Counted from the stretch's first letter, positions 1 to 64,000 are shown. The stretch: 64,000 nt of DNA from Clostridiales bacterium (GCA_016281915.1 JAEEJO010000045.1:1-64000), one strand, 5' to 3'. Made by a program: numbers and translations. The notes: generated from the sequence alone by a model not told the origin.

Positions 1-408
1 TCGGAATTCGTTCTTCGGGCCGTCCTTGTGCCAGGTATAGCGCCAGCCGAAACCGGAGCCTTTTTTGAAGCCGAAAGGCACGATCTTTTTCATCAGCGGA
101 AGGAAGAACGACTTTTTCGCAAGCTTTTGCATCCCCGACGGGTCGAGAAACTTCCACATCTCCTCCGAAACGGTACGATACGCTTCCTCATCGCTCTTCC
201 CGTGCTTTTGCAGGACTTCGTAAAGCGCGATTGAGGTCAGGATCTGCGCCATATGTTTATAGTTTCCCTTGTCGCAGTACCCCTTTTCCTCTTCGATCAG
301 CTCCTCCATACGGGCGTAAACGTCCTTCTGAACGTCAGCCGTCAGGGTCGGAAAATAGTTTTGATAACGGCTGACAGCGACGAGAGATTCGGGTTTATAC
401 TCTTTCAT
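1..408 (-). CDS. ATC hydrolase-like protein (partial, N-terminal part)
   Basis: An open frame enters from beyond position 1 and starts at the ATG at 408 (complement), giving 136 visible residues beginning MKEYKPESLVAV. An AGGAG ribosome site lies at about 420-424. The visible part, with a helical charged N-terminus and a GSGFGWRYTWH segment near the cut, resembles the family named after L-2-amino-thiazoline-4-carboxylic acid hydrolase. Most members of that family have no proven substrate, so the name marks similarity only. The C-terminal part lies outside the window. A consensus promoter and a GTTAG-N6-CTAAC palindrome sit directly upstream, which suggests control by the same regulator as the metal transport genes at 4-8 kb. 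Confidence 0.6.
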   Translation of the reverse strand, partial: MKEYKPESLVAVSRYQNYFPTLTADVQKDVYARMEELIEEEKGYCDKGNYKHMAQILTSIALYEVLQKHGKSDEEAYRTVSEEMWKFLDPSGMQKLAKKSFFLPLMKKIVPFGFKKGSGFGWRYTWHKDGPKNEFR

Positions 409-450
409 TATCTCAAAGTCTCCTGTTAGAGCTCATATAGGTCACATATA

Positions 451-466
451 GTTAGCCGATACTAAC
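451..466. promoter_or_regulatory. Palindromic operator GTTAG-N6-CTAAC (site 1)
   Basis: GTTAG (451-455) and CTAAC (462-466) form a perfect inverted repeat with a 6-nt spacer. It lies just downstream of the -10 box of the minus-strand promoter at 477-505, roughly +4 to +20, a position suited to repression. The same arms and spacing occur at 7263-7278 and 8160-8175 before metal transport genes. The half-sites resemble DtxR/IdeR/MntR-family operators, but the regulator is not in the window. Confidence 0.65.
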
Positions 467-476
467 TCATTATTGA

Positions 477-505
477 ATTATAGCACGTCATTTCGGTTTT
501 GTCAA
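477..505 (-). promoter_or_regulatory. Sigma-A promoter of the ATC hydrolase-like gene
   Basis: Read on the minus strand, TTGACA (505-500), a 17-nt spacer and TATAAT (482-477) form a consensus promoter. Transcription would start near 470 and run through the operator into the gene starting at 408. Confidence 0.75.
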
Positions 506-628
506 CCACACAGCGCAACGTTTTGCGTAGTTTTTTCCTTATTCACTATTCGCTCTTCACTAAATCTTTTTTACTCGCGGGATTTTTTGGAAGTAATAGG
601 GAACAGTCTGATGTTTTTACGATCAAAT

Positions 629-660
629 ACCGTTCGATTATGTTTCGGACGGTTTTTTGT
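629..660 (+). terminator. Orphan terminator-like hairpin
   Basis: ACCGTTCGA (629-637) pairs with TCGGACGGT (645-653) around a 7-nt loop, allowing one G-U pair, and runs into a T-rich tail. On the plus strand this is a classic intrinsic terminator shape, but no plus-strand gene precedes it in the window. Confidence 0.5.
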
Positions 661-750
661 TGTCTGCTTATAAGTCTTCTTTTTTACAGAGTCTTTTTAT
701 AATCAGATGAATACGGATATACGAAACCGTAATTTGCTTGAATGAACATC

Positions 751-779
751 TTGAAAAAAAAGCGGACTTGTGGTATAAT
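751..779 (+). promoter_or_regulatory. Sigma-A promoter of the luxS operon
   Basis: TTGAAA (751-756), a 17-nt spacer and TATAAT (774-779). It predicts a 5' leader of about 110 nt before the luxS start at 898. Confidence 0.75.
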
Positions 780-784
780 CAATA

Positions 785-880
785 TGCCGCAACTGAAACA
801 GCCGTTTCGGAAAATGCGCCGATTGCAGCATATTTTACGGGAAAAGTCCGACACGGCATAAAAATATTGCGGCAACTGCA
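785..880 (+). promoter_or_regulatory. Structured luxS 5' leader
   Basis: Two mutually exclusive pairings can be drawn. TGCCGCAA (785-792) is perfectly complementary to TTGCGGCA (867-874). Alternatively, TGCAGC plus ATATTTT (824-836) pairs with AAAATATTGC and CTGCA (861-880). The ribosome site follows at about 884-889. I recognise no known riboswitch class. Confidence 0.35.
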
Positions 881-897
881 TAAAAGGAGAAACTAAA

Positions 898-1422
898 ATG
901 AAGCTGATACAGAGTTTTTCGGTCGATCACACACGCATTATACCCGGTATTTACACAAGCAGAGTAGACCGCTTGGGTGATTATTCCGTTACTACTTATG
1001 ATATCCGTCTCAAAAAACCCAATACCGAGCCCGCGATTGACGTTGCAGCGATGCACTCTCTTGAACATATCATCGCAACGTTTCTTCGCAATGACCCCGA
1101 ATGGCAGGATGAGATCATTTACTGGGGACCTATGGGCTGTCTTACGGGATTTTATCTGATATTAAAGGGCAGCAGACCCTCCTGCGAGCTTTACGGACTT
1201 ATGCTTCGCGCTTTCAGGTCCGTTGCCGACAGCCGTGAGGTTCCAGGCGCCGCCCCGGTAAACTGCGGCAATTACCGCATGCACAATCTTGATATGGCAA
1301 AATATTACGCTGCGGAATTTGTCGCCTATCTTGAATCAAATGCGGAAAACGACGATATTTTTAAGTATCCCGAAGCAGAACGTCACGTTACTGAGAACGG
1401 ACGGCATTTTTACGATTCATGA
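898..1422 (+). CDS. luxS: S-ribosylhomocysteine lyase LuxS
   Basis: LuxS cleaves S-ribosylhomocysteine to homocysteine and DPD, the precursor of autoinducer-2, in the cytosolic activated methyl cycle. The 174-residue length is slightly longer than usual. The metal-binding HSLEH motif lies at residues 53-57 and the catalytic-type Cys at 81 in GPMGCLTGFY. A further Cys at 123 in NCGNY completes the expected ligand set. An AAAGGAG ribosome site precedes the ATG. It is the first gene of a run with the alpha/beta hydrolase and two flavoproteins (gaps 27, overlap 4, 19 nt), so these are probably cotranscribed. No pfs/mtnN homologue is present in the window. Identification is firm. Confidence 0.95.
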   Translation: MKLIQSFSVDHTRIIPGIYTSRVDRLGDYSVTTYDIRLKKPNTEPAIDVAAMHSLEHIIATFLRNDPEWQDEIIYWGPMGCLTGFYLILKGSRPSCELYGLMLRAFRSVADSREVPGAAPVNCGNYRMHNLDMAKYYAAEFVAYLESNAENDDIFKYPEAERHVTENGRHFYDS

Positions 1423-1449
1423 ATTTCATCGAAAAAGGAGAATCAGACA

Positions 1450-2448
1450 ATGATAAAAGAAGAACTTCACCTTACAGATAAATGGGATAAAACTTTTCCC
1501 AAAAGCGACAAAACCAATCATTGCAAGGTAACTTTCGCGAACCGCTACGGCATAACGCTTGCCGCCGATATGTATATGCCGAAAGATGCGAGCGGAAAAC
1601 TTCCCGCGATCGCTGTCTGCGGTCCTTTCGGCGCGGTAAAAGAACAGTGCTCCGGATTATATGCCCAGACGATGGCAGAGTGCGGCTTTCTGACCGTTGC
1701 ATTCGATCCTTCGTTTACCGGAGAAAGCGGAGGCAACGTCCGTTATATGGCATCACCGGATATCAATACAGAAGATTTTATGGCGGCTGTCGATTTCCTC
1801 TCGCTCAATGACAAGGTCGATCCCGACAAGATAGGTATTATAGGCATCTGCGGCTGGGGAGGACTTGCTCTCAATACCGCTGCACTCGATACTCGCATAA
1901 AAGCGACGGTAGTGTCAACAATGTATGATATGACTCGGATCAATGCCAAAGGTTATTTTGATTCTGAGGACAGTGAAGACGCACGCTATGCCAAAAGAGC
2001 AGCCATGTGCGCCCAGAGACTTGAAGATATCAGAAGCGGAGAATACAAGCTCGGCGGCGGCGTTGTAGACCCTCTGCCGGAGGATGCGCCGTTTTTTGTT
2101 AAGGATTACTACGATTATTATAAAACGCCGCGCGGATATCACCCGCGTTCGCTTAACTCAAACGGCGGCTGGAACGTTACGGGCTGCGAGTCTTTTATCA
2201 ATCAGCCCATTCTTTGCTACTCAAACGAGATACGCTCTGCAGTCCTTATTATACATGGTGAAAATGCTCATTCGTGCTATATGGGCAAAGACGCTTATGC
2301 AAATATGGTAAAAGACAGCAAATATACGTCGAATAAAGAGCTGATGATAATCCCCGGTGCTGTCCACACAGATCTTTATGACGGCGGAAACGGAAATTAT
2401 ATCCCGTTTGACAAAATAACACGGTTCATGAAGGAAAATATGAAATGA
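1450..2448 (+). CDS. Alpha/beta hydrolase (dienelactone hydrolase-like)
   Basis: This 332-residue cytosolic protein has the alpha/beta-hydrolase layout: an N-terminal strand region, LPAIAVCGPFG near residue 51, an elbow GICGWGG at 132-138, and a C-terminal catalytic-type His at 306 in IPGAVHTDLYDGG. The usual nucleophile Ser in the elbow is absent; Cys134 is the likely nucleophile if active, as in dienelactone hydrolases, although the spacing is unusual. It belongs to a broad family related to YcjY with unclear substrates. It follows luxS by 27 nt and overlaps the next gene by 4 nt (ATGA), so it is translationally coupled to a flavoprotein. The substrate is unknown. Confidence 0.8.
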   Translation: MIKEELHLTDKWDKTFPKSDKTNHCKVTFANRYGITLAADMYMPKDASGKLPAIAVCGPFGAVKEQCSGLYAQTMAECGFLTVAFDPSFTGESGGNVRYMASPDINTEDFMAAVDFLSLNDKVDPDKIGIIGICGWGGLALNTAALDTRIKATVVSTMYDMTRINAKGYFDSEDSEDARYAKRAAMCAQRLEDIRSGEYKLGGGVVDPLPEDAPFFVKDYYDYYKTPRGYHPRSLNSNGGWNVTGCESFINQPILCYSNEIRSAVLIIHGENAHSCYMGKDAYANMVKDSKYTSNKELMIIPGAVHTDLYDGGNGNYIPFDKITRFMKENMK

Positions 2449-3071
2449 GTAAAGTCTTGCTTATCAACGGCAGTCCGCACACCCGCGGCTGCACCGCTGC
2501 CGCTCTTGAGGAAATGATAAAAGTTTTTCATTCAGAGGGCGTTGAAACAGAGCTTGTAAATATAGGAAATAAAGCGATTCGAGGCTGCATATCGTGCGGC
2601 AGCTGCGAAAAATCGGGCAAATGCGTTTTTGATGACGCAGTCAACGAAGTTGCGCCGAAATTTGAGGCGGCGGACGGACTTGTTATAGGCAGCCCAGTAT
2701 ATTACGGCTCTCCTAACGGCACGTTACTGTCTTTTCTTGACAGACTTTTTTACAGCACTTCGTTTTCAAAGCACTTTAAGATCGGCGCGGCTGTCGTTTC
2801 GTGCAGAAGAGGTGGCAATACCGCAAGCTTTGACGTTCTCAACAAGTATTTTACGATCAGCAGCATGCCCGTTGCGTCGTCAACATACTGGAATCAGGTG
2901 CACGGCTTTACCGCTGAGGACGTAAAAAAAGATCTTGAAGGACTTCAGACGATGCGCAATCTTGCGCGCAATATGGCGTTTTTGATCAGGTCTGTTGCGG
3001 ATGCACGTGAAAAATACGGACTTCCCGCACTTGAAAGAGGAAGCTTTACGAGCTTTCCTGACGGAAAATAA
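2445..3071 (+). CDS. Flavodoxin-fold NAD(P)H-dependent FMN reductase / iron-sulfur flavoprotein-like
   Basis: The 208-residue protein starts with VLLINGSPHTRGCT, the FMN phosphate-binding loop of the flavodoxin-like fold. A cysteine cluster follows at residues 48, 51, 54 and 60 (C-x2-C-x2-C-x5-C), as in iron-sulfur flavoproteins and related NADPH-dependent FMN reductases. GSPVYYGSPNG at about 85-95 is the second flavin loop. It probably transfers electrons in the cytosol, but partner and substrate cannot be read from sequence. It overlaps the upstream hydrolase by 4 nt and precedes a flavin reductase-family gene. Confidence 0.8.
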   Translation: MSKVLLINGSPHTRGCTAAALEEMIKVFHSEGVETELVNIGNKAIRGCISCGSCEKSGKCVFDDAVNEVAPKFEAADGLVIGSPVYYGSPNGTLLSFLDRLFYSTSFSKHFKIGAAVVSCRRGGNTASFDVLNKYFTISSMPVASSTYWNQVHGFTAEDVKKDLEGLQTMRNLARNMAFLIRSVADAREKYGLPALERGSFTSFPDGK

Positions 3072-3090
3072 TCTAACGGAGGATATATAA

Positions 3091-3654
3091 ATGAAAAAAC
3101 AGATCAAAACAACCGAAGCGATTTTTCCCATGCCGGTTCTTCTCATATCAACGTTCAACGATGACGGTACCGTAGATGTTATGAACGCCGCATGGGGCAC
3201 GATGCTTGACAGGGATATGGTGGCGCTGAATCTGACCGAAACTCACACCACGGTTAAAAATATCAAGGCTCGCAAAGGCTTTGTTGTCCATATAGCTGAT
3301 GCCAGACACGTTGCCGAGGCAGACTGGTTCGGCATTGTGAGCGGAGGCGACGATCACGATAAATTCAAAAAATCAGGTATGACGTTCGAAAAATCGGATC
3401 TTGTCGATGCTCCCGTTATCAATGAGCTCCCCATTGCAATCGAATGCGAATTTGTAGAGTATCAGAACGGAACCAACGGTATAGGACTGATAGGAAAAGT
3501 TGTCCGTACTTCGGTAGAAGAGGCGAATTTGAAGGACGGCAAGGTCGATATAGACTCTCTTGAAGCGATTGCGTTCGATCCCTATACTCTCGGCTACTAT
3601 AAAGTAGGCGGAAGAGTAGGAAACGCTTTCAAGGACGGACTTAAGCTGAAATAA
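3091..3654 (+). CDS. Flavin reductase family protein (flavoredoxin-like)
   Basis: This 187-residue protein has the split-barrel FMN-binding layout: FPMPVLLISTFNDDGTVDVMNAAW at the N-terminus, an LTETHTTVKNI segment, and FVVHIADARH, all typical of flavoredoxin-like proteins of anaerobes. It probably binds FMN and passes electrons between NAD(P)H or ferredoxin and an unknown acceptor. A GGAGG ribosome site lies before the ATG, 19 nt after the preceding flavoprotein. A hairpin at 3722-3754 follows and probably ends the luxS transcript. Confidence 0.85.
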   Translation: MKKQIKTTEAIFPMPVLLISTFNDDGTVDVMNAAWGTMLDRDMVALNLTETHTTVKNIKARKGFVVHIADARHVAEADWFGIVSGGDDHDKFKKSGMTFEKSDLVDAPVINELPIAIECEFVEYQNGTNGIGLIGKVVRTSVEEANLKDGKVDIDSLEAIAFDPYTLGYYKVGGRVGNAFKDGLKLK

Positions 3655-3721
3655 CATCGCCTGAAAACTTAAAATCAGGCTGTCGTCTGATCTAAACCGA
3701 CAAATACACAACATAATTAAT

Positions 3722-3754
3722 AATAAACGGTTCCGAAATACGGAGCCGTTTATT
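3722..3754 (+). terminator. Terminator of the luxS operon
   Basis: AATAAACGG-T-TCCG (3722-3735) pairs with CGGA-G-CCGTTTATT (3741-3754) around a 5-nt AAATA loop, 14 bp with one G-U pair. The tail is only moderately T-rich. Confidence 0.6.
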
Positions 3755-3782
3755 GTTCTATATCAAAAAAGGAGGCTAGCCG

Positions 3783-3818
3783 ATGAAAAAATCCTCCGAT
3801 TGTGATAAAACAGGATGA
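3783..3818 (+). CDS. Putative 11-residue leader peptide
   Basis: An AGGAGG-like site (GGAGG at 3771-3775) precedes an ATG at 3783 that opens an 11-codon frame, MKKSSDCDKTG, ending at 3818. The frame runs through the first arm of the inverted repeat at 3793-3850. If translated, ribosomes would disturb that hairpin. The frame may also be chance within a terminator of the opposite strand. Confidence 0.25.
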   Translation: MKKSSDCDKTG

Positions 3819-3850
3819 CCTTAAGGTCAGGATAAAATCACAAACGGAGG
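3793..3850. terminator. Long imperfect inverted repeat; likely terminator of the minus-strand metal operon
   Basis: CCTCCG-A-TTGTGAT (3793-3806) is complementary to ATCACAA-A-CGGAGG (3836-3850 region). The centre is the perfect palindrome GACCTTAAGGTC (about 3817-3828). Read on the minus strand, the structure is followed by ATTTTTT, which fits an intrinsic terminator for the HMA gene that ends at 3901. Read on the plus strand, the GGAGG at 3846-3850 is a ribosome site for the micro-ORF at 3859 and is held inside the stem. Confidence 0.5.
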
Positions 3851-3858
3851 ATATATCT

Positions 3859-3945
3859 ATGAAAAAGAAAACATGGATTTATTTTTTCTCTTTTTGCTTT
3901 TCAGCCGAAAAAACCGTGTTTTTTATACTCTTCGGCAGACATTGA
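3859..3945 (+). CDS. Putative 28-residue hydrophobic peptide
   Basis: GGAGG (3846-3850) lies 8 nt before an ATG at 3859 and a 28-codon frame rich in Phe, starting MKKKTWIYFFSFCFS. It overlaps the 3' end of the HMA gene on the other strand (3901 onward). It could be a small membrane peptide, the remnant of a lost gene, or noncoding. Its ribosome site would be sequestered by the hairpin at 3793-3850. Confidence 0.25.
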   Translation: MKKKTWIYFFSFCFSAEKTVFFILFGRH

Positions 3946-4149
3946 AACGAATGTGTAGCCGGTTTCGGCTATCGCTTTGGCAAGTTTTTCATCGTCTGCT
4001 CCGTCTTCTCTTAAAAACGTTGCTTCACCCGTGTTTTTCGATGCTTTGACCTTTTTCGCATCAGGGTATACTTTTCTTATCGTGTCGCAGATATGCGCCT
4101 CGCACATACCGCACATCATTCCGTCGATTTTTACCGTTATTTTTTTCAT
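3901..4149 (-). CDS. Heavy-metal-associated (HMA) domain protein, CopZ-like
   Basis: This 82-residue protein is a single ferredoxin-like HMA domain with the metal motif GMMCGMCEAH (Cys13 and Cys16) after ITVKIDG. Such domains bind Cu(I), Zn(II) or similar ions and pass them to transporters. It is the last gene of a unit with an ABC ATPase and an FtsX-type permease, 9 nt after the permease, not the usual neighbour of a copper P-type ATPase. That placement suggests it either delivers metal to, or senses metal for, the ABC system. A C-terminal extension, SAEEYKKHGFFG, is not part of the core fold. Confidence 0.85.
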   Translation of the reverse strand: MKKITVKIDGMMCGMCEAHICDTIRKVYPDAKKVKASKNTGEATFLREDGADDEKLAKAIAETGYTFVSMSAEEYKKHGFFG

Positions 4150-4158
4150 CTTTTCCTC

Positions 4159-6546
4159 TCATTCTGCGTTTTTCAACGCTTCTACCATATCTATTTTTCT
4201 GTTTTTACGCGCAACTGCAAATCCGACGATCAATGAAACGCCGAAAGTAAGAAGTATCGATACCGCGTATGTCATCACACCGAGCATCATCTTCATTTCA
4301 TATTCCGATGCGAGCGCCGAAATCAGCAGTTGAAGAGTCATTATACCTGCGGGAAGGCCGAACAGAACGCCTATAACCGTCAGCCATATGTTCTGCGAGA
4401 TCAGCAGATGACCGATCTTTCTGCTTCTGAAACCGAGGACCTTCAGCGTTGCAAGTTCACGCGAACGTTCAACGTAGCTCATTATACCGAGATTATAAAG
4501 CACGACGATGCCGAGAATTACTGCGGCTATAACGAGAACGAATACCATGGTATCCATTATCTCAACAAAACTTCCGAAGCTTTCCATCAGCTGACGTTTG
4601 TCCTGCTTGCCCGAAATAATTCCCGAAGACGCTATCTCGTCGGACCGTTTTTGCGTGTATATTGCTGAAACGCTGTATTCAATGCCGAGCTCATCTGCAA
4701 GAGTGTCCATCATGGTTATGCTTTCCATCATTATTGAACGGTTATACCCAATTACCTTTACGCGGTATGTTTCATCGCTGCCGTATGGCGAAAATTCAAT
4801 GGATTCTCCGATTTTTGCCATGTCGGCAAGACGCAGACAGAGGTAAACGCCCTCGTCGCTCAGATCTATGGGCGAATTGCTTTCATCTATAACATCAAGT
4901 CTGCCGTTGTCGTTATGGATGATGTCGAGCGTTGCCGTGTAGCCGTCGATGCTGATGCCCATATAGCTTTCCCAGTCGCCGTCCAGCGATTCAATAAGCT
5001 CCTTCGCGCTGTCTGACGACGTGTTTTCAACAAGGTTGACCTTCGTTGCATAGTGCGATACTCCGTTATCAAAAAGATCGAGAAATCCTGCCATCGTGTC
5101 CCTCATACCGAGTCCGCCGACAAGAAGTATCATACAGCCCACTATGCCAACAAGCGTCATTGCAAAGCGGCTTTTATGACGCATAAGGTCACGGATGTTC
5201 CACTTCGTGGAGAAGCTCATTTTTCGGAACAACGGAAGGTTCTCAAGGAAAGACTTCGTCATTTTTTTCGGCGTATACGGACGGAGTGAGTCTGCCGCAG
5301 TGCCTTTCAACTGCGCACGGACGGAAAGAAAACTGATAAGCGTAAGCAATATGACCGTTCCTATGATAACAGGACAGCAGAATCCCGGCATTGCCGCAGT
5401 CCAATCGGGCATATCGAAATACGTTCCCATCATGCCGTCTTCGCTCATGATCAGCCTGCAGACAAAATAACCGAGAAAAATGCCCGGAACTGTCCCGACG
5501 ATCCCGATGAAAAGACCGTAAAGCGAGTAGTGGATAATGATAGTTCTGTTTTTGAATCCGAGCGCTTTAAGAATGCCGATCTGTGTTTTTTCGTTCGTCG
5601 CGATCCGGTGCATGGTGGTTACCATTGTAAGGATCGCTATTGCAAGAAACAGCACTGGAAGTATCGACCCCATGGTTTTTCCTTCGGAAGCTTCTCCCAT
5701 TGCTTCTTTATAGACAGTATGATCATCTTTCGGGACCACCATGATCGTTTTACCGAGTTTTTCATTTACCTCGTCTTCAAGCGTCGCCTTGTCAAGACCG
5801 GAAATAATGTTGATCTGAGCAAAGACCCTGTCTGTCTCGGAGTTTATCATTTCGTCAGTCACGAGTTCTTTTGTCTGCGCTTTTGCGGTATCATCGGAAA
5901 GCCCCGTTTTTATCATTTCCTCATATACGGTCTGTACCGCTTTTTCTGTAAGTACGCTTCGCAGTTTCGCCGGTGATATATATGCAAAACCGAAATTATT
6001 GAAATCTGGCATGACCTGATTGCTGTCTGCAACGCATATCATATGTTCTCCTGCCTTGATAAGCCCGACGACTTCTCCCTGGACCTCTGTTCCCTGAAAT
6101 TCGAGATACAGAGTATCTCCGATTTCTATTCCGTTAAGCTCGGCAAATTTGTCCGACAGCCATATCCCGTCGCTCTTTTCGTCGTATTCCGCGCCGCTCA
6201 TCAAAGTGAATACTGATACGGTGTAGTTTTCTGAAACGTCTACCGCAAGAGCTTTTTTGCTTTCTCCTTTCAGATCGAGATTAACTGAAAGAAATCTTGA
6301 AGCTGCGTCAACTCCGTTTATCGAAGATATCTTTTCAAGATCTTCTTTCGTGAATCCCGTTTCGGAAAACAAACGGTAGTCGGCATATAAAGTGTTTTCA
6401 AAAAAACGCGACGTATCATATTCTATCGTTTTCCATTCCATATTGAAGCCGAGAAACATTCCTATCCCGAGCGTCATCATGATTATCATTGAAATAAACT
6501 GAGCTTTATAGCTCCATGCGGTGCGAATCAGTTTTCTTAAAAGCAT
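4159..6546 (-). CDS. ABC transporter permease, MacB/FtsX type with two FtsX domains
   Basis: This 795-residue protein has an N-terminal membrane helix (about residues 14-35), an extracytoplasmic domain, three helices at about 290-420, a second extracytoplasmic domain, and a final group of three helices at about 660-785. This is the duplicated FtsX layout. ILKALGFKNRTI and LKVLGFRSRKI are the conserved cytoplasmic coupling segments. I chose the ATG at 6546, which overlaps the ATPase stop (TGATG), over a GTG at 6552. Systems of this type are usually mechanotransmitters or exporters of peptides and lipids rather than ion pumps. Its operator and the HMA gene nevertheless tie it to metal homeostasis. 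Confidence 0.85.
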   Translation of the reverse strand: MLLRKLIRTAWSYKAQFISMIIMMTLGIGMFLGFNMEWKTIEYDTSRFFENTLYADYRLFSETGFTKEDLEKISSINGVDAASRFLSVNLDLKGESKKALAVDVSENYTVSVFTLMSGAEYDEKSDGIWLSDKFAELNGIEIGDTLYLEFQGTEVQGEVVGLIKAGEHMICVADSNQVMPDFNNFGFAYISPAKLRSVLTEKAVQTVYEEMIKTGLSDDTAKAQTKELVTDEMINSETDRVFAQINIISGLDKATLEDEVNEKLGKTIMVVPKDDHTVYKEAMGEASEGKTMGSILPVLFLAIAILTMVTTMHRIATNEKTQIGILKALGFKNRTIIIHYSLYGLFIGIVGTVPGIFLGYFVCRLIMSEDGMMGTYFDMPDWTAAMPGFCCPVIIGTVILLTLISFLSVRAQLKGTAADSLRPYTPKKMTKSFLENLPLFRKMSFSTKWNIRDLMRHKSRFAMTLVGIVGCMILLVGGLGMRDTMAGFLDLFDNGVSHYATKVNLVENTSSDSAKELIESLDGDWESYMGISIDGYTATLDIIHNDNGRLDVIDESNSPIDLSDEGVYLCLRLADMAKIGESIEFSPYGSDETYRVKVIGYNRSIMMESITMMDTLADELGIEYSVSAIYTQKRSDEIASSGIISGKQDKRQLMESFGSFVEIMDTMVFVLVIAAVILGIVVLYNLGIMSYVERSRELATLKVLGFRSRKIGHLLISQNIWLTVIGVLFGLPAGIMTLQLLISALASEYEMKMMLGVMTYAVSILLTFGVSLIVGFAVARKNRKIDMVEALKNAE

Positions 6547-7247
6547 CACCACTCCACCTCGTCGGCGGAAAGAGGATTTTCCTGCTCCTCAACGGAGCGG
6601 ATCTTTCCGTTCTTTACGCGGATCACAACGTCCGCCATTTTTGCGATATTCTGGTTATGAGTTACTATAACTATCGTTTTTCCAAAGTTTTTCGCCATGT
6701 CGAGAAGCAGCTTGAGCACCATTACGCCGGTTTCCGAATCGAGAGCGCCTGTAGGCTCGTCGCAAAGGATGATCTTCGGATTCTTGCTTAATGCTCTTGC
6801 AATCGAAACACGCTGCTGCTCTCCACCTGAAAGCTCTGCCGGAAAATTGTTCATGTGATCGGAAAGTCCGACTTTTTCTATCATTTCTTTTGCATCAACG
6901 GCATTTTCGGATATTTCCGAAACGAGCTTTACGTTTTCGTATACTGTAAGCGTGGGAATAAGATTGTAAAACTGAAATACAAACCCTACCGTTGAGGCGC
7001 GGAAATCCGCAAGCTCGTTGTCGCTAAGCTTCGATATGTCCTTTCCCGAAACGGTTATTCTTCCCTCGCTCGGACTGTCAAGACCTCCCAGCAGATTAAG
7101 AAGCGTGCTTTTGCCTGCCCCAGAAGGCCCGAGTATGACCACAAATTTTCCCTCGTCAAGTGTAAAGCTCACTCCGTCAAGGGCGTGCAGTTCATGATCA
7201 CCGCTTGTGTAGATTTTCGAAACGTTTTCGAAACTGACGATCTTCAT
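6546..7247 (-). CDS. ABC transporter ATP-binding protein (LolD/MacB class)
   Basis: The 233-residue ATPase shows Walker A GPSGAGKST at residues 40-48, signature LSGGEQQR, and Walker B IILCDEPTGALD, with the ALDSETG segment typical of the LolD/MacB class. It powers the FtsX-type permease encoded next, with which it overlaps. A longer frame opens at 7283, but the ATG at 7247 has a GAGGAGG ribosome site at about 7251-7260. The extension would also translate the palindromic operator at 7261-7280. I saw no clear promoter of its own, so transcription may partly come from the ZIP gene through the hairpin at 7296-7309. Confidence 0.9.
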   Translation of the reverse strand: MKIVSFENVSKIYTSGDHELHALDGVSFTLDEGKFVVILGPSGAGKSTLLNLLGGLDSPSEGRITVSGKDISKLSDNELADFRASTVGFVFQFYNLIPTLTVYENVKLVSEISENAVDAKEMIEKVGLSDHMNNFPAELSGGEQQRVSIARALSKNPKIILCDEPTGALDSETGVMVLKLLLDMAKNFGKTIVIVTHNQNIAKMADVVIRVKNGKIRSVEEQENPLSADEVEW

Positions 7248-7260
7248 TTTTCTCCTCCTC

Positions 7261-7280
7261 TGGTTAGTCTCCGCTAACCA
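7261..7280. promoter_or_regulatory. Palindromic operator GTTAG-N6-CTAAC (site 2)
   Basis: TGGTTAG (7261-7267) and CTAACCA (7274-7280) form a perfect 7-bp inverted repeat around 6 nt, directly upstream of the ribosome site of the ABC ATPase gene. It shares core arms and spacing with the sites at 451 and 8160. Confidence 0.65.
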
Positions 7281-7295
7281 CATATCCTTAAATAA

Positions 7296-7309
7296 GGGGC
7301 CGAAGCCCC
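7296..7309 (-). terminator. Hairpin between the ZIP and ABC genes
   Basis: GGGGC and GCCCC arms close on a CGAA/TTCG loop. On the minus strand it is followed by TTATTT, so it may partly terminate the ZIP transcript. On the plus strand it is followed by a longer T-run, but no plus-strand gene precedes it. Confidence 0.5.
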
Positions 7310-7322
7310 GATCTTTTTTTTC

Positions 7323-8105
7323 TCAGCCAAGTGCAACGTCAAGCGCCATCATCACCGTGAAGCCGAGCGCAAACATCAAAACGCCTATATTCGAGTGCTC
7401 TCCCTGCGACATTTCAGGGATCAGCTCTTCCACAACAACGTATATCATTGCTCCCGCCGCAAAAGAAAGAAAATACGGCATTGCGGGAACAAAAAGTCCG
7501 GCGAAAAGAACGGTGACAAGCGCTCCGGCGGGTTCGACCGCTCCCGAGAGCGCTCCGCCCGAAAATGCTTTGAATTTGCTTTTCCCTTCGGCGTGAAGCG
7601 GCATTGAAATAATTGCGCCTTCCGGAAAATTCTGTATAGCTATGCCTATTGCCAGCGCAAGAGCTCCTCCCGCGGTTATCTGTTCTGAACCGGAAAGAAG
7701 TCCGGCGAAGACAACTCCCACCGCCATTCCTTCCGGAATATTGTGAAGCGTAACGGCAAGGACCATCATAGTCGTTTTTTTTGCTTTGCTTTTTATTCCT
7801 TCCGCTTTTTCTGCGTTCATATGCAGGTGAGGAATTATTTTGTCAAGCAGCAGAAGAAACAGTATGCCGAGCCAGAATCCGATAAAAGCAGGCAGAAATG
7901 CCCAGCTGCCTTTATCTTCAGACTGCTCTATCGCGGGTATTATAAGGCTCCATATCGATGCCGCCGTCATTACTCCGCCCGCAAAACCCGTCAGCGCGCG
8001 CTGCACGGTGCGGTTCATCTGTTTTTTCATGAAAAACACGCATGCTGAGCCGAGCGCCGTTCCGATAAACGGAATGAGAATGCCTTCAAGCACTTTGAGC
8101 GTCAT
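7323..8105 (-). CDS. ZIP-family metal transporter (ZupT-like)
   Basis: This 260-residue polytopic membrane protein has about eight helices. The metal-path motifs are HNIPEG at 121-126 in helix 4 and NFPEG at 159-163 in helix 5, with EELIPE in a later helix. The cytoplasmic loop at about 90-112 contains HLHMNAEK, a His-bearing segment. ZIP proteins bring divalent metals such as Zn, Fe or Mn into the cytosol; selectivity cannot be read here. The gene has its own consensus promoter and an operator immediately downstream of the -10 box. It lies just upstream of the ABC-HMA unit, which carries the same operator. Confidence 0.9.
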   Translation of the reverse strand: MTLKVLEGILIPFIGTALGSACVFFMKKQMNRTVQRALTGFAGGVMTAASIWSLIIPAIEQSEDKGSWAFLPAFIGFWLGILFLLLLDKIIPHLHMNAEKAEGIKSKAKKTTMMVLAVTLHNIPEGMAVGVVFAGLLSGSEQITAGGALALAIGIAIQNFPEGAIISMPLHAEGKSKFKAFSGGALSGAVEPAGALVTVLFAGLFVPAMPYFLSFAAGAMIYVVVEELIPEMSQGEHSNIGVLMFALGFTVMMALDVALG

Positions 8106-8159
8106 ATGATGTCCTCCTTCCCCGGGGAAAAGTCTTCATAAACTGAATATTCAATCAGG

Positions 8160-8175
8160 GTTAGCTTATGCTAAC
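8160..8175. promoter_or_regulatory. Palindromic operator GTTAG-N6-CTAAC (site 3)
   Basis: GTTAGC (8160-8165) and GCTAAC (8170-8175) form a perfect inverted repeat. The site abuts the -10 box of the ZIP promoter, so binding would block transcription. The layout is the same as at 451-505. Confidence 0.7.
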
Positions 8176-8176
8176 A

Positions 8177-8205
8177 ATTATATCATCCGCAAAGTGATTT
8201 GTCAA
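8177..8205 (-). promoter_or_regulatory. Sigma-A promoter of the ZIP gene
   Basis: On the minus strand: TTGACA (8205-8200), 17 nt, TATAAT (8182-8177), followed directly by operator site 3. Confidence 0.8.
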
Positions 8206-8254
8206 TAGAAAGACGGGACAAATCGAAAAAAAAGGCAACTTTGCTGAACAGATG

Positions 8255-8283
8255 TTGATTTTACCGAAGAAATATGATATCAT
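8255..8283 (+). promoter_or_regulatory. Promoter of the MBL hydrolase gene
   Basis: TTGATT (8255-8260), 17-nt spacer, TATCAT (8278-8283), about 50 nt before the ATG at 8334. Confidence 0.6.
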
Positions 8284-8333
8284 AAGTAAAACAACTGCCT
8301 ATCATCACGCGTCCGAAAAAAGGAGAGAAAACA

Positions 8334-8972
8334 ATGACGGAAAAACTGCAGGTCTTCAAACAGAACCACATATGCATTGTCTCTGAACGCGGAGTCATCC
8401 ACGTTGACCCTTTTATGAGCGATTCATCGCCGAAAAACGCAGATTTCATTCTGATAACGCACGATCATCACGATCATTTCTCCGTTAAGGATATCGAAAA
8501 AACGGCAAATGAAAAAACGGTGCTTATTTTCCCCGAAAGCATGAGGGAAAAAGCTGAAAATACGGGTTTGACGTTCAGAAAAACCGTTGCGGTCCGTCCC
8601 GGAGAGAGTTATGAGATAGACGGGCTTTCTTTTGAGACCGTGCCAGCGTATAATATCGGCAAACCGTTCCACCCGAAAAGCGCGGGATGGGTAGGCTATA
8701 TTCTTAAAACAGACGGGAAACGCATTTACATAGCAGGGGATACCGATGCCACCGAGGAAGCGAAACAGGTAAAGTGCGACGTTGCTTTTGTGCCCGTCGG
8801 CGGTAAATATACCATGAATGCGGCTCAGGCGGCGGACCTTGTTAATGCCGTAAGGCCCGAAATCGCGATCCCCGTTCATTACGGCGGGATAGTTGGAACT
8901 AAACAGGACGGCGCGGAATTTGCTGAACGTGTTGACGGCGATATAAAAGTTGAACTGAAAATTAAATTCTGA
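8334..8972 (+). CDS. MBL-fold metal-dependent hydrolase (UPF0173-like)
   Basis: This 212-residue cytosolic protein has the metallo-beta-lactamase signature HDHHDH at residues 43-48 and later metal-ligand regions YIAGDTD and AIPVHYGG. It resembles the small UlaG/UPF0173-type hydrolases, whose substrates are mostly unknown. An AGGAG site precedes the ATG. A rhodanese lipoprotein follows 9 nt later, so the two are cotranscribed. MBL proteins paired with rhodaneses can act in persulfide metabolism, but this one is not a clear persulfide dioxygenase. Confidence 0.85.
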   Translation: MTEKLQVFKQNHICIVSERGVIHVDPFMSDSSPKNADFILITHDHHDHFSVKDIEKTANEKTVLIFPESMREKAENTGLTFRKTVAVRPGESYEIDGLSFETVPAYNIGKPFHPKSAGWVGYILKTDGKRIYIAGDTDATEEAKQVKCDVAFVPVGGKYTMNAAQAADLVNAVRPEIAIPVHYGGIVGTKQDGAEFAERVDGDIKVELKIKF

Positions 8973-8981
8973 GAGGTTGAA

Positions 8982-9851
8982 ATGAGATCTGCCTTAAAAG
9001 CGATATTCGCGGTTTTCGCACTGTCTTTTTTGCTTGCCGTCATCTTTGCAGGCTGCGGTAAAACAGTCGATGATCAGATTATTGATAATACGGAAAATAT
9101 ATCGGAGACATCAGATATGAAATCAGGTTACGTTCAGATAGACGCCGAAACAGCAATGGAAATGATGGAAAGAGACGACGGTCATATTATTGTTGACGTT
9201 CGCAGGGAGGATGAGTATCACGACGGACATATACCCGGCGCGGTGCTCATACCTAACGAAAGTATAACCGATGAAATGCCCGCCCTGCTTCCCGATCCGG
9301 ATCAGATCATTCTTATCTACTGCCGCAGCGGAAGAAGAAGCAAGGAGGCGGCGGCAAAGCTCGCAGATATGGGCTATAAAAACGTATATGAATTCGGCGG
9401 TATTATTGACTGGCCGGGCGAGATCGTGAAAGAGGAGACAGCGGAGACTGAAACTGACGAAGAAAATTCCGACGTCGTTATACCCTCATGCGTTCTTGTT
9501 ATAAAGGCGAACGGTAAAACGTTTTATGCGAATTTTGAGGAAAATTCGTCTGCGCAGGCATTTATCGATAAACTCAGCGTCGAGCCGATCATCGTAGAAA
9601 TGCACGACTACGGCAATTTCGAAAAAGTCGGTCCTTTGCCGTGGGATCTTCCGCGCAACGATACGAGCATAACCACAAGGCCCGGAGACGTTATACTCTA
9701 TCAGGGAGATCAGATAACGGTCTACTACGATGAAAACAGCTGGACATTCACGAAACTTGCCAGCATAGGCAGCGCAACGAGAGAAGCGCTTATAGAAGCA
9801 TTCGGCAGCGGCGACGTGACCGTGACATTTTCGGTCGAGTGGAGCGAATAG
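8982..9851 (+). CDS. Lipoprotein with rhodanese and cyclophilin-like domains
   Basis: The 289-residue protein begins with a signal peptide and lipobox FAGC (Cys25), so it should be anchored outside the membrane. Residues about 48-150 are a rhodanese domain, with VDVRREDEYHDGHIPGA and the active loop CRSGRRS (Cys114). Residues about 175-289 resemble the bacterial cyclophilin-like fold, with MHDYGNFEKVG and a C-terminal TVTFSVEW strand. The first domain may carry sulfur on Cys114; the role of the second is unknown. Its neighbour is an MBL hydrolase, and a strong terminator follows. Confidence 0.8.
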   Translation: MRSALKAIFAVFALSFLLAVIFAGCGKTVDDQIIDNTENISETSDMKSGYVQIDAETAMEMMERDDGHIIVDVRREDEYHDGHIPGAVLIPNESITDEMPALLPDPDQIILIYCRSGRRSKEAAAKLADMGYKNVYEFGGIIDWPGEIVKEETAETETDEENSDVVIPSCVLVIKANGKTFYANFEENSSAQAFIDKLSVEPIIVEMHDYGNFEKVGPLPWDLPRNDTSITTRPGDVILYQGDQITVYYDENSWTFTKLASIGSATREALIEAFGSGDVTVTFSVEWSE

Positions 9852-9873
9852 CAGATATGAAAATGTAATAAAT

Positions 9874-9909
9874 AACGGCGGTCCCCATATCCGGGGATCG
9901 CCGTTTTTA
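9874..9909 (+). terminator. Terminator after the rhodanese lipoprotein
   Basis: AACGGCGGTCCCC (9874-9886) pairs with GGGGATCGCCGTT (9893-9905), 13 bp with one G-U pair, followed by a T-run. Confidence 0.85.
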
Positions 9910-9957
9910 TCAATAATAATAAAAATCCGTTTTATCTCGCCGTAAAAATCATTTCAG

Positions 9958-11463
9958 TCAGGTTCCGTCCTTATGCCCTCCGACCTGCTTGTTTCGCTCG
10001 ATGGTCGTTGCGCCTTCCTGAAGATTTATGCCTTTCAGAATGGCGTTTTTACCGAATTTCTTTTTCAGCTCAATGGCAGCCTGCTGAATACGGCGCTCTT
10101 TTTCTCTTGCGGCTTCCTTTTCGGCTTCTTTCTTTTCCGTTTCATCGGGATCGTCAAAAAGCGAAAGCTGCGCCGTTCCTGACTTTGCGGGTGCTTCCGA
10201 CTCAGGGATCACGTGATTCGCAACTACATACATTCTGCGGACCGTGAGACTTTTATCTGTTATGCGCTCATAAAGCTCCGTTGCCTTTTCCATAATAAGC
10301 TTTGTTGAAGATGTATATTCTCCGAGATTTATGGAACCGTGCGCGTTTTTCGGCGTTTTCCTGCCGTAGCGGTCTGTTTCAACCGCGCCGTCATAATCGC
10401 CAGAAACGTTTTCCGTATCATATCCCACGGTAAGCACCATCTGATCGGTAACAAGCCTTTTATCAACAAGGTCAAGCACGAGAAGATCAGTCATCTCACG
10501 CAGAATAAGCCGCCCTTTTTCCCATGTATAGGGTTTTGAAAGCACCTGACCCGAGCTTATACTGTTGTTTTCCGGTCTGAACGCCTTAACGTCGGCTATG
10601 GTGGTCGGTTCATAGCCCCACGCATGGTTGATCATCAGCTCCGCATTTACTCCGAACTCTTTATAAAGCCGCTCTTCGTTCCTTACGGAACAGAGCGCGA
10701 TATCGCCCAGCGTAAAGATCCCCATTTTTTCAAGACGTCTCGAAATTCCGGGGCCGATCCGCCAGATATCCGTTATAGGTCTGTGAGACCAGAGCGTGCG
10801 GCGGAACGACATCACGTCAAGCTCGGCAATGCGAACGCCGTCTTTGTCTGCGGGCATGTGCTTTGCGGAAACATCCATAGCCACTTTTGCAAGGAACATA
10901 TTAGTCCCTATTCCGGCGGTAGCGGTGATACCGGTTTCGTCAAGAACGTTTTTTATCAGACGCATCGCAAACTCGTGCGCCGTCAGTCCGTAAAGCCTGA
11001 GGTACTGTGTGGCATCAATGAAAACCTCATCTACCGAATAGGCGAAAATATCTTCGGGAGAAACCTCTCGCAGATATATCGAATATACCTGTCCGCTCAC
11101 ACGCATATATTCGCGCATCCTCGGCGCGGCTCTGATAAAATCCACTTCAAGCGAAGGATCGGATAAAAGAGCATTGTAATCGTCTGATTTTCCCGAAAAA
11201 GACCTTCCGTGAATAGCATACCTTCGCTGCCGGTTTACCTCTTTGACCCTCTGCACAGCCTCAAAAAGCCGCGCTCTTCCGGAAATTCCGTAAGATTTCA
11301 AAGACGGCGAAACGGCAAGGCAGATCGTCTTTTCCGTTCTGCTCTCGTCTGCCACTACAAGATTTGTCGTCAGCGGATCGCGGCCTAGTGCAACGCACTC
11401 AACGGAGGCGTAAAACGACTTGAGGTCTATTGCGATATATATTCTGTTTCCGTCGTCTGTCAT
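9958..11463 (-). CDS. Y-family DNA polymerase (UvrX/UmuC-like)
   Basis: The 501-residue protein has AIDLKSFYASVE near residue 12, with the catalytic Asp and aromatic steric gate, and SVDEVFID at about 140, the second acidic pair. Helix-hairpin-helix and little-finger regions follow. Residues about 420-501 carry SLFDD, which resembles a sliding-clamp-binding segment, and a charged coiled tail. It is predicted to copy damaged templates. It is the last gene of a three-gene unit behind a zinc-ribbon protein (19 nt) and a YunG-like gene. A YolD-like gene, the usual partner of UvrX, is nearby on the other strand. I saw no clear LexA box. Confidence 0.9.
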   Translation of the reverse strand: MTDDGNRIYIAIDLKSFYASVECVALGRDPLTTNLVVADESRTEKTICLAVSPSLKSYGISGRARLFEAVQRVKEVNRQRRYAIHGRSFSGKSDDYNALLSDPSLEVDFIRAAPRMREYMRVSGQVYSIYLREVSPEDIFAYSVDEVFIDATQYLRLYGLTAHEFAMRLIKNVLDETGITATAGIGTNMFLAKVAMDVSAKHMPADKDGVRIAELDVMSFRRTLWSHRPITDIWRIGPGISRRLEKMGIFTLGDIALCSVRNEERLYKEFGVNAELMINHAWGYEPTTIADVKAFRPENNSISSGQVLSKPYTWEKGRLILREMTDLLVLDLVDKRLVTDQMVLTVGYDTENVSGDYDGAVETDRYGRKTPKNAHGSINLGEYTSSTKLIMEKATELYERITDKSLTVRRMYVVANHVIPESEAPAKSGTAQLSLFDDPDETEKKEAEKEAAREKERRIQQAAIELKKKFGKNAILKGINLQEGATTIERNKQVGGHKDGT

Positions 11464-11482
11464 CTCCGTTCTCCTTTCTCCG

Positions 11483-11689
11483 CTATGCTTTTTTCTTCAG
11501 TTTTTCGGGAAACTGAACCCGTATATCGAAAATGCTGCCGCACTCTAAGCATGTTTCACATATCGCCTTCGCATATCTCGGCCGCAGCTTTTCTTCATCT
11601 TCGCGCGGCGTGAACCCCAGAAGATGTCCGCTTGTGAGAAGATAGCCTGTCACAAGTTTTCCGCCGCACTTGCTGCATCTTTTCTCCAT
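11483..11689 (-). CDS. Small zinc-ribbon protein
   Basis: A 68-residue protein with two cysteine pairs: CSKCGG at residues 4-9 and C-x2-C-x2-C in ICETCLECGS near residue 48. This resembles small DUF6487-type zinc ribbons. The start has a GGAGG ribosome site and the gene lies 19 nt before the polymerase gene. Its function is unknown; it may bind nucleic acid or protein. Confidence 0.65.
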   Translation of the reverse strand: MEKRCSKCGGKLVTGYLLTSGHLLGFTPREDEEKLRPRYAKAICETCLECGSIFDIRVQFPEKLKKKA

Positions 11690-11735
11690 ATTTCCCTCCG
11701 GAACGCATTATTTATTGACCGCGGCACGGTCCTTT

Positions 11736-12161
11736 TCAGTCGCGGCACGTAAGCTTTTCAAACTCCTCTTTCAGATATTCGTAACGCTTTTTCTTTTCTT
11801 CTTTTGCAAAATGTTTTTCGCGGAACTGTTCCGGACAGTTTTCATAATTCAGCACGGTGTTTCCGAACTGTTCGCTCGTCAGGTCGAAAACTTCGCCGTT
11901 TATCACGTTAAAACAGTGAAAATTACCGTCGTCAAGCGGAACGCCGCATACTTTTCCGCCGTAAATATCCTGCAAAAGGAACGCCGTTATTGAACACTGA
12001 CCGAGAGTTTTGTCAGCTTTGCTCCATTTGTCTCTCATTCTTGGCGCGCATGTTTTCTCGCACCAGATCTCCGAAAGAATATCATAGCAGTCACACAGCG
12101 TATATCCGCTTTTTTTTATTGCGGCGGCTTTCTGCCATCCGTAAAATCCGTATGTTTTCAT
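11736..12161 (-). CDS. YunG-like protein
   Basis: This 141-residue protein contains TLGQCSITAFLLQDIYGG and HCFNVINGEVFDLTSEQF, the core of the YunG-like family, whose biochemical role is unknown. The pattern of Cys, His and Asp recalls papain-like folds, but activity is not shown. A longer frame opens at 12338; I chose the ATG at 12161 (MKTYGFYG) because a GGAG site precedes it and the promoter at 12202-12230 lies upstream of it. The gene heads the unit with the zinc ribbon and the Y-family polymerase. Confidence 0.7.
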   Translation of the reverse strand: MKTYGFYGWQKAAAIKKSGYTLCDCYDILSEIWCEKTCAPRMRDKWSKADKTLGQCSITAFLLQDIYGGKVCGVPLDDGNFHCFNVINGEVFDLTSEQFGNTVLNYENCPEQFREKHFAKEEKKKRYEYLKEEFEKLTCRD

Positions 12162-12201
12162 ATCCGCTTCTCCGCATTCCGTCAAATTTTTATCTGAACG
12201 C

Positions 12202-12230
12202 ATTATAACACATTTTGTGACATCTGTCAA
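12202..12230 (-). promoter_or_regulatory. Sigma-A promoter of the YunG-polymerase unit
   Basis: On the minus strand: TTGACA (12230-12225), 17 nt, TATAAT (12207-12202). This excludes the upstream start at 12338. Confidence 0.8.
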
Positions 12231-12301
12231 CACGTGAAATTTATTTTTTCTACAAAAAAACACAGAATAGATGCTTTTTTGAAAAAAATTTCTCTTCCCT
12301 C

Positions 12302-12330
12302 TTGACGTGAGATATGTTTTGTGGTATAGT
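12302..12330 (+). promoter_or_regulatory. Promoter of the YolD-like gene
   Basis: TTGACG (12302-12307), 17-nt spacer, TATAGT (12325-12330). It overlaps the GTG at 12307, so that codon cannot be the translation start. Confidence 0.7.
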
Positions 12331-12378
12331 GTATGCACGAAATGTGATAAAATTAGTCGGATACGAGCGGAGGGGATA

Positions 12379-12816
12379 GTTACGGAAAAGCTGTATGAAA
12401 GAATAATATTATGGCCGCATCACGTTTCGGCAAAGCATCCGCAGCGCGGAAAGGCGAGCTATGCCGCACAGTTTTCTCCGTTTGCAGCACTTGCGGGGTA
12501 TGACGGGATCGTTCGCGAAACGGAACGCTATACCGAGCAGAGACCGGAGCTTGACGACAGCGAAAAAATGCGCATAGATTTCGGGCTGAGAATAATTATC
12601 GAACATATAAACGAGGAAAAAGAGATATCCGTCACATATTTCGTTCCGGATAAAACAAAACCCGGCGGTTCTGCTGTGACGGTGAGGGGAGTTTTAAGGA
12701 AATTTGAACCGCAGAAGGGGACGCTTGTTTTTGCAGACGGAGCGGAGGTCCCGGCAAATGATATTATCTCGATCGATGCGGAAATAATAAACCGCTGCCT
12801 TTTCAACGGCATATAA
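12379..12816 (+). CDS. YolD-like family protein
   Basis: The protein contains LPHHV-like WPHHVSAKHP, AAQFSPFAALAGYD and a C-terminal VRGVLRKFEP...DIISID domain, the classic YolD pattern. YolD partners accompany UvrX-type translesion polymerases in Firmicutes. No ATG, GTG or TTG lies in frame between the promoter (12302-12330) and the conserved region. A GGAGG site at 12369-12373 points to translation starting near 12379, where the codon is GTT; the alternative is CTG at 12391. The start is therefore uncertain: a rare start codon, a sequence error or decay of the gene are all possible. A DUF898 gene with its own promoter follows. Confidence 0.75.
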   Translation, partial: VTEKLYERIILWPHHVSAKHPQRGKASYAAQFSPFAALAGYDGIVRETERYTEQRPELDDSEKMRIDFGLRIIIEHINEEKEISVTYFVPDKTKPGGSAVTVRGVLRKFEPQKGTLVFADGAEVPANDIISIDAEIINRCLFNGI

Positions 12817-12826
12817 AACGGGATTC

Positions 12827-12855
12827 TTGACAAATTACCCGCAAGATGATATAAT
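12827..12855 (+). promoter_or_regulatory. Perfect sigma-A promoter
   Basis: TTGACA (12827-12832), 17-nt spacer, TATAAT (12850-12855), just before the DUF898-type gene. Confidence 0.85.
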
Positions 12856-12888
12856 CGTGTATATAAAATAGATATGGAGGATATTATT

Positions 12889-13206
12889 ATGGGCGCATAC
12901 TATACGCAGTCAGAGTTCAACGGCGGAATACTCGGTCTTATCGGAATCAACATCCTGCAAAAGATAATAATAGCGATCACTCTCGGAATCGCTGCACCGT
13001 GGGCAGTTTGCATGAAGGAGTCATGGATAGCAAGACACACTAAGATCGACGGCAGACAGGTGATTTTTGACGGAACGGGCGGACAGCTTTTCGGCAATTA
13101 TATCAAATGGTTCCTCCTTACCATTATCACCCTGGGCATCTACGGCTTCTGGCTGAGCATCAAAATGAAAAAATGGGTGGTAAAACATACGCATCTTATC
13201 GGATAA
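12889..13206 (+). CDS. Small DUF898-like membrane protein
   Basis: This 105-residue protein has two hydrophobic helices and the repeated sense of GxxxGxxAPW and LGIYGFWLSIKMKKW seen in DUF898 (YjgN-like) proteins, here reduced to a minimal unit. The ATG at 12889 is preferred over that at 12874 because GGAGG (12876-12880) lies 8 nt before it. Function is unknown. A perfect promoter suggests strong expression. Confidence 0.7.
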   Translation: MGAYYTQSEFNGGILGLIGINILQKIIIAITLGIAAPWAVCMKESWIARHTKIDGRQVIFDGTGGQLFGNYIKWFLLTIITLGIYGFWLSIKMKKWVVKHTHLIG

Positions 13207-13309
13207 GCCGCCGATATATCCTGTAATCATTCTCAAACAGATCACCCATGCCGTTTCGATTAAAGGGTAAAAACGCCTCGGATATTTTTGCGTTTAAGGG
13301 GAAAACAAT

Positions 13310-13702
13310 ATGGAGCAGATATGGAAAGATTTGTATCAGGCGGCAAAAGCCGTGCAAAAACCGAGAGATATCTCTGAGAGAATTTTTGCGGGCAGCGTTG
13401 CGGCGGCGATCGAATCGTCAGGCGGAAAGATCTATACGGGCGTATGCGTGGACACATCGTCATCACTCGGGATCTGTGCGGAACGAAATGCGATTTTCAA
13501 CATGATCACAAACGGCGAAAATGAGATCAGAAGAGTTCTGGCATTGATGCCGGACGGAAAAACAGGCGCTCCGTGCGGCGCATGCAGAGAGTTGATGACG
13601 CAGCTGATGATAGGGAAATACCGCTCCATACAGATAATGCTTGATTATGAGAATGAAAAAACGGCAACACTCGGAGAGCTGACTCCCGAATGGTGGATTT
13701 AG
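13310..13702 (+). CDS. cdd: Cytidine deaminase
   Basis: The 130-residue protein has the zinc-dependent deaminase motifs CAERNA (Cys56, catalytic Glu58) and PCGACRE (Cys89 and Cys92), and should salvage cytidine or deoxycytidine to uridine in the cytosol. It is slightly divergent from classic Cdd, so deamination of a related base analogue such as blasticidin is a fair alternative. AAGGGG precedes the ATG. The next gene follows 33 nt later. Confidence 0.85.
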   Translation: MEQIWKDLYQAAKAVQKPRDISERIFAGSVAAAIESSGGKIYTGVCVDTSSSLGICAERNAIFNMITNGENEIRRVLALMPDGKTGAPCGACRELMTQLMIGKYRSIQIMLDYENEKTATLGELTPEWWI

Positions 13703-13735
13703 ATCAGATATTAGAACATCGAATTGACGAGAAAA

Positions 13736-14356
13736 ATGGACGCCTCAAACGAATATTTCTTTGACGAACTGCCGTCGGATTATGAAGAAATACGATTATA
13801 CGATACAGAAAGCAAAAAATTCAGGCTTATCACCGGTCCCGTTTCATTTGTGATATCCCTGGCCGCTGCATTGCTGATATTTTTTTTGAAAATCAATTTT
13901 TCTTTTGATAATTTTGTGATGTCGTGGCAGCCACTGTATCTGCTTCATATCCTTACGATTATTGTTTTTGTCTTAATTTATACGGCACTTCACGAGTTGA
14001 CACACGGAATCGTTTACGGACTGTATACACACCGCAAGCTCCGATTCGGAATTTCGGGGTCGTTTGCATACTGCGGAGTGCCGGGTATTTATGTTAAAAG
14101 AAACGTCGCTGCTGCCTCCTGCATAGCCCAGTTTGTCATATTTACCGTATTATTCGCGGTTTTACTGGCCGCACTGCCCGTCAGCGCATTCTGGTTCGTT
14201 GTTCTGGTAGTTTTTATGGATCATATCGGAGGATGTTTTGCCGATATATATGCTTTTGCCGCTTTGATAAAAAACGGTAAAGAACTGCTGGTGCTGGATA
14301 ACGGTAAAGATCAGCATATTTTTGTGAAAAACGGCAGGGCGCCTTACGGCGTATAA
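13736..14356 (+). CDS. DUF3267 membrane protein, putative zincin peptidase
   Basis: This 206-residue protein has about four membrane helices. HELTH at residues 86-90 fits an HExxH zinc-peptidase motif within a helix, as in DUF3267 proteins, followed by GIVYGL and a later MDHIGGCFADIY segment that may supply the third ligand. It may be an intramembrane or membrane-bound protease of unknown target. Two starts are possible, TTG at 13724 and ATG at 13736, neither with a strong ribosome site; I chose the ATG. Confidence 0.7.
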   Translation: MDASNEYFFDELPSDYEEIRLYDTESKKFRLITGPVSFVISLAAALLIFFLKINFSFDNFVMSWQPLYLLHILTIIVFVLIYTALHELTHGIVYGLYTHRKLRFGISGSFAYCGVPGIYVKRNVAAASCIAQFVIFTVLFAVLLAALPVSAFWFVVLVVFMDHIGGCFADIYAFAALIKNGKELLVLDNGKDQHIFVKNGRAPYGV

Positions 14357-14530
14357 GACCGCGGTGATCGCTGGCGAAAATCCGCTTAAAACGCAGGCGG
14401 ACGAATATTTTTCCGCTCATAACGTCTAAAACGGTAAGGATATTCATCAACGCTCCGGCGCGGAGGTTTATTCAATCTTTTCCGCTTTCCTTCAACGATT
14501 AAGTTTACCGCAGATCGCAAAATGAAATAT

Positions 14531-14571
14531 AAAAAAACAAAGGAAAAAATATGTTTTTCCTTTGTTTTTTT
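14531..14571. terminator. A/T-rich bidirectional terminator hairpin
   Basis: An A-rich arm with ACAAAGGAAAAA pairs with TTTTTCCTTTGT and ends in a run of T. It probably ends the transcript of the DUF3267 gene. Confidence 0.75.
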
Positions 14572-14593
14572 CTGTTATTTGCGGTTCTTCCTA

Positions 14594-14622
14594 TTGCATT
14601 TTTGCTGATTTTCTGTTATAAT
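14594..14622 (+). promoter_or_regulatory. Promoter of the transketolase genes
   Basis: TTGCAT (14594-14599), 17-nt spacer, TATAAT (14617-14622). Confidence 0.65.
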
Positions 14623-14693
14623 ATAATAAATAGGCTAAAATTGCTTGTATAACTTTTACTTCACAGATTATTCTTGAATTGGAGCTGATTATT

Positions 14694-15503
14694 TTGGAAA
14701 CTAAAGATTTCGCGAAAAATATGCGAAAACTGATAGTTGAGGCTATCTACAATTCCGGCAGCGGACATCCGGGCGGATCTCTTTCCTGCGCGGATATCGT
14801 TGCGGTGCTTTTCAACGAGGAAATGAATAAATCATGCGAATGTCCCAACGATCCTGACAGAGACCGTTTTGTAATGTCCAAGGGCCATGCTGCCGCTACG
14901 CTTTATTCCGCACTTGCGCTCAAAGGCTTTTTCCCTCCGGAAGAAATGAAAACGTTCAGAAAGATCGGCGGTCGCCTTGAAGGACATCCCGATATGAAAA
15001 ACATCCCCGGCGTCGATATGTCCACAGGCTCTCTCGGTCAGGGCATCTCTGCTTCATGCGGCATGGCTGTATACGGCAAAAAAGCCGGTAAGAACTACCG
15101 CGTATATACTGTAATGGGAGACGGCGAGCTTGAAGAAGGACAGTGCTGGGAAGCTTTCATGTTTGCCGCGCACTATAAGCTTGACAATCTCTGCGTATTT
15201 ATCGATTTCAACGGACTTCAGATCGACGGCGAAATAACAAAAGTTATGTCACCTCTTCCCATTCCCGAAAAAATGAAGGCTTTCGGCTTCAATGTTATCG
15301 AAATAAACGGTCATGACCTTGACGAGATACGCGCCGCTCTGAAAAATGCGAAGGAAACAAAAGGTATGCCCACTGCCGTTGTCTGCCATACCGTAAAGGG
15401 CAAAGGCGTTTCATTTATGGAAAACGTTGCAAGCTGGCACGGCACCGCTCCCAACAAAGAGCAATACGAACAAGCAATAAAGGAGATTGAAGCAAATGGC
15501 TGA
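14694..15503 (+). CDS. Transketolase, N-terminal (TPP-binding) subunit
   Basis: The 269-residue protein carries the transketolase N-terminal module: SGHPGGSLS, SKGHAA, GSLGQGIS and the thiamine-diphosphate motif GDGELEEGQCWEA. With the next gene it makes a complete enzyme that shuttles two-carbon units between pentose and hexose phosphates. Split transketolases are normal in many Clostridia. I chose the TTG at 14694 because a GGAG site (14681-14684) lies 9 nt before it; an upstream TTG at 14679 has none. It overlaps the C-terminal subunit gene by 8 nt. Confidence 0.93.
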   Translation: METKDFAKNMRKLIVEAIYNSGSGHPGGSLSCADIVAVLFNEEMNKSCECPNDPDRDRFVMSKGHAAATLYSALALKGFFPPEEMKTFRKIGGRLEGHPDMKNIPGVDMSTGSLGQGISASCGMAVYGKKAGKNYRVYTVMGDGELEEGQCWEAFMFAAHYKLDNLCVFIDFNGLQIDGEITKVMSPLPIPEKMKAFGFNVIEINGHDLDEIRAALKNAKETKGMPTAVVCHTVKGKGVSFMENVASWHGTAPNKEQYEQAIKEIEANG

Positions 15504-16473
15504 TATGAAAGCTCAAAGAGACGCTTACGGAGAAGTTATCGCGGAACTCGGAAAAAAATATCCGAATATGTATGTTCTTGACGCCGATCTTACAAAGTCC
15601 ACAAAGACCGCAACATTTAAAAAGGAATTTCCCGAACGTCATATAAACTGCGGTATTGCCGAAGGAAATATGATGGCGGTTGCGGCAGGTATAGCAACGT
15701 GCGGAAATATCGTTTTCGCGTCGTCCTTTGCAATGTTCGCCGCAGGCCGCGCATACGAACAGATAAGAAACAGCGTATGCTATGCTCACAATAACGTAAA
15801 AATAGTTGCCACCCATGCCGGTCTTACCGTCGGCGAAGACGGAGCGACACATCAGTGCCTTGAAGACCTCGGACTTATGCGTTCCATTCCCGGAATGGTC
15901 GTTCTTGCTCCTTCAGATGCAGGCTCTACAAAGGCGGCGTGCCGTTTCGCGGCCGAATATGACGGTCCCGTCTATATCCGTCTGGGCAGACTCCCTCTCA
16001 CATGCTTCAACGACGAGCAGAATTATAAATTCGGTCTTGAACAGGCAGACGTTCTTATGGAAGGCGATTTTGCAACCGTAATGTTCTGCGGACCTTTCTA
16101 CGATCTTGCAATGCAGGTAAGAGAGATATTTGCAAACAACGGTCTCAACATCCGCGTTGTTGACGTTCCGTGCATCAAGCCGATAAACAGAACGGTTGTG
16201 AAAAACGCCGCAAATGAAACAAAAGCCATCGTTACCATTGAGGACCACAATATTTACGGCGGTCTCGGTTCGGCAGTGGCTGAGGCTCTTGCGGAAGAAA
16301 AGATCGAAAACAGAAATCCCGTTGAGCTTATACGTATAGGCGCGCAGGACAGATTCGGCAAATCCGGCTCTCCCAAGGAGCTTCTTGCAAGCTACGGCTT
16401 TGACGCAGCTGCGATCGCTAAAAAGATCGTTGATACCGTCTGCCCCGAATGCGCAGATAAATTCAAGTTTTAA
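15496..16473 (+). CDS. Transketolase, C-terminal subunit
   Basis: This 325-residue protein supplies the pyrimidine-binding and C-terminal domains: GIAEGNMM with the conserved Glu, FASSFAMFAAGRAYEQIRNS, and TVEDHN-like VTIEDHNIYGG. It pairs with the preceding gene product. The ATG at 15496 has an AAGGAG site (15480-15485) and lies inside the end of the first gene, so translation is coupled. A hairpin at 16483-16519 follows. Confidence 0.93.
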   Translation: MADMKAQRDAYGEVIAELGKKYPNMYVLDADLTKSTKTATFKKEFPERHINCGIAEGNMMAVAAGIATCGNIVFASSFAMFAAGRAYEQIRNSVCYAHNNVKIVATHAGLTVGEDGATHQCLEDLGLMRSIPGMVVLAPSDAGSTKAACRFAAEYDGPVYIRLGRLPLTCFNDEQNYKFGLEQADVLMEGDFATVMFCGPFYDLAMQVREIFANNGLNIRVVDVPCIKPINRTVVKNAANETKAIVTIEDHNIYGGLGSAVAEALAEEKIENRNPVELIRIGAQDRFGKSGSPKELLASYGFDAAAIAKKIVDTVCPECADKFKF

Positions 16474-16482
16474 ATAAATATA

Positions 16483-16519
16483 TTCCGGCGGCGGAAAATT
16501 CCGTTTCCCGCCGTCGGAA
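16483..16519 (+). terminator. Terminator-like hairpin after transketolase
   Basis: TTCCGGCGGC... (from 16483) pairs with ...GCCGTCGGAA (to 16519), about 15 bp with a small bulge. The T-tail is short (CATTTTCG). Confidence 0.55.
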
Positions 16520-16628
16520 CATTTTCGATAAATAATCGTCTAAAAACCCGTAAACACACCACGACAAGAGCCTGTGCTCTTTTACCCAAACTCAAATACA
16601 GCCGCAGAACGGCAGAACGGAGAAAAAA

Positions 16629-18221
16629 ATGCAGAGAAAATACGGCAGAATAATATTATCTCTCGTGATCGCGGTCTTTCTGATCGCAATACTTGCCGCG
16701 TGCAATCAACCTCAGGAAGAACAAACCGGAAATCCCGTAAAGCGCGTAATGCTCAACATTACGGAATACTCCTTCACGTCACCCGACGAGTCTATACGTC
16801 TTTCCGCAGTTGTTCTGCCCGAAGACGCAGACGATAAAACGCTTACCTGGACAAACAGCGATCCCAATGTGGCAAATCTTAACAGTGAATATACCGTGGT
16901 TCCTCTTATAAACGGCGAAACGGTCATCACCGTAACATCTGTTTCAAGCGGACTTACGGCGGAATGCAAGATCACGGTAAATCTTCCCGAGGTCGAACCT
17001 CCCGTTTTAACAACACCCGTAACAGGCGTGATCATTTCGCCCGACGTGCTTGAACTTACCGAGATCGGCGCTTCATCTCAGATAATCGCGGACGTAACTC
17101 CGTTCAGCGCAACGAATCAGAACGTTGTATGGTCAAGCTCCGACCCGTCTGTGGCAACCGTTGACGGAAACGGCGTTGTTACAGCCGTAAAAGAGGGAAC
17201 GTCAGTCGTTACCGTAACTACCGAGGAAGGCGGATTTAACGCAAGCTGCTCAGTTACGGTTAAGCTGCCAAAGCAGGAAACTCCGTCCGAAAATACGACA
17301 GAAAAACCCAACAACTCCGGATCTTCAGACAATTCCGGTAACTCAGGCTCTTCGGGCAATTCGAGTTCATCCGGCAATTCGGGAAGCAGTTCATCCGGCA
17401 ATTCGGGAAGCAGCTCGTCCGGCAATTCCGGCTCGTCAAGCACGTCCGTCAAACTTCCTTCCATTCCCGCAGCACGGACCGACGCCGATCACTTCCTTAT
17501 TTCGGATAATCTTCTTGATTTCAATAAAGTCAATTCAGACGTAAAAGCATGGCTTTACGTTCCCGGCACAAATATGAATTTCCCCGTGGCTCAAACGGAA
17601 GATAACGATTTTTATCTTACAAGGGGCCTTGATAAAAAATCGAAATATACAGGCTCGTGTTATATCGACTTCAGAAACGAGCTGCTTATAGACTCTAATA
17701 CCATCCTTTACGGTCACGCAAAAGGAACCGATATTTTTGACCAGCTTGAAAACGTAACGCAGACAAAAGATTGGTTTTCAAATAAAGACAATATGTATGT
17801 CTGCCTCAACACTCTTGATGAGCTTACGGTATGGCAGGTCTTCGCCTGCTACTATACCGATGCCGACGCGGATTATTATCTCTATACAAACTTCTTTCTT
17901 GACGAACAGAGCGTGCTGAAAAAATATAACGAGCTTGCCGCTACCGATCCGCAAAAAGCGGTGTTCGGTCTGCTTGACCCGAAAGAGATGCACGATTTCA
18001 TGACAGATGACGACGCCTTTGTCGAATTTATGACAGGCTGGAGAACGCGTGCGGTGAAAGACAGATACGGAGACGTCAACAACTACCTCAAGAGCCGCGA
18101 CTATGGCGTAAAGATCGAAGCCGGCGACCGCGTTATCACACTTTCAACCTGCGCCGACTCAAGCGGACCGATACGCTACGTTCTTCTTGCAAAGCTTATC
18201 GCGTCAAAGCCGAGACCTTAG
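16629..18221 (+). CDS. Lipoprotein class B sortase with two Big_2 domains
   Basis: This 530-residue protein starts with a signal peptide and lipobox LAAC (Cys25). Residues about 38-125 and 130-215 are two Big_2 Ig-like domains, with the WSSSDPSVATVD signature in the second. Residues about 220-275 are a Ser/Gly/Asn-rich linker encoded by 24-bp repeats. The rest is a class B sortase domain with His363 in YGHAKGTD, catalytic Cys508 in TLSTC, and a downstream GPIRYVLLAKL strand that should carry the essential Arg. Sortases usually have an N-terminal membrane helix; lipid anchoring and spacer domains are unusual. No substrate with a sorting signal is seen nearby. A second class B sortase follows. 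Confidence 0.88.
   Translation: MQRKYGRIILSLVIAVFLIAILAACNQPQEEQTGNPVKRVMLNITEYSFTSPDESIRLSAVVLPEDADDKTLTWTNSDPNVANLNSEYTVVPLINGETVITVTSVSSGLTAECKITVNLPEVEPPVLTTPVTGVIISPDVLELTEIGASSQIIADVTPFSATNQNVVWSSSDPSVATVDGNGVVTAVKEGTSVVTVTTEEGGFNASCSVTVKLPKQETPSENTTEKPNNSGSSDNSGNSGSSGNSSSSGNSGSSSSGNSGSSSSGNSGSSSTSVKLPSIPAARTDADHFLISDNLLDFNKVNSDVKAWLYVPGTNMNFPVAQTEDNDFYLTRGLDKKSKYTGSCYIDFRNELLIDSNTILYGHAKGTDIFDQLENVTQTKDWFSNKDNMYVCLNTLDELTVWQVFACYYTDADADYYLYTNFFLDEQSVLKKYNELAATDPQKAVFGLLDPKEMHDFMTDDDAFVEFMTGWRTRAVKDRYGDVNNYLKSRDYGVKIEAGDRVITLSTCADSSGPIRYVLLAKLIASKPRP
17366..17436 (+). repeat. 24-bp tandem repeat in the sortase linker
   Basis: CCGGCAATTC recurs at 17371, 17395 and 17419, a 24-bp period, encoding SSSGNSGS-type octapeptides. 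Degenerate copies lie just before. Copy number may vary between strains and alter linker length. Confidence 0.75.
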
Positions 18222-18252
18222 AGAATAATATCGTTTTGTTAACGTAAAAAAA

Positions 18253-18283
18253 TGCAACTTACCGCCTAAAATCTGCAACTTAC
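18253..18283 (+). promoter_or_regulatory. Direct repeat TGCAACTTAC upstream of the second sortase
   Basis: TGCAACTTAC occurs at 18253-18262 and again at 18274-18283, a 21-bp period or two helical turns. It ends 10 nt before the -35 box at 18294. This is the usual geometry of LytTR-type activator sites, though the half-site is not a recognised one. Confidence 0.4.
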
Positions 18284-18315
18284 GCAATAGGGCTTGATTT
18301 CAGGCGGTTTTTGTT
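18261..18315 (+). terminator. Terminator of the first sortase gene, overlapping the next promoter
   Basis: ACCGCCT plus AAATC (18261-18273) pairs with GATTT plus AGGCGGT (18296-18308), with one mismatch, followed by TTTTTGTTG. The loop is long (about 22 nt). The 3' arm and T-run lie inside the spacer of the promoter at 18294-18322. Confidence 0.5.
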
Positions 18316-18322
18316 GTATAAT
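18294..18322 (+). promoter_or_regulatory. Promoter of the second sortase gene
   Basis: TTGATT (18294-18299), 17-nt spacer, TATAAT (18317-18322), 60 nt before the ATG. Confidence 0.65.
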
Positions 18323-18381
18323 TACATTAACAAAAAGACAGATAATGCATTGTATTAATATATGATCGAAAGGCGAGAGCA

Positions 18382-19875
18382 ATGAACAGCGAAAACACCA
18401 ATATCGCAAATGAGACCGAAAACAAAACGGAAGAAGCAGAAGTAAAAGAAATTCAGGAAAATACGGTAGATAAAAAGACGGAACCGGATGCAGAGCCTGA
18501 AAAAACCGCAGAAGCAGAGCCCGCACCTTCTGCCGATAACGAAGCAAAACCCGCAGAAGATGAAGCTGCCACAAAGATATTCCGCCCCGTTTCCGATAAT
18601 AACATGTCAGAGCAGGATACTGATGAGGATTTCGAAGAGACGACCGAAGAGGTCGAGGAAAGACCTGTAAAAAAAGCTTCAAAAACAAGCCCGATCCGAA
18701 TTGCGATCCTTGTTATCTGCATCGCCGTTTTTGCCTTTTCCGGATATAAGATAGTAATGGAAATAATTGACGGCGTCAATACCGATAAAATGTCTGAAGA
18801 TATACGTGATTCGGTCAGAATTGACGACGGTGAAACAGAAGAGGGACACGATGATATAAACGTTCCTCCCGCACCTATAGATCCCAACGTTTCCGGCTCG
18901 GGAACGGGAAAAACACCGGCGCAGAACTCTTCAGGAAATGCAGAGAGCACACAGGGCATCGAAGAGGCGCAGAACAACGAAAATACCGATAAATCCGAAA
19001 ATACTGATAATACCGGCAGCAGCGAACAGACGCAGACTGAAACGACAACGCCTGCCGATAATACCCAGGAATCTTCCGAAACTGTTGAAAATCAGCAGTA
19101 TGATGACAGAACATACGAAGAAGAGCTTCAGGAACAGGAAGAGGCTCCCGAGGATACGCAGTATTATATATCGCGTCCTTCAAAAGACAAGGATGTAAAA
19201 GATGTCGGCGTCGTGATCCGTCCCGAAGAGATTAAAATGACTTCCGTTCCCTATCTTCGCGTCAGCAACCTCAAAAGTCTTCTTCGCGTAAATGAAGATA
19301 CCGTAGGCTGGATATATATGCCCGGATCTAAGGAAGAGGCAAAGGGCACTCCCATAGATACCGCGATAGTTCAGACGACTGATAACGAATATTATCTTGA
19401 CCATACTTTTGATAAAAAAGAAAACGCCAACGGATGGGTCTATGCCGATTATCGCTGCAATCTTGACAGCATCACAAGCAACTACAACACCGTTATTTAC
19501 GGCCATGCAAGAAGCTATACGATGTTCGGCGGACTGAAAAATCTCAATGAAGCGGTAGAATGGTATTCTGACGGCTACAATCATTTTATTAAGATCAATA
19601 CTTTCAAGGACGAAACCGTATGGCAGATATTCTCATGGTATGAAACGGATATCTATTACGATTATATAAAAACAGATTTTGCGGATTCAAACGATTTCAT
19701 CCGTTTTGCATACGACGTTCAGCGCAAGAATCAGATGACAGGCGTTTTTGAAACGTTCGAATTCAGCGAAAACGACAGAATACTCACCCTTTCAACGTGC
19801 AAAGGCTTTGACAGAGCCGTCCGCGTTGCGGTCCACGCAAAACTTGTAAAACGCAACGACCTGACTGCTCAGTAA
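18382..19875 (+). CDS. Membrane-anchored class B sortase with long acidic extensions
   Basis: This 497-residue protein has an acidic, disordered cytoplasmic N-terminus (residues 1-100, rich in Glu), one membrane helix at about 104-125, then an acidic/Asn/Thr/Gln-rich linker to about residue 265. The class B sortase domain follows, with His375 in YGHARS, Cys473 in TLSTC, and Arg in AVRVAVHAKL. It joins secreted proteins to the cell wall or polymerises them; the substrate is unknown. Signal and spacer arrangement differ from the lipid-anchored sortase just upstream, so the two may serve different substrates. A GNAT gene follows 15 nt later. Confidence 0.88.
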   Translation: MNSENTNIANETENKTEEAEVKEIQENTVDKKTEPDAEPEKTAEAEPAPSADNEAKPAEDEAATKIFRPVSDNNMSEQDTDEDFEETTEEVEERPVKKASKTSPIRIAILVICIAVFAFSGYKIVMEIIDGVNTDKMSEDIRDSVRIDDGETEEGHDDINVPPAPIDPNVSGSGTGKTPAQNSSGNAESTQGIEEAQNNENTDKSENTDNTGSSEQTQTETTTPADNTQESSETVENQQYDDRTYEEELQEQEEAPEDTQYYISRPSKDKDVKDVGVVIRPEEIKMTSVPYLRVSNLKSLLRVNEDTVGWIYMPGSKEEAKGTPIDTAIVQTTDNEYYLDHTFDKKENANGWVYADYRCNLDSITSNYNTVIYGHARSYTMFGGLKNLNEAVEWYSDGYNHFIKINTFKDETVWQIFSWYETDIYYDYIKTDFADSNDFIRFAYDVQRKNQMTGVFETFEFSENDRILTLSTCKGFDRAVRVAVHAKLVKRNDLTAQ

Positions 19876-19890
19876 AAGGAGAGACCTGAA

Positions 19891-20388
19891 ATGGCTGACA
19901 TGCTCGTCAAACTCTTCACGCTTCCGCCCCTTCAGCCCGAACTCGAAAAAATGTCTAAGCTCGGCATAACCGTTCGCAGACCTATCGGACCTGAAAACTA
20001 TGCGGTAACGGAATGGATAAAAAAATACTTTCCTGCGTCGCTCTGGGCGGCAGAAGCTGAAAATGCGTTTTTCAACAGTCCCAAAACTATTTATATCGCG
20101 CTCAGGGAAGGCGAAAACGGCAGTGAAATGCTCGGCTTTGCCTGCTGGGACGCTACGGTCCGCAATTTCTTCGGTCCTACAGGCGTAAAGGAGAGCGAAC
20201 GCGGAAAAGGTATAGGCAGAGCTCTTTTGCTTGCATGCCTTCACGGAATGCGCGAGGACGGCTATGCATACGGAATAATAGGCAGTCCCGGACCGATCGA
20301 TTTTTATAAAAAATGCTGCGGAGGCGTTATGATAGAAGGGTCGGGAGAAAGCGTTTATAAGGGCATGTTTACCGGCAAAATAATGTAA
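19891..20388 (+). CDS. GNAT-family N-acetyltransferase
   Basis: The 165-residue protein has the GNAT acetyl-CoA loop as ESERGKGIGRALLLA near residue 106, then IIGSPGPIDFYKKCCG, the conserved C-terminal strand and helix. It should transfer an acetyl group to an amine in the cytosol; the substrate is unknown. An AAAGGAG site precedes the ATG. It lies 15 nt after the sortase gene and is followed by a strong terminator. Confidence 0.85.
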   Translation: MADMLVKLFTLPPLQPELEKMSKLGITVRRPIGPENYAVTEWIKKYFPASLWAAEAENAFFNSPKTIYIALREGENGSEMLGFACWDATVRNFFGPTGVKESERGKGIGRALLLACLHGMREDGYAYGIIGSPGPIDFYKKCCGGVMIEGSGESVYKGMFTGKIM

Positions 20389-20400
20389 AATGCAAAAAAC

Positions 20401-20430
20401 AGAGCGTAAGAAAAACTTACGCTCTTTTAT
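20401..20430. terminator. Terminator between convergent genes
   Basis: AGAGCGTAAG (20401-20410) pairs with CTTACGCTCT (20416-20425) around an A5 loop. It is T-rich after and A-rich before, so it can serve both the GNAT gene and the minus-strand operon ending at 20440. Confidence 0.85.
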
Positions 20431-20439
20431 TTTTTCTGT

Positions 20440-22023
20440 TTATTTCAGATATTGCTTCCACGGAATTTTCGGCGCGGAGATAACTCTTACGCATGATCTG
20501 TCGTCATAGATCGCGGCAGCGCCGTTTTCTCTTACGGTAAACATAACTTCAAATTCCGCTTCGCCTTTTTTAGTTAAGTGGATGCAGTCTTTTATCATAC
20601 CCTTTGACAGTGCCGCATCGACCGTTCTTGAGGAAACGAAACGTCCGTCGCTTTCAAACAGTATTCCTTTTTCTGTCATACTGTCTATTGCGTCTTCAAC
20701 GGCTGTCTTTCTCGAAAGCGCGTTAAACGTGTCCGCTGTTTTGAAATATCCGTCTTCTTCAAGTCCGTCCCTGAGTCTTGCGCAGATTTCCGGGCGGACG
20801 AGGTCGTCAGCTTCGAACGGGTTACGGAAATTCAGTATCTGTGAAAGACAGTAAAGTGAAAATTCGTCATAGTCAAACGAAATATCCGCGGAAGGGATCG
20901 TTTTTTCTGTTCCGGAAATGTCGAATACATCGGATATCCATGAGCAAAGAGCATTAATATCGGCAAAAATGCGGATCTCGCAAACGTCGTTGCCGTTTAC
21001 GGAATACCAGTTTCCGCCGCACGTGCAGAAGGTGTATTTGCCTGAAAAAACAGTGTCAAAATGAATTACGGTTTTTGCAAGGGCAATTTCTTCAAGGCAT
21101 AATGCGGTATTGTCTTCTGCTTTAAGTCCGCCGTCTGTTTTTACAACTATACCCTCAAGAATAAGATTTGCAAGAGTGTCGCCTCTGTCTTTTCTGTCAG
21201 GAGTCATAAAGGGGGAAATCCCGTTCGGCGTTATTCGCATAACGTTCAGAAGGACAGCAAGCTCATCCTGTGAAAATGTAACGTCCGGTTCGTCCGCAGG
21301 CGAAAAAACAGCCGTTTCGGGTCGCGCCTTGCCGGAAATTGCTAAAGTTTTATAAAGCTTGTATGCGCCGCTCGATCTGTTTTCGGCAACAGGCGGTTTT
21401 TCAGGTTCTTGCGCCGATAATTCATCTTCATAATCATTATCATCGGGTTCAGATTCAGTGTCCTGTATCTTTACTTCTTCCGGTTCGGGATGAGCCGCGA
21501 TTTTCTTTGCAAAAAAGTCGGTTCTTCTTGCGGCAGCGGCAAGTACGATAAGAATAAGCGAAAATAAGATCGAAAGAACGGGGATAAGCGCGCTTTTCGG
21601 TCTAAGAATATTCAGAGATGAAATTTCTCCTGTCCGTCTTTGCTGTTCTGCAAATAATACGGCTTCTCTGTCACTTCTGCAGTCGCAGAGAATACACGGT
21701 TTTTCGCATCCCGAGCAGAGCTTTGACGTGTAAGCGCTGTATTGACCGGTAGTATCCGTCAGGGTCGCGGCGCCGCACCAGCAGTTGCAGGTGCATGAAT
21801 ACATATTTTGTCCGCATTTAGTGCAGTCAAAAGCGGAATGCCCGTTTTCTGTTTCGGGATAGTAATCCCTGCCGCAGAAGCAATGCGAGCTGATGATTGC
21901 AGCATACGCGTTTTCCGGCTGTGTTTCTGCCTGATCGTCAATTCCGCTTTCAGCAAACGACGCAATCGGAGTAAATACGGTTATGAATGCTAAAAGCAGC
22001 AGCAAAAGTCTCTTCTTTTTCAC
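20440..22023 (-). CDS. Unknown membrane protein with Cys-rich N-terminal ectodomain
   Basis: This 527-residue protein starts with a signal peptide, then a short region of about 90 residues with some 17 cysteines in CxC and CxxC pairs (HCFCG, CTKCGQ, CTCNCWCG, CSGC, CILCDC). One membrane helix follows at about 145-168 and a 350-residue part with winged-helix-like stretches and a repeated CTCGGNWY motif. I do not recognise the family. I chose the GTG at 22023: GGAGG lies 8 nt before it, and it overlaps the stop of the preceding gene (GTGA). It is the third gene of an operon of otherwise unknown membrane proteins. Confidence 0.75.
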   Translation of the reverse strand: MKKKRLLLLLLAFITVFTPIASFAESGIDDQAETQPENAYAAIISSHCFCGRDYYPETENGHSAFDCTKCGQNMYSCTCNCWCGAATLTDTTGQYSAYTSKLCSGCEKPCILCDCRSDREAVLFAEQQRRTGEISSLNILRPKSALIPVLSILFSLILIVLAAAARRTDFFAKKIAAHPEPEEVKIQDTESEPDDNDYEDELSAQEPEKPPVAENRSSGAYKLYKTLAISGKARPETAVFSPADEPDVTFSQDELAVLLNVMRITPNGISPFMTPDRKDRGDTLANLILEGIVVKTDGGLKAEDNTALCLEEIALAKTVIHFDTVFSGKYTFCTCGGNWYSVNGNDVCEIRIFADINALCSWISDVFDISGTEKTIPSADISFDYDEFSLYCLSQILNFRNPFEADDLVRPEICARLRDGLEEDGYFKTADTFNALSRKTAVEDAIDSMTEKGILFESDGRFVSSRTVDAALSKGMIKDCIHLTKKGEAEFEVMFTVRENGAAAIYDDRSCVRVISAPKIPWKQYLK

Positions 22024-22436
22024 AGAACAACACCTCCGCAAAGCGATACGACCGCGAACAGGATTATCGAAGCCGCTCCTGCGCCGGCTATCATGAGTGT
22101 GCCGTGCAGCGCTTTTGCTTTATATTTTGCATAAACGTCAATGGTAAGCGCAACGATCCCTGCGGCATAAAACGGTAAAAAAAGGTCCCAGCCGAGAATG
22201 ATTCTCGACGCTATAAGCATTATCGGGAAAGGAAGAAAGTAAAGCCAGTCGGCATAAACGCCGAGAAAACGCGGGATCAGGTATGAATAAATCAGCAGAA
22301 CAGCCGCTGAAACGATCAGATAAAAAAACGCTGAAAGAAGAATCGCGCCTATGTCGGCATTAAGCGAAAAAATACCGCAGATCCCGGTGAGGATAAGCCC
22401 AACGGTGCCTATGATCAGATTTCTGTCTATTTTCAT
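22020..22436 (-). CDS. Unknown small polytopic membrane protein
   Basis: A 138-residue, very hydrophobic protein with four or five predicted helices and almost no soluble part. No family was recognised. An AGGAGGC-type site precedes the ATG, 11 nt after the gene at 22448. Its stop overlaps the GTG start of the Cys-rich protein gene, so the two should be made in step and may form a complex. Confidence 0.7.
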   Translation of the reverse strand: MKIDRNLIIGTVGLILTGICGIFSLNADIGAILLSAFFYLIVSAAVLLIYSYLIPRFLGVYADWLYFLPFPIMLIASRIILGWDLFLPFYAAGIVALTIDVYAKYKAKALHGTLMIAGAGAASIILFAVVSLCGGVVL

Positions 22437-22447
22437 TCGGTGCCTCC

Positions 22448-23050
22448 TTAAAACGACGCGAAAAACAGGATGTTCAGTCCGAGCATCGCAAGTATCCCGC
22501 CAAGCGCCGCAAAAAGAGCGCTTACGATCTTTTTCTCTTCACTGAGATCGAAAATACATCTGAAAACAAATACAAGTGAGATAAAAATACCGAGTATTCC
22601 AAATGACGACGTTGTGTTTGCGCCTGTAATAAGCCTTATAATGAGCCCTACAAGCTCTACTATAAGCCCGATACCGAAAGAATACTCAACGCTGCCCAGA
22701 AAACGAAAACCGTTTATTTCCCTGTCGGCAGCGCGTCCTGCAAGATATGCTATGCCCGTAAGCACTATCGCAGTAACAAATCCTACGATAATTGCAAAAA
22801 ATACGAGCAAGAGCGTTTTGAAGCCTGTGGCAGAAGAAAGGAAAGACTGACGTTCAAGCCCGAGATTAAGCGCAAAAAACAAATATGTCAGGCACGGCAG
22901 AAGGATGCCCGCAAAAACATATTCGGAATTAGTGCGTTTGTATGCGTATTCCGGGTGGACGCAAAGCTCGCCTATCGTATAAGCGGACCGGAGCAGGTCC
23001 GTTTTAAGTTCTCCGTTTTTTTTCAAACCGTTCATTCCTTTTATCCGCAT
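22448..23050 (-). CDS. Yip1-like polytopic membrane protein
   Basis: This 200-residue protein has a soluble N-terminus of about 40 residues with a LCVHPEYAYK segment, then five hydrophobic helices, an arrangement resembling bacterial Yip1-domain proteins. That resemblance is by layout only. It is the first gene of the three-gene operon reading to 20440, and its promoter is at 23172-23200. The start at 23050 lacks a good ribosome site; an ATG at about 23035 (MNGLKK) is an alternative. Confidence 0.65.
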   Translation of the reverse strand: MRIKGMNGLKKNGELKTDLLRSAYTIGELCVHPEYAYKRTNSEYVFAGILLPCLTYLFFALNLGLERQSFLSSATGFKTLLLVFFAIIVGFVTAIVLTGIAYLAGRAADREINGFRFLGSVEYSFGIGLIVELVGLIIRLITGANTTSSFGILGIFISLVFVFRCIFDLSEEKKIVSALFAALGGILAMLGLNILFFASF

Positions 23051-23171
23051 AAAACTGCGGTTTTTCGGATCCCCGCATTATTTTATGATGCTGTTTGATG
23101 ATGCGGGATATCTTTTCTTTATCGCATACGCATTCGTCCGTCGGTTTTGCGATGCAATATCACTTCTTTTT

Positions 23172-23200
23172 ATTATACCACATTTTATCTCATTTTGCAA
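23172..23200 (-). promoter_or_regulatory. Promoter of the three-gene membrane operon
   Basis: On the minus strand: TTGCAA (23200-23195), 17 nt, TATAAT (23177-23172). Confidence 0.7.
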
Positions 23201-23213
23201 GAGGGGATATATC

Positions 23214-23242
23214 TTGACAAAACATATAATTTGTGATATTAT
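23214..23242 (+). promoter_or_regulatory. Promoter of the aminotransferase-trpS unit
   Basis: TTGACA (23214-23219), 17-nt spacer, TATTAT (23237-23242). It is divergent from the promoter at 23172-23200, with only 13 nt between the two -35 boxes. Confidence 0.75.
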
Positions 23243-23279
23243 ATAAAATTATAATAATACCCGTAAGGATTGAAATAAA

Positions 23280-24461
23280 ATGATTTTTTCAGATAATATT
23301 TCAGGCGTCAAACCTTCTGCAATAAGAGAGATATTCAAGGTCCTCGGCGACCCTTCGATCATCTCCCTTGCAGGCGGAAACCCTGATCCCTCAACCTTTC
23401 CCGCGGACAAAATGGCTGTGATAGCCAATGAACTTCTGACAAAAAATCCGACCGCGGCTTTGCAATACGGCATCACGGAAGGATACGCGCCTCTGCGCGA
23501 ACAGCTCGCGGCAAGACTGGAAAGCAGATTCGGTATTAAAAGAGCCGGCAACACCGTGCTCGTTGTTACCGGAGGCCAGCAGGGCATAGACCTCACAACA
23601 AAGGTCCTCTGCAATCCCGGTGACACCGTAATCTGCGAAGAACCGTCTTTTATCGGCGCGCTGAACTGTTTTCGCACATACGGCACAAAGCTCAGAGGCG
23701 TACCGATGCAGGATGACGGTATAGACACTCAGGAGCTTGAAAAGGCGCTGAAAGAAGAGAAACGCGCGAAACTCATTTATCTGATTCCCACGTTCCAGAA
23801 CCCGATGGGCGTAACGATGTCTGCGGAAAAGAGAAAAAAGGTTTATGAACTTGCGGTAAAATACGGCGTTACGGTCCTCGAAGATAACCCGTACGGAGAG
23901 CTCAGATTTGCAGGCGATGATATCCTGCCCATAAAAGCGCTTGACGACAAAGGAACGGTCGTTTATTGCGGCTCTTTTTCAAAGGTTCTTTCCCCCGGTA
24001 TACGTATAGGTTTCGTTTCCGCTCCCGAGGAGATAGCCAAAAAACTCGTCGTTGCAAAACAGGTAACGGATGTTCATACCAATATCTTCTGGCAGATGCT
24101 TATTTCACAGTTTCTTGACAGATATGATATAGACGAACATATAAACAGGATCAAGGCGATATACAAAACAAAATGCAGCTGCATCACGTCTGCGCTCGAT
24201 AAATATATCCCGGCGGACCGCTTCTGGCGCTCGTCTCCCGAGGGCGGTATCTTCATCTATGCACGCTTTTTCGGAGAAGACGCGGGAGAGCTGAGCAAAA
24301 AGCTCGTGGAAAGAAAAGTTGCTGTCGTTCCCGGAACCGCATTCCAGACAGACGAAAATGCAAAAACGGAATACGTCCGTCTCAACTACTCGATGCCTAC
24401 TTGCGAAAATATCGAACGCGCTGTTAAAACGATAGGAGATTATCTTAATGGAAAACGTTAA
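23280..24461 (+). CDS. PLP-dependent aminotransferase (LysN / 2-aminoadipate type)
   Basis: The 393-residue class I/II aminotransferase has SLAGGNPDPSTFP at the N-terminus, VTGGQQGIDL at the cofactor phosphate site, PTFQNPMGVTM, and the Schiff-base Lys in GSFSKVLSPGIRIGF. This is the MocR/LysN-like subgroup that acts on 2-aminoadipate or aromatic and branched amino acids; the substrate cannot be fixed. Its 3' end overlaps trpS by 14 nt, so the two are cotranscribed. Confidence 0.88.
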   Translation: MIFSDNISGVKPSAIREIFKVLGDPSIISLAGGNPDPSTFPADKMAVIANELLTKNPTAALQYGITEGYAPLREQLAARLESRFGIKRAGNTVLVVTGGQQGIDLTTKVLCNPGDTVICEEPSFIGALNCFRTYGTKLRGVPMQDDGIDTQELEKALKEEKRAKLIYLIPTFQNPMGVTMSAEKRKKVYELAVKYGVTVLEDNPYGELRFAGDDILPIKALDDKGTVVYCGSFSKVLSPGIRIGFVSAPEEIAKKLVVAKQVTDVHTNIFWQMLISQFLDRYDIDEHINRIKAIYKTKCSCITSALDKYIPADRFWRSSPEGGIFIYARFFGEDAGELSKKLVERKVAVVPGTAFQTDENAKTEYVRLNYSMPTCENIERAVKTIGDYLNGKR

Positions 24462-25446
24462 AAAAACGATTCTCAGCGGTATCAAGCCGACCGGAAATCT
24501 TAACATAGGCGGTTATCTTGGAGCCGTAAAAAACTGGATAAAAATGCAGGATGACTATAACTGCCTTTACTGTATTGCCGACCTTCACTCTCTTACCATA
24601 CGCATAGATCCCTCCGTTCTGAGAAAGAATTCTATTGAGCTCTTTGCGCTCTATCTTGCATGCGGGCTCGATCCCGAAAAGAACACCATCTTTTTCCAGA
24701 GCCACGTTACTCAGCATGCCGAGCTTGCATGGGTGCTTGACTGCTATACGATGTTCGGCGAACTTTCAAGAATGACTCAGTTCAAAGATAAATCCGCAAA
24801 AAACGCGGAAAATATAAATGCAGGTCTTTTCACCTATCCCGTGCTTATGGCTGCCGATATCCTTCTTTATCAGGCAAACCTTGTTCCGGTAGGCGAGGAT
24901 CAGACTCAGCACGTTGAGATATGCAGGGATATCGCAAACAGATTCAACGGCGTTTACGGTGAAGTATTCACCCTTCCCGAAGCGTATACTCCGAAAGTAG
25001 GCGCGAGAGTAAAATCTCTTACAAATCCTTCTGCCAAAATGTCAAAGAGCGATGACGACGATAACGGAACGGTAAATCTGCTTGATCCCCGGGACGTTGT
25101 CATCCGCAAATTCCGCAAAGCCGTAACAGACAGCGAAGCGTGTGTCCGCTATGCTCCCGGAAAAGACGGAATAAACAATCTCATGTCCATCTATTCGGCT
25201 GTTACCGGAAAATCTTTTGAGGATATCGAGAAGGAATTTGACGGCAAAGGCTACGGCGATTTCAAGCTTGCCGTCGGCGAGGCCGTTTCGGATATGCTTG
25301 CGGGAATACAGGATAAATATAAAGTCTATACTTCCGACAGGGCTCAGCTCGAAGCGATTTACAGACAAGGAGCAGACAGGGCGAGATATATCGCGAACAA
25401 AACGCTTACCAAGGTTTACAAAAAAGTCGGGCTGATCGCAAAATGA
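24448..25446 (+). CDS. trpS: Tryptophanyl-tRNA synthetase
   Basis: The 332-residue class I synthetase has a HIGH-type signature, GIKPTGNLNIGGYLGA, and a KMSKS loop, AKMSKSDDD. It charges tRNA-Trp in the cytosol. It begins inside the end of the aminotransferase gene. There is no room for a T-box leader, so expression probably follows the upstream promoter. The stop overlaps the next gene's start (ATGA). Confidence 0.96.
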   Translation: MENVKKTILSGIKPTGNLNIGGYLGAVKNWIKMQDDYNCLYCIADLHSLTIRIDPSVLRKNSIELFALYLACGLDPEKNTIFFQSHVTQHAELAWVLDCYTMFGELSRMTQFKDKSAKNAENINAGLFTYPVLMAADILLYQANLVPVGEDQTQHVEICRDIANRFNGVYGEVFTLPEAYTPKVGARVKSLTNPSAKMSKSDDDDNGTVNLLDPRDVVIRKFRKAVTDSEACVRYAPGKDGINNLMSIYSAVTGKSFEDIEKEFDGKGYGDFKLAVGEAVSDMLAGIQDKYKVYTSDRAQLEAIYRQGADRARYIANKTLTKVYKKVGLIAK

Positions 25447-25892
25447 AAGCCCCTAAGCCGGATAAAAACGGCAATTTCGTTTTCAGACAGTCTGCCGTAA
25501 AAACAGTCCCTCTTCTGACGGTTGCCGTTCTTTCAGTTCTGATCGCCGTGTTTTCTTTGATATCTCTGATCAACGGCAGCTATATCAGCCTGACAGAAGC
25601 GGTCGTGCGCATCGCATTGTGCGTCCTGCTTTTTGTTGTTTCACTGCTGATGATCATAAAAAGCCCCGTATATGTTATCACGAATGAAAAAGTGCTGCTT
25701 TACGGCAAGTGGGAAATTCTTTTTTCCGATATAGAAAGCGTAGATCTTCACGATAATTTCCTCGGAATGCTCGAGATCAAGGCATCAACGGGCGTTTTTA
25801 CGGTGTTTTCACACGATATTTCATGCCCGATAAAGGTTTTCAGCGAAATTCTGACAGAAAGGATAACCGTATATGAACAACGAAACGCTTAA
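25443..25892 (+). CDS. Small membrane protein with PH-like C-terminal domain (copy 1)
   Basis: This 149-residue protein has two membrane helices (about 20-45 and 52-78) followed by a beta-rich segment with VYVITNEKVLLYGKWEILFSDIESVDL, which resembles bacterial PH-like domains. No known family was assigned. It overlaps trpS by 4 nt and the next gene by 20 nt. The next gene has the same layout, suggesting an ancient duplication or a heteromeric pair. Confidence 0.7.
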   Translation: MKAPKPDKNGNFVFRQSAVKTVPLLTVAVLSVLIAVFSLISLINGSYISLTEAVVRIALCVLLFVVSLLMIIKSPVYVITNEKVLLYGKWEILFSDIESVDLHDNFLGMLEIKASTGVFTVFSHDISCPIKVFSEILTERITVYEQRNA

Positions 25893-26328
25893 TGTTTACC
25901 GTCCCAAACTCAGAAATGCCTTCTGGGCTGCGGGCTTTCTGCTGCTTTCGGTTCCCGCGCTTATTCTTCTTATTTATACGCCCTCCTTTCCTACTGAAAC
26001 TCTTGCAGAAAAAATAATCAATATCGTTCTTTTCATATTGTCATGGATGCTTTTTGCGATGAGCCTTTTTTCCGCTCTTCACTGCTTTCGCAATATCTTT
26101 TCGAGCCCTTCCGTAGTGTTGACAAACGAAAAACTGTGGGTCATGCGAAAGGGAGAGATTGCCGTAAGCGATATTGATACCGAAAAAACGGACGTCAGAA
26201 ATAATTCTGTTACCTTTTACGGCAAAAACGGCGAGGAGCTGACCGTGAAAAGCAGAATGATATCAATGCCTGTCGGAACTCTTGCATATGCGGTCAAGCT
26301 CAGGGCAGAGCTTATAAAAGAGCAGTAA
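25873..26328 (+). CDS. Small membrane protein with PH-like C-terminal domain (copy 2)
   Basis: A 151-residue protein with the same plan as its upstream neighbour: two helices, then VVLTNEKLWVMRKGEIAVSDIDTE and a short beta-rich domain ending with a helix. Sequence identity to copy 1 is low, but the order of parts and the LTNEK segment match. It overlaps copy 1 by 20 nt, so the products are probably made in step. Function is unknown. Confidence 0.7.
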   Translation: MNNETLNVYRPKLRNAFWAAGFLLLSVPALILLIYTPSFPTETLAEKIINIVLFILSWMLFAMSLFSALHCFRNIFSSPSVVLTNEKLWVMRKGEIAVSDIDTEKTDVRNNSVTFYGKNGEELTVKSRMISMPVGTLAYAVKLRAELIKEQ

Positions 26329-26346
26329 TCATTCAGGGGTGGTGTT

Positions 26347-26943
26347 ATGAAGATCCTGCTTACAGGTTTTGAACCGTTCGGCGGCGAAGAGGTAAATCCG
26401 TCGTGGCTTTCGGTTGAAGAAGTCGCAAGAAAAGCGGATTTTGCCGTTATAACGCCGCTCCTTCTTCCCGTTGAATATTTTTCATCCGTCGAGAAAGCTG
26501 TAAAGGCCATCACCATTATATCTCCTGATGTAGTCCTGTCTGTCGGTCAGGCGGGCGGGAGAGCGTGCGTCAGTTTTGAAAATACCGCAGTTAATATCTC
26601 AGACAGCGACACACCCGATAATTCCGGAAAGATCCTTCATTCCGTCAACTGTGAAAACGGACCGGAAAAGCTTTTTTCCACGCTTCCGCTTCGGGATATG
26701 GTAGACGCGGTAAATGCAAAGGGGCTTCCGGCATATATCTCGCAAAACGCGGGAAGGTTCGTTTGCAACCATGTTTTTTACGGTATTCTTAAGCATATTT
26801 CAGATAACAGACTGAATATAAAAGCGGGATTTGCGCACGTTCCGTTTATCCCCGCACAAACGGTCTCAAAACCCGAAAGACCGTCGATGTCTCTTGAAAA
26901 CATAACCGAAACACTTATTGCGGCGCTGTCGGCGCTGAATTGA
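26347..26943 (+). CDS. pcp: Pyroglutamyl-peptidase I
   Basis: The 198-residue cysteine peptidase removes N-terminal pyroglutamate from peptides in the cytosol. LLTGFEPFGG opens the protein. The catalytic triad is visible: Glu79 in SFENTAVN, Cys140 in GRFVCNHVFY, and His164 in GFAHVPFIP. The length is slightly short for the family. A GGTGGTG site precedes the ATG, and endonuclease IV follows 13 nt later. Confidence 0.92.
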   Translation: MKILLTGFEPFGGEEVNPSWLSVEEVARKADFAVITPLLLPVEYFSSVEKAVKAITIISPDVVLSVGQAGGRACVSFENTAVNISDSDTPDNSGKILHSVNCENGPEKLFSTLPLRDMVDAVNAKGLPAYISQNAGRFVCNHVFYGILKHISDNRLNIKAGFAHVPFIPAQTVSKPERPSMSLENITETLIAALSALN

Positions 26944-26956
26944 CACAGGAGGAAAA

Positions 26957-27793
26957 ATGTTTACGATAGGCTGCCATCTTTCCGCTTCGGAAGGATTTCT
27001 CTCTATGGCAAAAACGTCTCTTGCAATTGGCGGTAATACGTTTCAGTATTTTTCAAGAAATCCGAGAGGCAGTAAAGCGCGTCCCCTTGACAGAGATGAT
27101 ATAGACCGTTTTAATGCTTTTTCGGCAGAAAACGGAATAGAAAAAATTCTCTGTCACGCTCCTTATACCATGAATGCCTGCTCGTCAGATCCCGGTCTGC
27201 GCGATCTTGCAAAAGAGATGATGGCGGACGATCTTTCCCGTCTTTCATACATACCCGGCGCAATGTATAATTTCCATCCGGGCAGTCATACGGGACAGGG
27301 CATTGAAACGGGCATAAATGAAATTGCAGACGTTCTCAACACCGTCCTTACCGCGGATATCAATACTCCCGTTTTGCTCGAAACCATGGCGGGCAAAGGC
27401 TCCGAAGTAGGGTCAAGGTTTGAGGAGATCGCTTTGATAATTGAAAAAACGGATCTTTGCGACAAGCTCGGGGTATGTCTCGATACGTGCCATGTCAGCG
27501 ATGCGGGATACGATATCTCTGCAGACCTTGACGGAGTTCTTGATGAATTTGACAGGATAATCGGTCTTGAAAGGCTTTACGCCGTTCATCTTAACGACAG
27601 CATGAATCCTGTGGGGGCTCATAAAGACAGGCATCAGAAAATCGGCGAGGGCACGCTCGGAAAAGAAACGTTTGAAAAAATCATAAATAACAAAAGGCTT
27701 CGCGGACTCCCGTTTTTCCTCGAAACTCCTAACGAGCTTGACGGTTACGCGAATGAAATAAAGCTTCTGAAATCTCTTCGACTCGAAGATTGA
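26957..27793 (+). CDS. nfo: Deoxyribonuclease IV (endonuclease IV)
   Basis: This 278-residue TIM-barrel enzyme cuts DNA at abasic sites. The metal-ligand motifs are in order: GCHLSASEG, NFHPGSHTG, LLETMAGKG, CLDTCHVSDAGYD, HLNDS, and DRHQKIGEGTLG. All expected zinc ligands are present. It follows pcp by 13 nt with an AGGAGG site, and an aldolase gene comes next, so it sits in a general housekeeping run. Confidence 0.95.
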   Translation: MFTIGCHLSASEGFLSMAKTSLAIGGNTFQYFSRNPRGSKARPLDRDDIDRFNAFSAENGIEKILCHAPYTMNACSSDPGLRDLAKEMMADDLSRLSYIPGAMYNFHPGSHTGQGIETGINEIADVLNTVLTADINTPVLLETMAGKGSEVGSRFEEIALIIEKTDLCDKLGVCLDTCHVSDAGYDISADLDGVLDEFDRIIGLERLYAVHLNDSMNPVGAHKDRHQKIGEGTLGKETFEKIINNKRLRGLPFFLETPNELDGYANEIKLLKSLRLED

Positions 27794-27824
27794 AATATTT
27801 AATTGAAAAAGGTGTAGTTTCCCC

Positions 27825-28517
27825 ATGATGTACATTATTGACAGCGCAAATCTCGATAAGATAAGAGAATGCGTTGAGTTTTATCCAGTTGCCGGAGTAA
27901 CGACAAATCCGACGATCATTTCAAGAGAGAAAACCGATTTTATCTCTCTTATAAAAAGCATACGCGAGATCATCGGACCTGACAGAATGCTCCACATACA
28001 GGCAACGTCACACGACGCTGAAGGAATAATCAAAGAGGCGGTTGCCCTTCAGGGGATAGTAGGAGGCGATTTCTATATCAAAATACCCGTAAATCCCGAA
28101 GGACTCAAAGCAACCATGGCTCTCAAGAAAATGGGCATAAAAGTAACCGAAACGGCTATCTTTACCCAGCAGCAGGCAATGCTTTCCGCAATTGCGGGAG
28201 CTGATTTTGTTGCGCCTTACGTAAACCGCCTTGACAACATCGTATCAGACGGCGTACACGTAGTAGGTGAGATCGTTGATATGTTCAAGGTCCACGACAT
28301 CAAAACAAAGGTTCTTGCCGCAAGCTTCAAAACAGTTGAACAGATACATAAAATCGCCATGGTCGGCGCGCAGGCGGTCACTATCAGCACCGATCTTTTC
28401 CAGACGCTTACATATCATCCCCTCACACAGTATGCAATAGACGATTTTATCGCAGACTGGGAGTCCGTTTACGGCAAGGTCAATATTCTTCAGATCATCG
28501 AAGGTCAGAAGGAATAA
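27825..28517 (+). CDS. Transaldolase-family / fructose-6-phosphate aldolase-like protein
   Basis: The 230-residue barrel protein has the small-transaldolase pattern, IDSANL, GVTTNPTI, and the Schiff-base Lys86 in FYIKIPV, with GADFVAPYVNRLDN later. Family members act as transaldolases or fructose-6-phosphate aldolases; the two are hard to separate by eye. It would fit with the split transketolase of this window in sugar phosphate exchange. A strong terminator follows at 28556-28597. Confidence 0.88.
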   Translation: MMYIIDSANLDKIRECVEFYPVAGVTTNPTIISREKTDFISLIKSIREIIGPDRMLHIQATSHDAEGIIKEAVALQGIVGGDFYIKIPVNPEGLKATMALKKMGIKVTETAIFTQQQAMLSAIAGADFVAPYVNRLDNIVSDGVHVVGEIVDMFKVHDIKTKVLAASFKTVEQIHKIAMVGAQAVTISTDLFQTLTYHPLTQYAIDDFIADWESVYGKVNILQIIEGQKE

Positions 28518-28555
28518 CAAAACATTTGCATTTCTGTCTGTCTATAAAACAAATC

Positions 28556-28597
28556 GGCTATATCGGGTATCTTTTCCGATATAGCCTCTTTATTTTT
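28556..28597 (+). terminator. Terminator of the trpS-aldolase run
   Basis: GGCTATATCGG (28556-28566) pairs perfectly with CCGATATAGCC (28576-28586), followed by a T-rich tail. Confidence 0.9.
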
Positions 28598-28607
28598 GAA
28601 TTTGTGG

Positions 28608-28636
28608 TTGACATACTGCCGCAAATCAGCTATAAT
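28608..28636 (+). promoter_or_regulatory. Perfect sigma-A promoter
   Basis: TTGACA (28608-28613), 17-nt spacer, TATAAT (28631-28636), 20 nt before the ATG of the zinc-ribbon gene. Confidence 0.85.
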
Positions 28637-28656
28637 ATCAAAAAGGGGTGTAGATA

Positions 28657-29181
28657 ATGAAAATTTGCAGCTATTGTGGCCATGAGTGTAAAGACAGCGA
28701 GTCTTTCTGCGAATCCTGCGGAGCAAATGAGTTTAAACATAAGTGCAACAATTGCGGAACTGTATTTGACAGCGGAAACTACTGCCCTCACTGCGGCGTA
28801 AAAGCGGGCAGCAAGGGGAAGACATGTCCCGAGTGCGGAACCGAATATTATACAAACGCCTGTCCTAACTGCGGCTATAATGGAAAAAGGTCAGACGAAG
28901 ACGAATATGAATACGAAGACGATGACAATGGCGGATACGTATACGGGCGCTCTTTCGTCGGTTGCGATAGTGACGTTCCGGAAGACGAAAAGACGTATGT
29001 CCCGCCAACAAAGAAAAAAAACAGTAATCTTGTTTGGTGGATTATAGGGTGGTTTTTTTTCTTTCCGATCCCTCTGACAATTATCATAGTGAAAAGCAAA
29101 AAACTTTCAAAAGCTGCAAAAGCCATTCTGTTGACACTTTTGTGGTTCATAATTCTTGTAGCAGGTTACGCTAACGGATAA
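28657..29181 (+). CDS. Zinc-ribbon membrane protein
   Basis: The 174-residue protein has four CxxC-type zinc-ribbon knuckles in the first 75 residues (CSYCG, CESCG, CNNCG, CPHCG, CPECG, CPNCG), an acidic linker at about 80-110, then two membrane helices near the C-terminus. The ribbons would lie in the cytoplasm. Such proteins may sense or tether partners at the membrane; no function is established. It is a single gene with its own promoter and terminator. Confidence 0.8.
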   Translation: MKICSYCGHECKDSESFCESCGANEFKHKCNNCGTVFDSGNYCPHCGVKAGSKGKTCPECGTEYYTNACPNCGYNGKRSDEDEYEYEDDDNGGYVYGRSFVGCDSDVPEDEKTYVPPTKKKNSNLVWWIIGWFFFFPIPLTIIIVKSKKLSKAAKAILLTLLWFIILVAGYANG

Positions 29182-29213
29182 AGCGCCTCAGATCAGAATA
29201 TATTTATAAAAAT

Positions 29214-29243
29214 GAAGTGTCCTTTAAAGGACCTTCTTTTTTT
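29214..29243 (+). terminator. Terminator of the zinc-ribbon gene
   Basis: GAAG-T-GTCC and GGAC-C-TTC arms close over TTTAAA, followed by a long T-run. Confidence 0.75.
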
Positions 29244-29252
29244 ATGCAAAAA

Positions 29253-29280
29253 TCCCTTCCGGGAAATATCTCGGAAGGGA
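29253..29280 (-). terminator. Terminator of the DUF1836 gene
   Basis: TCCCTTCCG (29253-29261) pairs with CGGAAGGGA (29272-29280). On the minus strand it is followed by ATTTTT. Confidence 0.8.
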
Positions 29281-29285
29281 GGATG

Positions 29286-29897
29286 CTATTTACTTTCTTT
29301 TTCCTTTGTTTTTTCTTTATCTTTATCTTTTTCTTCTTTTCCGGCATTATTGATTCTGTCAATTATCGCAGTCAGTTTACCCGAAACAGCTTTTTCCGAG
29401 TTGGCGGCTATGGTTGAAAGAAGAATAAAGTCTTCGATCATGATCTCGTTGGAGGAATCGCTGACCTCCATTGCCTTTTTAACGGTGCCGAGAAACGCCT
29501 TTTCCTGTTCTTCGCAAAAACGGTCGTATGCCTCTTCGATCGTGTGTTTGCTCATCTGATGATCGATCATTCGCGTTATTGCGTTTATGGGTATTACCTG
29601 TTTGAGAATGCATATTATAAGGATATATGCAAGATGTATCTTCGAGTATTTCTTTTTAACCGGCGCAGGGATAAGACCGAGCTTGACGTAATTGTTTATC
29701 ATTGACGGCGTTATCGTCTTGTTCCCTTCGTCATAAAAAACGCCGAGATATTTTTCCATAAGCGCAATTACCTGATCCATGTAAAGCTCTATTTCAGGCA
29801 ATTCGTTCCACCGCGGAATACGGTATTCGAGCATCTGGCTGCACCAGTCGGTTATCTGAGTGTCAAGATTGTTTTGTTTGCGTTCATTATCGTCCAT
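29286..29897 (-). CDS. DUF1836 protein with MerR-like helix-turn-helix
   Basis: This 203-residue protein contains IPRWNELPEIELYMDQVI and TITPSMINNYVKLGLI, the conserved DUF1836 core that looks like a MerR-type winged helix, so DNA binding is likely. The C-terminal part is helical and ends in a strongly charged Lys/Glu tail. Target and signal are unknown. The ATG at 29897 is preferred over the one at 29906 because GGAG sits about 10 nt before it. The gene stands alone between terminators. Confidence 0.8.
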   Translation of the reverse strand: MDDNERKQNNLDTQITDWCSQMLEYRIPRWNELPEIELYMDQVIALMEKYLGVFYDEGNKTITPSMINNYVKLGLIPAPVKKKYSKIHLAYILIICILKQVIPINAITRMIDHQMSKHTIEEAYDRFCEEQEKAFLGTVKKAMEVSDSSNEIMIEDFILLSTIAANSEKAVSGKLTAIIDRINNAGKEEKDKDKEKTKEKESK

Positions 29898-30016
29898 TTT
29901 CTTCATCTCCGAACTGATTTTGTATAATACTCAAACGATATACCATATTATAGCACATTTTTTTCTAAAATGGAAGATAGTTTGAAAATATTTCAAAAAC
30001 TTGTTATCCGCAACGC

Positions 30017-30045
30017 TTGACATATTTTGTGTAACGTGATATAAT
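30017..30045 (+). promoter_or_regulatory. Perfect sigma-A promoter
   Basis: TTGACA (30017-30022), 17-nt spacer, TATAAT (30040-30045), before the SGNH hydrolase gene. Confidence 0.85.
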
Positions 30046-30080
30046 AGTTTTGTAAACTAGATGAGGGAGGGGGAGAAACT

Positions 30081-30788
30081 ATGACCGCACGTCATGTCCT
30101 GAATATTTTCGGTGATTCGATAATGAAAGGTGTATTGCTTGACGACGATTCAAGAAAGTATGTTCTTTCTGCGAATGCTCCGGTTGACGAGGTAGCCAAA
30201 AACATAAATATAAACATAAACAACAGATCTGTTTTCGGTTGTACGGTAGTAAAAGGCGCAAAGCTGGTTTCTTCCGCTATTGAAAACGGAAGAGTAGGGG
30301 ACAACGGACTTGTTCTGATAGAATACGGCGGAAACGACTGCAATTTTGAATGGAAAAGCGTATCCGAGTTCCCTGATGAGATACATGATCCCGTGACTCC
30401 TCTCAGGCTGTTTGAAAATCTCTATCAGAACCTTATATCCGATATAAAAAAAGCCGGGATAACGCCGATTATTATGTCGTTGCCGCCTATTGAACCGACA
30501 AGATACCTTGCATGGATAACCAGGGACGGGCTTTCGGCACCGAATATTCTGAAGTGGCTCGGAGACGTTAATATGATATACCGTTTTCAGGAGCTGTATT
30601 CAGGCGCTATATCAAAAATAGCCTACAAGACCAATTCTTTCTTTATTGATGTCCGTTCGTATTTTCTCGATAAGCATAATTACGGCGATCTTCTGTGCAG
30701 CGACGGGATACATCCTAATAAGGAAGGGCAGAAGCTGATCGCGCAGGCAATGCTTGATTTTTGTAAGACAACACCCATACTTTCATAA
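30081..30788 (+). CDS. SGNH/GDSL hydrolase
   Basis: The 235-residue protein has the SGNH block pattern: GDSIMKG with nucleophile Ser13, EYGGNDCNF, and DGIHPNKEGQKL with the catalytic Asp and His. There is no signal peptide, so it acts in the cytosol as an esterase or lipase-like enzyme of unknown substrate. A GGGAGGGGG ribosome site precedes the ATG. It is a single-gene unit with its own promoter and a terminator shared with the topoisomerase operon. Confidence 0.88.
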   Translation: MTARHVLNIFGDSIMKGVLLDDDSRKYVLSANAPVDEVAKNINININNRSVFGCTVVKGAKLVSSAIENGRVGDNGLVLIEYGGNDCNFEWKSVSEFPDEIHDPVTPLRLFENLYQNLISDIKKAGITPIIMSLPPIEPTRYLAWITRDGLSAPNILKWLGDVNMIYRFQELYSGAISKIAYKTNSFFIDVRSYFLDKHNYGDLLCSDGIHPNKEGQKLIAQAMLDFCKTTPILS

Positions 30789-30794
30789 CTTTCT

Positions 30795-30833
30795 CCAAAA
30801 AGGGACGCTCCGAAAGGAGCGCCCCTTTTTTAT
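30795..30833. terminator. Bidirectional terminator
   Basis: AAAAGGG-A-CGCTCC pairs with GGAGCG-C-CCCTTTT around a GAAA loop. T-runs on both strands let it end the SGNH gene and the minus-strand smc-topoisomerase operon. Confidence 0.85.
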
Positions 30834-30844
30834 GCAAAACGGTA

Positions 30845-33016
30845 TTATATAAGCTTTGTTTGCGACGGCGATTCATCCTCTTTAAGGAAGGAACCTGCCG
30901 CAGGAATATTCTTGGTTCTGTATTTATTCGGCTTTTCAAACATTCCCTCTTCATATAACACTACGTCGGAAAGAATGCTTTTTGCTTTGAGCGTCATAAC
31001 GTTCACGCCGGCAGTGTTTTTTGTTGATTTTGCGCTTATTGCGCCGCTGTCTACAATGAGGCATCTGCCGTTGGAGGATGTTAAGACGAAAAGTTTTTCT
31101 TCCGTAACGGCGAAAAATGCAACAAGGGGCGACGCGTCGGAATATGCGTTTATGAGCTTTTTACGGTTTGTTTTTGTTTCATACGATGCCATTTCTATTT
31201 TCGCGCACTTTCCGTTTTCGAAAAATGCAAGGATATATCCTTTGTAATCAGTTGTGGCTGTGATGAAAACAGGCGTTTCACCGCTGTCCATTCCGAGTTT
31301 CTGCGGCAGAAAATCTCCCAGAACGGACGTTCTTGAGTCGTCAAAGTCGCATACGCGTGCTTTATAGACCTGATACTTGTCGGTAAAAATCAAAAGATTT
31401 GATAGATTTGTTGCCTCAAAGGTGAAGCGTATCTCGTCGCCTTCCTTAAGCTTGTGATCTCCGGACATCCTCAGCGACTGCGCGGTTATTTTTTTGAAGT
31501 ATCCCGCGGCAGTCATGAAAACGGTTACGGGATAATCTTCCGCAGTTTCCTCTTCTTCAGGCTCTTCGATCTCGTCTTCGTATAAAAGAGCTGTCTTGCG
31601 GGGCTTGCCGTATTTTTTCATTATCTGAGTAAGCTGGTCTATGATAACTTTTTTCAGCTTTGCGGGGGAATTGAGCGTGTTCTGCATATCCTCCGCAGCT
31701 TTTTTCAGCTTTTCGATTTCGGCAGTCTTGTTTAAGATATATTCTCTGTTGAGATTTCTCAGCTTTATCTCGGCAACGAATTCTGCCTGTATCTCATCTA
31801 TGCCGAACCCGATCATGAGGTTGGGAACTACCTCGTCTTCTTCCTCCGTTTCACGGACGATCTTTATCGCCTTGTCAATGTCAAGAAGAATTTTCTGAAG
31901 ACCGAGCAGAAGGTGAAGCCTGTCATTGGTTTTCTGAATATCATAAAACAGGCCGCGTTTGATGCATTCGGTTCTGAAAGCTATCCATTCGCTGAGTATT
32001 TCTTTTATACCCATCGTTTTCGGTCTTCCGCCGATCAGGATATTGAAATTCGCTGCAAAAGAATCTTCAAGAGGTGTCATTTTGAAGAGACGCTGCATAA
32101 GCTTGTCCGGGTCTGCTCCGCGTTTGAGATCTATTGCTATTTTCATACCGTTTATATCGGTCTCGTCACGGATATACGACGCTTCTTTTATTTTGCCGGT
32201 CTTTACAAGATCAACAACTTTATCTATTATTGCCTCAACAGTTGTTGAAAACGGTATTTCGGTTATTTCTATGCAGTTCGCCTTTTTATCGTATGAGTAT
32301 TTAGCCCTGACTTTGAATGATCCTACGCCTGTCTCATATATCTGTCTGAGCTGCTCACGGTCGTAGATAAGATATCCTCCCGTTGTGAAATCAGGCGCTG
32401 TAAGGGTAAGCATTATATTGTGATCGGGATTTTTTATCAGCTCTATCGTTGTCTGGCATATCTCGTTGAGATTAAACGAACATATCGTGCTCGCCATACC
32501 TACCGCAATACCCTGATTCGGGTTGACAAGTATATTCGGGAACGTTGTAGGCAGAAGCGTGGGCTCTTTCATTGTGCCGTCATAATTATCAACAAAATCT
32601 ACAACGTCTTTATCTATATCGGCAAAAATTTCCGCACATACAGGGTCAAGCTTTGCCTCGGTATATCTCGGGGCGGCAAACGCCATATCTCTTGAATAAT
32701 GCTTGCCGAAATTTCCTTTTGACTCAACGAGCGGAAGTATCAGAGCATCATGTCCTCTTGTAAGACGCACCATTGTTTCGTATATCGCCATATCACCGTG
32801 CGGGTTCAGACGCATGGTTTGACCGACGATGTTCGCACTCTTCGTTTTTACTCCGTTCAGAAGCCCCATTTTATACATTGTATAAAGTAGCTTTCTGTGT
32901 GACGGCTTGAAACCGTCTATTTCCGGAATCGCGCGCGATACGATGACGCTCATCGTATAGGGCATATAGTTTTCTTCAAGTGTCCGTGTTATGGGCTGTT
33001 CTGTCTGATTCTGCAT
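30845..33016 (-). CDS. Type IIA topoisomerase subunit A (topoisomerase IV ParC-like)
   Basis: The 723-residue protein has the catalytic Tyr118 in AAPRYTEAK, the HRKLLYTMYKMG region and the QTMRLNPHGDMAIYETMVR segment that forms the quinolone pocket. With the B subunit encoded upstream it cuts and rejoins both DNA strands, relaxing or decatenating chromosomes. The position equal to GyrA Ser83 is Met here. A coiled region at about 420-460 and a short C-terminal beta-propeller-like part (from about 490) are present. The length and sequence fit the divergent clostridial ParC-like group, so gyrase activity is less likely. It is the last gene of the smc operon. Confidence 0.88.
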   Translation of the reverse strand: MQNQTEQPITRTLEENYMPYTMSVIVSRAIPEIDGFKPSHRKLLYTMYKMGLLNGVKTKSANIVGQTMRLNPHGDMAIYETMVRLTRGHDALILPLVESKGNFGKHYSRDMAFAAPRYTEAKLDPVCAEIFADIDKDVVDFVDNYDGTMKEPTLLPTTFPNILVNPNQGIAVGMASTICSFNLNEICQTTIELIKNPDHNIMLTLTAPDFTTGGYLIYDREQLRQIYETGVGSFKVRAKYSYDKKANCIEITEIPFSTTVEAIIDKVVDLVKTGKIKEASYIRDETDINGMKIAIDLKRGADPDKLMQRLFKMTPLEDSFAANFNILIGGRPKTMGIKEILSEWIAFRTECIKRGLFYDIQKTNDRLHLLLGLQKILLDIDKAIKIVRETEEEDEVVPNLMIGFGIDEIQAEFVAEIKLRNLNREYILNKTAEIEKLKKAAEDMQNTLNSPAKLKKVIIDQLTQIMKKYGKPRKTALLYEDEIEEPEEEETAEDYPVTVFMTAAGYFKKITAQSLRMSGDHKLKEGDEIRFTFEATNLSNLLIFTDKYQVYKARVCDFDDSRTSVLGDFLPQKLGMDSGETPVFITATTDYKGYILAFFENGKCAKIEMASYETKTNRKKLINAYSDASPLVAFFAVTEEKLFVLTSSNGRCLIVDSGAISAKSTKNTAGVNVMTLKAKSILSDVVLYEEGMFEKPNKYRTKNIPAAGSFLKEDESPSQTKLI

Positions 33017-33042
33017 GTCTTCTCCTAAATAAATAATAACAT

Positions 33043-33693
33043 TTATAAGCTTTCGATAATTCCGTAAACGTCTTGAGCAGTTTCTGCAAAAAGGACTGCG
33101 CCGGCGTTTTCAAGCTCTTCTTTGCTGCCGTGTCCGTAAAGAACACAGATACAGTCGATCCCGTTTTCTTTTGCGCCGATAAGATCGTGCTTTCTGTCTC
33201 CTACCATCACGGCGAGATTTTTGTCCTTTATTCCGAGAGCAGAAACGGCGTTGCCTATAATATCCGCTTTTACTTCATCCGTTCTTTTCAGGTCGCTTCC
33301 GCATACTTCGGTAAAGTATTTTTTCAAACCGAAATGTTCAAGCACTCGCAGCGTAGCCGGAAGCGGCTTGAGCGTTGCCACCGCAAGAGTGTACCCGTCA
33401 GAATAAAGGCGTGAAAGAAGATCCTCAACGCCCGGATAAACGTGATTTTCAAAAATGCCTTTCGGGTTGAAGTATTCCCTGAAAAGACGTATCGCCTCAG
33501 TGGCTTTTTCTTCCGATAACCCGAAATATTCCTTATACGCCTGAGAAAGCGGCGCACCGATAAACGACGGAAGAATTGATTCGTTGTAATCTTTGATCCC
33601 GAGTTTTTCCAGAGAGTATTTTACCGAGTTTACGATTCCCTGCTGCGGTTCGGTGAGCGTTCCGTCAAGGTCAAAAAGTATATATTTTTTCAT
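33043..33693 (-). CDS. HAD-superfamily hydrolase (phosphoglycolate phosphatase-like)
   Basis: This 216-residue protein has DLDGTL near the N-terminus (nucleophile Asp and general acid Asp), a Lys in TLKPLPATLRVLEHFGL, and the metal site MVGDRKHDLIGAKENG. It is a GmhB/PGP-type small-molecule phosphatase, with the substrate unknown; phosphoglycolate from DNA end repair is one possibility. It lies between the two topoisomerase subunit genes (gaps 26 and 8 nt), so it is expressed with them. Confidence 0.88.
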   Translation of the reverse strand: MKKYILFDLDGTLTEPQQGIVNSVKYSLEKLGIKDYNESILPSFIGAPLSQAYKEYFGLSEEKATEAIRLFREYFNPKGIFENHVYPGVEDLLSRLYSDGYTLAVATLKPLPATLRVLEHFGLKKYFTEVCGSDLKRTDEVKADIIGNAVSALGIKDKNLAVMVGDRKHDLIGAKENGIDCICVLYGHGSKEELENAGAVLFAETAQDVYGIIESL

Positions 33694-33701
33694 GTGTTCT
33701 G

Positions 33702-35687
33702 TTATGAAAGGTCTGCAAGCTCAAGATACTTCGGACCGTTTTCTTCGATAAAAAGTTTTCTTGCCTCAAGGTCGTTGCCAAGAAGGGTGTTGAACATGAT
33801 GTATGTAGGTCCTTCGTCTTCGGGCATTACTTTTATAAGCTTTCTTGTCGCGGGGTCCATAGTCGTGAGCTTCATCATTTCAGGATCATTTTCGCCAAGA
33901 CCCTTTGATCTCTGGACAGAATATTTGCCGTTGATTTTCGAAACGATATCGTTTTTCTCTCTGTCTGTATACGCAAACATCGTCTTATCTTTTGCCGTTA
34001 TCTCATAAAGAGGAGATTCCGCGATATACACCTTGCCTTCGGCAATAAGAGAGGGGGTAAGCCTGTAGAGCATTGCAAGAATAAGCGTTCTTATCTGATA
34101 TCCGTCTTCGTCGGCATCGGTACAGATTATTATTTTGTGAAAACGCAGCCCGTCCGGATTGAATTCCGCAAGCGGCTTTCCGTGAGCTGAAATCTCTATG
34201 CCGCATCCGAGCACCTTTATCAGATCTGTGATGATCTCGCTTTTCAGGATTTTTGCATAATCGGCTTTCAGACAGTTCAGAATTTTGCCTCTGACAGGCA
34301 TGATAGCCTGAAATTCAGCCATTCTTGCAAGTTTTACCGAACCGAGAGCAGAGTCGCCCTCAACGATGTAAAGCTCTCTTTCTGCGGGGTTTTTCGAACG
34401 GCAGTCAACAAATTTTTCTACTCTGTTGGCTATGTCCATCTCGCTCGTAAGCTTCTTTTTGATGGAAAGCCTGTTTTTTTCGGCGTTTTCTCTGCTTCGC
34501 TTGTTGATGAGCACCTGATCGGCGATCTTATCTGCTTCCTGTTTGTTTTCAATAAAATATACTTCGAGCGAGTGCTTGAGAAATTCCGTCATGCACTCCT
34601 GAATAAACTTGTTGTTTATCGCCTTTTTCGTCTGGTTTTCATAAGAAGTGATCGTTGACTGCGAGTTTGAGATCAGAGCAAGACAGTCGGAAATATCCAC
34701 GAACGTGATCTTTGACTCATTTTTAAGATATTTGTTGTTTTGCTTCAGATATGCGTCTATCGCGTGAACAAATGCGCTTTTTACTGCCTTATCCGGAGAA
34801 CCGCCGTATTCAAGAAAACTTGAATTGTGATAATATTCAAGCATCTGTTTTGTGTTGGTAAAGCAGAAAACAACGTTCAGCCTGACTTTGTATTCCGGCT
34901 TGTCTTCACGGTCTCTGCCCTTGCGGTCGGCGGCAAAATTCCGGATGGACGTCATAGCGTCAACGCCGACGCACTCTTCAAGATATCCCTCTATGCCGTT
35001 TTCGTAAAGATAAGTTTCTTCTTCAAAAGAGCCTTTTTCATTCTGAAATCTGAGAATTATAGTGAGTCCCGCATTGCATACGGCCTGCTTTTTCACCGTT
35101 TCGGAAAAGTATTCGCGCGGAATGTTGATATCCGTGAAAACGTCTCTGTCCGGACGCCATTTTATTCTTGAACCCGAGGCGTGATTGCTTTCCGCTTTGC
35201 CAAGCTGCTCTTCTTTATTCTTTTTTACCGGTTTGCCTTTTTTGAACTGCAGATTATAAGAATACTCTCCGTTGTATATCTCAGCCTCCATATACTCTGA
35301 TGCATACTGCGTTGCGCAAAGACCGAGTCCGTTAAGACCGAGAGAATATTCGTAGCTGCCCGACGTATCGTTGTCGTATTTTCCGCCTGCATACATTTCA
35401 CAGAAAAGAAGTTCCCAGTTATATGCCTTTTCCTTCTCGTTCCAGTCAACCGGAACCCCTCTGCCGAAGTCTTTGACTTCAATGCTGCCTTCGTTGAAAA
35501 CGGTGACGATGATCTTTTTGCCGTATCCTTCCTTGAATTCGTCTATGGAATTTGAAAGGATCTCGAAAAAAGCATGCTCGCAGCCTTCAAGTCCGTCAGA
35601 ACCGAATATAACGGAAGGGCGCAGACGGACCCTGTCGGCACCTTTCAGAGATTTTATACTGTTGTCGTCATATGTTTTCTTCGCCAA
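33702..35687 (-). CDS. Type IIA topoisomerase subunit B (topoisomerase IV ParE-like)
   Basis: The 661-residue ATPase subunit has the GHKL site in EILSNSIDEF and DFGRGVPV, the ATP lid GLNGLGLCATQ, and the TOPRIM motifs EGDSALGSVKLAR and CTDADEDG. It drives strand passage for the ParC-like subunit downstream. The first 40 residues resemble both GyrB and ParE, but the pairing with a ParC-like subunit and the absence of gyrA/gyrB nearby support topoisomerase IV. It begins 2 nt after the ftsY stop. Confidence 0.88.
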   Translation of the reverse strand: MAKKTYDDNSIKSLKGADRVRLRPSVIFGSDGLEGCEHAFFEILSNSIDEFKEGYGKKIIVTVFNEGSIEVKDFGRGVPVDWNEKEKAYNWELLFCEMYAGGKYDNDTSGSYEYSLGLNGLGLCATQYASEYMEAEIYNGEYSYNLQFKKGKPVKKNKEEQLGKAESNHASGSRIKWRPDRDVFTDINIPREYFSETVKKQAVCNAGLTIILRFQNEKGSFEEETYLYENGIEGYLEECVGVDAMTSIRNFAADRKGRDREDKPEYKVRLNVVFCFTNTKQMLEYYHNSSFLEYGGSPDKAVKSAFVHAIDAYLKQNNKYLKNESKITFVDISDCLALISNSQSTITSYENQTKKAINNKFIQECMTEFLKHSLEVYFIENKQEADKIADQVLINKRSRENAEKNRLSIKKKLTSEMDIANRVEKFVDCRSKNPAERELYIVEGDSALGSVKLARMAEFQAIMPVRGKILNCLKADYAKILKSEIITDLIKVLGCGIEISAHGKPLAEFNPDGLRFHKIIICTDADEDGYQIRTLILAMLYRLTPSLIAEGKVYIAESPLYEITAKDKTMFAYTDREKNDIVSKINGKYSVQRSKGLGENDPEMMKLTTMDPATRKLIKVMPEDEGPTYIMFNTLLGNDLEARKLFIEENGPKYLELADLS

Positions 35688-35689
35688 AA

Positions 35690-36607
35690 TCAGTTTTCCT
35701 CCATATCAAGCAGTGCGTTTGCGAACGAAACCGGAACAAACGGCTGCAAATCGTCTATTTTTTCTCCGACTCCTATAAGCTTTATGGGCACCTGCGCAAT
35801 ATCTCTTACCGCTATCGTAACGCCGCCTTTTGCGGTGCCGTCAAGTTTTGTTAATACAACGCCGGTAACAGACGTTGCTTCTTTGAAATCTTTTGCCTGA
35901 ACGATGGCGTTTTGCCCCGTTGTTGCGTCAAGAACAAGAAGTATTTCTTTATCTGCATCGGGAAGATCTTTTGAAACGACTCTCGTTATTTTTGAAAGCT
36001 CATCCATAAGTCCCTTTTTGTTGTGAAGCCTTCCTGCCGTGTCGCAGATTACCACGTCAGCCTCTCTTGCCTTTGCGGCCTGGATAGCGTCGTATACTAC
36101 CGAAGCGGGGTCGGAACCGTCTTTATGCTTTACGATATCTATATCCGCTCTTTCCGCCCAGATCTCTATCTGCTCTATGGCTGCCGCTCTGAACGTATCT
36201 GCCGCGGCGATTATAACTTTCTTTCCCTGGTGCTTCAGAAGATTTGCAAGTTTGCCTATCGTTGTCGTTTTTCCTACGCCGTTTACGCCAACAACAACTA
36301 TTACCGAAGGCTTTGTGCTTATGTGAAGCTCGTTGTCTCCGGTCATCTTTTCCGCGATTATATCCCTGAGAACCGTTTTCAGCTTCTGCGAGTCTTCTAT
36401 CTTCTCAAGTTTTGCCCGTTTTTTGAGCTCTTCTATTATTCCTTCGGCAGTCTCATATCCAACGTCCGAAAGCAGAAGAAGTTCGAGAAGCTCGTCAAGA
36501 AACTCTTCATCCACTTTTCTGAATGTGGCAAATATGCCGTTAAGACCGTTTTGAATGCTTTCTCTGGTTTTTGTAAGACCGGCCTTGATTTTTTCAAAAA
36601 ATCCCAT
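35690..36607 (-). CDS. ftsY: Signal recognition particle receptor FtsY
   Basis: The 305-residue SRP receptor GTPase targets ribosomes making membrane proteins. GTPase motifs are visible: GVNGVGKTTTIGKLA (G1), DTFRAAAIEQ, DTAGRLHNK (G3) and TKLDGTAKGG (G4). The N-terminal acidic A domain is absent, as is common in Gram-positive bacteria. It lies 18 nt after smc, the usual order, and 2 nt before the parE-like gene. Confidence 0.97.
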   Translation of the reverse strand: MGFFEKIKAGLTKTRESIQNGLNGIFATFRKVDEEFLDELLELLLLSDVGYETAEGIIEELKKRAKLEKIEDSQKLKTVLRDIIAEKMTGDNELHISTKPSVIVVVGVNGVGKTTTIGKLANLLKHQGKKVIIAAADTFRAAAIEQIEIWAERADIDIVKHKDGSDPASVVYDAIQAAKAREADVVICDTAGRLHNKKGLMDELSKITRVVSKDLPDADKEILLVLDATTGQNAIVQAKDFKEATSVTGVVLTKLDGTAKGGVTIAVRDIAQVPIKLIGVGEKIDDLQPFVPVSFANALLDMEEN

Positions 36608-36625
36608 TATTTCCTCCTTCGGCCG

Positions 36626-39600
36626 CTATTCATCGTTTTCTGCGGCTTCGGTTATATCTATGGTAAGTATCTTTGAGATACCCTTTTCGCGCATCGTTAC
36701 GCCGTAAAGTCTGTCTGCAGCCTCCATCGAGCCACGTCTGTGAGTGATAAGAAGGAACTGCGTTGTATCCGCAAACCCGCGAAGATACTGCGCATATCTT
36801 GTTACGTTAACGTCGTCAAGCGCCGACTCGATCTCGTCAAGAAGACAGAACGGGGACGGACGCACTTTCATAAGCGCAAAATAAAGCGCGATCGCGGTAA
36901 GAGACTGCTCGCCGCCCGAAAGCGATGACAGGTGCTTTATTACCTTTCCGGGAGGCGCAACGTAAATATCAACGCCCGAACCGAGCGGATCGTCCGGTTC
37001 CGTAAGTGTCAGCTTTGCTGTTCCGCCGCCGAAAAGCTCTCTGAATACCTGAACAAACGCTTCGTTAATCTTTTTGAATTCGGTCTCAAAAATAACCGTC
37101 ATCTCTTTTACAAGCTGCTCTATTATTTTTTCAAGCGATTCTTTTGATGAAATCAGATCGTTTGTCTGCTGTTCGAGAGAGTCGTGGCGCTGTTTGACCT
37201 GCGCAAACTCTTCTATCGCTTCAACGTTCACGCTGCCAAGAGCCTTTATCTGTCCTTTAAGCTCCGAAACACGTTTGCGTGCCGAGTCGATATCATCGGG
37301 AACATTGTCTTTTGCAAACTGTTCGGCATCTGTCATGGTCATCTCATATTCATCCCAGATTTTAGATGAAACAGAGTCTATCTCGGTTTTGAGAGACGTC
37401 TTTTTGATCGTTATTCTTTCAGCCTCTCTGCCCAGACGATCCTTGTTTGCAAAGTATTTCTTTTCTTCTTCAAACAGCGAGTTCTTTTCTGCCTCAACAG
37501 CCGTTCTCTTTTCGTTTTCGGCGGCTATGGCGGCTGCCTTTTCTTCCGCTTCAAAACGCACACGGGCAAGGTCTTCCGTTTTTTCAAGAGCTGTTTTTCT
37601 GAATTTTTCGATATCCGAAAGAATCGAGTCGATGTCGTTTTTCAGCTTGGCGGCAAGAGCCTCGCCTTCTTTTCTGCGCTCTTCAAGACGTTTTATGATA
37701 TCTGCGATATTTTCGATATCCTTCATCTTTTCAAGCTTTTGCATGTCTTTTTCATGAAGACGCGAAGAGATCTCTTCCTGAATCTTTGCAAGGGCTTCAT
37801 GCTTTTCATCAAGGTCGGATATCTCTTTTTGCTTTTCGTCGATAAGCAAAAGCTTTGTTTCAAGCTCTGCCTTTATCTCTTCAAGTTCGGCAATGGTACT
37901 TTCTTTTTCGGCGGTATTTCCGGATATGCTGTTTTCAAACGTTCTTATCTGTTCGGAAATATTGAAAATATACTGCTCGGAATGCTCGACCTCTGCTTTT
38001 ATCCTTATATGCTCGTCACTTACAGCCTGATTTTCCGCAACCAGTCCGTCAAGGGCAGCCTGTGCCGAAGCAAGGTCGGAAGTTATGGCTTTGAGCTTCT
38101 GCTCTTTTTCCTTCAGCTGCTCTTCAAGCCCTGCTATCTCTGTTTCAAGCTTTTTTATCTCGTTTGTTCTGCTTAAAATGCCCGTGTTTTTACCGACGGA
38201 ACCGCCGGTGAGCGAACCGCCCGGGTTCACTACCTGTCCGTCAAGCGTTACTACCTTGAATGAGTATTTGTTTGCTCTGGCGATATCCGTGGCGTCGTCG
38301 ATCGTTTCAACTATAACCGTTCTGCCAAGCAGCTGCTCTATAATACCTTTGTATTTTTCTCCGTATTCTATCAGATCCGAGGCGATCCCTCTGTATCCCC
38401 GCGCGCCGCGAAGACTTGAAGGGTCGAGCTTTCTTCCAGTTATCGTGGAAAGCGGCAGAAACGTTGCTCTGCCGAGGTTCTTTGATTTAAGATAGTAAAT
38501 GCAGTCTTTTGCGGAGCGCTCATTTTCGGTTATGATATTCTGTATCGCCGCGCCGAGAGCGATTTCGGTCGCCGTTGCGTATTCCGGATCAACCTTTATT
38601 ACCGAAGCGACCGTTCCGTGTACGCCTGAAAGAACGCCGCGTGACGCCTCGTTCATAACGCTTTTTACGCTTCCCGAAAAGCCCTCGTAATGCTTTTCCA
38701 TGTCTTCAAACATGGCTTTTCTGCTTTTCTTTTCCGAAACGCCGAATTTAAGAGTATTATATTCGCTGTTTACCGTCTCAAGCTTCTTCTTGGCCCCTGC
38801 GACCTTCATGGAATATCCGTTGAAGATATTCTTATTGTCTTCAAGCGTTTTTTCAAGCTCTTCAAGCCTCTGTCTGCCTGATTCTTTACCTTTTTTAAGG
38901 GACTCAAGACGCTCTTTGGCATCGTCAAGCTCTTTTTGCAGACTTTCGTTAGAGTCGCTCAGAGATTGCGCTTTTTCGGAGGCTCTCGCTTCGCTTACGC
39001 GAAGAGACGTTATCTCAGAAGATAAAGCGGCGTATTCACCGTTGAGCCTGCCGGAATTTTCGGCATAGTTTTTGTCGTCACCAAGCCTTGTTTCTCTTTC
39101 CTCGCATATATCCGAGATCTCTTCGTCGATTTTCTCCGTCTCTTTTTTCAGCTCTTCTGCCTTGGCTGACTGATCCTCTACCTCTTTTATTATTTCTTCG
39201 TCCGAACGACCCGCGTTCAGGATTTCTGCATTGATTCTTTCAATATCTTTCTGAGAGTGCTCTATATCGTTGTTTATAAGAAGGATCTCGGAATTTTTTT
39301 GCTGAACAAGCTCGTCGAACTGTTTGCTTTCGGTTCGCATCTGTTCTATTTTTGCGGTGAGCATTGCGATATCGTCGGCAAGCTGCTCCATCTTATTTTC
39401 GCATCTGAGAATCTCTGCGTCGTTTTTTTCGGTCGATTCATTGAGCGCGGCTTCCGTTTTTTCTATTTCCGCAAGCTCCTGTGTGAAACGGGCAAGATCG
39501 GAAAGCCAAAGCGATATTTCGAGCTTTTTCTTTTCGTCAAAAAGCTCGATATATTTTCTTGCTTTTTTTGCCTGCTGTTCAAGGGGTCCGAGTCTGTCGG

Positions 39601-40195
39601 AAAGTTCGGCGATAATATCCGAAAGACGCACGATATTATCCTGCGTTGCGGCAAGCTTTCGCTCGCTTTCCTCTTTCTTGAATCTGTATTTCGCTATGCC
39701 CGCCGCTTCTTCGAAAACGGTCCTTCTGTCAGTGCTTTTTGCAGAAATTATTTCCGTTACCGAGCCCTGACCGATTATTGAATAGCCTGTTCTTCCCAGA
39801 CCTGTGTCGCGAAAAAGATCATGTATGTCTTTCAGACGGACGTTTTGCCTGTTTATAAAATATTCGCTTTCACCCGAACGGTAATATCTTCTTGAAATCA
39901 CAACTTCGGAATAAGCTTCCGGCAGCGCGCCGTCGCTGTTGTCGAGCGTAAGCGATACTTCCGCAAAGCCGAGAGGACGGCGTGACTGAGTGCCGTCGAA
40001 TATTACGTCTTCCATTTTAACGCCGCGAAGAGTTCTCGACGACGTTTCGCCCATGACCCAGCGTATCGCATCTGCAATATTGCTCTTACCGCTTCCGTTC
40101 GGACCGACGATCGCCGTTATACCCGAACTGAAATTGATGAGCGTTTTATCGGGAAACGACTTGAATCCCGTAAGCTCAAGGCTTTTTAACTGCAT
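36626..40195 (-). CDS. smc: Chromosome segregation protein SMC
   Basis: The 1189-residue protein has the N-terminal head with Walker A GPNGSGKSN near residue 32, a coiled coil, a hinge at about 510-660 with GLAGxx-like ALGAAIQNIITE and GGSLTGGS, a second coiled coil, and the C-terminal signature LSGGEQSL and Walker B PFCLLDEIESALDD. It compacts and organises the chromosome with ScpA and ScpB, which are not in the window. I chose the ATG at 40195, which has an AGGAG site; a longer frame from 40348 would cross the promoter at 40233-40261. Confidence 0.97.
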   Translation of the reverse strand: MQLKSLELTGFKSFPDKTLINFSSGITAIVGPNGSGKSNIADAIRWVMGETSSRTLRGVKMEDVIFDGTQSRRPLGFAEVSLTLDNSDGALPEAYSEVVISRRYYRSGESEYFINRQNVRLKDIHDLFRDTGLGRTGYSIIGQGSVTEIISAKSTDRRTVFEEAAGIAKYRFKKEESERKLAATQDNIVRLSDIIAELSDRLGPLEQQAKKARKYIELFDEKKKLEISLWLSDLARFTQELAEIEKTEAALNESTEKNDAEILRCENKMEQLADDIAMLTAKIEQMRTESKQFDELVQQKNSEILLINNDIEHSQKDIERINAEILNAGRSDEEIIKEVEDQSAKAEELKKETEKIDEEISDICEERETRLGDDKNYAENSGRLNGEYAALSSEITSLRVSEARASEKAQSLSDSNESLQKELDDAKERLESLKKGKESGRQRLEELEKTLEDNKNIFNGYSMKVAGAKKKLETVNSEYNTLKFGVSEKKSRKAMFEDMEKHYEGFSGSVKSVMNEASRGVLSGVHGTVASVIKVDPEYATATEIALGAAIQNIITENERSAKDCIYYLKSKNLGRATFLPLSTITGRKLDPSSLRGARGYRGIASDLIEYGEKYKGIIEQLLGRTVIVETIDDATDIARANKYSFKVVTLDGQVVNPGGSLTGGSVGKNTGILSRTNEIKKLETEIAGLEEQLKEKEQKLKAITSDLASAQAALDGLVAENQAVSDEHIRIKAEVEHSEQYIFNISEQIRTFENSISGNTAEKESTIAELEEIKAELETKLLLIDEKQKEISDLDEKHEALAKIQEEISSRLHEKDMQKLEKMKDIENIADIIKRLEERRKEGEALAAKLKNDIDSILSDIEKFRKTALEKTEDLARVRFEAEEKAAAIAAENEKRTAVEAEKNSLFEEEKKYFANKDRLGREAERITIKKTSLKTEIDSVSSKIWDEYEMTMTDAEQFAKDNVPDDIDSARKRVSELKGQIKALGSVNVEAIEEFAQVKQRHDSLEQQTNDLISSKESLEKIIEQLVKEMTVIFETEFKKINEAFVQVFRELFGGGTAKLTLTEPDDPLGSGVDIYVAPPGKVIKHLSSLSGGEQSLTAIALYFALMKVRPSPFCLLDEIESALDDVNVTRYAQYLRGFADTTQFLLITHRRGSMEAADRLYGVTMREKGISKILTIDITEAAENDE

Positions 40196-40232
40196 ACTGT
40201 CTCCTGTTGAAATGCAACATTTTATCAGTATA

Positions 40233-40261
40233 ATTATAGCACATTTCAGCAGAAATTTCAA
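40233..40261 (-). promoter_or_regulatory. Promoter of the smc-ftsY-topoisomerase operon
   Basis: On the minus strand: TTGAAA (40261-40256), 17 nt, TATAAT (40238-40233), about 40 nt before the smc ATG. Confidence 0.8.
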
Positions 40262-40403
40262 CCGCATAATGATAAAATTCCCGTGAAATTTAAGATTCTG
40301 ATAAAAAAAACGGCTTTTCAGTGCGCAAAACGGAACTATTATGCGCAATTGTCGTCTAAAAAGACAAACACATGTGGATATATGATTTTATGGAGGCATA
40401 AAA

Positions 40404-42443
40404 ATGAGCGGAAAACTGAAATATATCTGTATTCTTCTTGTTGTGTCGATCCTTTTCGGCATACTTTCGGTGGGCTGCAGCGCCGATGTAAGCAGTCTGC
40501 ATATTCTTACGGATAAAATCGGAACTCCCGGCAGCGAATCTGCCGAAACAACGAATGAACAGACCGGTAAACAGAATACCGACGATAAAGCCGACAGCGG
40601 TAAAAAAACGGACAGCGACGGCGCGGAGGACAAAGCCGAAGAACAGGCTCATACGGTTGTTGCTGTTGAAAGAAATCTTGATACTTTTGAGAGCGAAAGC
40701 GAGCTTCTTGATTATATAAACGAGCATTTTTCAAACGATATGATCATCTGCTATGACGATTATGCCATGGAGACGGAGACTGCAGATATAATGCCGGAGG
40801 CCGAGATGCCCGCGGCAACAAATTCCGGCGGAGCGGATGTTAAAGCCGAGTCGGGCAGAGACGTATCGTCAACAAATCTTGTTGATGAAAACGTCGACGA
40901 AGGTGACTGTCTGAAAACGGACGGCGACTATATTTATATTATCAGAGATAACGAACTGATAACGGTTTCCGCAAAAGGAAAGGAAACTGACGTCCTTTCA
41001 TACTACAAGCTTTTCGCAGCAGGCGAAGGCAACGTTTCGGAAATGTATATAAAGGGAGATAAAGCGATCGTTATAGCCAACGTAACGTTTTACGATACGC
41101 CCGAATTCGTTCCCGATACGTCGTTCGGCAAACCAGTAGAGGATAGCGAAGACATATATGCGCCCGAGGAGTATTACTATTACGATTATTACGGATATAA
41201 TAATGCGAAAACGTATTCCGCACTTTACGTTATAGATATTTCTGACCGTGAAAAGCCGAAAGAGGAATCGCACTTTTTTGTTGAGGGATACCTTGTAGCA
41301 TCGCGCGAAACGAACGGACGCGTCTATCTTGTTGCAAATAAAAACATTAATTATTATTGGGGAGGCCCCGTTACGGCGGCATCTGTCCTTCCCGGAATCT
41401 ACGATACAAAAAGCGGATACAGAACAGTTGTGGTGACAAACGTTGCACGTCCCGCATTTGAAACGGTATATCCGAATATGATGACCGTTGCATCGATCGA
41501 CTTCCGAAATATAGAAAACTCGGATACCGTGACCGTTCTCGGTTCCGGTACGGATATTTATATGACTGCCGAAAGTCTTTATCTTTTCTGCAATACCGGC
41601 AGCGACACGTGTGTTGCAAAATATTCGGTAGGTGATACTCTGTCTTACGTGGCGTCGGTTAAAGTGCCCGGATATACCGCTACCGATTATTCCTACAATG
41701 AATATAACGGCAAATTCCGCATCGCAACAACGGTTTACGGCAAAGACGGCACCGAAAACAACGTATACGTTTACAATGAAAAACTCGAAAAAACGGGTGA
41801 GCTTACCGGACTTGCCTTGAAGGAAAAAATCTATTCCGTCAGATTTACCGGCGACGTGGCATATCTCGTTACGTTCAGACAGGTCGATCCGCTTTTCGTT
41901 ATCGATATGAGCGGCGACGATCCGAAGGTGATGGGCGAGTTGAAAGTTCCCGGATTTTCCACTTATCTGCATCCTGTAGGTGACGGACTACTTCTCGGTA
42001 TCGGTAAAGAAACAAAGGACAACGAGTGGACCGATTATTACGGAAATAAATATACATCAACCTATACAGACGGCATAAAAATATCGCTTTTCGATGTCTC
42101 CGATCCCTTTAATCCGACAGAAAAAGACGTTGAAAACTATATCGGAGGCGAATATGCAAGCACCGAAGCATGGTCAAACCACAGAGCGTTTGTTTATTCT
42201 GCCGCAAAGAACACGGGTTATTTTGACATAAACGCAAACGACGGCAACGGATTTGTCTGCGTAAGCATAGAAAACGGAAAGCTGATATGCAGAACCGTAT
42301 ATCCGTCGGCGCATTACTCATATTATTCGGGTAATTCACGGGTATGCTACGTTGACGACGTGATCTATTTCTATCAGTATAACCGCATAAGCGTTTTTGA
42401 CAGAAATACCCTTGAAGAGATCGCAACTGTGACTGTAAAATAA
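40404..42443 (+). CDS. Lipoprotein with C-terminal beta-propeller domain
   Basis: This 679-residue protein has a signal peptide and lipobox ILSVGC (Cys25), then a Lys/Asp/Glu/Thr-rich linker to about residue 130. The rest resembles the secreted beta-propeller family PF09826, starting with TNLVDENVDEGDCLKTDGDYIYII and with repeats of YVIDISD and LFDVSDP. These proteins are found outside anaerobic bacteria and archaea, with unknown function, possibly binding. A GGAGG site precedes the ATG. It is followed by a terminator at 42466-42492. Confidence 0.88.
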   Translation: MSGKLKYICILLVVSILFGILSVGCSADVSSLHILTDKIGTPGSESAETTNEQTGKQNTDDKADSGKKTDSDGAEDKAEEQAHTVVAVERNLDTFESESELLDYINEHFSNDMIICYDDYAMETETADIMPEAEMPAATNSGGADVKAESGRDVSSTNLVDENVDEGDCLKTDGDYIYIIRDNELITVSAKGKETDVLSYYKLFAAGEGNVSEMYIKGDKAIVIANVTFYDTPEFVPDTSFGKPVEDSEDIYAPEEYYYYDYYGYNNAKTYSALYVIDISDREKPKEESHFFVEGYLVASRETNGRVYLVANKNINYYWGGPVTAASVLPGIYDTKSGYRTVVVTNVARPAFETVYPNMMTVASIDFRNIENSDTVTVLGSGTDIYMTAESLYLFCNTGSDTCVAKYSVGDTLSYVASVKVPGYTATDYSYNEYNGKFRIATTVYGKDGTENNVYVYNEKLEKTGELTGLALKEKIYSVRFTGDVAYLVTFRQVDPLFVIDMSGDDPKVMGELKVPGFSTYLHPVGDGLLLGIGKETKDNEWTDYYGNKYTSTYTDGIKISLFDVSDPFNPTEKDVENYIGGEYASTEAWSNHRAFVYSAAKNTGYFDINANDGNGFVCVSIENGKLICRTVYPSAHYSYYSGNSRVCYVDDVIYFYQYNRISVFDRNTLEEIATVTVK

Positions 42444-42465
42444 AACCCCACCATAAAACTATTCG

Positions 42466-42492
42466 AAATTGCCGTGAATAACGGCAATTTTT
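42466..42492 (+). terminator. Terminator of the beta-propeller gene
   Basis: AAATTGCCG (42466-42474) pairs with CGGCAATTT (42482-42490), followed by TT. The tail runs into the next promoter. Confidence 0.75.
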
Positions 42493-42495
42493 CGG

Positions 42496-42525
42496 TTGAC
42501 AAAAGGCGTGGGCTTATGTTATAAT
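42496..42525 (+). promoter_or_regulatory. Promoter of the carboxypeptidase-like gene
   Basis: TTGACA (42496-42501), 18-nt spacer, TATAAT (42520-42525). Confidence 0.8.
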
Positions 42526-42563
42526 ATATCATAAGAAAACTATAAACTCATTTATGATATATT

Positions 42564-43886
42564 ATGAAAAAATCCTTATCGGTAATCCTGATTATTGCGT
42601 TTCTTTTCGTAATGTTTCCGGCTGCGCTGTTTGCAGATGAAACCGAAGAGGAACCCGCAAAAGAAAACTTTGACGTTAATGCCCCGTTTGCTGCAGTAGT
42701 TAATGCGGACACGGGGACGGAGCTCTTTACAAAAAACGCGGATACTCCGTTTTTCTGCGCCTTTTTGCCAAGGATAATGACCTGTATCATGCTCGTTGAG
42801 AGCGGTCTTGATCTTTCTACAGAAATATCGCTTACATCCGAGATGATGTCTGTATCTCACGATAAAAGCTCGGCGAATCTCGTTGCGGGAAACAAGATCT
42901 CGCTTTACGATCTTATGAAGTGCATACTTGTGGCAAATTCGCAGGAAGCATGTATTGCCGTTGCGGTTACTTTGGCGGGCAGCGTTTCAGACTTTATAGT
43001 TAAAATGAATCTTCGCGCAAGGGAGCTTGGAGCGGAAAGCACCGCTTTTACAAACGTAACCGGACAGTATTCTTCCACTACAAAACAAACCACCACGGCG
43101 TACGACGTGATAAAAATCTGCTCGCATGCTCTGACGCTTGAATATATTGAAGATCTTTCGAATTACAGATATCTGGAAATAACCGTCAATAATGCCAAAA
43201 GAAGCATATATACCCATAATTCCATCATTGACAGAAACAGTGCTTATTACAACAAAAAGGCGTCCGGACTTGCCATTTCGGGAAACAACACCACCGGCTA
43301 CGCGCTCGTCTCTGTCGCGGTCGATAAAGCGATGCGTATCGTATGTTTTGCTCTTTGCTATACAAGCGCCGCAGAGCTTTATGCCGATATGACGGAAATG
43401 ATCAATTTTTCTCTCACTGAATATTCATACAGAACGCTTATTCAGAAACATGCGCCTGTTGTTGAAATACCCGTGGTCTTCGGCAAGGAGCGCGACACCG
43501 TAACGCTTGTTTCCAATGCGACAATAAGCGCGTCTCTTCCGTCTTCGGTGCCTGACAGCGATATCGTTGTTGAAAAAAACATACCCGAAAAGGTCGAAGC
43601 GCCGATAGCCAAAGGAACTGTCCTTGGCAGCGTAACATATTCTTATGAAGGAAGGATCTACGGCTCAGCGGATCTGATCGCACAGAGCGATATTTCGCTT
43701 GACGTGATAGAATCATATTCAACTGCGATCAATGAATTCTTCTCGAATAAATATATCTGGGCTGCAATAATAACCGTTATTACCGTGGTGATCTTCTACT
43801 CTACCGTGCTTTACATCAAAAACAGAAAGAAAATGAGACGCGAAGAAAGCAGCAAACGAGACAGGATAACAAAAATGCCCAGATAG
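42564..43886 (+). CDS. D-Ala-D-Ala carboxypeptidase (S11) homologue lacking catalytic motifs
   Basis: This 440-residue protein has a signal peptide, an S11-type domain (about residues 38-285), a small beta-rich domain, and a membrane helix near 395-417 with a basic tail, the layout of DacA/DacF. Where active enzymes have SxxK, this one has FLPR at residues 67-70. At the SxN position it has SQE (126-128), and the KTG region reads ISG (238-240). All three penicillin-binding motifs are changed, so a hydrolytic role is unlikely. It may bind peptidoglycan or a partner enzyme. It is a single gene with its own promoter and terminator. Confidence 0.82.
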   Translation: MKKSLSVILIIAFLFVMFPAALFADETEEEPAKENFDVNAPFAAVVNADTGTELFTKNADTPFFCAFLPRIMTCIMLVESGLDLSTEISLTSEMMSVSHDKSSANLVAGNKISLYDLMKCILVANSQEACIAVAVTLAGSVSDFIVKMNLRARELGAESTAFTNVTGQYSSTTKQTTTAYDVIKICSHALTLEYIEDLSNYRYLEITVNNAKRSIYTHNSIIDRNSAYYNKKASGLAISGNNTTGYALVSVAVDKAMRIVCFALCYTSAAELYADMTEMINFSLTEYSYRTLIQKHAPVVEIPVVFGKERDTVTLVSNATISASLPSSVPDSDIVVEKNIPEKVEAPIAKGTVLGSVTYSYEGRIYGSADLIAQSDISLDVIESYSTAINEFFSNKYIWAAIITVITVVIFYSTVLYIKNRKKMRREESSKRDRITKMPR

Positions 43887-43902
43887 TAAAAAATGCCGAT
43901 AA

Positions 43903-43950
43903 AAAAGACTGTATTAAAATACTGAAAGTATTTCGATACAGTCTTTTCAT
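43903..43950. terminator. Bidirectional terminator
   Basis: AAAAGACTGTAT (43903-43914) pairs with ATACAGTCTTTT (43936-43947), with further pairing inside. It separates convergent genes ending at 43886 and 44026. Confidence 0.85.
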
Positions 43951-44025
43951 TATACTCTTTTTCGGGTATCAGGTATTTTCCTTCGTGTGATTTTCGGCAG
44001 TTGCCCGTTGCCCGGCGTTTACCTC

Positions 44026-47000
44026 TCAGCTCTGCTTTCTGAAATATTCCACAATGCCCTGAACGATGGCATCTGCGGCTTTTTCCATATTATCGCTGTC
44101 AGTAAACCATTCATAGTCGTAGATATTGCTGAGAAATGCCGTTTCAAACAGGATAGACGGGAAGTCGGGGAACATTGAAACCTTGTAGTAGCCTATCTTA
44201 TATGAGTTTTTCTTGAGTCCCGTTGCTTCCGTGAATTCGTCAAGCATTACTTTTGAAAGAAGCTTTGAACTTGAATAGGAATAGTATGTTACCGTTCCGC
44301 TCGTATTCAGCGGATTTGCGGTTTCACCGACGTAATTGAAGTGAATTGATACGTTAATATCCGGCTTCCATGCGCGGTATTCGAGAATAAGCGGATCAAG
44401 GTCTTTTTCAAGCTCTCTGTGATGCGTAAGATAAACTGTTGCACCCAGATTTATAAGCCTTGATTCAACAAGCCTTGAAAGCTCATAGTTCCAGTCAGCC
44501 TCAGTCCATTTTATTCTGCCCCACGGACCGAGCGCGCCTCCGTTGAGGCTGTGACCGGGGTCAAGAGAAATTCTTATACCGTAAAGAGGATAATTATTGC
44601 TGTCGTAAAGCGAAGCCGGATTTTTGAATGCAATTATCAGAGCGCCGTTTTCAAAATAAGCCGTGTAACCGAAAATATAAAGCTCTTTTTTGTATGTGAG
44701 CGTTATTCTGGCAGTCGTTGAATCAACTCTCGATACCGAAACACCGCTGAAGAGCGGGTTTTCGGGAAGTGTGAATTCGGCGGGAAGCGCAGAAAGGTTA
44801 TAAAGCGTGATATCCGCCTTTGTGTCGCTCATCCATATGGTATTCATGGTCTTTGCATCGGTCGGAATCACGATATTTGTATATTTTCCGTCCGAGCTCT
44901 GCGTAACGGTGATCCTGCCTGTTGCGGAATACGGGATCGACATGTTTTCCACACGCTTTACGTTGTCCGTGACCGTGTAGTATCCACTGCCAAGCAGAAC
45001 GTTGCCGTTATATTTCGAAACGACCGTATCGAGGGCGCCGATCGTTGCGTAAAGATATTCTTCTCCGGTAACTTTGAGGTCGGGTTTCAGCTGCGCAGGG
45101 AAATCGCCTGTAAACTCAACGACATAATCTTCCGGATTGTTTATTACTTCAATCGTATTGTTTCCGCGATAGCGGACAGTGTCGTAACCGTTTTTCTCGA
45201 TAACGAATTCGGGCGTTCCAAGCACGGCGTTTCCCTGTATATCGGGCAGTACGAACGAGCCTTCATACCACGCGCGCCTGAACGATCCGTCAGTTGAATC
45301 CTTATCGGTCGTGGAAAGATCTACGGTGTAGTCACCGATAATTACATATACCTTTGACCCGGCGGTAGCAGTGCATGAGAAATTGATCTTAGTGCCCGAT
45401 TTTTCTGCTCTGTCGTATTTCGGGGCACACGAGCCTGAAACAAATCCGAATGAGGACATCGTTTTCGGCTCTGAATATGCGCCGCTTTTTTTGATGATAT
45501 AATCTACGGTTTCACCCTTGTGCTCTATTTTATAATGATTTTCGCCTGTTTTGGGAACGGAAACCATATGCGTGAAATATCCCTTGGGTGAGCGCGTAGT
45601 CACTTCTTCTCCGTCTATGTAAAGCGGATAATTCGGATCGGAAACACCTATAATGAACGTTTTTGAGGTTGAGTTTTCAACAGAAAGGGAGGAATATGAC
45701 AAAACAAGCTTGTCTGTTGCCGCTTCCACGCCGGTCGTTCCGCTCTTGAAATATGTTTTTGAAGTGTCTCGGATTCCGGCAACGTTTTTCGCAACGTCCT
45801 TGTATGAAAACATAACTACGCCTGCAACGCTGTCTTTTGTCTTAAGATAGTTGAGCTGATTCTGTATTTCGGACGGTGACTTGTATGCCGCAACGGATGC
45901 TCCCTTATAGGCTGCAATGCCGATATACAGCTTTACCTTCGTTTTTGATACAAGATCGTTCCACCAGTCTGTTATCGGTTTGAACGGAGCTGTTGAATGA
46001 TCGATCTCCCAGTAAATCTGAGGACAGATATAGTCTATCCATTCGTTTACTACCCATTTTCTCGTATCTGCATAAACCTGATAATACGATTCCGATGAGC
46101 TCTTGATATTCGTGCCCAGACTGTTGTTTGCTTTGAGCGCCCACACTCCGCTCGGGCTTATTCCGAATGCGACGGACTGCTTTGCCGCCTTTACCGCGGC
46201 TGCTGTCTGCGAGACAAGAGCGTCGTTGTTCGACCTGCGCCAATCTGCAAGCGACTGTCCTTCGGCTTTGTATTTTTCATACTCTGCGCTGTCGGCAAAT
46301 TTCGAAGCATCGTTATAAGGATAGAAATAGTCGTCAAAATGTATGCCGTCTACGTTGTAGTTGTTTACTATTTCAAGAATTCCGTCAATTATCAGCTTGC
46401 GCACTTCGGGAAGACCGGGATTATAGTATGCCGCTCCGTCGCTGTGTTTTACTACCCACTCCGGGTGATTTCTCGCGGGATTGGACTCTGCAAGGTCTGA
46501 GATATTGTGACCTCCGTTTCCGCTTTGCGTAATCCTGTACGGGTTTACCCATGCGTGAAGCTCTATGCCTTTTGAATGAGCTGCTGTAATAAAATATTCA
46601 AGGCAGTCAATCGGGAGCGGATCTCCCTGTTTTTCAACAACGCAGTCTGAAGAGGGGAAAAGCGATGAGTAATAGATAGCGTCGCTCTTCGGGCGGACCT
46701 GAAGGAATATGGCGTTGTAACCCCAGTCATATGCATTGTTTACTATGGTATCTATCTCCGCCTTCAGCTCTGCTGCGGAAAGCCCCTTTTTAGACGGAAA
46801 ATCAATGTTTGAAACAGTTGCCACCCAAAGTCCTTTCAGACCGTCCGATGCCGCGCCTATGGTGATGTCTCCGGTAATATTCGGTTCAGGCTCGGGCTGT
46901 TTTTCAACGGTGGCGGAAAAATCTGCCGTAAAGCCGCCGTCCTCTGTTTTTACCGTGATTACTGCGGTGCCTTCCGCAAGTGCTGTTATCCTGCCGATAT

Positions 47001-48291
47001 TATCAACAGAGATGACCGAGGGTGCGGAGGAAGTGAACGTGACGTTTTTATTCGCCGCAGAAGAAGGAAGGACAGACCATGAAAGCGTAAGCGAGTCTCC
47101 TATCTTTGCAAACGTATAGCTGTTTGATGCGAAAGAAACTCCTGAAACGGGCACGTTTTGCGGAATATCAACTTTTACCTGCAATTCGGCGGTGATTCCG
47201 CTCGAAGAAACAGCCGTTATTTTTGCGGTTCCGTTTGCTACTGCCGTTATTTTGCCGTTTTGGTCGACCGTTGCCACATTTGAGTCGCTCGATACGAATA
47301 CGATCGATTTTTCGGTGGTGTTTTTCGGAGAAAGCGAATATGAAACGGTGAACGTTTCGCCCTTTTCGTCAAAATCTACGGAAGATTGAGCCAAGGTGAT
47401 CTTTTCAAGAGGGATGACCGCATCAACCTTGAACTTGCATATCGCCTGCTTTTTGTGGTTGTCGGCTACGGCGTATACGGTCGCTTCACCGTTGCCTACG
47501 GGCGTGATTATACCTGTCCCGCCGTCAACGGTAATTGTAACTACGGAACGGTCGGAAGTTATCCATTCAAGACCGCGTTCCGTTGTGTTTTCGGGCTCCC
47601 AGACGGGGGTGAGGCGGATATTCTCGTCAAGAGTGGTGAACGTATACTCGGAAATATCAAAGTTTACGTCCGTCATGGGCACGTTTACGTCAACGTTGAC
47701 GTTTACTGCGCAATAAGCCGTAAAATCGCCCTTGACGGTCCTTGCGGTAATGATTGCAGAACCGTTGGAGACCGAAATTACGGTTCCGTTGCTGTCAACG
47801 GTCGCTACGGAAGGGTTCGAAGACGACCATAAAACTTCAGGTTCTGTCGCATTTGCAGGGAGGACCTCGCAGTTCAGCATATATATTTCACCGAAATAGG
47901 TGAATTCGTGTTCGCTGCCGGAAAGAGAAATACCCGTAACGTCAACGTATGTCGTTACGGTTATTTTGCAGTCTGCAAACGCAGTCCCGTCTTCCGAGCG
48001 CGCATAGATATGCGCTTCGCCGTCGTTGACCGCGGTTACAATTCCGTATTGAGTTACTGCCGCTACCTTTTCATCCGATGATGACCACAGAAGCTTTCTG
48101 TTCGTTGCATCGTCGGGCTTAATTACCGCGGCAAGCTGAAAGGTTTGTCCTGTTTCGGAAAACATATGTTCGGTAGTTAAAAACGAAACGGATGTTACCG
48201 GAACGGATTTTTCAAAAAGAGAGCACGAAGCCACCGTGAGAATTACAAGCAGCGCCGTCAAAAAAAGCAGGGTCAGACTTTTTTTGTTCAT
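44026..48291 (-). CDS. Lipoprotein with Big_2 repeats, GHL10/DigH-like glycosidase and Amidase_3 domains
   Basis: The 1421-residue protein starts with a lipobox ASC (Cys23). Residues about 30-465 are five Big_2-like Ig domains. Residues about 480-800 are a GHL10 (DUF187) glycosidase: GLWVATVSNIDFP, FLQVRPKSDAIY, HAWVNPYR and GIHFDDYFYP. A 400-residue middle part of beta-rich repeats follows. Residues about 1240-1421 are an N-acetylmuramoyl-L-alanine amidase with zinc ligands His1247 (DPGHS), Glu1264, His1317 (SIHFN) and catalytic Glu1383 (FETAFLSN). The two enzymes could act in sequence on peptidoglycan: the amidase strips peptides and the DigH-like domain cuts the bare glycan. It is the last gene of the HIT-CofE-like run. 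Confidence 0.88.
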   Translation of the reverse strand: MNKKSLTLLFLTALLVILTVASCSLFEKSVPVTSVSFLTTEHMFSETGQTFQLAAVIKPDDATNRKLLWSSSDEKVAAVTQYGIVTAVNDGEAHIYARSEDGTAFADCKITVTTYVDVTGISLSGSEHEFTYFGEIYMLNCEVLPANATEPEVLWSSSNPSVATVDSNGTVISVSNGSAIITARTVKGDFTAYCAVNVNVDVNVPMTDVNFDISEYTFTTLDENIRLTPVWEPENTTERGLEWITSDRSVVTITVDGGTGIITPVGNGEATVYAVADNHKKQAICKFKVDAVIPLEKITLAQSSVDFDEKGETFTVSYSLSPKNTTEKSIVFVSSDSNVATVDQNGKITAVANGTAKITAVSSSGITAELQVKVDIPQNVPVSGVSFASNSYTFAKIGDSLTLSWSVLPSSAANKNVTFTSSAPSVISVDNIGRITALAEGTAVITVKTEDGGFTADFSATVEKQPEPEPNITGDITIGAASDGLKGLWVATVSNIDFPSKKGLSAAELKAEIDTIVNNAYDWGYNAIFLQVRPKSDAIYYSSLFPSSDCVVEKQGDPLPIDCLEYFITAAHSKGIELHAWVNPYRITQSGNGGHNISDLAESNPARNHPEWVVKHSDGAAYYNPGLPEVRKLIIDGILEIVNNYNVDGIHFDDYFYPYNDASKFADSAEYEKYKAEGQSLADWRRSNNDALVSQTAAAVKAAKQSVAFGISPSGVWALKANNSLGTNIKSSSESYYQVYADTRKWVVNEWIDYICPQIYWEIDHSTAPFKPITDWWNDLVSKTKVKLYIGIAAYKGASVAAYKSPSEIQNQLNYLKTKDSVAGVVMFSYKDVAKNVAGIRDTSKTYFKSGTTGVEAATDKLVLSYSSLSVENSTSKTFIIGVSDPNYPLYIDGEEVTTRSPKGYFTHMVSVPKTGENHYKIEHKGETVDYIIKKSGAYSEPKTMSSFGFVSGSCAPKYDRAEKSGTKINFSCTATAGSKVYVIIGDYTVDLSTTDKDSTDGSFRRAWYEGSFVLPDIQGNAVLGTPEFVIEKNGYDTVRYRGNNTIEVINNPEDYVVEFTGDFPAQLKPDLKVTGEEYLYATIGALDTVVSKYNGNVLLGSGYYTVTDNVKRVENMSIPYSATGRITVTQSSDGKYTNIVIPTDAKTMNTIWMSDTKADITLYNLSALPAEFTLPENPLFSGVSVSRVDSTTARITLTYKKELYIFGYTAYFENGALIIAFKNPASLYDSNNYPLYGIRISLDPGHSLNGGALGPWGRIKWTEADWNYELSRLVESRLINLGATVYLTHHRELEKDLDPLILEYRAWKPDINVSIHFNYVGETANPLNTSGTVTYYSYSSSKLLSKVMLDEFTEATGLKKNSYKIGYYKVSMFPDFPSILFETAFLSNIYDYEWFTDSDNMEKAADAIVQGIVEYFRKQS

Positions 48292-48323
48292 GTGTTTTCT
48301 CCGTTATTTGTTGTGTGTTGTGT

Positions 48324-49067
48324 TCAGTTTTTCTTTCTTATAAGTATTATCGGTGTGCACTGGTCGTCCTGTCCGGCAGGGTTGTCTCTTACGATATCTT
48401 CAAGAACGGGTACGGCGATATCGAGAGCGTCACATTTGCCGAGAAGCTTAACGGAAATATCGCATGCATCCACTATCATGCATTTGATTCCGAGCTTTTC
48501 GTATATCTCATTGCATACGCCTGACGGATTCTCCGGGTTGAGTATGCCGTAGTTGACGTATTCCTTATATGAAATATCATAATCGATAAGTCCGTCTATG
48601 CCGTCAACTTCGTGACCGCAGACCTTATAAAAAACGCCTTTGATCCCGAACAGCTTCGTAACTGCCGAGCAGAACGTTGCCAGAAGAACTCTCGGCAGAC
48701 CGCAGAGCATAATTATGAGCTGCATTTTATGCGGTGTTCCGGCGCCGGGTCCTGCGGGTGTGACGTGAACGAATTTGCAAAGCAGCTTCGCCCAGAATCC
48801 GGGATGGATATCCTTGCGGTATACGATACGTTTCTGACACAGTGCGATTATCTTTTCGCTTATGGAAATAAAATCTCCTTCTTTTATATGCGGAAGGGCA
48901 TATTCCTTTATTACTTCGATATAATCGTCACCGATATTTACAAAGCGCGTTTTTATCGCATAACGCTCATATTCGGTATCCCCGACTTTTCTTACTATCT
49001 GTTTGTTTTCGTTCGGTCTGAGCTGTGATTCGGTGATCTCTGTATTGATGTCGGAATTATCTGTCAT
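48324..49067 (-). CDS. CofE-like (F420-0:gamma-glutamyl ligase domain) protein
   Basis: The 247-residue protein resembles the coenzyme F420-0:gamma-glutamyl ligase domain: ALPHIKEGDFISISEKIIALCQ, HVTPAGPGAGTPHKMQLII and DACDISVKLLG. No other F420 genes are in the window, and most Clostridia do not make F420, so its true substrate is unknown. It could be a glutamyl ligase for another molecule. It begins 1 nt after the HIT gene stop. Confidence 0.7.
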   Translation of the reverse strand: MTDNSDINTEITESQLRPNENKQIVRKVGDTEYERYAIKTRFVNIGDDYIEVIKEYALPHIKEGDFISISEKIIALCQKRIVYRKDIHPGFWAKLLCKFVHVTPAGPGAGTPHKMQLIIMLCGLPRVLLATFCSAVTKLFGIKGVFYKVCGHEVDGIDGLIDYDISYKEYVNYGILNPENPSGVCNEIYEKLGIKCMIVDACDISVKLLGKCDALDIAVPVLEDIVRDNPAGQDDQCTPIILIRKKN

Positions 49068-49068
49068 T

Positions 49069-49419
49069 TCAGACGATCCTTTCGGGTAGTTTTTCTCCGC
49101 CTAAAAGGTGGAAGTGTATATGCTTTACGGACTGTGCGCCGTCTTCGCCGCAGTTGTTTATTATTCTGTATCCGTTTTCAAGTCCGAGAGAACGTGCGGT
49201 TTTCTTTATTGCTATAAATATATCGGCTATTATCCCGGCGTTTTCCTCTGTAATATCGTCTGCGGAAGAGAGGATATGGTCTTTCGGTATAAAAACGACG
49301 TGGATGGGCGCCTGGGGCGCGATATCTTTAAAAGCAACAACATTGTCGTCCTCATAAACCTTTGAAGAGGGGATCTCTCCCGCGGCGATTTTGCAGAAAA
49401 TGCAGTCGTCTTTTTTCAT
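49069..49419 (-). CDS. HIT-family protein
   Basis: The 116-residue protein has the N-terminal CIFCKI segment, PQAPIHVVFIPKDH and the histidine triad as HIHFHLL. HIT hydrolases act on nucleotide phosphoramidates or Ap4A-like dinucleotides in the cytosol. A longer frame opens at 49452, but the ATG at 49419 has GGAAGGAA in front and starts at the conserved part. It is preceded by a hairpin after alaS and coupled to the CofE-like gene. Confidence 0.92.
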   Translation of the reverse strand: MKKDDCIFCKIAAGEIPSSKVYEDDNVVAFKDIAPQAPIHVVFIPKDHILSSADDITEENAGIIADIFIAIKKTARSLGLENGYRIINNCGEDGAQSVKHIHFHLLGGEKLPERIV

Positions 49420-49453
49420 TTCAGTTCCTTCCTTTCGGTTTCGGGCTGTCATT

Positions 49454-49487
49454 GTCCGGACAGACAGGCCTTTCGGCCTGTTTTGTC
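49454..49487 (-). terminator. Hairpin between alaS and the HIT gene
   Basis: GGACAGACAGGCC and GGCCTGTTTTGTCC arms close on a TTTC loop. On the minus strand no strong T-run follows, so it may only attenuate transcription or stabilise the alaS mRNA. Confidence 0.45.
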
Positions 49488-49497
49488 CGATTATATA

Positions 49498-52116
49498 TTA
49501 TTTTAACGAACCAATCGCTTCGCAAAGCGCTTCTTCGGTTTTTGAAGCGTCTTTACCGCCTGCGGTAGCGCTGTCGGGTCTTCCGCCGCCTCCTCCTCCG
49601 CAGATGAGCGCGGCTTTCTTTACGATATTGCCTGCGTGTGCTCCGTTTTTAACGGCGTTTTTACCGCATGCGCATGCAAAGCTTACTTTGCCGCTTTCAC
49701 TGTCTTTCGAAGCAAGGATTATAACGGCGTTTTCGTCTTTGTCCTTTACCTTGTCGCACATTTCACGAAGGATATCTGCTTTTGCGTCGATGATACCCGA
49801 AACGAGTGTGAATTTATCTGTTTTTTCAGCTTTTGCAAGAAGTTCGTCGAGCGAAGCGAGGGCGATAGCTGAGTTGAGTTCCGCGATCTGTTTTTCCGCA
49901 GCCTTAAGCTCTGCAGCAGCCTGCTCTGCCTTGGCGGCAATATCGTTCACGTTGCATTTGAATACCTGAGCGGTCTTGGCGATCAGAGCGTTTTTCTCGT
50001 CTATATAGTCAAGAACGTTTGCGCCTGTTATGGCTTCTATCCTTCTTACGCCCGCAGATATGCCCTGTTCGGCAAGGATCTTGAAGCAGCCGATCATTCC
50101 GGTATTGTCAACGTGCGTTCCGCCGCAAAGCTCCGTGGAAACATCACCCATTTTGACAACACGGACTTTTTCACCGTATTTCTCGCCGAAAAGCGCGATC
50201 GCTCCGGTCTTTTTCGCTTCTTCAAGGGACATTTCGGTTTTAGTAACCGGAATAGCTTCTAAGATATGAGCGTTGACTGTTTTTTCCACTTTGCTTATCT
50301 GTTCGGGAGTCATCGCTTCGAAATGCGAAAAGTCAAAACGGGCGCGTTTTGCATCTACGTATGAACCTGCCTGGGCCACGTGAGTGCCGAGGACTTCTCT
50401 CAGCGCGGACTGCAGCAGATGAACTGAGCTGTGATTTCTCATGATGCTCTCTCTGTTTTCTCTGTCTACCTCAGCCTGAACACAGTCTCCTACCGTCAGC
50501 TCTCCCTCTTCGATGTGACCGTAGTGAACGAATATTCCGTTGACGCGCTTAACATCGTTTATCTTTATTACCGCGTCATCTTTTGTGAGATATCCTTTGT
50601 CGCCCACCTGTCCGCCGCTTTCGCCGTAGAACGGTGTTTTGTCAAGAACTATCTGCACTTCCGCACCTGTAAACGCTTCGGATACGCGTTCACTGTTTAT
50701 CACAAGAGCAAGAACTTCGGCGTCGCCTTCAAGCGCGTCATAACCGGTAAACACTGTTTTTGCTACGCCTTCAAGCGTTTCGTCGCCTTTCCATGCCGTG
50801 TCGTTTCCTCTTGCGGCTCTCGCCTTCTCCTTCTGTTCTTTCATAAGGGCGTTATAACCGTCTTCGTCAACGGTCATGCCTTTTTCTTCAAGGATCTCAA
50901 GAGTTAGATCAAGCGGGAAACCGAAAGTATCGTAAAGTCTGAAAGCGTCTTCTCCGGAAAGAACGGTCTTTCCTTCGGCGGTGAGCTTATCGGTAAGGTC
51001 AGAAAGAAGAACGAGACCTCTGTCGATGGTCTGGTTAAACGAGTTTTCTTCGTTTTCGATTACTTTCTTTATATAATCTGCTTTTTCTACAAGATCGGGA
51101 TACGCGTTGCCGCTTTCACGTATTACAACGTCTACAAGCTCACAGAGGAAATGGCTGTCTTTTATGCCGAGAAGCTTTCCGTGACGCGCTGCCCTGCGAA
51201 GAAGTCTGCGAAGAACGTATCCTCTGCCTTCGTTTGATGGCAGAACGCCGTCGCAAACCATAAACGTTGTGCTTCTTATGTGGTCGGTAACTACTCTCAG
51301 CGAAACGTCCGCTTCGGGAGATTCGCCGTATTTTTTAGCCGACATTTCAGAAAGACGTTCGGTGATGTTTTTGATCGTGTCAACGTCAAAAAGCGAGTCA
51401 ACGCCCTGCATGATGCATGCGAGACGCTCAAGTCCCATACCGGTATCTATGTTCTTTTTCTCAAGAAGGGAATAGTTGCCGTTACCGTCGTTGTTGAACT
51501 GTGTGAAGACGAGATTCCAGAACTCAACGTATCTGTCGCAGTCGCAGCCAACCTTACAGTCCGGCTTGCCGCATCCTTTTTCGGGACCGCGGTCAAAATA
51601 TATCTCGCTGCAGGGTCCGCAGGGACCGGAGCCGTGTTCCCAGAAATTGTCTTCTTTTCCCAGACGGGAAACGTGAGAAGGATCAACGCCTACTTCTTTT
51701 GTCCATATATCGTAAGCCTCATCGTCATCCTGATATACGGTGACGTAAAGCTTTTCTTCGGGCAGTTTCATTACCTGTGTAACAAATTCCCATGCCCAAG
51801 CCGTCGCTTCATGCTTGAAATAGTCTCCGAACGAGAAGTTGCCGAGCATTTCAAAAAACGTTCCGTGGCGCGACGTCTTTCCTACGCGCTCTATATCGGG
51901 CGTTCTTATGCATTTCTGGCAGGTCGTTACACGTTTTCTCGGCGGGGTCTGCTGTCCGGTGAAAAACGGTTTTAAGGGCGTCATGCCCGCATTGATGAGA
52001 AGAATGCTTTTGTCGTTCTGAGGTACGAGCGGAAAAGATTCCATTCTCAGATGTCCTTTGGACTCAAAAAAACTGAGATATTTTTCACGTATCTCATTAA
52101 GACCCATGAATTCCAT
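49498..52116 (-). CDS. alaS: Alanyl-tRNA synthetase
   Basis: The 872-residue class II synthetase has the N-terminal catalytic core (FESKGH, INAGMTPLKPFF, GPCGPCSEIYFD), the editing domain with HSSVHLL and CGGTHVDNTG zinc ligands, and the C-terminal coiled part and DHHA1-like GGGGGGRPD. It charges tRNA-Ala and clears mischarged serine and glycine. Only 43 nt separate it from ispE, with no T-box visible. It is the last gene of the lrp-aminotransferase-ispE run. Confidence 0.97.
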   Translation of the reverse strand: MEFMGLNEIREKYLSFFESKGHLRMESFPLVPQNDKSILLINAGMTPLKPFFTGQQTPPRKRVTTCQKCIRTPDIERVGKTSRHGTFFEMLGNFSFGDYFKHEATAWAWEFVTQVMKLPEEKLYVTVYQDDDEAYDIWTKEVGVDPSHVSRLGKEDNFWEHGSGPCGPCSEIYFDRGPEKGCGKPDCKVGCDCDRYVEFWNLVFTQFNNDGNGNYSLLEKKNIDTGMGLERLACIMQGVDSLFDVDTIKNITERLSEMSAKKYGESPEADVSLRVVTDHIRSTTFMVCDGVLPSNEGRGYVLRRLLRRAARHGKLLGIKDSHFLCELVDVVIRESGNAYPDLVEKADYIKKVIENEENSFNQTIDRGLVLLSDLTDKLTAEGKTVLSGEDAFRLYDTFGFPLDLTLEILEEKGMTVDEDGYNALMKEQKEKARAARGNDTAWKGDETLEGVAKTVFTGYDALEGDAEVLALVINSERVSEAFTGAEVQIVLDKTPFYGESGGQVGDKGYLTKDDAVIKINDVKRVNGIFVHYGHIEEGELTVGDCVQAEVDRENRESIMRNHSSVHLLQSALREVLGTHVAQAGSYVDAKRARFDFSHFEAMTPEQISKVEKTVNAHILEAIPVTKTEMSLEEAKKTGAIALFGEKYGEKVRVVKMGDVSTELCGGTHVDNTGMIGCFKILAEQGISAGVRRIEAITGANVLDYIDEKNALIAKTAQVFKCNVNDIAAKAEQAAAELKAAEKQIAELNSAIALASLDELLAKAEKTDKFTLVSGIIDAKADILREMCDKVKDKDENAVIILASKDSESGKVSFACACGKNAVKNGAHAGNIVKKAALICGGGGGGRPDSATAGGKDASKTEEALCEAIGSLK

Positions 52117-52159
52117 GATATTGATTACCCCTTGATAATATTGAAATTTTATTTTTAGC

Positions 52160-53029
52160 TTAATTAAAAATAGTTTTGTATACTCCGCAGAAACGCGGAT
52201 CCATACTGTTTTTCAGCTTCAATACGGCTTTCGAGGCATCCCGGCTGTTTTCGAATATACCAAAAACGGCAGGTCCGCTGCCCGACATCTCCGCGGCAAG
52301 AGCGCCGAGAGAAAGAAGCAGTTCTTTTATTGCGGAAATCTTTTTCGATTTTCTTTCCGAAACGGCGGTGAGCATGTTTGAAACATGTTTCCATCTCTCT
52401 TTTCCCGCAAGGAACGCCCCCGTGGAAGGTTTCGGCAAAGAAGCTTTGTTATTGTAAAAAAGTTCGTCGAATTCTCTGTAAATATCACCTGAAAAGATGG
52501 TTTCTTCAGGAACGATCAAAGCGATGAAAAAATCTCCGGCAGAAAAAGGCCCTGAAACGATCTCACCGATCCCTTCCGTCTTCATGCATCCGCCCCTGAT
52601 GAAAAACGGCACGTCCGCCCCCAGCCTTGCGCCGAGTGCTTCAAGCGTATGTGCGTCTGCATTTATTCCGAAATAATCATTGAGCGCTTTCAGCGTTTCG
52701 GCACAGTCCGAGCTGCCTCCGCCCAGACCCGCGCCTACGGGAATGTCTTTTTCTATGAATATCTCAACATTCTTTCCGCAGATGCCGAACTCTTTGAAAA
52801 AAAGGTCGCATGCGCGAAAACATATATTCTTTTCGTCTGTAGGCAGTGCTTTATCGGACGATGAGACAGTTATCGAGTTTTCTGCGTCATTTCTTTCTGA
52901 AAAACGGAAAGTCAGAGTGTCGCAAAGCGATACCGTCTGCATGACGGATTCTATACTGTGATATCCGTCGTCTCTTTTGCCTGTGATATCGAGCGTGAGG
53001 TTGATTTTGGCATATGCTGTGTATGTCAT
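52160..53029 (-). CDS. ispE: 4-diphosphocytidyl-2-C-methyl-D-erythritol kinase IspE
   Basis: The 289-residue GHMP kinase carries out the fourth step of the MEP isoprenoid pathway. KINLTLDITGKRDDGYH opens the protein, and the ATP loop is PVGAGLGGGSSDCAE near residue 95. A C-terminal GSGPAVFGIF segment matches the third GHMP motif. It lies 2 nt after the aminotransferase gene stop. No other MEP pathway gene is in the window. Confidence 0.95.
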   Translation of the reverse strand: MTYTAYAKINLTLDITGKRDDGYHSIESVMQTVSLCDTLTFRFSERNDAENSITVSSSDKALPTDEKNICFRACDLFFKEFGICGKNVEIFIEKDIPVGAGLGGGSSDCAETLKALNDYFGINADAHTLEALGARLGADVPFFIRGGCMKTEGIGEIVSGPFSAGDFFIALIVPEETIFSGDIYREFDELFYNNKASLPKPSTGAFLAGKERWKHVSNMLTAVSERKSKKISAIKELLLSLGALAAEMSGSGPAVFGIFENSRDASKAVLKLKNSMDPRFCGVYKTIFN

Positions 53030-53031
53030 GT

Positions 53032-54195
53032 TTACCTCTTTAAATATTTTTCAAGCCGCTCCACGGCTTTTTTAAGGTGGTCAAGCGAGTATGCATAAGA
53101 GATGCGGATGAATCCTTCACCGCTTTCTCCGAATGCGCTGCCCGGCACAACGGCGACATGCGCCTTTTCGAGAAAATCGTTGCAGAAGTCTTCTGAATTT
53201 GCCGCGAACCCCGATATATTCGGAAAAACGTAAAAGGCGCCTTTCGGTTCAAAGCAGGGAACGGAGAGCGACTGAAACGCATCGAGAAGAAAACGTCTTC
53301 TCATGTTGTAGTTTTGCCGCATATACTCGATGTCATCGTCTCCGTTTTTCAGAGCTTCTATGGCTGCATACTGCGAAACTGTCGGAGTGCACATGATTCC
53401 GTACTGATGTATCTTCAGCGCCGCTTTCATTATTTCTTTCGGACCGCATGCAAAGCCTATTCTCCAGCCCGTCATTGCGTACGTTTTGGAAAAACCGTTA
53501 ACAACAACGGTCCTTTCTTTCATTCCCTCCGTCTGTGCAAACGAAAAAGCCGGAGAACCTGAATAGTTCAGCTCTATGTATATCTCATCGGAAAGAACGA
53601 GTACGTCCGTCCCTTTGAGTACCGCGGCTATTTTTTCACAGTCTTCTTTAAGCATCAGCGCGCCGGTGGGATTATTCGGATATGGCATTATCAGAAGCTT
53701 TGTTTTTTCTGTAATAGCGTTTTTCACGGTTTCCGGCATAAGCTTGAACCCGTCTTTTTCATATGTGGGCAGAATAACGGGTTTGCCGCCCGCAAGCTCG
53801 GTTAGAGGGGCGTAGCATACAAAACTCGGCTCAGGGATGAGAACTTCGTCTCCGAAAGAAACGACCGAACGTATGATATTGTCTATTGCCTCGCTTCCTC
53901 CCACGGTCACCGTGATTTCCGACACCGGGTCGTAGTCAAGCGCAAATCTGCGATTCATATATGCGGCTATTTCTTCTCTGAGCGGCATAAGACCGGCATT
54001 CGACGTATATCGGGTCTGTCCTTTCGAAAGTGCGTCTATTGCCGCCTGACGTATGTGCCACGGAGTTTTGAAGTCAGGCTCGCCGACACCGAGAGCTATT
54101 ACGTCGGGAATCCTCTCGGCAACGTCAAAAAATTTCCTTATGCCCGAAGGCTTCAGATTTCTTGCCGTATCTGTAAGAAGTTTTTCATATTCCAT
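53032..54195 (-). CDS. Aspartate/PatA-type aminotransferase
   Basis: The 387-residue class I aminotransferase has ALGVGEPDFKTPWHIRQAA, YPNNPTGA at the substrate site, and the Schiff-base Lys in NGFSKTYAMTGWRIGFACG. Members with an Lrp neighbour, as here, often act on aromatic or branched amino acids, and PatA or AraT names are used. The gene is 6 nt after the Lrp gene and 2 nt before ispE, so they are cotranscribed. Confidence 0.9.
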   Translation of the reverse strand: MEYEKLLTDTARNLKPSGIRKFFDVAERIPDVIALGVGEPDFKTPWHIRQAAIDALSKGQTRYTSNAGLMPLREEIAAYMNRRFALDYDPVSEITVTVGGSEAIDNIIRSVVSFGDEVLIPEPSFVCYAPLTELAGGKPVILPTYEKDGFKLMPETVKNAITEKTKLLIMPYPNNPTGALMLKEDCEKIAAVLKGTDVLVLSDEIYIELNYSGSPAFSFAQTEGMKERTVVVNGFSKTYAMTGWRIGFACGPKEIMKAALKIHQYGIMCTPTVSQYAAIEALKNGDDDIEYMRQNYNMRRRFLLDAFQSLSVPCFEPKGAFYVFPNISGFAANSEDFCNDFLEKAHVAVVPGSAFGESGEGFIRISYAYSLDHLKKAVERLEKYLKR

Positions 54196-54201
54196 ATCCG
54201 G

Positions 54202-54693
54202 TCAAAACTCCGTCATTACTCTCGTGTCTTTTTCTCTCTCGTCAAATATAACGCCTTTATCTTTATATTTATTGAGCACAAAATGCGTGGCAGTTCCGGT
54301 AACACCGTCGATCACCGCGAGTTTTTCAACAACAAACAGCGCTACCTCTCTCATGCTTTTTCCTTCAATCATAACAGCGAGGTCGAAGCCGCCGGACATA
54401 AGAAAAACGGAAACCACTTCGTCAAATGCGCATATGCTTCTCGCAACGCTGTCAAATCCTTCGCCTTTTTCGGGCTGGACCTTTATTTCTATCATCGCCG
54501 AAACGTAATCTCTGGCAGTTTTATCCCAGTTGATGAGCGCCTTGTAGCCGAGGATCGTTCCGTCGTCTATACACGAAGCGATAACGTCTGCTACCTGCTG
54601 CTCGGTAACGTCAAGAGCGTCGGCAATGTTTTTTGCGGAAAATCTGCAGTCTGTTTCAAGAAAACGAAGGACTTTTTCTTTCAGATTAATCAT
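54202..54693 (-). CDS. Lrp/AsnC-family transcriptional regulator
   Basis: The 163-residue regulator has an N-terminal winged helix (residues about 15-55, DALDVTEQQVADVIASCIDDGTI) and a C-terminal RAM domain (about 70-150) for amino acid binding and oligomerisation. It probably controls the aminotransferase gene 6 nt downstream, and itself, in response to an amino acid. It sits 36 nt after the PHP gene. Confidence 0.88.
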   Translation of the reverse strand: MINLKEKVLRFLETDCRFSAKNIADALDVTEQQVADVIASCIDDGTILGYKALINWDKTARDYVSAMIEIKVQPEKGEGFDSVARSICAFDEVVSVFLMSGGFDLAVMIEGKSMREVALFVVEKLAVIDGVTGTATHFVLNKYKDKGVIFDEREKDTRVMTEF

Positions 54694-54729
54694 TTCACTC
54701 AGTTCCTTTCGGAAAATGCTGTTTGAGTA

Positions 54730-55539
54730 TCATATTTTATGAAAAACGGGCGTCTGTTTTTCAAAAGTGGCTATCTCGGCAAAACCCGCCTGCTTTATCA
54801 TTTCGTAAGCTTCAGATATACCGAGCCCGACTCTTTCTGCCCGGTGCGCGTCGCTGCCCACGGTAATTATCTTTCCTCCGAGACTTCTGAACATCTTTGC
54901 ATATTTCAGTCCCGGGACAAAATCTGCAAATTTATCGTTAAGCGCGCTCGTGTTTATTTCAAGACCGATATCCTTTTTTGCGCACAGCTCCAGAACTGCG
55001 TATATCTGTTCGTCAAAAGCCGAAAGGTCAACGGTAAGTCCCGCACGGTATATATATCTGACGGGGTAGTAAAGATGTGTCAGAGAAGAAAACCCTCCGA
55101 AAAGCACCGTTTCATAAAGCTGGTCGAAATATTGAGAAAAAAGCGCAGGAATATCCTTGTTTTTATAGTCGATATAGTAAAAATCAAGTTCGTTTACAAC
55201 GTTGTGAAGCGAGCCGAGGATAAAATCCCATTTATACGCCGCCGTCATCTTTGCGGCATATTCTGCGCCCTGTGTCGCCTGACCGAGCTCAAGCCCGATA
55301 TTGATTTTTACGGGCGACGTTTCTCTCAGCTTTTCAAATGTTTTTGTATAGTTCACAACGTCAAGATCCGGCCACGGTTCTTCGTCGGGAGGGAGCGCGG
55401 CATTGTTATTGCATTCGCAATGCTCTGTAACCGTGATTTCAGAAAGACCGGCTGCCGCCGCCGCTTTTATCGCCTCTTCGGGCATCTGTTTGCCGTCGGC
55501 TGAAAAAACGGTGTGAATGTGACTGTCTGCCTTAAACAT
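54730..55539 (-). CDS. PHP-domain phosphatase (histidinol-phosphatase-like)
   Basis: The 269-residue PHP protein has [12 protein letters not shown] at residues 4-15, [15 protein letters not shown], and [13 protein letters not shown] near the C-terminus, together giving the trinuclear metal site. The closest family is HisK-type histidinol phosphatase. No other his genes are nearby, so the true substrate may be another phosphoester. It overlaps metK by 8 nt and is cotranscribed. Confidence 0.85.
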
Positions 55540-56674
55540 GTTTGATTGCGTTGAGAAGCTCTGTGGTCATATCGCAGTTTTCCCACTTTACGCCGAGATC
55601 TTCGCGGCCGAAATGACCGTATGCGGAAAGAGGCTGATAGATCGGTTTTCTAAGATCGAGCTTTTCTATGATCGCCTTCGGACGGAGATCGAAAACTTCG
55701 CGGACTGTTTTCGTAAGGGCTTCATCGGGAATTATTCCCGTGCCGAACGTGTCGACGTAAACTGAGACGGGTTCCGCCACGCCGATAGCGTAGGCGACCT
55801 GAATTTCGCATTTTTTCGCGATCCCCGCTTTAACGATATTTTTCGCGATGTAACGCGTCATGTAGGCCGCGCTTCTGTCGACCTTTGTGGGGTCCTTGCC
55901 GGAAAACGCTCCGCCTCCGTGACGTGCGTATCCGCCGTATGTGTCAACTATTATCTTTCTTCCCGTCAGTCCGCTGTCACCCTGAGGACCGCCTATTACA
56001 AACTGACCGGTAGGATTGACAAAGATATTTGTGTTTTTATCGATCATATCTTCAGGGATTATCGGTTTTATTACCTCTTCGGTAAGTCCCTCTCTTATCG
56101 CATCATAATTTACCACGGGCGAATGCTGCGCGGAAATAACTATCTCGCTTATGCGGACGGGTCTGTCGTTTTCATATTCTACCGTGACCTGTGTTTTTCC
56201 GTCAGGGCGCAGAAAACCTAGAGTTCCCTGTTTTCTTACGTCGGTCAGCCTTTTTGCAAGCTTGTGCGCATAATATATGGGCATGGGCATAAGCGTATCC
56301 GTTTCGTCGCAGGCAAAGCCGAACATCATTCCCTGGTCGCCCGCACCGTCACGGTCAACTCCGAGCGCGATATCTGCAGACTGATCTTCGATCGACGTTA
56401 AAACGGAACAGGTCGAGCCGTCAAAACCGTATTTTGCGCGGTCGTAACCGATACCGTTGATCACTTCTCTGACGATATGGGGGATTTCAACGTAACATTC
56501 TGTTGTGATCTCGCCCATTATCAGCACCATACCGGTCGTGACGCATGTTTCGCATGCAACGCGAGCAACGGGATCGAGTGCGATTATCGCGTCAAGAACT
56601 GCATCGGAAATTCTGTCGCATATTTTATCGGGATGTCCTTCTGTAACTGATTCTGATGTAAAAACTCTTTTCAT
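55532..56674 (-). CDS. metK: S-adenosylmethionine synthetase
   Basis: The 380-residue enzyme makes SAM from methionine and ATP in the cytosol. Conserved parts are [48 protein letters not shown] and a late DLRPKAII segment. LuxS, in the same window, belongs to the same methyl cycle. The gene is preceded by a structured leader (56680-56720) that can close over the AGGAG ribosome site. An AT-rich promoter region lies further upstream, and the aminopeptidase terminator beyond that. Confidence 0.97.
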
Positions 56675-56679
56675 AACAA

Positions 56680-56725
56680 AACTCCTTTGGGCAACGAACC
56701 CGGTTTCACCTTATGAGTTATAATA
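56680..56725 (-). promoter_or_regulatory. Structured metK leader
   Basis: On the minus strand, AACTC is complementary to GAGTT, which contains part of the ribosome site AGGAG. The pair encloses GGT-GAA-ACC and GGG-N7-CCC hairpins, giving a compact three-way fold that would hide the ribosome site. Resemblance to known SAM riboswitches is weak. The segment resembles SMK-type leaders only in idea, not in conserved bases that I could check. Confidence 0.35.
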
Positions 56726-56785
56726 TTATATTAATAATTTAATACTTTTATGATATAAGATTATATCACTTTATATTATAACACA

Positions 56786-56820
56786 AATTCCCGGAAAAGT
56801 AAACATCTTTTCCGGGAATT
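56786..56820 (-). terminator. Terminator of the tsaC-coaE-aminopeptidase operon
   Basis: AATTCCCGGAAAAG (56786-56799) pairs with CTTTTCCGGGAATT (56807-56820), 14 bp, with AT-rich sequence after. Confidence 0.8.
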
Positions 56821-56843
56821 ACAAATATTTTTCGGATTTTCAG

Positions 56844-58208
56844 TTAATATTTTTCGTAAAATGCTTTGCAGAGTCTGTCAAGCATATAAATATCTGTCTT
56901 TGCGGCTACTTCGCAGGGCGCATGCATCGAAAGCATTGCAACGCCGATATCGAGAACTTCGATATTTCTGTCTGCGATAAACTGAGAGACTGTTCCTCCG
57001 CCGCCCTGATCTACTTTACCGAGCTCGGTAAACTGGTATAATACGTTTGCCTCGTCAAATATCGCAAGAAGCTTGGAAATGAACTCAGGGCAGGCGTCTG
57101 AAGCTCCGCTCTTTCCGCCGTGACCCGTATATTTGCAGATAGCAGGACCGCAGTTTATGCATGCCGCATTGTGCTTTTCGAAAACTTCGGGGTAGTTCGG
57201 GTCGAAAGCTGCAGCAACGTCCGAAGAGATCGCAGCCGAGTTTGCAAAAGCGATGCGGCTGTTATATCCGTCGCAGAGGGCAAGGAGGAAGTTGTTCATG
57301 AAGTCCGAACGAAGACCCGTCACGCCAACACTGCCGATTTCTTCTTTATCGGCAAAAACGCAGACACATGTCTTTTTCGGAGCTTTTGTTTTGAGAAGCG
57401 CGGTAAAGCAGGGATATGCGCACACTCTGTCGTCGTGTCCGTATGCCGCGATGAGGCTTCTGTCAAAGCCTACGTCTCTTGCATTGTCTGCAGGAACAAC
57501 GGTTATTTCCGCAGTGAACAGATCTTTTTCGGCAATACCGTATTTCTGATTGAGAGCTTTGAGCACATATTCGCGGATTTTGTCTTTTTCTTCGTTGTTG
57601 TCGGGCTTGGAGCCGAGAAGCACGTTGAGTCCTTCACCGGTGAACGCCGTAGCGAGCGGTTTCTGAGCCTGGTCCTTTGCAAGATGAGGCAGAAGATCCG
57701 TGATCATGAAAACGGGGTCTCCGGGATCCGAACCGATATTTACCTTAACGCTCGTTCCGTCTTTTTTGCAGACAACACCGCAGAGAGCGAGAGGTCTAGT
57801 TACCCACTGGTATTTGCGGATACCGCCGTAATAATGGGTCTTGAAAAATGCCATCCCGTTATCTTCGTAGAGCGGAGAGGGTTTAAGGTCAAGACGCGGA
57901 GCGTCAACATGCGCCGCTGTGATATTGAAGCCTTTTTCGGGAGATTCCGTGCCTATTACGGCAAAGATGGCAGCATGTTTTTTCTGGGAAAGATATACCT
58001 TGTCGCCGGCTTTGTATTTTTTGCCGTCTTCAAAAGGCTTAAAACCTTCTTTTTCGGCAAGAGAAACAGCGTATTCAACGCACATTCTTTCTGTTTTGCC
58101 GTTGTCGAGAAATTTTTTGTAGCCCTCGCAATATTCCGAAACTTCGTTAAGCTCAGCTTCGGAAAGGACGTCGAAGGCGTTCTTGTTCTGATAGGAAAGA
58201 TCGCTCAT
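56844..58208 (-). CDS. M18-family aminopeptidase
   Basis: The 454-residue metallopeptidase has HVDAPRLDLKPSP near residue 96 (first metal His and Asp), HDDRVCAYP, ADKEEIGSVGVTG with catalytic Glu pair, and late HAPCEVAAKTDIYM. This is the M18 fold, a dodecameric cytosolic aminopeptidase for N-terminal acidic or other residues. It overlaps coaE by 4 nt (ATGA) and has a GGAGG site inside coaE. It is the last gene of this unit. Confidence 0.92.
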   Translation of the reverse strand: MSDLSYQNKNAFDVLSEAELNEVSEYCEGYKKFLDNGKTERMCVEYAVSLAEKEGFKPFEDGKKYKAGDKVYLSQKKHAAIFAVIGTESPEKGFNITAAHVDAPRLDLKPSPLYEDNGMAFFKTHYYGGIRKYQWVTRPLALCGVVCKKDGTSVKVNIGSDPGDPVFMITDLLPHLAKDQAQKPLATAFTGEGLNVLLGSKPDNNEEKDKIREYVLKALNQKYGIAEKDLFTAEITVVPADNARDVGFDRSLIAAYGHDDRVCAYPCFTALLKTKAPKKTCVCVFADKEEIGSVGVTGLRSDFMNNFLLALCDGYNSRIAFANSAAISSDVAAAFDPNYPEVFEKHNAACINCGPAICKYTGHGGKSGASDACPEFISKLLAIFDEANVLYQFTELGKVDQGGGGTVSQFIADRNIEVLDIGVAMLSMHAPCEVAAKTDIYMLDRLCKAFYEKY

Positions 58209-58792
58209 TTTGTTCCTCCGTAAATTGTATTTAAAATTTCAAAAAGCTGTTTTTTGGTGTCTTTCAGATTATCGTTGACAATGATGAAATCCGAGTTTTC
58301 TCTGAAATAGACGTCGGAAAGCTGGCGTGAAAAACGCTGCTTTGCCTGTTCTTCTGTTATTCCGTCTCTTGAGATTATGCGTGAAAGACGGTTTTTTTCA
58401 TCGCATAAAACGGCGATGACATAATCGCACATCTCGTTCCCGTGCGCTTCAAAAAGCGCGGCGCCGTCTATAACGAATCTGCCGTGTCCCTTTTGCTGTT
58501 CCTTATCGATCATTTCTCTCACACGGTTCATGATAGCTCCGTGCATTATGCCGTTCAGGACTTTTGTGCATTCATCCGAAGAAAACGCCTTTTTGGCAAG
58601 AGCCGCGCGGTCAAGAGTTCCGTCCGGCTGCAGAATATCCGTGCCGAATTCTTCGGTGAGTTTCGGCAATACCTCATCTGCAACTTCTCTGGCGACGATA
58701 TCGGTATCTATGTGAATAAAACCGTGGGCGCGAAGCATTGCGCTTACCGTGCCTTTTCCCGCTCCGCTCGGTCCGGTAACGCCGATTATCAT
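58205..58792 (-). CDS. coaE: Dephospho-CoA kinase
   Basis: The 195-residue kinase makes CoA from dephospho-CoA. The Walker A is GVTGPSGAGKGT at the N-terminus, with HIDTDIVAREV and DGAALFEAHG later. I chose the ATG at 58792, with GGAGG 8 nt before it and an ATGA overlap with the tsaC stop; the ATG at 58798 is too near the ribosome site. It lies in the tsaC-coaE-aminopeptidase run. Confidence 0.95.
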   Translation of the reverse strand: MIIGVTGPSGAGKGTVSAMLRAHGFIHIDTDIVAREVADEVLPKLTEEFGTDILQPDGTLDRAALAKKAFSSDECTKVLNGIMHGAIMNRVREMIDKEQQKGHGRFVIDGAALFEAHGNEMCDYVIAVLCDEKNRLSRIISRDGITEEQAKQRFSRQLSDVYFRENSDFIIVNDNLKDTKKQLFEILNTIYGGTK

Positions 58793-59823
58793 AAGCATTC
58801 CTCCGTATCGATTACAGTGAAATCGGAAGCCCGAAGAAGACGGTTGTATACTGCCAGACCCTCTCTTTCAGGCGGCGCGCAGCGGACGTATATGAGCTCG
58901 CAGCCCTTTTCGGCGTCGGCACTTCTCAGTGCGGCAAAAACGTTTTCCGCAAGAGTTTCGGGCTTGTTGGGCGAGCCGTACGGAATCGTAAAATAGTCCG
59001 AAAAAACGTCTTCCTCTCCGTCAAAGCAGATAACTATCGTTTTTTTGCCGGTATCGCGTTTTTTTATATATCGCAGCGCGGAATCGGCGCTTCCCGTCAG
59101 GCATACGGTTTCGGCGTCGGGCGCATAGTGCTTGTGCATCAGTCCGGGCGAAAGCGCTTTTTCGTTTTTCGGCAGCCTCTGAAGGACGGCGTCGGCAACG
59201 GTAAGATCGGGAAGGACCTGTCTGAGCATTTCAACGGTAATTGCTCCCGGGCGGAGAAGACACGGTTTTTCGGACACAAGGCTTACTACCGTTGATTCAA
59301 CACCGCACTCGCAGTTTCCGCCGTTGACGGCAGCCGAAACGTATTCGTTTTGCGAAAGATCGTTTATTATATGCTCAAATCTCGTCGGTGAAGGCTTGCC
59401 TGAAATATTTGCGCTCGGCGCGGCAAGGGGGAAGCCGCAAAGCGAGACTATTTTATGCGCCGTTGGGTGTGACGGCATTCTCACAGCAACGCTTGAAAGA
59501 CCTGCGGTAACTATATCGGGAACGACGGGCTTTTTCGGAAGGATCATGGTGAGCGGACCCGGCCAGAATTTTTCGGCAAGCCTATAAGCGGATTCCGTCG
59601 GAAAACAGTATTCGGAAAATGATGAGATATCGCTTATATGAATTATCAGCGGATTATCCGCGGGTCTGCCTTTTGCAAGAAATATTTTTTTAACGGCATC
59701 GCCGTCAAGTGCGTTTGCCGCAAGCCCGTAAACGGTTTCGGTCGGTATGGCAACAATGTCCCCGTTTTTCAGCAAACGCGAACATGTGCAAAGATCTTCT
59801 GAAGAGGATGAAAGAATCAGCAT
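58789..59823 (-). CDS. Threonylcarbamoyl-AMP synthase (Sua5/YwlC type)
   Basis: The 344-residue protein has the YrdC-type core (PTETVYGLAANA, KGRPADNPL, SVAVRMPSHP, PSANISGKPSPT) and a C-terminal Sua5 domain of about 130 residues joined by a linker. It makes threonylcarbamoyl-AMP for t6A at position 37 of tRNAs that read ANN codons. It follows the CPBP gene by 20 nt, with a GAGGG ribosome site. Confidence 0.93.
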   Translation of the reverse strand: MLILSSSSEDLCTCSRLLKNGDIVAIPTETVYGLAANALDGDAVKKIFLAKGRPADNPLIIHISDISSFSEYCFPTESAYRLAEKFWPGPLTMILPKKPVVPDIVTAGLSSVAVRMPSHPTAHKIVSLCGFPLAAPSANISGKPSPTRFEHIINDLSQNEYVSAAVNGGNCECGVESTVVSLVSEKPCLLRPGAITVEMLRQVLPDLTVADAVLQRLPKNEKALSPGLMHKHYAPDAETVCLTGSADSALRYIKKRDTGKKTIVICFDGEEDVFSDYFTIPYGSPNKPETLAENVFAALRSADAEKGCELIYVRCAPPEREGLAVYNRLLRASDFTVIDTEECL

Positions 59824-59843
59824 ATTTCCCTCTGAAAGCGTAT

Positions 59844-60830
59844 TTATGCGAATACGGAAATGATATCGAAATAAAATGAAACGGCAGCCACCGCAAAGAA
59901 GACGTAAAAAAACGGAGCGCGAAAAACGGTGTAGGGGTGAAATTCGGGCTTTTCAGCCGTTGCTCCGGGGCGTTTTATCTTAAAAACAACAATAAAAGCG
60001 ATAAAAAACGTTACGGCAAATACAGCAACGCCGATAAAATAGAGCGTGTATGCGATCTGTCCCGCAAAAGTATTCAGATACGGCTCGGCAAGACGGAGAA
60101 CGGCTGAGTTGAGATTAAGGAAGAAGTGGGTGATGATACCGAGCTTCAGAGAATCGAACCGCATTGAAAAGTAACCGATACACAACCCTGCGGTCAGACT
60201 GAAGACATAGTTGCTGACCGAAGAATGCATCATCATGAAAACCGCGGCAGATAAAATTACCGCAAACACTTTTCCGCACTTTTTCAGCGTAGTCATAGCA
60301 AGTCCGCGTATAAGCAGCTCTTCACTGACTGCGGGAATCACACAAAGATAGATCAGATATAGCTGGATAAGAGCGGGTGAAGACGGCGTTTGCGGCACGG
60401 ACGGTGAAAAACTGTAGCCGAGAATTGCAAAAATGCGGTCGGCGACAATATAAAAAACGGCTGTTGAGACGTACGCAACAAGAAACGTGGTTCCTATCGC
60501 GCAGAATGTCTGCTGAACACCGGGGCGTTTTTCGAAAAAGCTGTCTTCTCCTTTCTTTTCGGACCTGAAGATATATGCGCAAAAAACAGGTATCGAAACG
60601 CAGAAAAGGTAAAGTGAAATACCGAAAAGCAGACCCGGCAGATCTGATACGGAAGATAGAGAAGCGACAGCGCCGTCCGCTCTTTCCGTCCCCGTCAGCC
60701 GCAGAAAAGCCGTTACGGGTGCTTTCCAGTAAGTCAGAACAAGCGTCATAAGCAGCTTTATGCCTGTCAGAACGGCGAAAACTCCGTTCAGCTCAGAGAT
60801 AAAAACCTTCTTCGGGGATCTTTCTTCCAC
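59844..60830 (-). CDS. CPBP-family intramembrane metalloprotease
   Basis: The polytopic protein has the CPBP (CAAX protease-like) motifs EELLIRG, FMMMHSS-type His, and HFFLNLN in separate helices, with about eight membrane segments in 328 residues. It may process or protect small peptides; bacteriocin self-immunity is one known role of the family, but no bacteriocin gene is nearby. I chose the GTG at 60830: GGGAG lies 8 nt before it. The ATG at 60881 lies in the promoter. Confidence 0.8.
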   Translation of the reverse strand: MEERSPKKVFISELNGVFAVLTGIKLLMTLVLTYWKAPVTAFLRLTGTERADGAVASLSSVSDLPGLLFGISLYLFCVSIPVFCAYIFRSEKKGEDSFFEKRPGVQQTFCAIGTTFLVAYVSTAVFYIVADRIFAILGYSFSPSVPQTPSSPALIQLYLIYLCVIPAVSEELLIRGLAMTTLKKCGKVFAVILSAAVFMMMHSSVSNYVFSLTAGLCIGYFSMRFDSLKLGIITHFFLNLNSAVLRLAEPYLNTFAGQIAYTLYFIGVAVFAVTFFIAFIVVFKIKRPGATAEKPEFHPYTVFRAPFFYVFFAVAAVSFYFDIISVFA

Positions 60831-60871
60831 AGTCTGCGCTCCCGTGCCGGAAATACTTGAAATACTGGAAC

Positions 60872-60900
60872 AGTATATCACATAAAACGGTGTTTTTCAA
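60872..60900 (-). promoter_or_regulatory. Promoter of the CPBP-tsaC-coaE operon
   Basis: On the minus strand: TTGAAA (60900-60895), 17 nt, TATACT (60877-60872). It fixes the CPBP start downstream of 60870. Confidence 0.7.
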
Positions 60901-60983
60901 GTATAAACACGGTTTTTTTCGGAATTGTTCATCAAACCGACGGAAAAGGGAGGGGACGTGAGGCTCAATATCGGATTTTTTGC

Positions 60984-61012
60984 TTGACAAAATAAAAAAA
61001 GCAGATTATAAT
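60984..61012 (+). promoter_or_regulatory. Perfect sigma-A promoter
   Basis: TTGACA (60984-60989), 17-nt spacer, TATAAT (61007-61012), before the PHP gene. Confidence 0.85.
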
Positions 61013-61045
61013 AAGCCAATGGTCTTGTTTGAAAGGGTGATTGAA

Positions 61046-61705
61046 ATGTCATATAAAATAGAGCTTCACTGTCATACGAATCCGGTCAGCGGCTGTTCAA
61101 ACATAAACGGACGCGACCTTGTAAGGTGCTATGCGAAAGCCGGGTATTCGGCTGTTCAGGTGACGGATCATTTTACTTCCGCTTTTTTTGCGGAGCATGA
61201 GTTTGAAGACTATTTTTACGGTTATCATGCGGCAAGGATAGAGGGCGAAAAATCAGGGGTGAAAGTTTATCTCGGTGCGGAGCTGAGGTATGACGGATGC
61301 GCTAACGATTATCTTCTTTTCGGCGTTGACGAAAACTTTCTTCGCGGCGCAAAAGAGCTCCTGAAAGGTCCTTATTCCGAAATATTCGCATATTGCAGAA
61401 AGAACGGAGTTCTTATATATCAGGCTCATCCGTTCCGTGACGGAATGCAGGAAACGCCTGCGGAAATGCTTGACGGCGTGGAAGGATACAACATGCATCC
61501 CGGTCACAGATCAAGGAACGAAAAAGCCATTGCCTACGCAAAAGAGCACGGACTCAATTATCTTTCGGGCTCCGACGCCCATTCAAAGGAGATGGTGGGA
61601 AGAGGCGGTATAATCGCAGACAGTCTGCCCGAAGACTCGGCGGGTCTGAGGGATCTTATACTCAGCGGAAAATACGAACTTTATCATGAAGGAGAGCTTT
61701 TATAA
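61046..61705 (+). CDS. PHP-domain phosphoesterase
   Basis: The 219-residue protein has the PHP metal motifs ELHCHTNPVSGC, VTDHFT, HPGHRSR and SGSDAHSKEMVG. It is a small metal-dependent phosphoesterase of the TrpH/YciV-like group; substrate unknown. The ATG at 61046 has GAAAGGGTG in front; the longer frame from 60980 overlaps the promoter. Its stop overlaps the next start (TAATG). Confidence 0.85.
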   Translation: MSYKIELHCHTNPVSGCSNINGRDLVRCYAKAGYSAVQVTDHFTSAFFAEHEFEDYFYGYHAARIEGEKSGVKVYLGAELRYDGCANDYLLFGVDENFLRGAKELLKGPYSEIFAYCRKNGVLIYQAHPFRDGMQETPAEMLDGVEGYNMHPGHRSRNEKAIAYAKEHGLNYLSGSDAHSKEMVGRGGIIADSLPEDSAGLRDLILSGKYELYHEGELL

Positions 61706-62421
61706 TGGCTTATTTGCAGATGAATATTTTTTCCGACACGATCGGAATGATGACAGGAGTTAACGTAATAATCCCCGAACGCTCAGACGTTCCGCCGGCT
61801 GTTCTTTACCTTCTTCACGGTCTTTCGGACGATCAGGGCGCATGGATGCGCCGCACGTCGATAGAGAGATATGTCGAGAATAAAAATCTGGCTGTTATCA
61901 TGCCTACTACATACAGAGGCTTTTATACGGATATGGCAAACGGATATAACTACTGGACGTATATCTCGCAGGAGCTTCCCGAAAAAATGCACAGGATATT
62001 CAGACTGTCGGACGAAAAAGAAAAAACGTTTGCCGCCGGTCTTTCGATGGGCGGTTACGGCGCGCTGAAGCTCGGGCTTCGCATGCCGGGATCTTTCAGC
62101 GCTGTCGCAGGCTTTTCTTCGGTTGCCGACGTGAAACAAAAGGTTTCCGCTTCGGAAGAATATCTGCGTGTTTTCGGCAGCGAGATTTCCGAAAAGGACG
62201 ATCTTTTCTCTCTTGCAGATGCTCTGCCCGCACAGAAAGCTCCGCGAATTTATATGTGGTGCGGCACAGAGGATTTTCTGCTTGACGGAAACAGACGTCT
62301 TTCTTCTCATCTGAAAAAGCTCGGCTATAATATCGATTATTCCGAATCTGCCGGCGGACATCAGTGGGAACGCTGGGACGAGCAGATCAGGAAGGCCGTT
62401 GAGTGGTTCGGGATAGCATAA
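61705..62421 (+). CDS. Esterase (EstA/tributyrin-esterase, S-formylglutathione hydrolase-like)
   Basis: The 238-residue alpha/beta hydrolase has LLHGLSDDQGAW at the oxyanion strand, nucleophile Ser in GLSMGGYGA, and a C-terminal GGHQWERWDEQ with the catalytic His. It is cytosolic, with no signal peptide, and resembles small acyl esterases of gut Firmicutes. It is cotranscribed with the PHP gene. Confidence 0.88.
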   Translation: MAYLQMNIFSDTIGMMTGVNVIIPERSDVPPAVLYLLHGLSDDQGAWMRRTSIERYVENKNLAVIMPTTYRGFYTDMANGYNYWTYISQELPEKMHRIFRLSDEKEKTFAAGLSMGGYGALKLGLRMPGSFSAVAGFSSVADVKQKVSASEEYLRVFGSEISEKDDLFSLADALPAQKAPRIYMWCGTEDFLLDGNRRLSSHLKKLGYNIDYSESAGGHQWERWDEQIRKAVEWFGIA

Positions 62422-62626
62422 TTTGGTTAATATAACGGAATGCAGGTATTCGAAGCTTTCATATTTGTAAATAATTAACGAAGTTTGCTCTGACGGAAAA
62501 TTTTTCAAAAAATGTCTTTATTTTTTTGTTAAAATATGCTATAATATATTCGTAATAAGGAATCGTTTATGATAAAATCGCCGAATAAATGAGCCTTGTT
62601 GCAATATGACGTAAGGAGTGAACCAT

Positions 62627-63154
62627 ATGCAGATCAACTACACCGAAAGAAAATGCCACATTTGGGACAGCACAAAAGACTATACCGAGAAAAAGATCAA
62701 AAAGCTTGACAAATTTTTTGCCGGTGACTGCGTCGTACATGTTATCTACACCCTGGAAAAAGATGATAAATGCAAAGTTGAGGTCACTGCCGATTACGGC
62801 GGAATCATTTTCAGGGCTCAGGAAACAACGAAGGACTTCCGCGAAAGCATAGACAAAATTGTGGACGTTCTTATCAGACAGATAAGAAAACATAAAACAA
62901 AACTCGAAAAACGCCTTAAACAGAGCGATTTCACGTTTGAACGCGGCTTCTCGACCGACAGTGAGGACGAGGATGAAGATATCATAACAAGAAGAAAATC
63001 TCTCGTTGTCACACCTATGTCCGAAGATGAGGCGATTCTTCAGATGAACATGGTCGGTCACGACTTCTTTGTTTTCCGCTCGGATGCCGATAACCGTATA
63101 TGCATAGTATACAGACGTAAGGACGGCAATTACGGTATCATCGAAACAGAATAA
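62627..63154 (+). CDS. hpf: Ribosome hibernation promoting factor (long form)
   Basis: The 175-residue protein has the N-terminal HPF/RaiA domain (about 1-100) and a C-terminal dimerisation domain (about 118-175) with EDEAILQMNMVGHDFFVFR and YRRKDGNYGIIE. It pairs ribosomes into inactive 100S dimers in stationary phase. GTAAGGAG lies before the ATG at 62627; a GTG at 62618 is too close to it. A TGCTATAAT extended -10 is at about 62537-62545, but the -35 is weak, which may indicate stress control. Confidence 0.95.
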   Translation: MQINYTERKCHIWDSTKDYTEKKIKKLDKFFAGDCVVHVIYTLEKDDKCKVEVTADYGGIIFRAQETTKDFRESIDKIVDVLIRQIRKHKTKLEKRLKQSDFTFERGFSTDSEDEDEDIITRRKSLVVTPMSEDEAILQMNMVGHDFFVFRSDADNRICIVYRRKDGNYGIIETE

Positions 63155-63216
63155 AACCGATAACTCCGCAGCGCAAACAGTTTCGTTTTTGTGTGATATT
63201 GATAAATAAATAATAT

Positions 63217-63256
63217 AAAAGGATTAACCCGAGAAGTCGGGCTAATCCTTTTTTTT
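63217..63256 (+). terminator. Terminator of hpf
   Basis: AAAAGGATTA-A-CCCGA (63217-63232) pairs with TCGGG-C-TAATCCTTTT (63237-63252), one mismatch, followed by T8. Confidence 0.9.
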
Positions 63257-63260
63257 AAAT

Positions 63261-63285
63261 CACAGCCCGTTCAGAATGGGCTGTG
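63261..63285 (-). terminator. Second hairpin, likely terminator of the solute-binding protein gene
   Basis: CACAGCCC (63261-63268) pairs with GGGCTGTG (63278-63285). On the minus strand it is followed by ATTTAAAA. Confidence 0.55.
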
Positions 63286-63336
63286 TAATGAAAGACAGTT
63301 ATACGGTCAGGTATATTTGCCTGCGTCAGGTATCGT

Positions 63337-64000
63337 TTATTCTTCTCCCCATACTGCGAGGATCCCGCGCTTTGACGGCTCTATGTTCTCTTCGACATGC
63401 TCGTCAACCTTTTTGCTTACCGATTCGATATACTCTGACGGGGATTTGTTGCCCTGAAGCCATTCGCCGAGAGCTGCCCACGACGAAGTGGCGAAATATG
63501 TATACTGCGAGTTCCAGTATAAATCGAAATATACGTCGGTGTCGCGTGAATCGAAGAAGTAATTTCTTGACATAAATTCTCTGATTGATTCAACCGTGGG
63601 ATATTCTTCAAAAGGTTCATACAGGGCGCTTATCGCCGCCGCCGTTTGTTCCGGACAGTGCGAAAGCCGCGAAAAAACAAGACATCTTTCAATATTCGCA
63701 TGGCACGCAGACTTAAATCCCGGCGCAACATCCGGTCCTGACGGCCATGGAACAAGGCCGAAATTCGTCGTTTCTTTTGCTACTCTGTTGGTCACATTTT
63801 CAGAACTTATAACACTGATAACGGTGTTGCCTGCCAGAAAAGAATCAAGAGAATTGCTTTGGGTATCAAGAGTGTAAGCCAGCGGTCCGTCGTAAATGTA
63901 TTTTGCCTCTTCCATCGAAACGAGTGTTCTGGGATTATAAAGTCCCGACTGGAACTCACCGTTTTTATCAAGCTCTGCCAGCCTGTATCCGTTTGAAATA
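63337..64000 (-). CDS. ABC transporter solute-binding protein (partial, C-terminal part)
   Basis: The frame is open from the window edge to the stop at 63337, giving 220 visible residues that start ISNGYRLAELDKNGEF. It shows the C-terminal lobe of an extracellular solute-binding protein: GLVPWPSGPDV, SRLSHCPEQTAAAISAL and helices to SKRGILAVWGEE. The signal peptide lies outside the window. It resembles sugar- or peptide-type binding proteins, and the substrate cannot be read. The hairpin at 63261-63285 follows. Confidence 0.7.
   Translation of the reverse strand, partial: ISNGYRLAELDKNGEFQSGLYNPRTLVSMEEAKYIYDGPLAYTLDTQSNSLDSFLAGNTVISVISSENVTNRVAKETTNFGLVPWPSGPDVAPGFKSACHANIERCLVFSRLSHCPEQTAAAISALYEPFEEYPTVESIREFMSRNYFFDSRDTDVYFDLYWNSQYTYFATSSWAALGEWLQGNKSPSEYIESVSKKVDEHVEENIEPSKRGILAVWGEE

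Follow-up and report, generated by a model that had tools for sequence, protein, structure and literature searches.

A predicted lipoprotein joining GHL10 and Amidase_3 domains behind a Big_2 stalk in a Clostridiales bacterium

Gene organization and domain architecture

The window analyzed here is a 64,000-nucleotide stretch of DNA from a Clostridiales bacterium (GCA_016281915.1 JAEEJO010000045.1:1-64000). On its minus strand, positions 44026-48291 form a single unbroken open reading frame for a lipoprotein of 1421 residues with the order Big_2 (five copies), GHL10, linker and Amidase_3. The signal peptide (48223-48291) carries the lipobox V-A-S-C, as read from the sequence, with the lipobox cysteine at residue 23. 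Behind it lie a stalk of five Big_2 domains (residues 32-470, 46882-48198; five Pfam stretches, E 7.8e-50), a GHL10 TIM-barrel domain (residues 485-850, 45742-46839; Pfam match over residues 485-796, E 5.8e-65), a β-rich linker (residues 851-1237, 44581-45741) and an Amidase_3 domain (residues 1241-1414, 44050-44571; E 1.2e-24), all on the minus strand. Each Pfam assignment exceeds its curated cut-off, which bears out the sequence-only reading that one chain carries an amidase and a GHL10 domain on a Big_2 stalk. The same frame recurs at full length in many independent genomes, which excludes an assembly artefact.

An F420_ligase-like gene (48324-49067, minus strand) lies directly upstream at a distance of 32 bp and is preceded by HIT (49069-49452) and alaS (49498-52116), with gaps of 1 and 45 bp. 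The alaS-HIT order is kept across the family, and the F420_ligase-like gene is kept in part of it, with 74-94% identity; CofE-type models match this gene partially. The four genes are probably co-transcribed and form a conserved neighbourhood. On the other side, between convergent gene ends, a twelve-base inverted repeat with T/A tails (AAAAGACTGTAT...ATACAGTCTTTT, 43903-43947) was read by eye and is a probable two-way terminator shared by both genes. Its stem is poor in G+C, and a terminator scan did not pick it up.

Active sites of the amidase and GHL10 domains

The amidase domain scores 87.8 bits against the Amidase_3 profile PF01520 (cut-off 27), its solved-structure match is CwlV (1jwq), and Foldseek matches it to CwlV, LytH and AmiC, with which it shares the fold and the zinc site. 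Unlike the present protein, the entries matched for these enzymes show no fusion to GHL10, and those for CwlV and LytH consist of the catalytic domain on its own. The residues previously named as zinc ligands, His1247 (44551-44553), Glu1264 (44500-44502) and His1317 (44341-44343), and the catalytic residue Glu1383 (44143-44145), all with codons on the minus strand, are present at those positions, and all four are invariant in 30 fused proteins drawn from many families.

The GHL10 profile PF02638 gives 219.9 bits (cut-off 27.9), and the best solved relative of the domain is Cwp19 of C. difficile (5oq2), which is found both by phmmer (E 1.6e-83) and by a Foldseek search with the AlphaFold2 model of residues 475-1421 (pLDDT 81.5; E 1.2e-34, TM 0.89 on the target). 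Thirteen residues were named as likely to form the site of Cwp19 (W36, Q77, W127, R132, D195, D196, Y197, S250, Q295, Y297, G328, F367 and S368), with Asp196 as the main catalytic candidate and Gly328 in place of the usual second Glu (PMC5765458). All thirteen are identical here (W489, Q531, W581, R586, D653, D654, Y655, S712, Q758, Y760, G791, F828 and S829), and the codons of D653-D654, the equivalents of Asp195-Asp196 and thus the putative catalytic site, lie at 46330-46335 on the minus strand. As far as the sequence tells, the catalytic acids are therefore not missing, which is the defect that had been named as one that would refute the proposal. Across the same 30 fused proteins, the D-D-Y motif, the Arg of NPYR, Q758, Y760 and G791 are invariant, and certain other GHL10 site positions differ in single sequences.

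The domain had been likened to DigH (YddW) of E. coli. The likeness holds at the site, where the MG1655 sequence of DigH is identical at 12 of the 13 positions, but in overall sequence the domain is less close to DigH (34% identity) than to Cwp19 (41% over 352 aligned residues). By sequence, the nearest characterized GHL10 enzyme is Cwp19 rather than DigH, and these two are closer to each other (48%) than either is to the window protein. The site residues themselves do not distinguish a Cwp19-like from a DigH-like enzyme. Cwp19 (GHL10-CWB2 x3) shares the barrel but has no amidase, acts alone and is anchored by CWB2 rather than by lipid and Big_2; DigH is, like the window protein, a GHL10 lipoprotein, but it is Gram-negative and has neither amidase nor stalk. 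A second GHL10 match in the same genome (L002) was set aside because it resembles an alpha-galactosidase-type protein.

The substrate range of GHL10 is poorly known. DogH, a GHL10 member of Deinococcus, is reported to work on starch (PMC9967864), and the Cwp19 gene sits in a surface-polysaccharide neighbourhood (PMC5765458). Both observations would fit a GHL10 domain that targets a secondary wall polysaccharide instead of the peptidoglycan strand, with the amidase merely opening access. This is improbable, given that Cwp19 and DigH, the two GHL10 relatives with a known wall substrate, both cut peptidoglycan glycan.

Linker, stalk and anchor

The two enzymes are separated by approximately 390 residues that are predicted to form tandem Ig-like β modules (AlphaFold2, pLDDT 83). 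No Pfam domain matched this linker, and a structure search against the PDB returned generic tandem Ig-fold matches and no specific relative. An AMIN-like reading of residues 1170-1237, made by eye, found no confirmation.

The Big_2 domains had been proposed to serve as a spacer through the wall. In agreement with this, the barrel begins at a nearly constant distance from the start Met (approximately 479-491 residues in 14 proteins), which suggests that the five domains represent a kept length. Most fused relatives, however, have no stalk: beyond the family of the window, the fused frame is mostly approximately 960-1100 residues long without Big_2, and in 15 examined proteins of this kind the barrel lies behind a signal peptide or transmembrane segment. 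The stalk is a local addition and not part of the conserved GHL10-linker-Amidase_3 core. Within the family, the start is of the lipobox type in genera g1 and g3, and a transmembrane segment precedes the stalk in g7. Elsewhere in the window (16662-17270, plus strand), the start of another protein, in a 555-residue frame, resembles the lipoprotein leader and Big_2 stalk, with 37% identity over residues 10-201.

In two relatives (G001 and G014), a type I dockerin is found at the same locus where the stalk would be, with alaS-HIT upstream in L044 and HIT-F420ligase in L042; both genomes contain cohesins and other dockerins. The replacement suggests a secreted or complex-bound enzyme in these two relatives. 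Together with the origin of many named relatives, which are metagenome-assembled genomes from ruminant or deer gut, it raises the question of whether the enzyme serves scavenging or competition, with the foreign peptidoglycan of dead or rival gut bacteria, and not the cell's own wall, as its substrate. For the window protein this is unlikely: it is lipid-anchored at its own membrane, its genome gave no dockerin or cohesin match, and in most fused relatives the barrel comes soon after an N-terminal transmembrane segment or signal peptide.

The G014 locus (L042) also contains a gene for a solo GHL10 lipoprotein (1087-2289) in tandem with the dockerin-GHL10-Amidase_3 gene (2279-4882), and the two frames overlap; in the barrel tree, the solo protein groups with both dockerin fusions. 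Another genome of the family (G003) has 29 dockerin matches, yet the GHL10-amidase core finds nothing in it at E 1e-20.

Distribution and conservation of the fusion

Identities of the full-length orthologues in the family lie between 41% and 86%. A profile of the GHL10-linker-amidase core (A1), counted when a match covered both enzymes, was used to look for conserved fusions across Clostridia, as the sequence-only reading had advised, and they were found. Within the order, at least 64 of 295 genomes have a profile match that runs through the entire core. Ten more have partial profile matches and a fusion confirmed by Pfam; in one of these (L118) the amidase match reaches the first part of the domain only. 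Spanning matches are present in 18 of 291 sampled genomes of the class (the window's own not counted), in several other families, and a phylum-wide sample of 299 added one further case (L111). The spread across order and class indicates that the architecture is old.

Against the three nearest orthologues, dN/dS is 0.035-0.048 for GHL10, 0.021-0.037 for the amidase and 0.074-0.105 for the stalk, values that are rough because dS is near saturation. A single-clade origin of the fused GHL10 domains is not recovered by the barrel tree, which gives 3-4 changes. The co-linear linker that the fused proteins all have in common points to a single old fusion followed by losses, with independent fusions of GHL10 and Amidase_3 as the less probable alternative.

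A protein of 1164 residues in genome G178 (L124:1523-5014) contains Glucodextran_B, Amidase_3 and Big_2 and adjoins, downstream, an apparently intact GHL10 gene. Its N-terminal half matches the GHL10-fusion profile from position 161 only and has no Pfam GHL10 match, and it may be a degenerate barrel.

A second pairing of GHL10 with an amidase

GHL10 is also joined to an amidase of another type. The arrangement GHL10-SLH-Amidase_2, with SLH as the anchor, occurs as a single frame in three genomes (G029, G021 and G523; L119:35-2560, L121:369-2933 and L130:136-2547), and the L119 and L121 proteins are 50% identical. The Amidase_2 and Amidase_3 folds are unrelated, and here the two predicted activities have been combined independently, by convergence. 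Among approximately 25 GHL10 proteins scanned, a sample biased to long frames, an amidase was the sole second catalytic domain met; the other partner domains were SLH, Cu_amine_oxidN1, dockerin and Big_2.

Convergent pairing with two unrelated amidase folds favours cooperation of both activities. GHL10 is also found without an amidase, alone with SLH or Cu_amine_oxidN1 domains, which indicates that an amidase on the same chain is dispensable for it.

Relation to sporulation

The activity pair predicted here is also that of SpoIIP and SpoIID in engulfment, where the amidase strips peptides and the lytic transglycosylase then cuts the denuded strand (PMC6221140). That system differs in consisting of two proteins of unrelated families and in being sporulation-specific, and both proteins are missing from the genome of the window. 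No SpoIIP, SpoIID or Spo0A_C match was found in this genome (G000, completeness 95.75%), which could point to a sporulation enzyme that stands in for SpoIIP and SpoIID. Such a role is very improbable. SpoIIP is retained in 49 of the 64 fusion genomes and absent from 15, and a genome without Spo0A probably does not sporulate. SpoIIP is also absent from the nearest relatives of the window, where the fusion is retained as well, so the fusion gene has outlasted the loss of SpoIIP and probably has no role in sporulation. A vegetative role in wall turnover or cell separation is most likely.

Most genomes of the order (255 of 295) have SpoIIP, and so do several members of the window's own genus; the lack of SpoIIP, SpoIID and Spo0A_C in G000 is apparently a recent loss of sporulation within one genus.

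Proposed mechanism

The reading that we prefer, at a probability of roughly 0.65, is a membrane-tethered bifunctional autolysin with which vegetative cells remodel their own wall; we infer both activities, their order, the use of the stalk as a spacer and the biological role. Tethered by the lipid anchor and by a five-domain Big_2 stalk that spans, as a very rough estimate, 20 nm, both catalytic domains would reach into the wall. Stem peptides would be taken off MurNAc by the zinc amidase at the C-terminus, and the GHL10 barrel would cut the glycan, probably at MurNAc-GlcNAc by lytic-transglycosylase chemistry like that of Cwp19. The amidase would most likely act first or alongside, such that one molecule both removes the cross-links and cuts the strand thus exposed.

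A narrower form of this mechanism is a strict sequence in which a DigH-like GHL10 domain cuts a strand only after the amidase has stripped it. There are precedents for such an order: the glucosaminidase GlcA of Atl needs prior action of the amidase AmiA (PMC7679415), SpoIID needs SpoIIP (PMC6221140), and DigH degrades denuded glycans (PMC12288456). That GHL10 is found with amidases of two unrelated folds also argues for joint use of the activities. However, Cwp19, the nearest characterized GHL10, is a lytic transglycosylase that cuts the peptide-bearing wall of M. lysodeikticus and yields peptide-bearing anhydro-muropeptides (PMC6016235). Its activity on such a wall means that a strict amidase-first order is not required and that prior amidase action is perhaps unnecessary, and the site residues do not separate the two types. 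The strict form is thus a tentative proposal whose chances we place somewhat below even.

A still stronger proposal is a class-wide, so far unrecognized bifunctional wall hydrolase of Clostridia, with obligate coupling, channelling of the amidase product to GHL10, a pairing invented at least twice, and a membrane-to-enzyme distance set by the fixed five-domain stalk. Taken as a whole, it is doubtful.

Comparison with known autolysins and significance

Atl, the major staphylococcal autolysin, combines catalytic domains of an Amidase_2 type and a glucosaminidase family, which are separated by processing. The window protein resembles Atl in that an amidase and a predicted glycan-cutting domain, both assigned by Pfam, are encoded as one precursor protein; in Atl, the glycosidase acts after the amidase (PMC7679415). 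It differs in its families, which are Amidase_3 and GHL10, and in its stalk, which Atl lacks. Bifunctional amidase/glycosidase autolysins are thus already known, and the combination of GHL10 with Amidase_3 is not described in the literature searched, a partial coverage of the field in which a single paper, an S-layer review, names both domains. The proposal of a self-contained peptidoglycan degradation machine stands in part: two predicted catalytic domains with intact active sites share one chain under strong constraint, but the stalk falls outside the conserved part, and Atl and SpoIIP/SpoIID are precedents.

If the domains act in series, the protein would be a natural one-chain form of the amidase-then-glycosidase step that other families carry out in staphylococci and in sporulating bacteria. 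That GHL10 has been paired repeatedly, with amidases of two unrelated folds, gives a clue that enzymes of this type benefit from strands already stripped, and it bears on their substrate preference. The gut Clostridia in which the GHL10-Amidase_3 fusion is widespread are largely uncultured, and their wall turnover is almost unstudied.
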